From assembly GCA_949285785.1 (NCBI GenBank), contig CASEAG010000023.1, positions 1 to 34,693 of the forward strand: 34,693 nucleotides of DNA, written 5' to 3'. The DNA is from an uncultured Spirochaetales bacterium. GTDB lineage: Bacteria > Spirochaetota > Spirochaetia > Sphaerochaetales > Sphaerochaetaceae. A program made the translations under genes and the position numbers. Below the pieces are notes generated by a model, which was not told where the DNA came from, made no database searches, and saw nothing but the letters and a program-made list of their open reading frames with translations. Positions 1-34,693 of this stretch are shown here, piece after piece; within the stretch, counting starts at the first letter, position 1, and the number at the start of each line of letters is the position of its first letter.

Positions 1-4
1 ATCT

Positions 5-382
5 ATGGCTAATCAGAAACGTAAAGTCAAAAAGACGGTTTTGGAAGGTAACGTCTATATCCAGGCTACCTTCAACAATACCATCATCACTGTGACAGAT
101 CTCGCTGGAAACGCTCTTTCCTGGGCAAGTGCCGGTGGTCTTGGTTTCAGAGGTGCAAAGAAGTCCACTCCGTATGCCGCGCAGACGACATGTGAGACGG
201 CGGCTAAGAAGGCGATGGACTATGGTCTCAAGAGCGTCAACGTCTTCGTCAAGGGACCTGGCGTAGGTCGTGAGAGCGCTATCAGGACACTCGGTGTCCT
301 CGGACTCAAGGTCCGCACGATCCGCGACGTCACGCCGATTCCCCACAACGGTTGCCGCCCTCGCAAGACCCGCCGCGTTTGA
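5..382 (+). CDS. rpsK: 30S ribosomal protein S11 (uS11)
   Basis: Small-subunit platform protein that binds 16S rRNA near the mRNA exit channel. The 125-residue product has the normal family length and the expected landmarks: the [11 protein letters not shown] segment at about residues 84-94 and the C-terminal [12 protein letters not shown] tail at about 113-124. The ATG lies four bases from the window edge, so the ribosome-binding site and the upstream operon genes (normally rpsM) are not visible. It is followed, after an 82-bp spacer holding two stem-loops, by rpoA, the standard alpha-operon order. Identification is secure. Confidence 0.97.
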
Positions 383-389
383 TGAGTCC

Positions 390-438
390 GGGATGGAAGC
401 CCATCCCCATCTCATCACAACGACGTTCGTCGAACGTC
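390..438 (+). other. Two tandem stem-loops in the rpsK-rpoA spacer
   Basis: The first hairpin pairs GGGATGG (390-396) with CCATCCC (401-407) around the loop AAGC. The second pairs GACGTTC (422-428) with GAACGTC (432-438) around a GTC triloop. Neither is followed by a T-tract, so they do not look like intrinsic terminators. They fill most of the 82-bp gap before the rpoA ribosome-binding site (AAGGAG near 453). Possible roles are mRNA processing, protection of an upstream or downstream segment, or uncoupling of rpsK and rpoA expression; none is shown by the sequence. Confidence 0.6.
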
Positions 439-464
439 AGATCAAGACTAGATAAGGAGTAAAC

Positions 465-1523
465 ATGGCACGAAAAAACCTTCTGAAAGGCTTCAAGAAG
501 CCATCTGGTGTCACATACGACCACAGCGTGTCCGACCCCAAGTACGGTAAGTTCATCGCCTATCCGTTCGAGAGGGGATTCGGAACGACTGTAGGAAACA
601 CACTCCGCCGTGTGCTCCTGTCCTCGATCCAGGGCTATGCCGTGACAGCAGTCCAGTTCACGACATTCGCTGCAACCGAGGGGAGGGAGCCACATACAGT
701 CACGAGCGAGTACGAGTCGATTCCCGGCGTCCGTGAGGACATCGCCGACATCATCGCCGCATTGAAGAAGCTTGAGATCTCCATGCCGGAGGATAGCGAG
801 GGCACGACTCTCACCATCACCTGCCAGGGCCCTGGAATCGTCACGGGAAAGACCCTCGAGAGGGACACTGTCACGATTCTCAATCCAGAGCTCGAGATCT
901 TCACGATGATGGAGGACTGCGACCTCGAGATGGTCGTCGAGATCAACCTCGGACGCGGTTATGTCCCTTCCGAGCTCAACGAGAAGTATTCGGAGGAGCC
1001 GGGAGTCATCGCAGTCGATGCATTCTTCTCGCCGGTCAAGAGGGTCAAGTATTCCATCGAGCCGACCAGAGTCGGTCAGAGGAACGACTATGACAAGCTG
1101 ATCCTCGAGATCACGACGGATGGCACGATCTCTCCTGAGAACGCTCTTGCCCAGGCCGCGAAGATCATCAAGGAGCACTTCACGATCTTCATCAACTTCG
1201 ATGAGAGCCAGGTCTCCAGCAGCGAGGACGTCGATGAGGAGGAGGCGAGGATCAGGAAGATTCTCGACACTTCCGTCGAGGAGCTCGAGCTCACCGTCCG
1301 CTCGTCGAACTGCCTGAAGAACGCCAACATCAGGACGATCGGCGATCTCACGAAGAAGACTGAGGACGAGATTGCGAAGACGAGAAACTTCGGCAAGAAG
1401 TCTCTTTCCGAGATCAAGGAGAAGCTCAAGGAGTGGAACCTGTCTCTCGGCATGACCGACTACAGTGTGTTAAAGAACGCTATAAAAGTTCCAGAATCAA
1501 AGGAAGAGAATCATGAAGCATAG
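465..1523 (+). CDS. rpoA: DNA-directed RNA polymerase subunit alpha
   Basis: RNA polymerase alpha subunit, which dimerises to start core enzyme assembly and contacts UP elements and activators through its C-terminal domain. The 352-residue protein has the N-terminal motif [19 protein letters not shown] at about 34-52, an acidic linker at about 245-260, and a full alpha-CTD (VRSSNCLKN near 278, [13 protein letters not shown] near 308). AAGGAGTAAAC precedes the ATG. The 3' end overlaps the start of rplQ by 11 bp, so the two are probably translationally coupled. Identification is secure. Confidence 0.98.
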
Positions 1524-1920
1524 AATCGGTTTCAATGCGCTGAGCAGGAGCACCAGCCAGCGCAAGGCGCTCAAGCGCAACATGGTCACGTCCCTTTTCC
1601 GCTATGAGAGGATCGAGACCACGAAGGCAAAGGCCCTTGAAGTGAGGAAGATGGCCGAGAAGATGATCACAAGGGCAAAGGTTGACAATGTCCACAACCG
1701 CCGCATCGTCTCCGCCGACCTCTACGACGAGGCTATCGTCGCAAAGCTCTTCAAGGAAATCGCCCCGATGTTCGCAGAACGCAAGGGTGGTTACACCAGG
1801 ATCCTCAAGACTGGCAACAGATTGGGGGATGCAGCCGAGATGGTGATCCTCGAGCTCGTCGAGAAGACTGAGAAGAAGGAATCCAAGGCTGACAAGAAAG
1901 CTTCCAAGAAGGAAGCCTGA
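1513..1920 (+). CDS. rplQ: 50S ribosomal protein L17 (bL17)
   Basis: Large-subunit protein near the peptide exit tunnel. The 135-residue product has the typical bL17 start ([20 protein letters not shown]) and the [17 protein letters not shown] segment. After about residue 118 it carries a lysine-rich tail ([15 protein letters not shown]), an extension that varies in this family. The start codon lies inside the end of rpoA. A strong intrinsic terminator follows 23 bp after the stop, making this the last gene of the ribosomal operon. Confidence 0.97.
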
Positions 1921-1943
1921 AACAGGTAGGACAACACCTGAAG

Positions 1944-1968
1944 CCGCCACGATCGTGGCGGTTTTTTT
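1944..1968 (+). terminator. Intrinsic terminator of the ribosomal-protein/rpoA operon
   Basis: Perfect 7-bp G+C-rich stem (CCGCCAC, 1944-1950, with GTGGCGG, 1955-1961) around the loop GATC, immediately followed by seven Ts (1962-1968). The A residues before the stem can pair with the first Ts. It lies between rplQ and the rny promoter and separates the two transcription units. Confidence 0.93.
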
Positions 1969-2018
1969 CATTTTCGTCGACTCTTGTCGTATCCCACCTG
2001 TTCCAGGATGCCCGTTAT

Positions 2019-2063
2019 GGTTTGTAAACCAGCCTTGACCGAACAGGTAAGTGTCAGTATGAT
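2019..2063 (+). promoter_or_regulatory. Promoter of rny-ymdB with adjacent palindrome
   Basis: TTGACC at 2035-2040, a 17-bp spacer, and TATGAT at 2058-2063: ten of twelve bases match the vegetative consensus. The palindrome GGTTTGTAAACC (2019-2030) ends four bases before the -35 and could be an operator. The leader is about 20 nt and carries GGGAGG (2080-2085) five bases before the rny ATG. Confidence 0.8.
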
Positions 2064-2090
2064 GACGCTATGTGACTTTGGGAGGACAAT

Positions 2091-3620
2091 ATGACATTGT
2101 TGTATATCTTCCTCAGTTGCCTTTTGGGCATCGTCATCGGTTACACAGGCCGATGGATGTGGGCCAAGTTCAAGCTCTCCTCGATCGAGCAGAAGGCTGT
2201 TCGGTTGGACAGGGAGGCTGTGGCCGAGGCTGAATCCCACGCACGTGAGATTGAGCTGGAAGCTCGCGACAGGATCTTGAAGGAGACCCAGCAGAGCGAG
2301 AAGGAGGCCAGGGAAAGAAGATCAGAACTGCAGAAGACGGAGCGCCGCCTGCTGCAGAAGGAAGAGAATCTGGAACACAAGCAGAACGAGCTTGATGCGA
2401 TAAAGAAGCAACTGGGTGAAAGGGATGAGGCCATAGGGGCCAAGGAGAAGGAGCTCGAAGCTCGTCAGGCAAGTCTCATTACTGAACTTGAGAAGATCGC
2501 CGGCATGACCAAGGATGAAGCCAAGAACATGATCATCCAGGAAATGCAGCAGAAGGCGCATCATGATGGCCAGGTCTATATCAACAAGATCGAGGCCGAG
2601 ACGAAGCTGAGTGCTGACAAGGTCGCCCGCGACATCATCGTCGAATCGATCCAGCGTCTTGCCACGGAGGTCAGCGGAGAGGTCACGACCGCTTCCGTAT
2701 CTCTGCCTTCCGATGAGATGAAGGGCAGGATCATCGGCCGTGAAGGAAGGAACATCCGGACTCTGGAGACGCTTACCGGTGTCGACATCATCATCGATGA
2801 CACGCCCGAGGCGGTCGTCATCTCCTGTTTCGACCCCGTGCGCAAGGAGATCGCCCGTGTTGCTCTCGAGCGTCTTGTCCAGGATGGACGCATCCATCCG
2901 GCCCGCATCGAGGAGATGGTCAACAAGGTAAGCCGCGAGGTCGGCCGCATCATCGTCGATGAAGGCGAGAAGGTCGCCTTCGACCTGGGCATCCACAACA
3001 TGGGTCCGGAGCTGATCAGGGCGCTCGGCCGTCTGTACTTCAGGACCAGTTACGGACAGAACGTGCTTTTCCATTCCAAGGAGGTCGCCATCCTCTCCGG
3101 AATGATAGCGAGCGAGGTCGGCGCGGACAGCGCAATCGCCATGAGGGCGGGACTTCTGCATGACATCGGCAAGGGTGCCGAGACGGAGAGCGAGGCGAAC
3201 CACGCGGAGATGGGTGCAGACCTGGTCAAGAGACTTGGCGAGGATCCGAGGGTCGTCAATGCAGTCCATTCGCACCATGGCGATATCGAGCCGAGCTGTA
3301 TCGAGTCGGTCATCGTGCAGATCGCCGATGCCATCTCGGCGGCGCGCCCGGGTGCCAGAAGAGAGAGTCTGGACAACTACATAAAGCGGCTCGAGAATCT
3401 CGAGGGCATCGCGAAGAGCTTCGACGGCGTAGACAACGCATTCGCCATCCAGGCCGGTCGTGAGCTGAGGATCATGGTCAACAACAGCAAGGTTTCCGAT
3501 GAGGATGCCAAGGACATCGCGAAGGGCATCGCCGGCCGCATCGAGGCGGAGCTGCGCTACCCTGGAAAGATCAAGGTGACCATAATCCGCGAGACACGTG
3601 TCGTGGAGTATGCAAAGTAG
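2091..3620 (+). CDS. rny: Ribonuclease Y
   Basis: Membrane-anchored endoribonuclease that starts mRNA decay and maturation in bacteria lacking RNase E. The 509-residue protein has the full family layout: an N-terminal membrane helix at about 2-20, a long charged coiled coil at about 30-155, a KH RNA-binding domain with GRIIGREGRNIRTLE near 213-227, and an HD phosphohydrolase domain with LLHDIGKG near 354-361. GGGAGG lies five bases before the ATG. The stop TAG shares its last base with the GTG start of ymdB, so the two are co-translated, as in Firmicutes. RicT, a partner of RNase Y in Bacillus, is encoded at 18098-19141. Confidence 0.97.
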   Translation: MTLLYIFLSCLLGIVIGYTGRWMWAKFKLSSIEQKAVRLDREAVAEAESHAREIELEARDRILKETQQSEKEARERRSELQKTERRLLQKEENLEHKQNELDAIKKQLGERDEAIGAKEKELEARQASLITELEKIAGMTKDEAKNMIIQEMQQKAHHDGQVYINKIEAETKLSADKVARDIIVESIQRLATEVSGEVTTASVSLPSDEMKGRIIGREGRNIRTLETLTGVDIIIDDTPEAVVISCFDPVRKEIARVALERLVQDGRIHPARIEEMVNKVSREVGRIIVDEGEKVAFDLGIHNMGPELIRALGRLYFRTSYGQNVLFHSKEVAILSGMIASEVGADSAIAMRAGLLHDIGKGAETESEANHAEMGADLVKRLGEDPRVVNAVHSHHGDIEPSCIESVIVQIADAISAARPGARRESLDNYIKRLENLEGIAKSFDGVDNAFAIQAGRELRIMVNNSKVSDEDAKDIAKGIAGRIEAELRYPGKIKVTIIRETRVVEYAK

Positions 3621-4393
3621 TGGATACCGCCAAGGTCCTGATGATCGGAGACATAAGCGGAGATGCAGGGATGGGAGCGCTCTTCCTATCCCTGTCTTCC
3701 ATTGTGCGCAGGCGTGACGTGGATCTTGTCGTGGTCAACGGCGAGAACGCATCAGGTGGATTCGGTCTCACTGCCCAGGACTACGAGAAGATACGTTCAT
3801 ACGGTGCGGATGTCGTCACCAGCGGAAACCATATCTGGCAGAAAAGCGAGATACTTCCGCTTCTGGACAGCGAGCAGGTGCTGCTCAGGCCTCTGAACTA
3901 TCCGCGGGGTGTGCCTGGACACGGTTCTGCTGTGGTCACGAAGAACGGCGTGAGGTTCGCTGTCATAAACGCCCAGGGACGTCATGACCTCGTGATCGCC
4001 GACTGCCCGTTCAGAAGCGTGAGGGACGAGGCCGACAGGCTTTTCAGACAGGGCTGCATTGTCCTTGTTGACTTCCATGCCGAGAATGCGCAGGAGAAGG
4101 AGGCTCTCGCCTTTCATCTCGACGGCATCGCCAGCGCTCTAGTCGGCACCCATACGCATGTCCAGACGATGGACGAGAAGATATTGCCTGGCGGTTGCGC
4201 GTATATCACGGATATAGGGATGACTGGAGTGCAGGGCCAGGTCATCGGTTCGGATCCGCAAATCGCGATCCAGCGTCAGCTTACCCAGATTCCGCTCAAG
4301 AGCGAGGTGGCACAGGGCAGGGGCGAGATACGTGGTGTCCTGATAACCATCGACAAGTCAAGTCGCAAGGCCGTCTCCATCGAGCGCATCTAG
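3620..4393 (+). CDS. ymdB: YmdB-family metallophosphoesterase
   Basis: Member of the YmdB/TIGR00282 family of binuclear-metal phosphodiesterases; Bacillus YmdB hydrolyses cyclic nucleotides in vitro and influences multicellular behaviour. The 257-residue product shows the metal-binding motifs in order: GDISGDAG near 10-17, NGENASGG near 40-47, SGNHIW near 68-73, and GTHTHVQTMDEKILPGG from about 176. The second motif residues (DISGD) differ slightly from the common DIVGS. The start is GTG, overlapping the rny stop by one base. The 3' end overlaps the convergent GerMN gene by 36 bp. The physiological role in this organism is not known. Confidence 0.93.
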   Translation: MDTAKVLMIGDISGDAGMGALFLSLSSIVRRRDVDLVVVNGENASGGFGLTAQDYEKIRSYGADVVTSGNHIWQKSEILPLLDSEQVLLRPLNYPRGVPGHGSAVVTKNGVRFAVINAQGRHDLVIADCPFRSVRDEADRLFRQGCIVLVDFHAENAQEKEALAFHLDGIASALVGTHTHVQTMDEKILPGGCAYITDIGMTGVQGQVIGSDPQIAIQRQLTQIPLKSEVAQGRGEIRGVLITIDKSSRKAVSIERI

Positions 4394-4975
4394 ACGCTTC
4401 CCCTCGATGAGGAACACGACGCTTTCGATATCGTCGTCGAGCATCAGGGTGTCGGCGATCTGGTCGAAGGCCGTGTAGGAACCCAGGACAGGACTGTCCA
4501 TAATGTCATCTGACAGGTCGACATAACATCTGCCGTCGGCATATGTCAGTCCGATCAGGCGCGTATCCCTGTCGACGAGGTTGACTCCGCCATGGCTCAG
4601 GGCCTCCTGCGGATATGTCTCGATCAGCGCCTCGATCGTATCATGCCTGGCGTCTCCGCCATGGCGTATGGCCTCCACCTGCATCACGTGGATGGATCCG
4701 TCGGCAAGAGGGTATGCCAGCTGGACCGTGCGGGTCGACTCGCTGTCCTCCTCGTCCGACATCTGTGCCAGAAGCTCGATGACGCCACTGTCTCTGATAG
4801 CCTGCTCGACGCGGCCGGAGAAGAAGAGGACGCAGACGGCCGTCCATATGACCCATACTACGAACACGACAAGACCGGTCACCAGTGCATGTGCGCCGCG
4901 TGCCTGCCGGTCCTCATCCTCCTGCGCCGGAGGCAGCCCTTCCTGCTGGATGAAGCTGTCATCGTCTTCGATCAT
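4358..4975 (-). CDS. Membrane-anchored GerMN-domain protein
   Basis: 205-residue protein with an acidic cytoplasmic N-terminus, one membrane helix at about 31-52, and an exported GerMN domain at about 110-193 (DTIEALIETYPQEALSHGG, then GRCYVDLSDD, then a DSPVLGSYTAFDQIADTL segment and VVFLIEGKR). GerMN domains occur in the spore-germination lipoprotein GerM and in envelope proteins of many non-spore-formers, and a peptidoglycan-related role is often assumed. Here the domain is tethered by a signal-anchor helix rather than a lipobox. The ATG has no Shine-Dalgarno and lies six bases from the -10 of its promoter. The gene runs opposite to ymdB and diverges from ptsI. The exact function is unknown. 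Confidence 0.8.
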   Translation of the reverse strand: MIEDDDSFIQQEGLPPAQEDEDRQARGAHALVTGLVVFVVWVIWTAVCVLFFSGRVEQAIRDSGVIELLAQMSDEEDSESTRTVQLAYPLADGSIHVMQVEAIRHGGDARHDTIEALIETYPQEALSHGGVNLVDRDTRLIGLTYADGRCYVDLSDDIMDSPVLGSYTAFDQIADTLMLDDDIESVVFLIEGKRLDALDGDGLAT

Positions 4976-4981
4976 GCTGGG

Positions 4982-5011
4982 ATTCTAGCATATTTCGTAA
5001 GGGCATTTCAT
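4982..5011 (-). promoter_or_regulatory. Promoter of the GerMN gene, predicting a leaderless mRNA
   Basis: Read on the minus strand: ATGAAA (5011-5006), an 18-bp spacer, and TAGAAT (4987-4982). Only six bases separate the -10 from the ATG at 4975, so transcription would start at or next to the start codon. No Shine-Dalgarno is present. The -35 is weak (four of six matches). Confidence 0.55.
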
Positions 5012-5041
5012 CGCAGGCGCGCAGGTGGCTGGAGAATGTTC

Positions 5042-5071
5042 TTTACCTGCGGGGCAGGTGGAGGGTACTAT
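5042..5071 (+). promoter_or_regulatory. Candidate promoter of ptsI
   Basis: TTTACC at 5042-5047, an 18-bp spacer and TACTAT at 5066-5071. Transcription would begin near 5078, giving a leader of about 20 nt before the ATG chosen at 5100. It lies in the 124-bp divergent gap shared with the GerMN promoter. Confidence 0.5.
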
Positions 5072-5099
5072 TCACGATGTGGAATGCATACAGGGCAAG

Positions 5100-6803
5100 A
5101 TGATTTTCGGCGGCTATGCCTGCATGAAGGCTTTTGTCGTCAGGCATGAAAGACCGGTCTTCTCCCATGAGAAGTCGCAGGACGATGTCCAGGCGAAAGC
5201 CGAGCTGACACGATACGAGGATGCCTGCCGTAGCGTCGATGAGACGCTTCATTCCATGATGAGCGCCTGTGACGACCAGGAGCGTGCCGGAATACTCGAG
5301 GCCCAGTGCTACATGGTGCATGATCCGGAGTTCGCATCATGCATAACGCATCTGATACTCGACGAGCACTACAATGCGCCTCATGCAGTCGAGACTGCGG
5401 CATCCCGGGTGATAGACCGCCTTTCCTCCGATGTGGACATGTTCCGTCAGAACATCGCAGACATCCAGGACATCTCCAGCAGAATGATCTCCCATCTGAC
5501 AAGGGAGAGCCTGTCCAATCTCAGGACTCTGGATGAGAAGTCCATAATAGTCGCAGACGCCATCCTGCCGAGCGAGCTGATGGGGCTCGACCCGTCTCTG
5601 ATAGGTGCCATATGCCTTGATGGAGGGGGATCGACGTCACATGTGGCGATACTTGCTCGGGCGATGGACATCCCCTGCGTCTTCGCCCTCAGGGACGCCA
5701 GCCGGCGTGTCCGGCACGGCGCTCTCGTAGCGCTGGATGCATTCAAGGGCATACTGTATACGGACCCGGACGAAGAGACGGTTGCCAGAATCGGCAAGGC
5801 CCGTTCCAGGCTGGAACGGGAGGAGCAGGAGATGAAGGAGGATGCCGTTCTCCCTGCCATCACCCGCGATGGCGTCACAATCCACCTTGAATGCAACATC
5901 GAAGGACTCGACTTCGTCGAAGGTGCAATCGGCAACGGCGCAGAGGGTGTGGGGCTTTTCAGGACCGAGTTCCTGCTGATGGGCGATCATGAATACGACG
6001 AGGACGAGCAGACCGCGATATACTCCGAGCTGGCAAGACGCTTCAGCCGACGTGGGGGTGTGACGATACGCACATACGACCTTGGGGGCGACAAGATCGT
6101 CAAGGACCTGGCTGTCGATGAGGACAATCCTGTGCTGGGTTGGCGGGCCGTCCGCTTCTGCATGAGCCAGAGGGACATATTCCGTACACAGCTCAGGGCT
6201 GTTCTCAGAGCATCTGCATCCGGGGGCATCCGCATCATGTTCCCGATGATCTCCGGGGTGGACGAACTTGACGACGTGCTGTCCTTCTTCGATGAGGTCA
6301 AGGCCGAGTGCCGGTCACAGGCGATTGCTTTCGACGAGGACATGAAGGTCGGAACCATGATCGAGGTGCCTTCGGCTGCGCTTGTCAGCGATATCCTTGC
6401 CAAGCGTGTGGACTTCTTCAGCGTAGGTACGAACGATCTCACCCAGTACACGATCGCCGTGGACCGCGGAAACGAGAAGATATCATATCTGTACAGAGAA
6501 TACCACCCTGCAATGCTCCGTCTGCTGTCGCTTGTCAGGGAGAACGCCGAAAAGGCCGGCATCGGCCTCTCGATGTGCGGCGAGATGGCGGGCAACCCCG
6601 ACCTGATTCCTCTTGTCATAGGGCTGGGCTACAGACGGCTGAGCATGAACCCGGCCAGTCTGCTTGCGGCACGTCGGCTCATCAGAGGCATGGAATACCG
6701 CAGAGCGCAGGAGCTTGCCAAGCAGGCCCTTGATATGACAAGCTGTCGGGACGTGGAAGCCATCCTGGAGAAATTCAATGCAGAGACTAGAGATAACCAA
6801 TAG
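5100..6803 (+). CDS. ptsI: PTS enzyme I (phosphoenolpyruvate-protein phosphotransferase)
   Basis: Cytoplasmic enzyme that autophosphorylates from PEP and passes the phosphate to HPr. With the ATG at 5100 the protein is 567 residues, the normal length, and begins MIFGGYACMKAFVV as the family usually does; an in-frame ATG at 5025 would precede the predicted promoter. The phospho-acceptor is His181 in GGSTSHVAILARA. The PEP-binding half has EGVGLFRTEFLLM, RTYDLGGDK, GTMIEVPSAAL, SVGTNDLTQYT (about 440-450) and the active-site Cys493 in MCGEMAGNPDL. No HPr or EII gene is nearby, so its partners lie elsewhere. Der starts 26 bp before its stop. Confidence 0.95.
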   Translation: MIFGGYACMKAFVVRHERPVFSHEKSQDDVQAKAELTRYEDACRSVDETLHSMMSACDDQERAGILEAQCYMVHDPEFASCITHLILDEHYNAPHAVETAASRVIDRLSSDVDMFRQNIADIQDISSRMISHLTRESLSNLRTLDEKSIIVADAILPSELMGLDPSLIGAICLDGGGSTSHVAILARAMDIPCVFALRDASRRVRHGALVALDAFKGILYTDPDEETVARIGKARSRLEREEQEMKEDAVLPAITRDGVTIHLECNIEGLDFVEGAIGNGAEGVGLFRTEFLLMGDHEYDEDEQTAIYSELARRFSRRGGVTIRTYDLGGDKIVKDLAVDEDNPVLGWRAVRFCMSQRDIFRTQLRAVLRASASGGIRIMFPMISGVDELDDVLSFFDEVKAECRSQAIAFDEDMKVGTMIEVPSAALVSDILAKRVDFFSVGTNDLTQYTIAVDRGNEKISYLYREYHPAMLRLLSLVRENAEKAGIGLSMCGEMAGNPDLIPLVIGLGYRRLSMNPASLLAARRLIRGMEYRRAQELAKQALDMTSCRDVEAILEKFNAETRDNQ

Positions 6804-8328
6804 GGCCGACATAGACACGTCGCTGCCGCTGATCAGCATCATAGGGCGTCCCAACGTCGGCAAGAGCACTCTGTTCAACAGGCTCATCGGAAGACGTAGG
6901 GCCATCACCGATCCCACGCCGGGTGTCACGCGCGATCCGATTCCCGAGAGATGGCTTCTTGGCAATCACCCGGTCACGCTCGTGGACAGCGGAGGCATAA
7001 AGGTCGAGAAGGACCGCATGGACGACCTGGTCGCCCAGAAGAGCCTGTCGCTTCTCGAGCAGAGCGACCTGATCATCTTCATGATGGACTGCACAGAGGT
7101 CAACGGCGAGGACCAGATGCTGCTCAAGCAGCTGAGGCCATACACCGACAAGCTCGTGCTGGTCGTGAACAAGATCGACGATGTCACCAGGGACGACCTG
7201 ATCTGGAACTTCTACAACTTCGGCTATCAGAGAGTGGTTGGGATATCGGCGGAGCACGGCCTGGGGATCGAGGAGCTCGAGGACACGCTGCTGGGCATGC
7301 TTTCCCTCGAGAGGGCGGACGAGCCGCCCGAGGAGCCGGAGACCATACGCCTTGCGATTCTTGGCAAGCCGAACACGGGCAAGAGCACGCTGACGAATCT
7401 GCTCACAGGACGCGATGTGTCCATCGTCAGCGACATCGCAGGCACTACGCGCGATGTGATGAGGGCTACTTTCACTTACAAGGGAACCGACTACACCGTT
7501 CTGGATACCGCCGGCATCAGGCGCAAAAGCAAGGTCGACGAGGATGTGGAGTACTATTCGGTCAACCGCGCCATCAAGACTATCGACGAGGCGGATGTCG
7601 TCTTCCTCATGGTCGATGTGAAGGAGGGGCTGTCCGATCAGGACAAGAAGATCGCCTCCCTGATCGTGCGGCGTGGCAAGGGCATCATCATAGTGCTGAA
7701 CAAGATCGACCTGCTCAAGGGCATCGCGAACGAGCTTGATGCTATCAAGGACCGTGTCAGATTCCTGTTCCCTGTACTCTCGTTCGCCCCGATAGTGCCG
7801 ATAGCCGCGATAAGCGGAGACGAGGTCGGCAGGCTCCTGGACACGGCATGGATGGTCTGGAAGCAGCTCAACAGGAGAGTCGACACGTCTTCGCTGAACG
7901 AGAGTCTACGTTCCTGGTGCAGTGCATACGAGCCTCCACGTGGAGCGTCGGGGCATTACAAGGTGCTGTATGCCACACAGGTCTCGACGACTCCGGTGCG
8001 CTTCCTGCTGTTCGTCAACAGGATAAAGGACTTCCCCGAGACATACCTGAACTACCTGAAGAACTGCATGAGGAAGGATCTTGGTCTGGCGAACATCCCG
8101 ATAGAGATATCCCTGAGGGAGAGACGGCGCAATCCCTCACTCAACGAGCGCGGTCCGGCCAGGAGCGAGGTCGAAGTGGATCGGGTCATGAAGGCTTCGG
8201 CTTCCTCCAGGACACAGAAGGCGAAGGGCATCAGCCGCAAGCCGGGAGGCAAGGCCCGCCTTGGCAAGGAACGTGAGAGGGCGGAGCAGATCGTGCGCAA
8301 TTCGCGTCAGAAGAAGAGGGGGAGATGA
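6778..8328 (+). CDS. der: Ribosome-assembly GTPase Der (EngA)
   Basis: Essential tandem-domain GTPase for 50S subunit assembly. The 516-residue protein has two G domains: the first with GRPNVGKST at 23-31 and NKID near 131, the second with GKPNTGKST at 196-204, DTAGIRRKSK from about 243 and NKID near 308. A C-terminal KH-like domain follows at about 370-455. The last 60 or so residues form an Arg/Lys-rich tail ending QKKRGR. In the first domain the G3 region reads DSGG, as usual in Der. CTGGAG precedes the ATG, which lies inside the end of ptsI (26-bp overlap). Confidence 0.97.
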   Translation: MQRLEITNRADIDTSLPLISIIGRPNVGKSTLFNRLIGRRRAITDPTPGVTRDPIPERWLLGNHPVTLVDSGGIKVEKDRMDDLVAQKSLSLLEQSDLIIFMMDCTEVNGEDQMLLKQLRPYTDKLVLVVNKIDDVTRDDLIWNFYNFGYQRVVGISAEHGLGIEELEDTLLGMLSLERADEPPEEPETIRLAILGKPNTGKSTLTNLLTGRDVSIVSDIAGTTRDVMRATFTYKGTDYTVLDTAGIRRKSKVDEDVEYYSVNRAIKTIDEADVVFLMVDVKEGLSDQDKKIASLIVRRGKGIIIVLNKIDLLKGIANELDAIKDRVRFLFPVLSFAPIVPIAAISGDEVGRLLDTAWMVWKQLNRRVDTSSLNESLRSWCSAYEPPRGASGHYKVLYATQVSTTPVRFLLFVNRIKDFPETYLNYLKNCMRKDLGLANIPIEISLRERRRNPSLNERGPARSEVEVDRVMKASASSRTQKAKGISRKPGGKARLGKERERAEQIVRNSRQKKRGR

Positions 8329-9023
8329 TGAGCTGGGCGACGGACAACGCCATAAGGGCACTGTGCTTCGACATCGACGGCACCTTCTACCCGAAGTGGC
8401 AGACCAACGCCTACCTTTTCAGGAGCGCTCTTGCCCATCCCGTGTTCAGTCTGCGCTACAACTCCATGAGACAGAGGATGCGCACTCTTGACGGATACGA
8501 TGGTTCGGCCGACCTGGATGAGGAGGACTTCAGACGCAAGGAGATGTTGCTTCTGGGCTGGAAGAAGAGCTATGGAGAGTACGTCGCCATGTACGAGAAA
8601 TGTCTGAAGGAGCCCTGGGACAGGACGATGAAGACCTGCCTGAAGTGCTTCGACCATGTCCGGGAGACTCTCGAGCTTGCCAGGGACAAGGGCTTTGTCC
8701 TTGCCGCCCTCTCCGATTTCCCGATTTCCCACAAGCTGGAGGTCCTGGGTCTGGACGGGCTCTTCGACTTCGTCGCCTCGACGGAGGACTTCGGCTACCT
8801 CAAGCCGAACGGAGTCCCGTTCCGCAGAATGCTGGAGACGCTTGGAATCAGACCGCATGAGGCTCTTTATGTTGGCGACAGCTACCGCAAGGACGTCGTC
8901 GGTGGATCGAAGGTGGGCATGCGCACGCTTCTTGTCGGCAAGAGCGGCGACAGGTCACGCTATCCGCTTGCCGACCTGGTATTAACCAGCTGGCATTCAT
9001 TTGCTAGAATGGTTCTCGTATAG
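8325..9023 (+). CDS. HAD-superfamily hydrolase
   Basis: Probable small-molecule phosphatase of the haloacid dehalogenase superfamily, subfamily I. The 232-residue protein has all four motifs: the nucleophile motif CFDIDGTF with Asp16 and Asp18, the serine motif LAALSDFP near 126-133, the lysine of YLKPNG near 159-164, and the acidic motif YVGDSYRKD near 182-190. The start overlaps the der stop in an ATGA arrangement, although a second ATG follows directly. The last 40 bases contain the promoter of the next gene. Substrate cannot be predicted; phosphoglycolate- or nucleotide-type phosphatases are possibilities. Confidence 0.85.
   Translation: MMSWATDNAIRALCFDIDGTFYPKWQTNAYLFRSALAHPVFSLRYNSMRQRMRTLDGYDGSADLDEEDFRRKEMLLLGWKKSYGEYVAMYEKCLKEPWDRTMKTCLKCFDHVRETLELARDKGFVLAALSDFPISHKLEVLGLDGLFDFVASTEDFGYLKPNGVPFRRMLETLGIRPHEALYVGDSYRKDVVGGSKVGMRTLLVGKSGDRSRYPLADLVLTSWHSFARMVLV
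8982..9010 (+). promoter_or_regulatory. Promoter of the coiled-coil gene, inside the HAD gene
   Basis: TTAACC at 8982-8987, a 17-bp spacer and TAGAAT at 9005-9010. It overlaps the last codons of the HAD gene. The leader would be about 30 nt before the ATG at 9046. Confidence 0.7.
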
Positions 9024-9045
9024 GTGTTGGAGTGTTTTTCCTGTT

Positions 9046-10923
9046 ATGACGACCATGTATTTGATACTTCCCGTTATATTGTTCGTTATCACGTTGATCA
9101 TCATCCTGGTGCTCAGGGCCGAGGACAAGAAGAGCCGCAGCCTGCAGATCGTCAAGGATAGGATCCAGGCGTTCCGTTCCGAAACGCAGCAGACCATGGC
9201 CCGCATGAACGAGACCGCAAAGGATGCCGGCGAGCATGTCGACAGCAAGATCAAGGAGGCCGTCGACATGATCGCGGGCATAGACAGCTCGCTCGAGAGA
9301 CTGTCGCGCCACAGGAACGACCTGAGCGCTCTGGAATCGATCTGCCGCGGCTATGAGACCGCCCTGGACAGACTGCGTGTACAGACGGAGCATGCCGAGG
9401 AGAGGATAGGCGTCGTCCAGGCGGAGGTCGAGAAGGCATCCCGGATAGATGACGTCGTGAAGGACTTCGAGAACCGGGTCGCTGCGGTCCATGGCGAGAT
9501 GGACCTGCTCTCACAGTCGTTCAACGACCTGGTGGCCAGGTCGAGAGACGATCTGGAGCAGGTGGCCAGGGAGCATGAGAGCGCTGCCAGACAGATGCGC
9601 AGCCAGTTCGTGGATGACCTGTCCGCAAACCGCGAGGACTTCGGCACTTACATGGACGAGGTCCGCTCGGACATGGACAGGAGGCAGGACGAGCTCAAGA
9701 GCTACGTCGACACGTCGCGTGACGAGCTGGACAGGCATGGACAGGATGCCAGGAATCTGGTCGATGAGTCGGTCGACCGCCTGACACAGGAGAAGGAGGG
9801 GCTTGGGAGCTTCGTCGAGGAGTCGAGGACTTCTCTGGAGAATCTCAGAAAGGAGCTCGAGACCTTCAGGACGGAGATCGGAAAGTCTCTGGAAGACGAG
9901 AGGACCAGACTCGAGGAGGAGAAGCAGACATCGCTTGACGATGCCTCCTCCACATACGCCAGACTGGCCGGCGACCTGTCGGATTCCGGTGCGGCGATGA
10001 AAGCCGAGATCGATGATGTGAAGACCTCCGTCGAGGAGGCGCTTTCGGCGCAGCGGGACAGCATGGACGCATTCCTGGAGTCGATCAGGACGGACATGGC
10101 CTCCTTTGACGAGCGCAAGGCGGTGCTGGAGAAGCAGGCCGATCTGCTTGCCGACAAGGCGGCCGGTGTGTTCGACGACTTCTCCACTCGGATAAACGAG
10201 CTGTCGACCTCCAGTCAGAACGCCTTCTCTGCGCTGATGGTCGAGGGTGAGAACAATCTGACGGGTCTCTCGAAGGAGCTTGCCAGCCGCTTCGAGGAGG
10301 ACACCGCCAGTCAGTTCAGCAGACTGGACGAGGCCAGATCGTTGCTTGAATCCGTCCATGACAGGCAGAAGGAGCTCATGGACAAGGAGGTCGAGGACTA
10401 TTCCTCCCGCATACGGGACGAGCTGGCGGAGGCGATGGATGCCGAGACCCGGAGGGTGTCGGGCGTTTTCGACTCCATGATCGCTGCCGGAACGGAGCAG
10501 CTTGGCAACTTCGCGAAGAAGCTGACCGAGATACGAGAGGCCGTGTCGATGCTCAACCAGGGCGTCAACGAGAGTCTTGGCCGTGCGACCGAGAAGCTTG
10601 CTCAGATCCAGAGCAGACTGACGGCGTCCGAGGCTTCGCTGAACGACACCCAGAGCAAGGTCACCACCGCCAAGGAGGAGCTGTTCAACATCCAGAGAGA
10701 GCACAAGGCCCTGCTTGACGAGGTCGGAAAGGCCCGCAAGGAGCTTGAATGGCTGCAGGCCAAGGCCCAGGATGCAAGACGCGACAGGCAGAACGAGGAG
10801 GCCCGTCTCGTCAAGCTCCAGATGGAGGATGGACGCAAGGCCGAGGGTTCCGTCAGAAAGACCGAGGTCTCCTCAGACGAGTTCGTCGGAGCAGAGGAGG
10901 ACATACCTCTGGACGACGAGTGA
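9046..10923 (+). CDS. Membrane-anchored long coiled-coil protein
   Basis: 625-residue protein with one N-terminal membrane helix (about residues 4-23, MYLILPVILFVITLIIILVLR) followed by some 550 residues of nearly uninterrupted charged heptad-like sequence, and a short acidic tail ending DIPLDDE. No enzymatic motif is visible. It resembles the long single-pass coiled-coil proteins that databases call SpiroCoCo in spirochaetes; this is from memory and was not searched. The reading frame is open back to 9001, but the ATG at 9046 is the first good start and lies 13 bases after GGAG (9029-9032); 9055 is another possibility. Such proteins may act as envelope scaffolds or in cell-shape control. It stands directly before grpE. 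Confidence 0.7.
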   Translation: MTTMYLILPVILFVITLIIILVLRAEDKKSRSLQIVKDRIQAFRSETQQTMARMNETAKDAGEHVDSKIKEAVDMIAGIDSSLERLSRHRNDLSALESICRGYETALDRLRVQTEHAEERIGVVQAEVEKASRIDDVVKDFENRVAAVHGEMDLLSQSFNDLVARSRDDLEQVAREHESAARQMRSQFVDDLSANREDFGTYMDEVRSDMDRRQDELKSYVDTSRDELDRHGQDARNLVDESVDRLTQEKEGLGSFVEESRTSLENLRKELETFRTEIGKSLEDERTRLEEEKQTSLDDASSTYARLAGDLSDSGAAMKAEIDDVKTSVEEALSAQRDSMDAFLESIRTDMASFDERKAVLEKQADLLADKAAGVFDDFSTRINELSTSSQNAFSALMVEGENNLTGLSKELASRFEEDTASQFSRLDEARSLLESVHDRQKELMDKEVEDYSSRIRDELAEAMDAETRRVSGVFDSMIAAGTEQLGNFAKKLTEIREAVSMLNQGVNESLGRATEKLAQIQSRLTASEASLNDTQSKVTTAKEELFNIQREHKALLDEVGKARKELEWLQAKAQDARRDRQNEEARLVKLQMEDGRKAEGSVRKTEVSSDEFVGAEEDIPLDDE

Positions 10924-10937
10924 GGGTATTGCCGGTG

Positions 10938-10975
10938 AGCCTCTTGACCTTCGGTCGGGAGGCTTATTAGCTTTT
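10938..10975 (+). promoter_or_regulatory. Large dyad upstream of grpE: weak terminator or operator
   Basis: A 12-bp dyad (AGCCTCTTGACC, 10938-10949, with GGTCGGGAGGCT, 10953-10964) closes around a TTC triloop; two pairs are G-U in RNA. The tail TTATTAGCTTTT is only partly T-rich, so termination would be weak. The left arm contains TTGACC (10944-10949), and an 18-bp spacer leads to TAGCTT (10968-10973), so the dyad may instead be an operator over a heat-shock promoter. No CIRCE element is present. Confidence 0.45.
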
Positions 10976-11021
10976 CATGTACAGACGATGAGAGGGCTTT
11001 CCGTAACAGGAGAGTTTTTTT

Positions 11022-11657
11022 ATGGCAAAGAAGAAGAATGAAGAGATGGAAGAGATGAAGAAGGACGCCCCGGTCAGCGAGGAGGTCGTGGCGGAGACGC
11101 TTGACGACGATGACACCGCTGCCGGCACCGCCTGTGCGGACGGCGGGGATGCATCATCCACTGAGGGCGAGGCCGATGACAGAATTGCAAGGCTCGAGGC
11201 CGAGAACAGGAATCTTGCCCAGCAGGTCTCGGAGCTGAAGGACCGGCTGGTACGCAATGTTGCAGACACGGAGAACTACAAGAAGAGGCTGCAGAGGGAC
11301 AAGGACGAGGCCGTGAGATACGCCAACACCGCACTGGTGAAGGACCTCATCGGTCCGATGGACGACTTCTCCCGCGCCCTGGATGCCGCAGAGCAGAGCA
11401 GCAACTTCGATGCACTCAAGGAAGGTGTCAGAATGATAGAGGACCGGCTCTACAGCACCTTGAAGAACAACTGGGGCCTCGAGGTGATTGACAAGAGCGG
11501 CGTTCCGTTCAACCCTGACGAGCATGAGGCGTGCCTGATGGAGGATGTCGACGGTCTCGAGGAGGACACCGTCACGATGATGCTCCAGAAGGGCTACAAG
11601 CTGAACGGAAGAGTCATCCGCCCGGCGAAGGTCAAGGTGGGCCGCGGCAGGAGTTGA
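11022..11657 (+). CDS. grpE: Nucleotide exchange factor GrpE
   Basis: Cytoplasmic co-chaperone that releases ADP from DnaK. The 211-residue protein has an acidic disordered N-terminus (about 1-50), the long dimerisation helix (about 50-90, [19 protein letters not shown]), and the C-terminal beta domain with [20 protein letters not shown] and [22 protein letters not shown] followed by a run of Ts precedes the ATG. It is followed by dnaK after 80 bp, and its TGA stop lies inside the -35 box of the dnaK promoter. Confidence 0.95.
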
Positions 11658-11682
11658 CGATTGAATCCCGCTTTATTACATT
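11654..11682 (+). promoter_or_regulatory. Promoter directly upstream of dnaK
   Basis: TTGACG at 11654-11659, a 17-bp spacer and TACATT at 11677-11682. The TGA of grpE is part of the -35. It would give dnaK its own transcript, with a leader of about 50 nt, in addition to read-through from grpE. No CIRCE inverted repeat was found around it. Confidence 0.65.
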
Positions 11683-11737
11683 AGCTTGCGGGTTGGGAAA
11701 ACCGGAAAACATATTCGCTTTACGAGAGGAAAAGACA

Positions 11738-13672
11738 ATGGGAAAGATAATCGGAATCGACCTTGGAACCACCAACAGCTGTGTCGCTGTCATGGAAGGC
11801 AATGAGCCCAAGGTCATCACAAACGCAGAGGGGGACAGGACCACGCCGTCTGTCGTCGGATACAAGAGCGATACCGAGCGTGTCGTCGGCCGCCCTGCAA
11901 AGAACCAGATGATAACGAATCCGGAGAACACCGTGTTCTCCATCAAGAGGTTCATGGGACGCAAGTTCCATGAGGTCACGGAGGAGACCAAGCTCATCCC
12001 CTACAAGGTGGTGGCCGGAGCGGGCGACGAGATCAAGGTCGACATCCGCGGCAAGCTCCTCAGCCCTCAGGAGATCTCTGCAGAGGTCCTGATGAAGATG
12101 AAGAAGACCGCCGAGGACTATCTCGGAGAGCCTGTCACCGAGGCGGTCATCACCGTGCCTGCATACTTCAACGACGCACAGCGCCAGGCGACCAAGGACG
12201 CCGGCAGGATCGCAGGACTCGAGGTCAAGAGGATCGTCAACGAGCCTACGGCTGCCGCGCTTGCATACGGTTTCGGAAAGGACACCTCCAAGGATGAGAC
12301 GATCGCCGTCTACGATCTTGGCGGTGGAACGTTCGACATCTCCATCCTCGAGCTCGGCGACGGGGTCTTCGAGGTCAAGTCCACCAATGGTGATACGCAC
12401 CTCGGCGGTGACAACATCGACCAGATGCTGATCAACTGGATGGTCGAGAGCTTCAGAAACGAGACAGGAATCGACCTGACGAAGGACAAGATGGCGCTCC
12501 AGAGACTCAAGGAGGCGGCGGAGAACGCCAAGATCGCACTCTCGTCCTCTCAGAACACAGACATCAACCTGCCATTCATCGCGGCGGACTCCACCGGCCC
12601 GAAGAACCTTCAGATGTCCCTGTCCAGGGCGAAGTTCGAGCAGATGATCTCTCCGATCATCGAGAAGACGAAGACGCCCTGCATCAATGCGATGAGGGAT
12701 GCCGGAATCACGGCCGACGATATCGACGAGGTCATCCTTGTCGGCGGATCGACCAGAATCCCGGCGGTCCAGGAGCTGGTCAAGGACCTGTTCAGGAAGG
12801 AGCCTCACAAGGGCGTCAACCCTGACGAGGTCGTCGCTGTCGGAGCCGCGATCCAGGGCGGCATCCTCAAGGGAGACGTCAAGGACGTGCTCCTGCTGGA
12901 TGTCACACCTCTTTCTCTGGGAATCGAGACGCTCGGCGGCGTGAACACCAAGCTCATCGAGAGGAACACCACGATTCCTACCAAGAAGAGCCAGATCTTC
13001 TCCACTGCGGCAGATGGACAGACTGCGGTCTCGATCCATGTCCTGCAGGGCGAGAGGGAGCTGGCGAGCCAGAACAGGACGCTTGGCAAGTTCGACCTTG
13101 TCGGCATTCCTGCAGCACCCAGGGGAGTGCCTCAGATCGAGGTCACCTTCGACATCGATGCGAACGGCATCGTGCACGTGAGTGCCAAGGACCTTGGAAC
13201 GGGCAAGGAGCAGAAGATCAGGATCGAGACGTCCTCCGGACTGTCCGAGTCCGAGATCGAGAAGATGGTCAAGGACGCCGAGGCCCATCAGGCGGAGGAC
13301 AAGAAGCTGAGGGAGCAGATCGAGGCCAGGAACAACGCGGAGAGCGTCGTCTATGCCACCGAGAAGGCCCTCAAGGACTATGGCGACAAGGTCTCCTCCT
13401 CTGAGAAGGCCAAGATCGAGGATGTTCTCAAGGCCCTCAAGGACACCCTGGCGGTCTCCGATGCATCCGCTGAGGAGCTGAAGGCGAAGACCGAGGCCGT
13501 CCAGCAGGCTTCCATGGAGCTTGGCCAGAAGGTCTACGAGGCGGCCCAGGCCCAGCAGCAGGCTGGACAGGGTGCTGCCGGTGGCGCCTCTTCCCAGAGC
13601 GCAGACGCTGGAAGCTCGTCCGGCAGCGGCAACGACGACGCTGTCGATGCGGACTTCGAGGAAGTCAAGTAG
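11738..13672 (+). CDS. dnaK: Chaperone protein DnaK (Hsp70)
   Basis: ATP-dependent chaperone working with DnaJ and GrpE. With the ATG at 11738 (after GAGAGGAAAAGACA) the protein is 644 residues and starts [18 protein letters not shown], as in all DnaKs; the frame is open further upstream but that part is grpE in another frame. It has the phosphate-binding motif GGGTFDIS near 195-202, GGSTRIP near 336, the interdomain linker region [17 protein letters not shown], and the C-terminal lid with a Gln/Gly/Ser-rich stretch ending in [11 protein letters not shown]. Two hairpins fill the gap to dnaJ. Confidence 0.98.
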
Positions 13673-13722
13673 TCCCGTTTCCTGAAACGGGAGAGAGGAC
13701 ATGCCGGTTAACGCCGGCATGT
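13673..13722 (+). other. Two tandem stem-loops between dnaK and dnaJ
   Basis: The first begins on the base after the dnaK stop: TCCCGTTT (13673-13680) pairs with AAACGGGA (13685-13692) around CCTG. The second pairs ACATGCCGG (13699-13707) with CCGGCATGT (13714-13722) around TTAACG. Both stems are perfect and neither has a T-tract. They could reduce read-through, stabilise the dnaK message, or mark a processing site that sets the DnaK to DnaJ ratio. Confidence 0.65.
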
Positions 13723-13739
13723 CTCATATGGGGAGAGAA

Positions 13740-14855
13740 ATGGCAAAACGGGATTATTATGAAGTTCTGGGCGTGTCCAAGAATGCCAGCGAAGAGGAGA
13801 TAAAGAAGGCCTACCGGAAGATCGCGATGGCGAATCATCCGGATACACATCCCGGCGACAAGGATGCCGAGGAGCGCTTCAAGGAGGCCAGCGAGGCCTA
13901 CGAGGTGCTCTCCGACAAGACGAAGAGACAGAACTACGACCAGTTCGGCTTCGCCGGAGTCGATGGAGCCGCAGGTGGCTATTCCAATGTCTACCGTGAC
14001 TTCTCCGACCTCTTCTCCGGAAGCGGTTTCGGAGGCTTCGGTGACATCTTCGACTCGTTCTTCGGCGGCGGCTCGAGAAGCCGTTCGTCTTCGCCCAACG
14101 TGGTGCGGGGTGCTTCGCTGCAGTATACGGCGACAGTGTCTTTCAAGGATGCGATCTTCGGCACCAAGGTCGATGTCTCATACACCCATGACGATGCGTG
14201 CGAGACCTGCCATGGTACGGGAGGTAGCGGAATGAAGACCTGTCCGACATGCCATGGTTCGGGACAGGTTGCAAGAGGCACGAGCTTCTTCCAGATGGCC
14301 ACGACCTGTCCGACATGCCATGGTTCGGGACACGTGATCGAGAATCCGTGTTCGGCGTGCCATGGCACCGGACTGCGCAAGAAGAGCGAGAAGCTGTCCG
14401 TCACGATCCCCTGTGGAACCGAGGATGGCACAAGACTCGTCCTGAGAGGCAAGGGGAACGCCGGTCCGAATGGCGGACCTGCGGGGGATCTGCTGGTCTC
14501 CGTCCATGTCCTGGATGACAAGTACTTCGCCAGGGATGGCAGGAACGTCTTCCTTCAGGTGCCCATCTCCTTTACGCAGGCGTCGCTCGGCTGTGATATA
14601 GAGGTGCCGCTCGTCGAGGGAGGCAAGGTCAGGGTGTCGGTACCTGCCGGCATACAGTCCGGCAAGAGCCTCAGACTCAAGAACCGTGGCGTCCCGGCCT
14701 TCAGAGGCACCGTCGACGACAGGGGAGACATGTATCTGACGATCATCGTCGAGACTCCGAAGCGTCTCGGCCTGAAGGCAAGAGGCCTGATGAAGGAGCT
14801 TGCCGAGGTGCTGGGTGAGGATTCGAGTCCTACGCCGGTTCCATTCGACAAGTGA
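13740..14855 (+). CDS. dnaJ: Chaperone protein DnaJ (Hsp40)
   Basis: Co-chaperone that delivers substrates to DnaK and stimulates its ATPase. The start at 13740 ([17 protein letters not shown]) follows GGGGAGAG and gives 371 residues; an in-frame ATG at 13701 lies within a hairpin and is unlikely. The J domain has HPD at 33-35, then a Gly/Phe/Ser-rich region, then four CxxCxGxG zinc motifs starting at Cys154, Cys168, Cys190 and Cys204, and the C-terminal substrate domains. The second and third zinc motifs share a 30-bp identical DNA repeat. A terminator follows. Confidence 0.97.
14237..14332 (+). repeat. 30-bp exact direct repeat within the dnaJ zinc-finger region
   Basis: Positions 14237-14266 and 14303-14332 are identical over 30 bases, offset by 66 bp (22 codons, so in frame). 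They encode the second and third zinc motifs (TCPTCHGSG). Recombination or slippage between copies would remove one motif without a frameshift. Confidence 0.85.
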
Positions 14856-14859
14856 ACGG

Positions 14860-14891
14860 AGAGGCTCTGCACTGCGTGTGGGGCCTCTTTT
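14860..14891 (+). terminator. Terminator of the grpE-dnaK-dnaJ unit
   Basis: A 13-bp stem (AGAGGCTCTGCAC, 14860-14872, with GTGTGGGGCCTCT, 14876-14888) with three G-U pairs in RNA closes around a TGC loop and runs into TTTT (14888-14891). It begins just after the dnaJ stop. Confidence 0.8.
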
Positions 14892-14899
14892 CGTCTCCA

Positions 14900-14929
14900 T
14901 TGACCAACAGAGCCCATACACTGTAATGT
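14900..14929 (+). promoter_or_regulatory. Candidate promoter of rlmB with a very short leader
   Basis: TTGACC at 14900-14905, an 18-bp spacer and TAATGT at 14924-14929. Ten bases separate the -10 from the ATG at 14940, so the leader would be about 0-4 nt. No Shine-Dalgarno precedes the ATG. Confidence 0.5.
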
Positions 14930-14939
14930 CAGCCATGTT

Positions 14940-15686
14940 ATGGGCGAGAAGATCTACGGACATCATGCGATAGAGGAGGCCTTGAAGAAGGCCTTTGCAG
15001 GCAGCACGCTTTACGTGATGAGGAACGGCGGACCGGCCATCGCCGGACTCGAGAGAAAGGCCATGCTCACCGGCAAGGTGGCCGTGAAGAAGCTGTCGAA
15101 GGCGGAGCTGGACAGGATGCTGCCCGGCTGCGATGTACGTGGGGCGATCCTCGACATGGGTGGACCTCGTCGTGGCGCATCCCATCTGAAGGAGACTTCC
15201 GTGAAGGGCTTCTGCCAGTCCCTCCAGGAGGGGCAGGGTGCTCTCGTCCTGATCCTCGATGGAATCACGGACCCGCATAACCTCGGAGCGGTCCTGCGTT
15301 CGGCGGACCAGTTCGGCGTGGATCTCGTCATCATACCCGAGCGTCGAAGCGTCCAGGCCAACGAGACCGTGGTGAAGGTCTCGTCCGGAGCCGCCCAGTA
15401 TGTCACGCTGGCGGTCGTCACCAACATCGTACGCGAGATCGAGACTCTCAAGGAGCATGGCTTCTGGGTGTACGGCGCAGACATGAACGGGGATCCGTCC
15501 TATGACATGGACTATGCCCATCGCAGCGCGATAGTCATGGGAAGCGAGGGGGATGGCATAAGCCAGCTGGTCAGGAAGAGGTGCGACATGATGACCAGCA
15601 TCCCGATGAGAGGGCACATAGACTCGCTCAACGTCTCCGTTGCGACCGGAATCCTGCTGTACGAGTTCAGAAGGAAGGAGCGCTAG
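14940..15686 (+). CDS. rlmB: 23S rRNA 2'-O-methyltransferase RlmB (SPOUT/TrmH family)
   Basis: SAM-dependent ribose methyltransferase; RlmB modifies G2251 of 23S rRNA in E. coli. The 248-residue protein has an N-terminal RNA-binding substrate domain and the trefoil-knot motifs in order: DPHNLGAVLRSADQFG near 111-126, IVMGSEGDGIS near 198-208, and IPMRGHIDSLNVSVATGILLYE near the end. MGEKIYGHHAIEEAL is the usual RlmB beginning. The TAG stop shares the palindrome CTAG with the stop of the convergent PurD-like gene. A TrmH-type tRNA methyltransferase is possible but less likely given length and N-terminus. Confidence 0.88.
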   Translation: MGEKIYGHHAIEEALKKAFAGSTLYVMRNGGPAIAGLERKAMLTGKVAVKKLSKAELDRMLPGCDVRGAILDMGGPRRGASHLKETSVKGFCQSLQEGQGALVLILDGITDPHNLGAVLRSADQFGVDLVIIPERRSVQANETVVKVSSGAAQYVTLAVVTNIVREIETLKEHGFWVYGADMNGDPSYDMDYAHRSAIVMGSEGDGISQLVRKRCDMMTSIPMRGHIDSLNVSVATGILLYEFRRKER

Positions 15687-16960
15687 TTCTCGTTCTGTAT
15701 CATGAAGCGGTTGCCTATGTCCTCGCGGTGCCAGGCTCCCTGGAACCTGAATGCGCTGACATACCTGTAGGCCTGCTCGTTCGCGCTGTTAATCGTGTCC
15801 CCGCGCCCGACGATGGTGAAGCATCGTCCACCGGCGGTGACCAGATCGTCATGGCTGTCGCCTTTCACCGCTCCTGTGAAGATGCATGGCATCGTGCTGA
15901 GCGAGTTGTACAGGAGAATCGGGTCGATCGGGTCGACCTTACGCCCCGTGACCGGGTTCATCGGATAGTTCTCGCTGGCGACGACCACCGCAACCGTGCT
16001 GCCATCCCTGAGCTGCAGCTGCTGACTGCCGAGGCGGTCGTCCTTCATCGCGAGAAGCAGCTCGACGATGTCGTTGCGGATGAGCGGGACCATGGCCTGT
16101 GTCGCAGGATCGTTGAAGCGGACATGATAATCGACCACCACCGGGATGTTGTCCTCGTTCACTATTATTGATATCGTGAGCACTCCCTTGTAGGACAGGC
16201 CCTCCACCTTCATCGCATATATCGTCGGCTCTATGACCATCTCGCGTGTCGCCTCGACGATCTCGCTGGACATGGTTATGGGGCATACTGAACCCATTCC
16301 GCCTGTCGGGATGCCGCCTTCTTCACTGGTGTACATGTAGTCGGAAGTGATGGGGAGGGCGAAATAGCCGTTGTTGTCGACGAGTATAGTGGCAGTGAGA
16401 TGTATGCCCTTGATATGCTCTTCCAGCAGTACCGGACCGCGCTCGAAGAGCCTGTCCGCGAACAATAGCAGCGCTTCGCTGTCACATGAGTCCAGCATGA
16501 TCCGGCTGGGTGCAAGGGTGTTGGACTTGAGGACGAAGTGCTCCTCCTTGTGACGGGAGAGGAACCTTTCCAGCGACTGCCTGTTCTCGAAAAGGTTGCG
16601 TCTGGGGGTGGGGATGTTGTGCCGATCTGTGAATGCACGGGCGAAGTTCCTGTCCGCCTCCAGCTTGAGGGCCTTCTTCGGCGCGCCGAAGGTCGCGATG
16701 CCGCGCTCGTTGAGATAGTCGATGACGCCGGTGAAGAGAGGAGCCTCGGTGCCGATGAACACGAAGTCGATGGCGTTCTCCAGACATGCCTCGTAGACCT
16801 CGACGGGATCGGCCGGGTCTATCGAGCTCAGATTCGTCGCGAAACGGCCGGTTGCGACATTGCCCGGGGCTATGAAGAGATCTCCCAGGAAATTGCTCTG
16901 GTTGAACCACCATGCAATCGCATGGTCCTTCGCTCCGGATCCGAGAATCAGCACTCGCAT
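15683..16960 (-). CDS. Divergent PurD-like ATP-grasp protein
   Basis: 425-residue protein with the overall layout of phosphoribosylamine-glycine ligase (PurD): N-terminal GSGAKDHAIAWWF near 7-19, FIGTEAPLFTGVIDYL, FGAPKKALKLEADRNFARAF, GIPTGGMGSVCP, and YKGVLTISIIV. Several signature residues are altered. The ATP-binding KADGLAAGKG region reads KSNTLAPSR, and the metal-binding EFNxRFGDPE segment reads DYHVRFNDPAT. It has AGGAGG seven bases before the ATG and its own promoter. No other purine gene is nearby. It may use a different substrate or be a weak or inactive homologue, so no symbol is given. Confidence 0.75.
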   Translation of the reverse strand: MRVLILGSGAKDHAIAWWFNQSNFLGDLFIAPGNVATGRFATNLSSIDPADPVEVYEACLENAIDFVFIGTEAPLFTGVIDYLNERGIATFGAPKKALKLEADRNFARAFTDRHNIPTPRRNLFENRQSLERFLSRHKEEHFVLKSNTLAPSRIMLDSCDSEALLLFADRLFERGPVLLEEHIKGIHLTATILVDNNGYFALPITSDYMYTSEEGGIPTGGMGSVCPITMSSEIVEATREMVIEPTIYAMKVEGLSYKGVLTISIIVNEDNIPVVVDYHVRFNDPATQAMVPLIRNDIVELLLAMKDDRLGSQQLQLRDGSTVAVVVASENYPMNPVTGRKVDPIDPILLYNSLSTMPCIFTGAVKGDSHDDLVTAGGRCFTIVGRGDTINSANEQAYRYVSAFRFQGAWHREDIGNRFMIQNEN

Positions 16961-17009
16961 GGATTTCCTCCTTGTGTCGTGAGAGGCGTCGCAATGGCCT
17001 TCGCCTCAT

Positions 17010-17038
17010 ATTCTAAGACCGCGGAGATCAAAACTCAA
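17010..17038 (-). promoter_or_regulatory. Promoter of the PurD-like gene
   Basis: On the minus strand: TTGAGT (17038-17033), a 17-bp spacer and TAGAAT (17015-17010). Transcription would begin near 17003. A 6-bp hairpin (GAGGCG/CGCCTC, 17007-16983) would then form at the 5' end of the mRNA, ahead of the AGGAGG site. Confidence 0.7.
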
Positions 17039-17050
17039 ATGTATTTTCGC

Positions 17051-18022
17051 TCAATGTGGTTCGTCTTCCGTCAGCAGGGAAAGGGCCTTTTCGTAGTCCT
17101 GTCTTGAGGATGCGCTGTTGATCAGGGCCTTGGCCTGTCCGGCCCCTCTGGTCCCCTTGACGTAATGGACCGCATGCTTTCTCATGTCGCGCATGGCGAC
17201 CTGGATGCCGAATGCCTCGACCATATAGTCCAGATGCCTGAGCATGGTCGCGGTCCTCTCCTCCAGCGAAGGCGTCCAGACCTCTCCCGTCTGCAGCTTG
17301 AGCGCCTGGGTGAATATGAAGGGGTTGCCCATGGCTCCTCGGGCGATCATCACCCCGTCGCATCCGGTCTGGGCCATGACGTCTATGGCGTCCTGTGCGC
17401 TGAAGATGTCGCCGGATGCGAATATCCTGACATCGCGATCCTGGAACTTCTCCTTCAGCCTTGCGATGTGGCTCCAGTCCGCCTTGCCGCTGTAGCCCTG
17501 GCTTCTGGTCCGGGCGTGGAGCGTCAGCATCCAGGCCCCCGCATCGGCGGCGGCGTCCGCCACATCCATGTAGTTGATCGACGACGAGTCCCAGCCCAGC
17601 CGGAACTTCACGCTGACAGGGCAGGGGGTGTTGCGCACTAGATGGTCGACTATCCTGAATATCTCGTCCGGCTTCTTCATCAGGGCGCTTCCCGCACCTG
17701 TCTTCACCACTTTGCCGACAGGACAGCCGCAGTTTATGTCGATCATGTCCGGAGCGTACTCCATCAGCCTGTCCACACAGCGGCGGAACGGGTCCAGGGA
17801 AGGGCCGAACAGCTGGGCGATGAGCGTCTGCTCGCCATCAAAACGGGTCAACAGCGATTCCGTGTTGCGGCTGTCCCTTGCAAGGCCCTCGGCGCTTATC
17901 ATCTCCGTGACCGCACCGCCGCAGCCCCACTCATGTGCGATCCGGCGGAACGGGGCGTCCGTGTAGCCGGCAAGCGGCGCGAGGAAGAACGGGGATGTGA
18001 AGGTCGAAGGCTTTGGCATCAT
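17051..18022 (-). CDS. dus: tRNA-dihydrouridine synthase
   Basis: FMN-dependent enzyme that reduces uridines in the tRNA D-loop. The 323-residue TIM-barrel protein shows FLAPLAGYTDAPFRRIA near 13-29, DINCGCPVGKVVKTGAGSALM from about 95 with the catalytic Cys100, VKFRLGWD, and the flavin-binding FASGDIFSAQDA and GVMIARGAMGNPF motifs. It is closest in feel to the DusB type; the exact target uridine cannot be told. Two ATGs are adjacent at the start, and the first lies six bases after a -10 box. It diverges from ricT. Confidence 0.92.
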   Translation of the reverse strand: MMPKPSTFTSPFFLAPLAGYTDAPFRRIAHEWGCGGAVTEMISAEGLARDSRNTESLLTRFDGEQTLIAQLFGPSLDPFRRCVDRLMEYAPDMIDINCGCPVGKVVKTGAGSALMKKPDEIFRIVDHLVRNTPCPVSVKFRLGWDSSSINYMDVADAAADAGAWMLTLHARTRSQGYSGKADWSHIARLKEKFQDRDVRIFASGDIFSAQDAIDVMAQTGCDGVMIARGAMGNPFIFTQALKLQTGEVWTPSLEERTATMLRHLDYMVEAFGIQVAMRDMRKHAVHYVKGTRGAGQAKALINSASSRQDYEKALSLLTEDEPH

Positions 18023-18028
18023 AGGCGC

Positions 18029-18057
18029 CTTCTAGCAGAAAACGCCTCCCGTGTAAA
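18029..18057 (-). promoter_or_regulatory. Promoter of dus
   Basis: On the minus strand: TTTACA (18057-18052), a 17-bp spacer and TAGAAG (18034-18029). Only six bases lie between the -10 and the ATG at 18022, predicting a leaderless message. AAGG overlaps the -10 and so probably is not transcribed. Confidence 0.7.
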
Positions 18058-18060
18058 GCC

Positions 18061-18089
18061 TTGCAAGCAAGGTGCGCTTGTGCTAAGGT
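18061..18089 (+). promoter_or_regulatory. Candidate promoter of ricT
   Basis: TTGCAA at 18061-18066, a 17-bp spacer and TAAGGT at 18084-18089. The ATG at 18098 follows after eight bases, so any leader is at most a few nucleotides. Its -35 lies three bases from that of the divergent dus promoter. Confidence 0.5.
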
Positions 18090-18097
18090 TTTCGCAC

Positions 18098-19141
18098 ATG
18101 GGCAAGAAGAAAGAGTACAGAGGGGATGAATACGCATACGTATATGTCGTTAAGAACCCTTCTTATAACGATATATGTCTGGTGGCCTGGGACAGCGTGC
18201 TGTATGCCGGCACTCCTGTCGTGTACGACACCAGATTCGGCCTGGATCTCGGCTTCATCGTGGCCCCGGCTCCTCAGCCTGACGAACGTTATCAGAGTGG
18301 AGATGCCGAGATCAGGGGTGCCTGCCTGCATTTCGGTTCCATGGAAGATGAGACGGTGGAGGACGATGACGATCCCTCCAGGCCCGAAGTGCATCAGTGC
18401 GAATACTGCATGGGATGCCAGATCTCCAAGGAGCCGCGCAAGGTCCGGGTGACCGGCAACGTCACCTGGTTGGATCATCTGGCCACTCCGTCGGAGATGG
18501 CACGGTACAACGAGAACAGCGCAAAGGAGGAGAGCGCCCTTGTCGTGTGCCGCGAGAAGATCGCGAAGCACAGACTGAACATGAAGCTCATCACCACGCA
18601 TTTCCTCCTGGGCGAGAGCAAGGTCGTGTTCTTCTTCACGGCCGATGAACGCGTCGACTTCCGCGATCTTGTGAAGGATCTGGTGTCCGTGTTCAAGATG
18701 CGCATCGAGTTGCGCCAGGTCGGCGTCAGGGACGAGAGCCGCCTGATCGGCGGTCTGTCCGTCTGCGGGCGTGACTACTGCTGCCATTCGATCACGGACA
18801 AGATGCAGCCGGTCTCAATAAAGATGGCCAAGGAGCAGAACCTCTCCCTCAACTCGATGAAGATCTCCGGGCCGTGCGGCAGACTGCTGTGCTGCCTCGC
18901 ATACGAGTACGACTACTATGTCGAGGAGAAGTCGCGCATGCCCAGCGAGGGCTCCCGCATCAGGATCGACCATGAGCTGTGGAAGGTGAGCGAGGTTAAC
19001 ATCCTCTCCAGACAGGTCATGCTGACCGCCAGTGAGAACCGCACGCTCTATGTCCCGTTCGACGAGTTCTACCTGGATCCCGACGAGGGCAGATGGTGCA
19101 TAGACGAGGACTATCTGGAGGAGCTTTTCAGCTCTGAATGA
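18098..19141 (+). CDS. ricT: PSP1-domain protein, RicT (YaaT) homologue
   Basis: RicT is part of the RicA-RicF-RicT complex, which in Bacillus binds Fe-S clusters and directs RNase Y maturation of operon mRNAs. The 347-residue protein contains the PSP1 core (THFLLGESKVVFFFTADERV, FKMRIELRQVGVRDE, KMAKEQNLSLNSMKISG) and the two conserved cysteine motifs, CGRDYCC (Cys223/228/229) and CGRLLCC (Cys260/265/266). An added CxxCxxC cluster (Cys101, 104, 107) precedes the core. The frame is open far upstream, but that stretch is dus in antisense; the ATG at 18098 fits the homologues and the promoter. RicA and RicF are not in the window. Confidence 0.9.
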   Translation: MGKKKEYRGDEYAYVYVVKNPSYNDICLVAWDSVLYAGTPVVYDTRFGLDLGFIVAPAPQPDERYQSGDAEIRGACLHFGSMEDETVEDDDDPSRPEVHQCEYCMGCQISKEPRKVRVTGNVTWLDHLATPSEMARYNENSAKEESALVVCREKIAKHRLNMKLITTHFLLGESKVVFFFTADERVDFRDLVKDLVSVFKMRIELRQVGVRDESRLIGGLSVCGRDYCCHSITDKMQPVSIKMAKEQNLSLNSMKISGPCGRLLCCLAYEYDYYVEEKSRMPSEGSRIRIDHELWKVSEVNILSRQVMLTASENRTLYVPFDEFYLDPDEGRWCIDEDYLEELFSSE

Positions 19142-19149
19142 GGGCTTTC

Positions 19150-19198
19150 GGATTTAGTAAATCCCTGTATTGACCGAACTTATGCTTTATGTTAGTTT
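19150..19198 (+). promoter_or_regulatory. Promoter of rpsT with adjacent palindrome
   Basis: TTGACC at 19170-19175, a 17-bp spacer and TAGTTT at 19193-19198. A small dyad, GGATTT/AAATCC (19150-19164), ends five bases before the -35 and resembles the palindrome in front of the rny promoter. The dyad could also be a weak terminator for ricT, but it lacks a T-tract. Confidence 0.65.
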
Positions 19199-19206
19199 AG
19201 GTAGTC

Positions 19207-19224
19207 GCCGGTCTGGGAACCGGC
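19207..19224 (+). promoter_or_regulatory. Stem-loop in the rpsT leader
   Basis: GCCGGT (19207-19212) pairs with ACCGGC (19219-19224) around CTGGGA. It would lie at the very 5' end of the roughly 70-nt rpsT leader. It could stabilise the message or take part in S20 feedback; neither is shown. Confidence 0.45.
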
Positions 19225-19274
19225 TATCATCAACACTTATCGCAATTGCAAGATAGCATAGACGGAGGAATAGC

Positions 19275-19535
19275 GTGTCTAACAAGTCAGCTGAGAAAAG
19301 AGAGCGCCAGAACGCAAAGCGCAGAATGCACAACCGCATGGCCAAGAGCACTGTGCGCACGGCGATCAAGAAGTTCAATGCAGCGGTCGCTGCCGGTGAC
19401 AAGGCCAAGGCCCAGGAGACCATGGCGCTTAGCTTCAAGCTTCTCGATACCGCCGCAGGAAACGGTGTCCTTCACAGGAACACGGCGAGCAGAAAGAAGT
19501 CCCGCATGTACAAGGCCTTTGCAAAGCTTGCCTGA
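19275..19535 (+). CDS. rpsT: 30S ribosomal protein S20 (bS20)
   Basis: Primary 16S rRNA-binding protein. The 86-residue basic product begins MSNKSAEKRERQNAKRRMHNRMAKS and has the late motif NTASRKKSRMYKAFAKL typical of bS20. It starts with GTG, preceded by a strong CGGAGGAATAGC site; E. coli rpsT also uses a non-ATG start, as part of its autoregulation. The HU/IHF gene follows 25 bp after the stop. Confidence 0.95.
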   Translation: MSNKSAEKRERQNAKRRMHNRMAKSTVRTAIKKFNAAVAAGDKAKAQETMALSFKLLDTAAGNGVLHRNTASRKKSRMYKAFAKLA

Positions 19536-19560
19536 GACCGTCGGTTCATTGGAGTACGAT

Positions 19561-19875
19561 ATGGAAGAAAAACTCACAAAGGCTCTGGTCATAGAGAGCC
19601 TGCACAACAAGCTCGGTTTCTCCCGTAACGATATCCATGAGATCATCGACGAGCTGCTTGACGAGATCAAGGATGCGCTCAAGGCGGACAGGAGTGTCGA
19701 GCTCAGAGGTTTCGGAACATTCGAGGTCAAGACGAGAAAGGGCCGCGAGAGCGCCCGCAATCCCAAGACCGGGGTCGTCTGTCCTGTCGCGACGCATGGC
19801 GTAGCCGTGTTCCGTCCCGGCAAGGAGCTCAAGGATGCCGTGTGGGGCATCAAGACAGCGGATTCGCTGAAGTGA
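19561..19875 (+). CDS. HU/IHF-family DNA-binding protein
   Basis: Small DNA-bending nucleoid protein. The 104-residue product has the alpha-helical N-terminal half (KALVIESLHNKLGFSRNDIHEIIDELLDEI), the beta-arm start VELRGFGTFEVKTRKGRESARNPKTG, and the closing FRPGKELKDAV. The RNPKTG segment is at the arm tip, where the DNA-intercalating proline normally sits. TTGGAG precedes the ATG. The arm sequence (VVCPVATHGVAV) has features of both HU and IHF, so no symbol is assigned. It lies between rpsT and lnt and overlaps the possible GTG start of lnt. Confidence 0.93.
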   Translation: MEEKLTKALVIESLHNKLGFSRNDIHEIIDELLDEIKDALKADRSVELRGFGTFEVKTRKGRESARNPKTGVVCPVATHGVAVFRPGKELKDAVWGIKTADSLK

Positions 19876-19880
19876 GACAC

Positions 19881-21575
19881 ATGGAACATCCGGGTACTCG
19901 ATTGAGAGACTGGTATGCGAAGAGGGGCCTCAGGACATATTGTTCTGAGGTCCTCGTCTTGCTTGTGGCCTCGTTCGTGCTTTCTCTTGCCTTCCCCGGC
20001 TTCTTGACCGAGAAGGGCTGGGGGTGGATCGCATTCTTCGCCCTGATCCCCGTCTTCGCGGTGATCAGAAACACCAGCTGGAAGGCCGTGTGGGCCTACG
20101 GCTTCCTCTTCGGAGTGGCCTTCTACTGCTTCTTCAACTACTGGCTCCCAGGCTTCCATCCCGGGGCAATATACATCGTCACGATTATAAAGGGCGGGGA
20201 GATGGTGCTGCTTTTCCTGGCGCTGAAGCTTGCCGTCAGTGCTTTCGGCCGCCACGGATATGTCGCCCAGGCCCTGATCTGGGCTTCCTATGCCTTTCTT
20301 GCGCAGAGCTGGTTCGCCGGATATCCATATGGAACCATCTGCTATGCGCTGTACGACTATCTTCCCCTGATACAGATCGCCGACATCACGGGCATCTGGG
20401 GCATAATCATCATGATGATTCTGCCACAGGCCTGGGCCGGCTGGTATGTCGCCGGACTTCTGCGTGGAGAGGATGCGTCCTTCCTGCACTATGTTAGAAG
20501 GTCTCTTGTCTTCCTGGCCGTCTATGTCGTGCTCTTCGCTCTCTGGCTCGGCTATGGCTTCTGGCAGCTTTCCGTCCAGAGCGACAGGCAGCCGGACAGG
20601 ATCTGGCGTGTCGCGACCGTCCAGCATAACCACGATTCCTGGGAAGGCGGCTATCAGACGTATCTGAGGAACTTCAACAACCTGCGTCGTCTCTCCCTCG
20701 AGGCGCTCAGAGCCGATCCCGACATCGTCGTGTGGTCCGAGACCGCCTTCGTCCCATCCGTCGACTGGCACATGAACTATTCCTATGAAGGTGCCGGCAA
20801 CACGATCGGCAACGAGGAGACCGCCGAGCTCGTAAGACGTTTCGTGTCCTTCGCCGAGGAGCTGGGCAAGCCGCTTGTGACCGGCAATCCGCGCGGGGTG
20901 CTTGCAGACGAGTCCAGACCGCCCATCGACCAGGTCACAGGCGAGCTCAACCGAATCGACTACAACACCGTGATCCTCTTCGACGACGGCACGATCAAGG
21001 AGAGCTACGCAAAACAGCATCTCGTGCCATTCACGGAGCACTTCCCATATCAGAAGCAGCTGCCATGGCTGTACGACATACTCGTATCGCTCGACTACAA
21101 CTGGTGGCTGCAGGGTGATGAACCTGTCGTCTTCGAATCCGGCGGAGTGCACTTCTCGACCCCGATCTGCTATGAGGACACGTTCGGAGACATCAATGCC
21201 GAATTCGTGCGCGAAGGAGCCGACGTCATTGTCAACATGACCAACGACAGGTGGTCCGGCTGCGCCGAGGCGGCGTTCCAGCATGCCTGCATCGCCGTCT
21301 TCCGCTCCGTCGAGACGCGCAAGACCATGGTCCGCAGCACCAACAGCGGCTACACATGCATGATCACCCCCTCGGGTGGGATCGTCGACCCGGTGGACCA
21401 GTTCCGCATGACCTGGCACATCTACGACGTGCCTGTCTACGAGACCCATGACGCGTCGGACCTCACGTTCTACGTGACCCATACCGACCTGTTCGCATAC
21501 ATCTCCATCGCCATGTCCGCCATCGCCCTAGCTGCAGGACTGGTGGTCGTCATCGTCAGGAAGGTCAGACGATGA
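19881..21575 (+). CDS. lnt: Apolipoprotein N-acyltransferase
   Basis: Inner-membrane enzyme that adds the third acyl chain to lipoproteins, which implies a diderm envelope. The 564-residue protein has six or so N-terminal membrane helices, then a periplasmic nitrilase domain with the catalytic triad Glu287 (VWSETAF), Lys378 (SYAKQHLVPFTE) and Cys430 (TPICYEDTF), and a final membrane helix at about 535-560. The start is uncertain: ATG at 19881 gives a natural N-terminus, but an in-frame GTG at 19872 overlaps the HU stop (GTGA), and ATG 19842 lies inside the HU gene. The cinA start overlaps its stop. Confidence 0.92.
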   Translation: MEHPGTRLRDWYAKRGLRTYCSEVLVLLVASFVLSLAFPGFLTEKGWGWIAFFALIPVFAVIRNTSWKAVWAYGFLFGVAFYCFFNYWLPGFHPGAIYIVTIIKGGEMVLLFLALKLAVSAFGRHGYVAQALIWASYAFLAQSWFAGYPYGTICYALYDYLPLIQIADITGIWGIIIMMILPQAWAGWYVAGLLRGEDASFLHYVRRSLVFLAVYVVLFALWLGYGFWQLSVQSDRQPDRIWRVATVQHNHDSWEGGYQTYLRNFNNLRRLSLEALRADPDIVVWSETAFVPSVDWHMNYSYEGAGNTIGNEETAELVRRFVSFAEELGKPLVTGNPRGVLADESRPPIDQVTGELNRIDYNTVILFDDGTIKESYAKQHLVPFTEHFPYQKQLPWLYDILVSLDYNWWLQGDEPVVFESGGVHFSTPICYEDTFGDINAEFVREGADVIVNMTNDRWSGCAEAAFQHACIAVFRSVETRKTMVRSTNSGYTCMITPSGGIVDPVDQFRMTWHIYDVPVYETHDASDLTFYVTHTDLFAYISIAMSAIALAAGLVVVIVRKVRR

Positions 21576-22819
21576 TAGGATCCGCCGCGCTCATAATCAT
21601 CGGCAGCGAGCTCACGCGTGGCATCATCCAGGACCGTCATGGGCAGCTCGTGTCCCGTGCCGTCAGCTCGTTGGGCATACACATGTCGCAGATCGTCGCC
21701 ATACCGGACGACGGTTCGATAGGCTCCATCCTCTCGGCGATCGTCCGCAAGAACGACCTGGTCGTGATCACGGGCGGTCTGGGGCCGACCAGCGACGACA
21801 TGACGAGGCAGTGCATCGCCGATGTGGCGGCAGCCCCTCTCGAGCGCGACGAGGAGTGCTGGAAGGATCTGTACGGACGTATCGGCGACAGGATATACGG
21901 CGCCAACGAGAAGCAGACGCTCATCCCCAGGGGCTTTGTCAGAATCAGGAACGCCAACGGCACTGCGGACGGCTTCTACGGCTACTGCCCGTCAGGCTGC
22001 CTCGTCGTCTCCCTTCCGGGACCTCCCGGAGAGATGCAGCCCATGTTCGAGCAGGTCGTCGTACCGCTGCTGTCCCGGCTGTCGGGGCATGGCGAGGTCG
22101 TCAGGAGGGAATACACGTCGTTCATCACCGCGGAGGCGAAGCTGGAGGAGCTCACGCAGCGGATCGATCCGACCCTGACCTGGGCAACCAGGTTCCAGGA
22201 CTACAGGATCTCGCTCTATCTTTCCGGTGGCGACGATGCGGCCAAGGACCGGGCCATTGCCGCCTTGCGGCAGGCCTGCGGAAGGCGTCTCATAGCCGAC
22301 GGGGACACCAGCGCCCTCGATGAGCTTGTGAAGGTGCTGCGTGACCGTGGTCTCACGTTGTCCTGTGCCGAGAGCTGCACCGGAGGGCTTGCATCCGGGA
22401 TGCTCACGAGCCTTGCAGGTTCCTCGGACTACTTCCTCGGTTCCGTCGTAAGCTATTCCAACGGCGTGAAGGAGTCCGTCCTGGGTGTCGATCCCGGAAT
22501 CATCTCCACACATGGGGCGGTCAGCCAGGAGTGCGCGAGGGCGATGGCGGATGGCGTCATGGCTCTCACCGGCTCGGACTGCGCATTCTCCATAACAGGT
22601 GTGGCAGGACCTGCCGAGAGCGAGAGGAAGAAGGTCGGCACCGTCTGTTTCGCATTCGCGATGAAGGGCGGCCGGACACGTTCCCTCACGCTCCATTTCT
22701 CCTCGTGGGGGAGACAGAGCGTCAGGCGCAAGAGCGTGACGGGTGCACTGCTGCTCATGTGCTCGCACATCGAAGGCGAGGACGTGGAGCAGGTGGCTTC
22801 CACATGGGCCTACGCCTGA
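21572..22819 (+). CDS. cinA: CinA-family protein (nicotinamide-nucleotide amidase-like)
   Basis: Two-domain protein of 415 residues. The N-terminal molybdopterin-binding-like domain (SAALIIIGSELTRG, VVITGGLGPTSDDMTRQ) is linked in other bacteria to ADP-ribose pyrophosphatase activity. The C-terminal PncC domain (LSCAESCTGGLASGMLTSLAGSS, FSITGVAGP) deamidates nicotinamide mononucleotide in the pyridine-nucleotide salvage pathway. The usual GVAGPxGG motif reads GVAGPAESERKK here. The ATG overlaps the lnt stop (ATGA), so coupling is likely. The name comes from competence-induced CinA, but a role in competence is not implied. Confidence 0.92.
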   Translation: MIGSAALIIIGSELTRGIIQDRHGQLVSRAVSSLGIHMSQIVAIPDDGSIGSILSAIVRKNDLVVITGGLGPTSDDMTRQCIADVAAAPLERDEECWKDLYGRIGDRIYGANEKQTLIPRGFVRIRNANGTADGFYGYCPSGCLVVSLPGPPGEMQPMFEQVVVPLLSRLSGHGEVVRREYTSFITAEAKLEELTQRIDPTLTWATRFQDYRISLYLSGGDDAAKDRAIAALRQACGRRLIADGDTSALDELVKVLRDRGLTLSCAESCTGGLASGMLTSLAGSSDYFLGSVVSYSNGVKESVLGVDPGIISTHGAVSQECARAMADGVMALTGSDCAFSITGVAGPAESERKKVGTVCFAFAMKGGRTRSLTLHFSSWGRQSVRRKSVTGALLLMCSHIEGEDVEQVASTWAYA

Positions 22820-22822
22820 ATC

Positions 22823-22851
22823 TTGTCAAAAACGTTCAAAAAGGTTATTTT
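22823..22851 (+). promoter_or_regulatory. Promoter of rho
   Basis: TTGTCA at 22823-22828, a 17-bp spacer and TATTTT at 22846-22851. It begins three bases after the cinA stop. Transcription from about 22858 would give a leader of roughly 130 nt to the start chosen for rho. Confidence 0.75.
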
Positions 22852-22859
22852 CGTTAGTC

Positions 22860-22889
22860 ATGGAGCGCCGGGTGGCGTTCCGTATATGA
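22860..22889 (+). CDS. Possible nine-codon upstream ORF in the rho leader
   Basis: ATG at 22860 lies eight bases after the rho -10 and would begin at the predicted transcription start. It reads MERRVAFRI and ends in TGA, which overlaps an ATG at 22886 (ATGA). That ATG is in frame with rho. It could be a leaderless leader peptide coupled to a longer form of Rho, or chance. There is no independent support. Confidence 0.25.
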
Positions 22890-22990
22890 AGATATCCAGA
22901 ACATCGTTATGCACTCCGGCGACCATTGACGGGCCGTGCGTGCAGGAAATGGAATCGCAATCTGAACGGATTTTGGAGTTTAACCGGATA

Positions 22991-24814
22991 ATGGCATCAG
23001 AAGAAATGCTCGAGAACGAGGGGCAGACGGAGGCGGCGGCCCAGGAAGGAGCCCGCAAGGTCCGTCTTGTCCGCAGAACCAGAAACGTCAAGGTGAAAGT
23101 CCGCAACGTCGGCGAAGCCGGCGAAGGCGAGGATACTGCCGGGCAGCCGGCACCTGCCGAGAAGCCGCGCAGGGGTAGACGTCCCAAGGCGACCCAGGCC
23201 TCGGTGGACGAGACCAGGAGCGAGGAGAGCGTACAGGCTACGGCACAGGACGCGCCGGCCGCAGAGACGGAGACGGATCCTTCGCAGGAGACGGCGCAGC
23301 CTGCGCCTGCCGCAACGGATGGTCCGCAGTCAGTTGCACCGGAGCCTCGTGAGGCGCGCCAGGACAGGAAAGGCAGATACGCATCCGCCTCCGGAGGCGG
23401 GAAATACCAGAAGAAGAACAGAAAGGGGGTTGAGAAGCAGAGCGAGCCGGCGATCGCCGATGTCAATCTCGACGAGAACCCCGATGCTCCCAGACTGTTC
23501 ATCTCCGACCTCACCGTCCTTCCTCTGGACACGCTCAGACATATGGCGAGGGAGAAGGGGATAGCCGAGGAGGTCATCCTCGACTGCCGCAAGCAGGACC
23601 TGATCCGCGAGATGGCGAAGCTGCATGCCTCCTCCGGTGGAGCCCTCATGACCGAGGGCGTGCTCGAGGTGATCTCCGACGGCTATGGCCTGATCCGCTA
23701 TGCGGTCAACAGCTACATCGGCGGAACGGAGGACGTGTACGTCTCGCACAGCATGATCAAGGCATGTGGCCTGAGGACCGGAGACACTGTGTTCGGGCAG
23801 GTCAGAAGCCCGCGTGACAGCGAGCGCTTCATAGCCATGACCCGGGTGCTGACTGTCAACGGACTGAGCCCGCAGGAGGCCAAGCTCCGCGTGCCGTTCG
23901 ACTCGCTCACGCCCCTTTTTCCGGACGAGAAGCTCCATCTGGAGTATCCGACGGATCCATCGAAGCCGGAGGACATGGATCTCTCGACCAGGGTCGTGGA
24001 CCTCTTCTGCCCGATCGGCAAGGGCCAGCGTTCCCTGATCGTCGCGCCTCCAAGGACTGGAAAGACCGTCCTGATGCAGAAGATCGCCAATGCAATCACG
24101 ACCAACCACCCCGAGGTCAAGCTGATCGTCCTTCTGGTCGACGAGAGGCCGGAGGAGGTCACCGACATGAGGCGCAATGTCAAGGCCGAGGTCGTGGCCA
24201 GCACCTTCGACGAGCAGGCGACCCGCCATGTGCAGGTCGCGGAGATGGTCATAGAGAAGGCCAAGAGGCTCGTCGAGCTCCACCAGGATGTCGTCATCCT
24301 CCTGGATTCGATCACGCGTCTTGCACGTGCATACAACCAGACGGTCCCCGCCAGCGGAAAGATCCTCTCCGGAGGTGTCGACTCCAATGCGCTGCACAAG
24401 CCGAAGAGGTTCTTCGGAGCTGCGAGGAACATCGAGAACGGTGGATCGCTGACCATCATCTCCACTGCGCTGATCGAGACCGGAAGCCGTATGGACGAGG
24501 TCATCTTCGAGGAGTTCAAGGGCACCGGCAACAACGAGATCGTCCTCGACAGGCGCATGGCCGACAGCCGCAAGTTCCCTGCCATCAACATCAAGAAGTC
24601 CGGAACGCGCCGTGACGACCTGCTTCTGACGAAGGACGAGATCGCAAGGCTGTGGCTGCTGCGCAACGCCGTGGCCAACATGGACGACAACGACATGTCC
24701 GTGTTCTTGATTGACAAGATGAGGAAAACCCACAATAATAAGGAGTTCCTGAGCTCCATGAGCATGAGTTCGGTCTCGGGCTCGTCGTTCACGGCAGGCT
24801 CATCGTTCAAATGA
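22991..24814 (+). CDS. rho: Transcription termination factor Rho
   Basis: RNA-dependent ATPase hexamer that ends transcription. With ATG 22991 the product is 607 residues. About 150 disordered residues, rich in Ala, Glu, Arg and Pro, come before the standard protein ([13 protein letters not shown]). The core has the RNA-binding OSB fold ([16 protein letters not shown]), Walker [11 protein letters not shown] near 352-361, Walker [15 protein letters not shown] near 434-447, the Q/R-loop regions and [11 protein letters not shown]; a Ser-rich tail ends the protein. The start is uncertain: in-frame ATGs at 22949 and 22886 would lengthen it. GGAG at 22975-22978 lies 12 bases before the chosen ATG. 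Confidence 0.95.
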
Positions 24815-24821
24815 CATTGTT

Positions 24822-24841
24822 CCGGCTGTGAAAGCAGCCGG
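24822..24841 (+). other. Stem-loop in the rho-rpmE spacer
   Basis: CCGGCTG (24822-24828) pairs perfectly with CAGCCGG (24835-24841) around TGAAAG. No T-tract follows, so it is probably not a terminator; it lies 12 bases before the rpmE ribosome-binding site. It may be a processing or stability element, or part of L31 control. Confidence 0.55.
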
Positions 24842-24869
24842 CATAGATACGCTAAGGAGAAGAATTGAA

Positions 24870-25073
24870 ATGAAGAAGGACATCCATCCGGACTATCAGC
24901 TGCAGGAGATCAGATGCTCCTGCGGAAACGTGATCAGAACGAAGAGCACGGCGAAGAACCTCCAGGTCGAAATCTGCTCGGCCTGCCATCCGTTCTTCAC
25001 CGGAACCCAGAAGCTCGTCGACTCCACTGGACGCGTCGAGCGCTTCAACAAGAGATACGGAAAGAAGGACTGA
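24870..25073 (+). CDS. rpmE: 50S ribosomal protein L31, zinc-binding form (bL31)
   Basis: 67-residue large-subunit protein starting [10 protein letters not shown]. It carries the zinc ligands Cys16, Cys18, Cys36 and Cys39 (CSCG and CSACHPF), the C-plus type of bL31 that is replaced by YkgM-type paralogues under zinc limitation in other bacteria. AAGGAGA lies eight bases before the ATG at 24870; an in-frame ATG at 24828 lies in the hairpin and lacks a site. A strong terminator follows. Confidence 0.96.
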
Positions 25074-25088
25074 ACGTCCTGTTTCCAG

Positions 25089-25119
25089 ACAGCGGGGATG
25101 TCTTCTCCGCTGTTTTTTT
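25089..25119 (+). terminator. Intrinsic terminator after rpmE
   Basis: A 10-bp stem (ACAGCGGGGA, 25089-25098, with TTCTCCGCTGT ending at 25113; one G-U pair) around a five-base loop is followed by six more Ts (25114-25119). It separates the rho-rpmE unit from the next gene. Confidence 0.92.
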
Positions 25120-25145
25120 GCCCAGCTGTCCCCCTGCTTTTTTGT

Positions 25146-25175
25146 TTGCGCATGCCGCATGCTGCATAGTATCAT
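25146..25175 (+). promoter_or_regulatory. Candidate promoter of the galactokinase-like gene
   Basis: TATCAT at 25170-25175 is a good -10. The best -35 at the right distance (18-bp spacer) is TTGCGC at 25146-25151, which is poor. The spacer repeats GCATGC-like units (25150-25166), possibly an operator. A terminator upstream makes a promoter here necessary. Confidence 0.4.
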
Positions 25176-25196
25176 TTTCGATAGAAGGGGTATTGA

Positions 25197-26384
25197 ATGG
25201 AGAAGATAGCCGCATTCCATGAGCTGAACTACAAGAAACGGGTGCAGGTGCTCACGGAGGTTCCCGGAGTGGTCACCATCATGGGGGCGTTCTCCGATTT
25301 CTGCAACGGCTTCTGCATCGCAGGGACGGGAGCCCTGGGACTGCGTGTGGCCCTCTCCGACCGTGATGACAACACGGTCAGGGTCTACGACGCGACGAAG
25401 GGCGACAAGAAGCATTTCCAGCTCACATCCCTCAAGTACCGCAAGGAGGACCGCTGGGCGAACTACGTCAAGGGCGTCTTCGCGATGCTTGCCGACGAAG
25501 GCGTGCGTTTCCCTCATGGCTATGACATCACGCTCAAGGGTGCACTTCTGTACTGTGACCGCATCACCGTCTCGGAGTCGATCATGATGGGCATGCTGAT
25601 GGCACTCGACGGCTCGCTCGAGCTGGGCTACACCCGCAAGGACTTCATACGCATCGCCTATCGCGTGGCGACCGAATACTGCTCGATCTCGATAAGGCTG
25701 CGCGACCTGATAACGGTCTCCTATGCGCAGCCGGGCAAGGTGTTCCACTTCGACCTGCAGAGCTCCTCATATGAGCTGATGGACTACCCCTTCATGAACA
25801 GCGAGGATCCGAGAGGCGGCGGGCTGTATGCCATAATTGTCGATCCGTCGCTTCCGCCACAGATACTCAGGGACGAGATCGAGGAGAAGAGGGCCGATGC
25901 CCATGACTGCTGTAGGGAGCTCAGAAAGCATCTGCCACAGGACTACACGCTACGCACATACCCGATAAATGACCTCAAGAGCCACATCATAAGGGATCTG
26001 GATGAGCATGTGCGCCATACCTGCGAGTATGTCATTTCCGAGACGCGTCTCGTCGAAAGGGGGCGTCAGGCCCTCAAGGATGCCGACGGCAGGATGTTCG
26101 GCCGCTGTCTTTCAAACATCTACATCGGCATGAGGGACGTGTTCGACGTCACCTGTCCGGAGGTCGACTGGCTGATCAGGCGGGCAGGTGAGGTGGACGG
26201 CGTCTACGGTGCCTGCTATGTCAGCAACGGCGACTCCGGCTCGATCTTCATGGTGCTGGACAGGAAGGGAGAGCAGGACTTCGTCCGGTGCATGGACGAC
26301 TACAAGAGGATATTCGACTTCCGCGCCAAGACCAGGCCGTTCATGCCTGGCGGCCCGGCTCATGTGGTCAGGGAAGTGGAATGA
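25197..26384 (+). CDS. Degenerate galactokinase-like GHMP-fold protein
   Basis: 395-residue protein with the layout and length of galactokinase but damaged motifs. The N-terminal signature (normally GRVNLIGEHTDYN) reads GVVTIMGAFSDFCNG near 24-38. The ATP-binding glycine/serine-rich loop is replaced by YCDRITVSESIMMGML. The catalytic MDQ region reads IRLRDLITVS near 171-180. The third motif, normally GGGFGG, reads SNGDSGSIF. It probably lacks ordinary galactokinase activity and may bind a sugar or nucleotide as a regulator. AAGGGG precedes the ATG. Its stop is two bases before the surE ATG, so the pair is coupled. No gal genes are nearby. Confidence 0.65.
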   Translation: MEKIAAFHELNYKKRVQVLTEVPGVVTIMGAFSDFCNGFCIAGTGALGLRVALSDRDDNTVRVYDATKGDKKHFQLTSLKYRKEDRWANYVKGVFAMLADEGVRFPHGYDITLKGALLYCDRITVSESIMMGMLMALDGSLELGYTRKDFIRIAYRVATEYCSISIRLRDLITVSYAQPGKVFHFDLQSSSYELMDYPFMNSEDPRGGGLYAIIVDPSLPPQILRDEIEEKRADAHDCCRELRKHLPQDYTLRTYPINDLKSHIIRDLDEHVRHTCEYVISETRLVERGRQALKDADGRMFGRCLSNIYIGMRDVFDVTCPEVDWLIRRAGEVDGVYGACYVSNGDSGSIFMVLDRKGEQDFVRCMDDYKRIFDFRAKTRPFMPGGPAHVVREVE

Positions 26385-26385
26385 C

Positions 26386-27138
26386 ATGACGATACTCCTG
26401 GTGAACGATGACGGGTATACCCGTGATGGCATAAGGGCCCTTGACAGGGCGTTCAGCGAGGCAGGCCATGAGGTGTGGGTCGTCAGCCCGTCATCCAACC
26501 GTTCTGCACAGAGCCATGCCATGTGTCTGAGCGGCCCGATACGCATGACACGCTACGGCAGGGACCGCTACCACTGCAGCGGTTCGCCGACCGACTGCAT
26601 ACTCTATTCGATCAAGGGCGACATGTTCCCGCATCTTCCGGATCTCGTCGTCTCAGGCATCAACCACGGTTACAACTGCTCTTCCGACATCCTCTATTCG
26701 GGAACCTGCTCGGCTGCGTCCGAGGCCGTACTCCAGGGCGTGAAGGCGATCGCGGTATCGGCCGAGGCCGACGCCGACGGCCGCTACGAGTTCGACAGGG
26801 TCGCCTCATTCGTATGCGGCAATCTCGATGCACTGATGAGCCTGCTTGACGATGAATGCTTCATCAACCTGAACTTCCCTCCACATTTCAAGGAGAGGGT
26901 CGAGGTCGCCTCGCTGGGACGTCTGTATTACGGTGACGTGCCAAGACGGAGCGACGAGGGGGAGGACGGCTTCACTCTGCAGCTTGTCGAGGGGGAGACG
27001 AAGCGAACGCTTGCATCAGGAGGAGAGCGGACCGACATCCAGGTGTGCGACGACGGGCTCATCTCATTGTCGGTGGTCAAGGTGAACCCCGCCGTGGACG
27101 AGGCCGCGCATGAGCGCGCCAGGAAGCTGTTCAGGTGA
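26386..27138 (+). CDS. surE: 5'/3'-nucleotidase SurE
   Basis: Metal-dependent phosphatase that acts on nucleoside monophosphates and polyphosphate. The 250-residue protein has the metal-binding NDDG near 7-10, the SPSSNRSAQSHA segment near 35-46 with the metal-binding serine, CSGSPTDCI, and SGINHGYNCSSDILYSGT with the metal-binding asparagine. The ATG is one base after the stop of the galactokinase-like gene. Its stop overlaps the GTG start of the next gene (GTGA). The frame is open further back, but only the ATG at 26386 gives the normal MTILLVNDDG start. Confidence 0.95.
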   Translation: MTILLVNDDGYTRDGIRALDRAFSEAGHEVWVVSPSSNRSAQSHAMCLSGPIRMTRYGRDRYHCSGSPTDCILYSIKGDMFPHLPDLVVSGINHGYNCSSDILYSGTCSAASEAVLQGVKAIAVSAEADADGRYEFDRVASFVCGNLDALMSLLDDECFINLNFPPHFKERVEVASLGRLYYGDVPRRSDEGEDGFTLQLVEGETKRTLASGGERTDIQVCDDGLISLSVVKVNPAVDEAAHERARKLFR

Positions 27139-27443
27139 AGTGGTGGGAGGACATCTGCACCGGCTGCGGTCTGTGTTGCCATGACAAGGTGCGCATCGGC
27201 AGAAGGTCGTACCTTCTCGAGCTTGACAGCCCCTGCGCCTTCCTGTCGGATGATGGAGGGTGCACAGTATACCATGAACGCTTCAGCCGCTGTCCCTCCT
27301 GCAGGAAGATGACGATTTTCAGGGCCGTCTTCGCCACATGGCTCCCTCCCCAGTGCGCATATGTCCAGTGGGCACAACGGCATCACATACGTCTGGCACC
27401 CCGTTGCGAATGGATTCTCTCTATTGACCAAAAGGGTCAGTGA
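27135..27443 (+). CDS. Cysteine-rich YcgN/YkgJ-type putative metal-binding protein
   Basis: 102-residue protein of the CxxCGxCC family (YcgN/YkgJ, UPF0260/UPF0153), thought to bind zinc or iron through cysteines; the function is unproven. The motif is CTGCGLCC (Cys8, 11, 14, 15), followed by Cys34, Cys43 (GGCTVYHERF), Cys53 and Cys56, with two more near the C-terminus. The spacing matches YcgN-like proteins. Translation starts at GTG overlapping the surE stop by four bases. It ends 25 bp before nifS, and the promoter of nifS overlaps its 3' end. The neighbourhood of Fe-S genes suggests, but does not show, an iron or Fe-S role. Confidence 0.75.
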   Translation: MKWWEDICTGCGLCCHDKVRIGRRSYLLELDSPCAFLSDDGGCTVYHERFSRCPSCRKMTIFRAVFATWLPPQCAYVQWAQRHHIRLAPRCEWILSIDQKGQ

Positions 27444-27452
27444 ATGTACGTT
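27424..27452 (+). promoter_or_regulatory. Promoter of nifS-nifU
   Basis: TTGACC at 27424-27429, a 17-bp spacer and TACGTT at 27447-27452. It lies across the end of the YcgN-like gene. Transcription would begin near 27459, only about ten bases before the ATG at 27469. Confidence 0.55.
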
Positions 27453-27468
27453 CAAATCGGTGAAAGCA

Positions 27469-28632
27469 ATGGACAGGACAGTATATATGGACAACAACGC
27501 GACCACGCCCATGGCCGATGAGGTCAGGGCCGTCATGGAGGACAACCTGGCGCTGTACGGCAACGCATCCTCCATGCATGCGCTTGGCCGCAATGCATAC
27601 TCGGGCATCGACTGGGCACGCGGGATGTGCGCCCGGCTGATCGGCTGCGACGATGATGAGATATACTTCACCAGCGGGGCGAGCGAGTCGAACAACACCG
27701 TGTTCAACATCGCACGCGACCTGATCGACGGCGGCAGCGGGCGCAATCGCATAGTCACGACCACAATAGAGCATCCTTCGATCATCGAGCTGGTGAAATA
27801 CCTCAGGGGCAGGGGCTACAGGATAGACGAGGCCGCGGTGGATGCATCCGGCAGGGTGAAGCTTGACGACATGAAGAGTCTGATGGGACCGGACGTGCTG
27901 CTTGTCAGCGTGATGACAGGCAACAACGAGACGGGTACCATCCAGCCGGTGAAGGAGATCGCGGCCATGGCGCACGAATGCGGGGCCCTCGTGCATACGG
28001 ATGCGACCCAGGCGATCGGGAAGATCCCGGTGGATGTCGACGATCTCGACGTGGACTATCTGTCCATGTCGGCACACAAGTTCTACGGACCCAAGGGCGT
28101 CGGTGCGCTGTATGCACGCCGGGGGGCTCCCATGCTTCCGTTCGTCCATGGCGGGCATCAGGAGAAGGGCTTTCGTGCCGGAACATACAACAACCTGGGC
28201 ATCATAGGCATGGGCGAGGCCGCCCGGATCGCGGCTCGTGACCTGGAGAAGGAGCACGACCATCTCTGGTCGCTGCGCGAACGTCTGAGGGAGGGCATTG
28301 TCTCATCCATCCCGGATGTCGTCGTCAACGGCTGCCAGGAGCACTGTCTGCCTGGCACATTGAACGTGTCATTCCCCTGCGCCGAAGGCGAATCCATTCT
28401 GCTCTATCTGGACATGGAGGGCATCGAGGTGTCCACTGGAAGCGCATGCGCCACCGGCAGTCTGGAGCCGAGCTACGTGCTGCTGGCAGGAGGCCTGGAC
28501 GTCGAGCTTGCACATGGCTCGATACGCTTCTCGCTGGGAAGGTACAACAGCCAGGATGATGTCGATTACGTCATCCGGAAGCTCGCACCGATCATCGCAA
28601 GGGTGAGGGCGTTGTCTACGAGGAAGGTCTGA
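27469..28632 (+). CDS. nifS: Cysteine desulfurase, NifS/IscS type
   Basis: PLP enzyme that moves sulfur from cysteine to scaffold proteins for Fe-S clusters and other thio-cofactors. The 387-residue protein has the substrate region MDNNATTPM, GNNETGTIQP, the PLP lysine Lys204 in SAHKFYGPKG, and the active-site Cys327 in GSACATGS. The Cys loop and sequence type match class I (NifS/IscS) rather than SufS. The chosen ATG at 27469 gives the usual start; a second ATG at 27487 (MDNNATT) is possible. NifU follows directly. Confidence 0.94.
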   Translation: MDRTVYMDNNATTPMADEVRAVMEDNLALYGNASSMHALGRNAYSGIDWARGMCARLIGCDDDEIYFTSGASESNNTVFNIARDLIDGGSGRNRIVTTTIEHPSIIELVKYLRGRGYRIDEAAVDASGRVKLDDMKSLMGPDVLLVSVMTGNNETGTIQPVKEIAAMAHECGALVHTDATQAIGKIPVDVDDLDVDYLSMSAHKFYGPKGVGALYARRGAPMLPFVHGGHQEKGFRAGTYNNLGIIGMGEAARIAARDLEKEHDHLWSLRERLREGIVSSIPDVVVNGCQEHCLPGTLNVSFPCAEGESILLYLDMEGIEVSTGSACATGSLEPSYVLLAGGLDVELAHGSIRFSLGRYNSQDDVDYVIRKLAPIIARVRALSTRKV

Positions 28633-28654
28633 AGACATGGAGAACAGGAGTTTC

Positions 28655-29251
28655 ATGGCCCAGTGGGTCTATACGGATACGGTGAAGGACCACTTCATGA
28701 ATCCCAGGAACATCTGGGACGAGAAGGAAGGCTTCGAGGCGGATGGGGTCGGAGAGGTCGGCTCCCTGGCCTGCGGCGACCAGATGCGTGTCGGCATCAG
28801 AGTACGTGATGGCAGGATAGAGGACCTCAGGTGGTTGACATACGGCTGTGCCAGCGCGATCGCCTCTACGTCGATGATGAGCGAGATGGCAAAGGGCATG
28901 ACGCTCGAGGAGGCATACCATCTGACGCCCCAGATGATCACGGAGGCCTTGGGCGGGCTTCCGGAGCACAAGTTCCACTGTTCGGTCCTTGGTGACAAGG
29001 CGCTCAGGGCCGCGATAGACGACTACCTGGAGCGCAACGATATGGACAACCCGTACCGGAAGGGGACGGCAAGGATCATCTGCGAGTGCAAGGGCGTGAG
29101 TGATGTCCAGATCGAGGAGCTGGTCAAGAGCGGCAAGGCGCTCACGTTCGACGAGCTCAGTGCACAGACCGGGTGTTCCACGGCCTGCGGAAAGTGCCGC
29201 AGCAGGATAATCGAGGCTCTGGAAGAGTACAGGCACATTTACGGAAAGTGA
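28655..29251 (+). CDS. nifU: NifU-like Fe-S scaffold (IscU domain plus BFD-like [2Fe-2S] domain)
   Basis: Scaffold on which new Fe-S clusters are built. The 198-residue protein has an IscU domain (TDTVKDHFMNPRNIWD) with the three cluster-ligand cysteines Cys40 (ACGDQM), Cys65 (YGCASA) and Cys109 (HCSVLGD), then a bacterioferritin-associated-ferredoxin-like domain with Cys143, Cys145, Cys178 and Cys181 (CECK and CSTACGKC). The C-terminal Nfu domain of full NifU is missing. AGGAG lies four bases before ATG 28655; an in-frame ATG at 28637 is an alternative. NifS-NifU pairs serve as the housekeeping system in some bacteria. TGATG couples it to the next gene. Confidence 0.93.
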   Translation: MAQWVYTDTVKDHFMNPRNIWDEKEGFEADGVGEVGSLACGDQMRVGIRVRDGRIEDLRWLTYGCASAIASTSMMSEMAKGMTLEEAYHLTPQMITEALGGLPEHKFHCSVLGDKALRAAIDDYLERNDMDNPYRKGTARIICECKGVSDVQIEELVKSGKALTFDELSAQTGCSTACGKCRSRIIEALEEYRHIYGK

Positions 29252-29574
29252 TGGTCAGCGTACTGAAGGACGAGGTCAAGGACGCGTTGTTCAGGAAGGC
29301 GTCCAAATGCACTAGGCGCAATGCCATAGTCAGGACGGCCAGGCCCAGATCCTGGACGGCCTCCAGGATCCGTGCCCTGCGCAAGGGACTCTACCTGGCC
29401 CAGTCCGTCTTCGCCGATGTCCTGGGAGTGTCGACTGCGACCGTGGTCGCCTGGGAGAACGGCGCCAACACCCCGTCCCCGATGGCCTGTCGTCTGATGG
29501 AGCTGATAGAGGCCTATCCCGACGTGCTGCTCGAGGCAGGCGTCGTGGAGGTGAATGCGGGGGATGAGGCATGA
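29251..29574 (+). CDS. Small HTH (XRE-type) DNA-binding protein
   Basis: 107-residue protein with a basic N-terminal half (KASKCTRRNAIVRTARPRS) and a C-terminal XRE-type helix-turn-helix (IRALRKGLYLAQSVFADVLGVS followed by TVVAWENGANTPSPMA) at about 47-95. The domain resembles that of HigA/MqsA-type antitoxins and of YiaG-like regulators. No toxin gene lies beside it. Its ATG shares one base with the nifU stop, and its stop overlaps panE in ATGA, so it is translated as part of this run. It could regulate the operon or Fe-S genes; that is a guess. Confidence 0.75.
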   Translation: MVSVLKDEVKDALFRKASKCTRRNAIVRTARPRSWTASRIRALRKGLYLAQSVFADVLGVSTATVVAWENGANTPSPMACRLMELIEAYPDVLLEAGVVEVNAGDEA

Positions 29575-30473
29575 AGGTGCGCCTGCTGGGGCTTGGAGCC
29601 GTCGGTGCCCCGATCGCCGTGAGGCTTGCCGGCGTATGCGACTTCGCCATTCTGCTGTCGCCAGATCGTGTCGCCCGCTACTGGAAGGACGGCTGCACGG
29701 TCAACGGGAGAAGATATGACTTCCCTGTCGTGGACCAGGACGAGGACGATGTCGACCTCATCATCGTCGCATGCAAGAACAACGACCTTGCAGCGGCCCT
29801 GGACGAGATCGCCCCTCATGTAGGTGCAGGCACGACCATCATGAGTCTTCTCAACGGAATCGAAAGCGAGAAGGTCCTCTCCTCGCGCTTCGGAGAGGAA
29901 AAGGTCGTATGGTCATACATCACGAACCTTTCCAGCGTGCGGGACGGTCGTACGATAGACTGCTTCTCGCCTAAAGGCGGACTGATACGCTTCAATGAAC
30001 GCGACGGCGTGCGCACGGCGCGCATCGACGTCATCGCGCAGCTGTTCGACGAGGCCGGGATATGGTATGAGGTCTCCGACGACATAATCCACGACATGTG
30101 GTGGAAGTTCGCCTTCAACATAGCCGTCAACTCGTTGTCTGCGGTGATGGGGCTGAACTACGCCCGGATGAACCGTGGCGAAGCGTTCCACCGGCTGCTG
30201 AGGATGGTCTGGCGCGAGGTGCGTCAGGTCGCAGCCGCCGAGGGGATCGTCCTTGATGCACGGGATGAGGAGATGTGCCTGCGCGTCCTGTCCAACATGG
30301 ACGGGCCCGGCAGGACCAGCATGCTGCAGGACGTGGATGCAGGCAGAGTGACGGAGAACCGTTTCTTCGCCGGCAGCATCGTGGCCCTCGCGAGACGACA
30401 CGACATCGCGACGCCGATTTGCGGTTTCCTCTACACACAGGTGGAGACCGTCGAGGAGGCCCACCGTGAATGA
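29571..30473 (+). CDS. panE: 2-dehydropantoate 2-reductase (ketopantoate reductase)
   Basis: NADPH-dependent reductase making pantoate for pantothenate and CoA. The 300-residue protein has the N-terminal Rossmann motif GLGAVGAP near 7-14, VIVACKNNDL-type region near 64-73, LLNGIES near 93-99, and the catalytic Lys179 in WWKFAFNIAVNSLSAVMG. The C-terminal helical domain has SMLQDVDAGRVTE (with the glutamate equivalent to the catalytic acid). No other pan gene is nearby, so the substrate is inferred from motif fit. Its ATG overlaps the preceding stop (ATGA). Confidence 0.88.
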   Translation: MKVRLLGLGAVGAPIAVRLAGVCDFAILLSPDRVARYWKDGCTVNGRRYDFPVVDQDEDDVDLIIVACKNNDLAAALDEIAPHVGAGTTIMSLLNGIESEKVLSSRFGEEKVVWSYITNLSSVRDGRTIDCFSPKGGLIRFNERDGVRTARIDVIAQLFDEAGIWYEVSDDIIHDMWWKFAFNIAVNSLSAVMGLNYARMNRGEAFHRLLRMVWREVRQVAAAEGIVLDARDEEMCLRVLSNMDGPGRTSMLQDVDAGRVTENRFFAGSIVALARRHDIATPICGFLYTQVETVEEAHRE

Positions 30474-31377
30474 GGCGATGCTCTACGAGACCATCCGCGC
30501 TCTTGCCTCCTTGGACGACGACAGGGCCTGGCAGGCCTATTGTGCGATTTCGTCCCAGTGCGACGTGTCGGCGCCTTTTGCCGACATCGTCCTTGATGTG
30601 GCCAGGCTTCTATCCATACAGCCCCATGTGCTCAACGACGCCCATGCCGTGATCCGGCACAGCTTCGAGGCCTATCCGTTCTCCTATGCCGTCATCAAGG
30701 AGGGCGATGAACGCTTCCCCGCTTCGGCCGGCGGCATCCATTTCCTGTATGCCTACGGCGACATGACGCTTCTGGACCAGGGACCGGTGACCGTGCTGGG
30801 CATGAGAGGCCCGAGCGACGGGGCACGCTCTGCGGCCGTCGCCGTGCTCAGGGAGCTGATGGACATGGGACGGCCTGTGATGAGCACGCTCGATACCGGT
30901 CTTGATGCATATTCGATGCTCTACGCCCTCAACCAGAGGATGAAGCAGATCGTCGTGCTTGCCAGTCCGCTGCACCAGTGCATGCCGGAAGGACAGAAGG
31001 AGCTCATGGAGGGCATCGCCAATTCAGGCTCCTCCCTGCTCGTGACTCCGTTTCCTCCATCATCAAGGGCTCAGAAGTGGTTCACGGTCCCGCGCAACGG
31101 CCTGCTGGTCGCCATGACGGACTTCCTGGTCATCCTTGAGGAGAGGGACGGAGGCCCGCTGTGGAAGCTCGCTTCAGGCGTGATGGATGCAGGCGGCAGG
31201 GTCATGGTCACGGACACATGCCTGACGAACCCGGCCAACACCTACGCCGCCCGCTTCAGCCAGGAACGCGGGGTGCTCGCATACCGCAGGCGAGGGGATC
31301 TGAGAAGGCATCTGCAGACCTCATCCCCGAGGACCAGACGGCATGCCGGCGACGATGGACAGCTTGAACTCTTCTAG
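30466..31377 (+). CDS. Diverged DprA/Smf-like protein
   Basis: 303-residue protein with a Rossmann-like core like the DNA-processing protein DprA, which loads RecA on single-stranded DNA in transformation. The match is in VTVLGMRGPSDGARSAAV, PVMSTLDTGLDAYSML and WFTVPRNGLLVAMTDFLVI, where DprA has GxR, SGxAxGID and FPxRNRIIA...VEA. The usual glycine and arginine positions are partly changed, and the C-terminal winged-helix domain is absent. GTG (with GAGGAGG upstream) overlaps the panE stop by eight bases. It may be a DprA paralogue with a different role. It is followed by alaS. Confidence 0.6.
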   Translation: MNEAMLYETIRALASLDDDRAWQAYCAISSQCDVSAPFADIVLDVARLLSIQPHVLNDAHAVIRHSFEAYPFSYAVIKEGDERFPASAGGIHFLYAYGDMTLLDQGPVTVLGMRGPSDGARSAAVAVLRELMDMGRPVMSTLDTGLDAYSMLYALNQRMKQIVVLASPLHQCMPEGQKELMEGIANSGSSLLVTPFPPSSRAQKWFTVPRNGLLVAMTDFLVILEERDGGPLWKLASGVMDAGGRVMVTDTCLTNPANTYAARFSQERGVLAYRRRGDLRRHLQTSSPRTRRHAGDDGQLELF

Positions 31378-31393
31378 CCTAAGACAATATACT
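31364..31393 (+). promoter_or_regulatory. Promoter of alaS
   Basis: TTGAAC at 31364-31369, an 18-bp spacer and TATACT at 31388-31393. It begins within the last codons of the DprA-like gene. A run of seven Ts (31404-31410) lies in the leader just before CAGGAG. Confidence 0.65.
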
Positions 31394-31429
31394 CGAGAAG
31401 GTCTTTTTTTCAGGAGCATCTAGAAACAT

Positions 31430-33223
31430 ATGAAGGCATTGACTGCAAACGAACTGAGGAAACTCTATATCGACTTCTTCGTGTCCAAGGGGCACAGACA
31501 GATATCAGGGGCGTCGCTGATTCCCGAGAACGATCCGACCGTGCTTTTCACCACGGCGGGAATGCACCCCCTCGTACCTTACATCCTGGGAGCCGAGCAT
31601 CCGGCAGGCGACAGGCTGGTCGACTACCAGAAGTGCATCCGTACCGGCGACATCGACAGCGTGGGCGACCCGCATCATCTCACGTTCTTCGAGATGCTGG
31701 GCAACTGGTCGCTGGGCGCCTACTTCAAGAAGGAGGCTATCGAGTACAGCTACGAGTTCCTCACGAAGCATCTCGGCATCGATCCGGAAAGGCTGTCCGT
31801 GACCGTCTTCGCCGGGGATGAGAACGCACCGCGTGACGAGGAGGCCGCCAGTGTCTGGAAGAGCCTTGGCATCAGCGAGGACAGGATCTTCTACATGCCC
31901 AAGGAGGACAACTGGTGGGGGCCGGCAGGAGAGACCGGACCCTGCGGACCCGATTCGGAGATGTTCATCGACACCGGCCGCCCCGCATGCGGTCCCGACT
32001 GCCATCCCGGCTGCTCCTGTGGCAAGTACTTCGAGATCTGGAACGACGTCTTCATGGGCTACCGCAAGGACGAGAACGGCGCATACAACGAGATGAGCCG
32101 CAAGTGCATCGACACAGGCATGGGTATCGAGAGGACGATCGCGATTCTCCAGGGCAAGAAGAGCGTCTACGAGACAGAGGTCTTCACGCCGATCATCGCA
32201 AAGGTGGAGGAGCTCACAGGCAGGAAGTACGGTGCGGACGAAGAGGACGACATGTCCATCAGGATCATAAGCGACCATATCCGCACGAGCGTCTTCATAC
32301 TCGGCGACCAGAGGGGCGTCGCTCCGTCCAACGTCGGACAGGGCTACATCCTTCGCCGCCTGATCCGCCGTGCCGTACGCCATGGCAGGAAGCTCGGCAT
32401 CGAACATGCCTTCCTGTCGGACGTCGCCACCGTGGTGCTCTCCCTCTACCAGGATGCCTATCCGGAGCTCAAGGAGCACGAGGCCTTCATCTTCGACGAG
32501 CTGAAGAAGGAGGAGGCCAAGTTCTCGGACACGCTTGTCAAGGGAGAGCGCGAGTTCGAGAAGATGCTGCCAAATCTCATGAAGGGCACCAGCAGGACGA
32601 TCTCCGGACGTCTGGCCTTCAAGCTGTACGACACGTATGGCTTCCCGATCGAGCTTACCGAGGAGCTTGCGAAGGAGCATGGCTTCACGGTCGACGTCAA
32701 GGGCTTCGAGGAGGCCTTCCAGAAACATCAGGAGATAAGTCGTGCAGGTGCCGAGCAGCAGTTCAAGGGAGGCTTGGCCGACCACAGCGAGGCGACCACC
32801 GCGCTGCATACCGCGACCCACCTTCTGCACAAGGCGCTTTCCGTCGTCCTCGGCGGTTATGTCAAGCAGCTGGGAAGCAACATAACGGCTGAGCGCCTGC
32901 GCTTCGACTTCAACTGCCCAAGGCCGATGACCAAGGAGGAGATCCGCCAGGTCGAGGACCTGGTCAACGAGCAGATCCAGAAGGATCTTCCCGTCACGAT
33001 CGACGTGATGAGCGTCGACGAGGCCAGAGCGCTCGGTGCCGCCGCCCAGTTCGACGCAAAATATGGAGAGAAGGTCAAGGTCTACTCGATCGGAGACTTC
33101 TCCAAGGAGGTCTGTGGTGGCCCCCATGTCGAGCATACCGGAACCATGGGACACTTCCGCATCGTCAAGGAGCAGTCCTCCAGCGCCGGTGTGAGACGCA
33201 TCAAGGCGGTTCTGGAGAAATAG
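31430..33223 (+). CDS. alaS: Alanyl-tRNA synthetase, short form
   Basis: Charges tRNA-Ala and edits mischarged serine or glycine. At 597 residues it is well short of the roughly 870 typical of AlaRS: the catalytic domain (motif 1 and 2 regions FFVSKGHRQISGASLIP and LTFFEMLGNWSLGAYF), the tRNA-recognition helices (ILRRLIRRAVRHGRKLG) and the editing domain (HTATHLLHKAL, CGGPHVEHTG) are present, but the C-Ala domain is missing and the protein ends just after the editing domain. Short AlaRSs occur in spirochaetes such as Treponema. The stop is clean and a terminator follows, so this is not a truncated gene. AGGAG lies 13 bases before the ATG. Confidence 0.95.
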   Translation: MKALTANELRKLYIDFFVSKGHRQISGASLIPENDPTVLFTTAGMHPLVPYILGAEHPAGDRLVDYQKCIRTGDIDSVGDPHHLTFFEMLGNWSLGAYFKKEAIEYSYEFLTKHLGIDPERLSVTVFAGDENAPRDEEAASVWKSLGISEDRIFYMPKEDNWWGPAGETGPCGPDSEMFIDTGRPACGPDCHPGCSCGKYFEIWNDVFMGYRKDENGAYNEMSRKCIDTGMGIERTIAILQGKKSVYETEVFTPIIAKVEELTGRKYGADEEDDMSIRIISDHIRTSVFILGDQRGVAPSNVGQGYILRRLIRRAVRHGRKLGIEHAFLSDVATVVLSLYQDAYPELKEHEAFIFDELKKEEAKFSDTLVKGEREFEKMLPNLMKGTSRTISGRLAFKLYDTYGFPIELTEELAKEHGFTVDVKGFEEAFQKHQEISRAGAEQQFKGGLADHSEATTALHTATHLLHKALSVVLGGYVKQLGSNITAERLRFDFNCPRPMTKEEIRQVEDLVNEQIQKDLPVTIDVMSVDEARALGAAAQFDAKYGEKVKVYSIGDFSKEVCGGPHVEHTGTMGHFRIVKEQSSSAGVRRIKAVLEK

Positions 33224-33246
33224 GGGACCGCATCATCGACATCGGA

Positions 33247-33285
33247 GGAAGGGCGCATCCGTGAGGGTGCGCCCTTCCTGTTTCT
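33247..33285 (+). terminator. Intrinsic terminator after alaS
   Basis: A 14-bp stem (33247-33260 with 33265-33278; starts GGAAGGGCGCA and ends TGCGCCCTTCC, one G-U pair) around GTGA, followed by TGTTTCTT. It is the longest hairpin in the window; the tail is T-rich but interrupted. Confidence 0.85.
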
Positions 33286-33363
33286 TGATTGGCCCGCCAA
33301 TGCACCTGGCAGTTGGAGCATCCTGCCGTAGCCGGATGAGAGGATTATCTGGTATGCAACGGT

Positions 33364-34068
33364 ATGGAGAGAATGAAGACCATACTCAAGAGCGGGGTGC
33401 GCAGCATCAACCTGGTCGCTCCTGATTCCCGTTGCAGCGAAGAGTTCAGGAGAAGGCTTGCTGAAAGCGGCATCAGGGGCCTGAAGATAGAGCAGAGTGC
33501 CATCGCAAGAGGGGATGGCACATGGTGTGACCTGGTGGTGTTCACTGGCCGGGATCGCGACCTTCTGCTGTCGCATCTGATATTGTCCCATGTGATCATG
33601 TCCACGGCTCTTGCGGGGCGGACCGCCAGGGAGATATACGACGATCTGGCGTCATCTGGCATCCGTCCCATACATCTCAAGCCGCTCATGAAGCGGCACA
33701 GGATAGGCACGTTCTACCGTACACGGGAGATCGTCGCGGCGTTTGCCTCCTCCGGACTGTTCCTGCCGCTGCCCAGCGACGACGGACGCATCCGCATGAT
33801 TCCATACTTCTACGATGGAGACGACGGGAAGGTCCTCGTTGCGCGCCATCTCATGGAGCTCGGCTACTCGATCCGGCTGGAAGGCGATGTCTTCAAGGCG
33901 ACGCTCGGCACATCCTGCCTGACAGTCGGCTTCGACATCGACAGCATCAACCTCAGCCACAGGAGAGGGGACAAGGTGATGGTCCATCCCGCAAGCCCTG
34001 TGATCAACTTCTCGAGGATACGCACCTATACTCCGGAGGCGTTTCTCGCCGCCAGAAGGCTTGTCTGA
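33364..34068 (+). CDS. Protein of unknown function
   Basis: 234-residue protein that I do not recognise. It has no membrane segment or signal peptide and is basic overall (about 30 Arg). A middle region (LLLSHLILSHVIMSTALAGRTAREIYDDLASSGI) looks helical, and RIGTFYRTREIVAAFASSGL could be a winged-helix-like stretch. A C-terminal part (MIPYFYDGDDGKVLVARHLMELGYSI) is more beta-like. Two Cys occur (near 52 and 182), without a motif. The codon bias looks like its neighbours. It starts at ATG 33364 with only a weak site; 33373 is possible. It is an isolated unit between the alaS terminator and the Hsp20 promoter. Confidence 0.6.
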   Translation: MERMKTILKSGVRSINLVAPDSRCSEEFRRRLAESGIRGLKIEQSAIARGDGTWCDLVVFTGRDRDLLLSHLILSHVIMSTALAGRTAREIYDDLASSGIRPIHLKPLMKRHRIGTFYRTREIVAAFASSGLFLPLPSDDGRIRMIPYFYDGDDGKVLVARHLMELGYSIRLEGDVFKATLGTSCLTVGFDIDSINLSHRRGDKVMVHPASPVINFSRIRTYTPEAFLAARRLV

Positions 34069-34200
34069 CCCGTTCCAATCCCCCTTTTCCTCCACCTGCG
34101 TATCGAAACGACCCGGAAAGGAAGTGGAGGCCGGCCGGGTGTATCAGAATGACCCGATCATGGTCTCCTCAGGCGTGTCAGAGCATGTGTGTCTGTACGC

Positions 34201-34223
34201 AAGTCCTTGCATTGTAAGGACTT
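34201..34223 (+). promoter_or_regulatory. Inverted repeat upstream of the Hsp20 promoter
   Basis: AAGTCCTT (34201-34208) and AAGGACTT (34216-34223) are exact reverse complements separated by seven bases. The dyad ends seven bases before the sigma-54-like promoter. It is a plausible operator or activator site. Confidence 0.55.
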
Positions 34224-34230
34224 GTCCGAT

Positions 34231-34247
34231 CTGGCACGTCTGATGCA
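34231..34247 (+). promoter_or_regulatory. Sigma-54 (-24/-12) type promoter of the Hsp20 gene
   Basis: CTGGCACGTCTGATGCA fits the consensus YTGGCACGRNNNTTGCW with the GG and GC doublets at the right spacing; the departures are the T at the R position and the A in place of the first T of the -12 element. It predicts transcription near 34258, giving a leader of about 33 nt with GGAGG at 34280-34284. A TATGAT at 34250-34255 exists but has no -35 at the right distance. Confidence 0.6.
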
Positions 34248-34290
34248 GATATGATGGCACAGATACTTGAGAACAATCAGGAGGCCGGAT

Positions 34291-34693
34291 ATGGCAAAGG
34301 ATATTGCAGGATACACGGACAGGCAGATGATGAAGGACTTCGAGAGGATGCTCGACTCCTTCTTCGGACATGGCGAGAGGATGCCCAGCGTGGACATCAG
34401 ACAGGACAAGGACTCCTACGTGGTGAGGGCCCGGGTGGCGGGCTTCAGGCCGGAGGAGCTGAAGGTGGACGTGGAGGACCACGTGCTGCACATCAGCGGA
34501 CACAGGTGCGAAGAGGAGAAGGGCGGAAGGAAGTACATCACCCGCGAACGCGGATGCGAGAGCTTCGAGAGGAGCTTCACGCTGCCCGAGGACGCCGACG
34601 AGCAGAGGCTGGAGGCGAGCTGCAGGAAGGGTGTGCTTGAGCTGGTGGTGCCGAAGAAGGCGAAGGCCGAGCCCAGAAGGATAGAGGTGAAGG
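34291..34693 (+). CDS. Hsp20/alpha-crystallin small heat-shock protein (partial)
   Basis: The ATG at 34291 follows CAGGAGGCCGGAT. The readable 134 codons run to the window edge without a stop, so the 3' end is missing. After a short N-terminus (MAKDIAGYTDRQMMKDFERMLDSFF) comes the alpha-crystallin domain: PSVDIRQDKDSYVVRARVAGF, then EELKVDVEDHVLHISGHR, ERSFTLPEDAD, and the GVL signature in KGVLELVVPKK. It holds unfolding proteins for refolding by the DnaK system encoded in the same window. Other open frames over this region are shadows. Confidence 0.9.
   Translation, partial: MAKDIAGYTDRQMMKDFERMLDSFFGHGERMPSVDIRQDKDSYVVRARVAGFRPEELKVDVEDHVLHISGHRCEEEKGGRKYITRERGCESFERSFTLPEDADEQRLEASCRKGVLELVVPKKAKAEPRRIEVK

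Follow-up and report, generated by a model that had tools for sequence, protein, structure and literature searches.

A gene in an uncultured Spirochaetales bacterium of the Sphaerochaetaceae encodes a 425-aa protein that has the fold of PurD and a remodelled active site, and this gene, which we call purD', is very probably not the cell's GAR synthetase. The best explanation as a whole, and one that we back with modest confidence, is that purD' is a leftover purD, kept in place and remodelled for another task. The window, that is the whole stretch of 34,693 nt analysed here, contains the following features of interest:

14940-15686, plus strand: SpoU/TrmH-type RNA methyltransferase gene, convergent downstream neighbour with a 4-nt overlap with the end of purD'
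15683-16960, minus strand: purD', PurD-fold protein with a remodelled active site, 425 aa (ORF, profile and family comparison)
16100-16132, minus strand: DYHVRFNDPAT, residues 277-287, where PurD has E[FY]NxRFGDPE[TA] (alignment)
16292-16306, minus strand: TGGMG, residues 219-223, retained (alignment)
16337-16345, minus strand: SDY, residues 206-208, followed by Met209 in the position of Lys214 of A. aeolicus
16502-16528, minus strand: loop KSNTLAPSR, residues 145-153, where PurD has KADGLAAGK; first Lys retained, glycines gone
16736-16753, minus strand: GTEAPL, residues 70-75, where PurD has GPEAPL (alignment)
16919-16942, minus strand: N-domain loop GSGAKDHA, residues 7-14, where PurD has G.GGREHA or G.GAREHA
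16966-16973, minus strand: Shine-Dalgarno sequence AAGGAGGA of purD', read from the sequence, 5 nt 5' of the ATG
17051-18022, minus strand: dusB (Dus family), co-directional upstream neighbour of purD' (ORF and domain)

An earlier note on this DNA had described the gene as a PurD-like ATP-grasp protein with altered motifs, and similarity to the PurD family indeed extends over its whole length; the strong ribosome site that the note had seen is the Shine-Dalgarno sequence listed above. Its view of the gene as standing alone with a promoter of its own did not hold up. That is, dusB lies 90 nt upstream in the same direction, an arrangement that recurs at 44/51 loci, and a scan of positions 15500-18300 gave a single promoter-like match (9/12) where shuffles average 1.3. 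Control by a riboswitch was ruled out, Rfam giving 0 matches above the gathering score in the window.

The GARS N, A and C domains follow one another in order along the full length of the protein, all three over cut-off. TIGR00877, which NCBI treats as an equivalog-domain model with a curated cut-off of 288 bits, matched residues 1-419 at 311.7 bits; seven other Sphaerochaetaceae proteins scored singly reached 298.9-332.1 bits, such that all eight pass, while L086, L087 and the operonic PurD L092 scored 377.9, 367.9 and 458.5 bits, respectively. In an alignment of 28 sequences (A1, leaving out the partial L052, L060 and L061 and the repeat L055), 28/28 members matched this model at E ≤ 0.001, bits being compared with the cut-off for the first member only. 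A PDB sequence search at E ≤ 0.001 returned 11 distinct PurD/GAR synthetase sequences and nothing else. A structure predicted with AlphaFold2 from the window protein plus 27 relatives had a mean pLDDT of 88.3 and a pTM of 0.88, and its top 15 Foldseek matches were PurD structures with TM values (query length) of 0.77-0.89, followed by PurT at 0.68. While PurT and other ATP-grasp enzymes such as biotin carboxylase (1kj8, 3ouz) share the ATP-grasp fold (model TM 0.66-0.68), they are 14-16% identical and fall far behind PurD by both structure and family comparison. Because the protein passes the cut-off and yet is uninformative on purine synthesis, an automatic purD call can mislead metabolic reconstruction of these spirochaetes. 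Among the matches listed in open-access PubMed Central, we found nothing on this family.

The three-domain fold and the length are thus those of PurD (TIGR00877; PDB 2yw2, 3lp8, 1gso), and the active site is not. According to PMC8880213, the contacts of PurD in A. aeolicus numbering are K103, K143, E185, E192 and K214 for ATP, D212, R287 and E292 for glycine, and E100 and K214 for Mg; we mapped these positions via E. coli PurD, in agreement with the 2yw2 alignment. Among 51 purD' sequences (loci and homologues, two contigs being counted twice as L149/L054 and L151/L046), E100, K143 and R287 are kept in all 51 and E185 in 50 (D in one), D212 is D in 36 or E in 15, and K103 is R in 46 or K in 5. 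E192 and K214, in contrast, are kept in none: the former is replaced by P, H, S, A, N, T or G and the latter by M, T, S or V. The glycine-binding E292 is A in 50 sequences and S in one. E283, N285 and G289 have become D, H and N, respectively, in 51/51. We take E283/N285 to be the metal-binding pair of the ATP-grasp site, such that purD' has D/H throughout where a GAR synthetase has E/N. Of the residues expected of a GAR synthetase on these contacts (D212, R287, E292, K143, K214, E185, E192), the set as a whole is thus not found in purD'. The changes that the earlier note had read from the window protein, from KADGLAAGKG to KSNTLAPSR and from EFNxRFGDPE to DYHVRFNDPAT, are confirmed, as is the TGGMG loop that it saw retained; the N-terminal landmarks are kept only in part, with AKDH for GREH and GTEAPL for GPEAPL.

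The altered site is a family trait, not an accident of one genome. Ordinary PurDs do not share it: 13 operonic-type spirochaete PurDs and 19 others are canonical at the compared positions (32/32). The 13 operonic proteins (L089-L101) are the nearest full-length canonical relatives, 32-39% identical to the window protein, and all 13 retain the canonical residues that purD' has given up. The main protein alignment kept 85 rows, without 17 named rows (repeats, partials and L081) and one identical row. With the later addition of G406, whose purD' has S at both G289 and E292, a comparison of 52 purD' sequences with 29 ordinary PurDs (omitting L077-L080 and L067) gave 36 positions fixed alike, 30 fixed solely in PurD and 23 newly fixed, with 12 fixed differently in the two sets (K11, D12, T71, D103, R108, S152, R153, S264, D277, H279, N283 and A286 in the window protein). 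At 12 functional positions of our own choosing, namely the published contacts plus E283, N285 and G289, mean entropy was 0.41 versus 1.39 for the whole protein, a value as low being reached in 3/20000 random sets; the Glu192 position is itself variable (66th percentile of entropy). In most Sphaerochaetaceae outside the window's genus a Lys stands one place after the K214 position (SDYMK, SDYTK or SEYTK). The window's genus has SDYMY, SDYMS, SDYMT or SDYMF and hence no shifted Lys, which weakens the idea of a simple rescue of the lost Lys214.

If purD' made GAR, it should occur with PurF, for PRA, and with the downstream enzymes. We searched 61 genomes, 37 of them Sphaerochaetaceae (f1) including the window's own, and found purD' in 34/37 as a full-length frame without stops, one of these being cut by a contig end. 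Only 13 of the 37 had purF and purM over cut-off (G002, G007, G008, G010, G015, G016, G017, G020, G029, G032, G034, G035 and G036). The same 13 had a purC match, below the family cut-off in three, and 12 of them (all save G016) a purL linker match, with 0/24 for either gene in the others. Nevertheless, purD' is carried by 22 of these 24 pathway-less genomes, the exceptions being G026 and G027, the latter with a very divergent copy only, and the expected co-occurrence is therefore not seen. It is likewise present in 12/13 genomes with purF and purM; it was not found in G034, which has an ordinary purD and in which dusB ends ~200 bases from the contig end. An ordinary purD accompanies the pathway in 12 of the 13 and occurs in 0/24 of the rest. 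In the one exception, G016, purM runs into the contig end and no second purD was found; a weak match there (L081) reads as another kind of ATP-grasp protein and was not counted. As for the checks suggested in the earlier note, the window's genome (95.94% complete) has purD' as its single match, with no second canonical purD, and the rest of the pathway is missing at cut-off level: purM, purC and the purL linker gave no match, and matches to purF and purN fell far below cut-off.

The motif D[YF]HxRxNDP, sought as a DNA signature, picked out 33/36 Sphaerochaetaceae genomes and 0/356 others of the phylum; one of its three misses, G406, does have purD'. Phyla beyond the window's own were covered by a single scan with strict peptide patterns. 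Outside the family, purD' was found in G038 (f3) and G052 (f17). In both, contigs end in pieces of purL, purM and purF, and the search turned up no further purD, such that neither these two genomes nor G016 can be counted as support. Four genomes of a further family (f25) have a PurD relative with a differently altered pocket, plus a second PurD match 34-36% identical to it. Two of the dusB-site proteins there (L184 and L185, from G427 and G428) have lost further pocket motifs, showing ATATAQ (L184) or GDSQSI for GPEAPL and SYHVKFGNPE (L184) or SFHLRFGDPE, in what looks like a second course of remodelling. In G027, a genome of 1.2 Mb, the PurD-like frame L067:3435-4706 is 28% identical to the window protein, lies on another contig than dusB and has an altered site of its own (IKPVVGKGKN, NMKTRFSDPS). 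A contig titled Clostridiales bacterium Firm_16 (L042, LVAV01000102.1) bears a typical Sphaerochaetaceae purD' and is probably misbinned.

A maximum-likelihood tree was built from 47 of the later 90 sequences; in it, 20 purD' proteins from f1, f3 and f17 formed one clade (100/100), which joined three f25 dusB-site proteins with the same support (100/100). Eleven other PurDs, including ordinary Sphaerochaetaceae and f25 PurDs and that of E. coli, formed one group (100/99), and the operonic spirochaete PurDs fell in between; their order and the placement of purD' among them are weak (43/60). A quick tree of 61 of the 85 alignment rows, with three fused proteins trimmed to 440 residues, put the ordinary Sphaerochaetaceae purDs in at least three separate groups, which fits purine genes having been regained more than once in this family. 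Three purD frames (L078, L079 and L080) are 656-659 aa long and have a PurN match later in the same frame, as would be expected if purD and purN are fused in the purine clusters of some Sphaerochaetaceae. Comparing the window with eight members of its genus (Nei-Gojobori), purD' showed dN/dS of 0.057-0.115 in the 6/8 pairs with usable dS, versus 0.134-0.359 for dusB and 0.071-0.166 for trmH (five pairs each); the gene is therefore functional.

How purD' came to lie where it does is suggested by gene order. In other Spirochaetia families the ordinary purD can be the last gene of dusB-purF-purM-purN-purD, beyond which come convergent trmH and dnaJ; this order is complete in L091, L092, L093 and L097, whose operonic PurDs thereby share their chromosomal site with purD'. 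A partial order, with trmH and sometimes also dnaJ beside purD, is seen in L089, L090, L094, L095, L096, L098 and L100; L099 and L101 show no trmH within the stretch taken. Of the seven purD' loci that lack the co-directional dusB directly upstream, one has it reversed (L145), two end within 341 bases upstream (L042, L086) and four (L044, L048, L084, L088) have no dusB in the 1.9-6.0 kb available upstream of purD'. The shared dusB/trmH site would explain the origin of purD': the ancestral operon was presumably dusB-purF-purM-purN-purD, from which purF, purM and purN were deleted and purD remained between dusB and trmH, purD' being its descendant in place. Deletion of purFMN with purD left behind would account most simply for both gene orders. 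Freed from making GAR, purD could then have had its pocket rebuilt and subsequently fixed for a task independent of de novo purine synthesis. The earlier note had remarked on the distance from purine genes; none indeed adjoins purD', and on the best account this is because they were lost from that very site. purD' seems to illustrate clearly how a biosynthetic gene can outlive its pathway in place and be rebuilt, with other stages visible in f25.

Could purD' nonetheless still make GAR through its unusual site, as a spare or in the service of thiamine synthesis or salvage? Its score above the TIGR00877 cut-off and the retained R287, D212 (D or E), K143, E185 and TGGMG speak for this, yet we consider it very unlikely: in the 22/24 pathway-less Sphaerochaetaceae genomes that keep purD', there would be neither PurF-derived PRA to make GAR from nor any use for the product, the genomes that do have the pathway possess another, ordinary purD (12/13), and the glycine-binding Glu292 and the ATP-binding Lys214 and Glu192 are lost. 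That purD' is a decaying relic without function is harder still to believe. The pathway is gone, G026 has no purD' at the dusB site, G027 has only the divergent L067 elsewhere, and these genomes measure 1.2-1.3 Mb; against decay stand the open, full-length frame in 34/37 genomes, a dN/dS under that of dusB and within the trmH range, and strict conservation of the very residues that changed. We reject decay on the strength of the dN/dS values and the conserved pocket.

More serious is the choice between two kinds of new role, which the earlier note had already named as a ligase with a new substrate or a non-catalytic homologue; both readings survive and are favoured by the checks, with function predicted from sequence. 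Placed ahead is an ATP-dependent carboxylate-amine ligase that still uses the ATP-grasp pocket, for which we would give a little less than an even chance; its acid would be other than glycine, since Ala replaces the glycine-holding Glu here. The kept K145, E180, E101, R104 and R281 (window protein) may still permit a nucleotide to bind and an acyl group to be transferred, with D277/H279 as a possible metal pair and R153 in the loop. Ranked after it, and rather doubtful, is a pseudoenzyme in which ATP chemistry is gone and purD' binds a phosphorylated sugar, a nucleotide or another phosphorylated ligand, or a protein partner. Lys214, Glu192 and the loop glycines are absent in 51/51 purD' sequences, which speaks against ATP chemistry; the N-domain is the best-conserved part of purD' (mean top-residue frequency 0.75 versus 0.58-0.67 elsewhere), and the f25 pocket has drifted in other ways, as the L184 motifs illustrate. 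D277, H279, R281, K145 and E101, however, are invariant in 52 sequences from f1, f3 and f17, which would be needless for a mere scaffold. That a new ATP-grasp activity arose by reuse of purD in place after loss of its partners, in Sphaerochaetaceae and two neighbouring families, seems to us not quite as probable as not; if true, databases conceal this activity behind a purD label, and a third family has a form altered in another way. The altered, strictly conserved pocket of purD' offers a direct target for substrate screening.

A lone AICAR transformylase in the window's genome was considered as a partner of purD' and ruled out: the gene adjoins an IMP-cyclohydrolase-like gene, and seven Sphaerochaetaceae genomes with purD' (G021-G025, G028 and G033) have no purH match. 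On contig C30 of that genome (L190:5956-7116 and 7121-7798, both on the minus strand), the AICAR-transformylase-only protein, corresponding to the C-terminal half of PurH, and its IMP-cyclohydrolase-like neighbour (PF07826) stand without the remaining purine pathway, and perhaps, as we presume, recycle AICAR from histidine synthesis. In G001, which has no purF or purM over cut-off, a single 370-aa frame (L191:4653-5765) combines formyltransferase (PF00551) and IMP-cyclohydrolase-like (PF07826) domains and adjoins an AICAR transformylase ORF.
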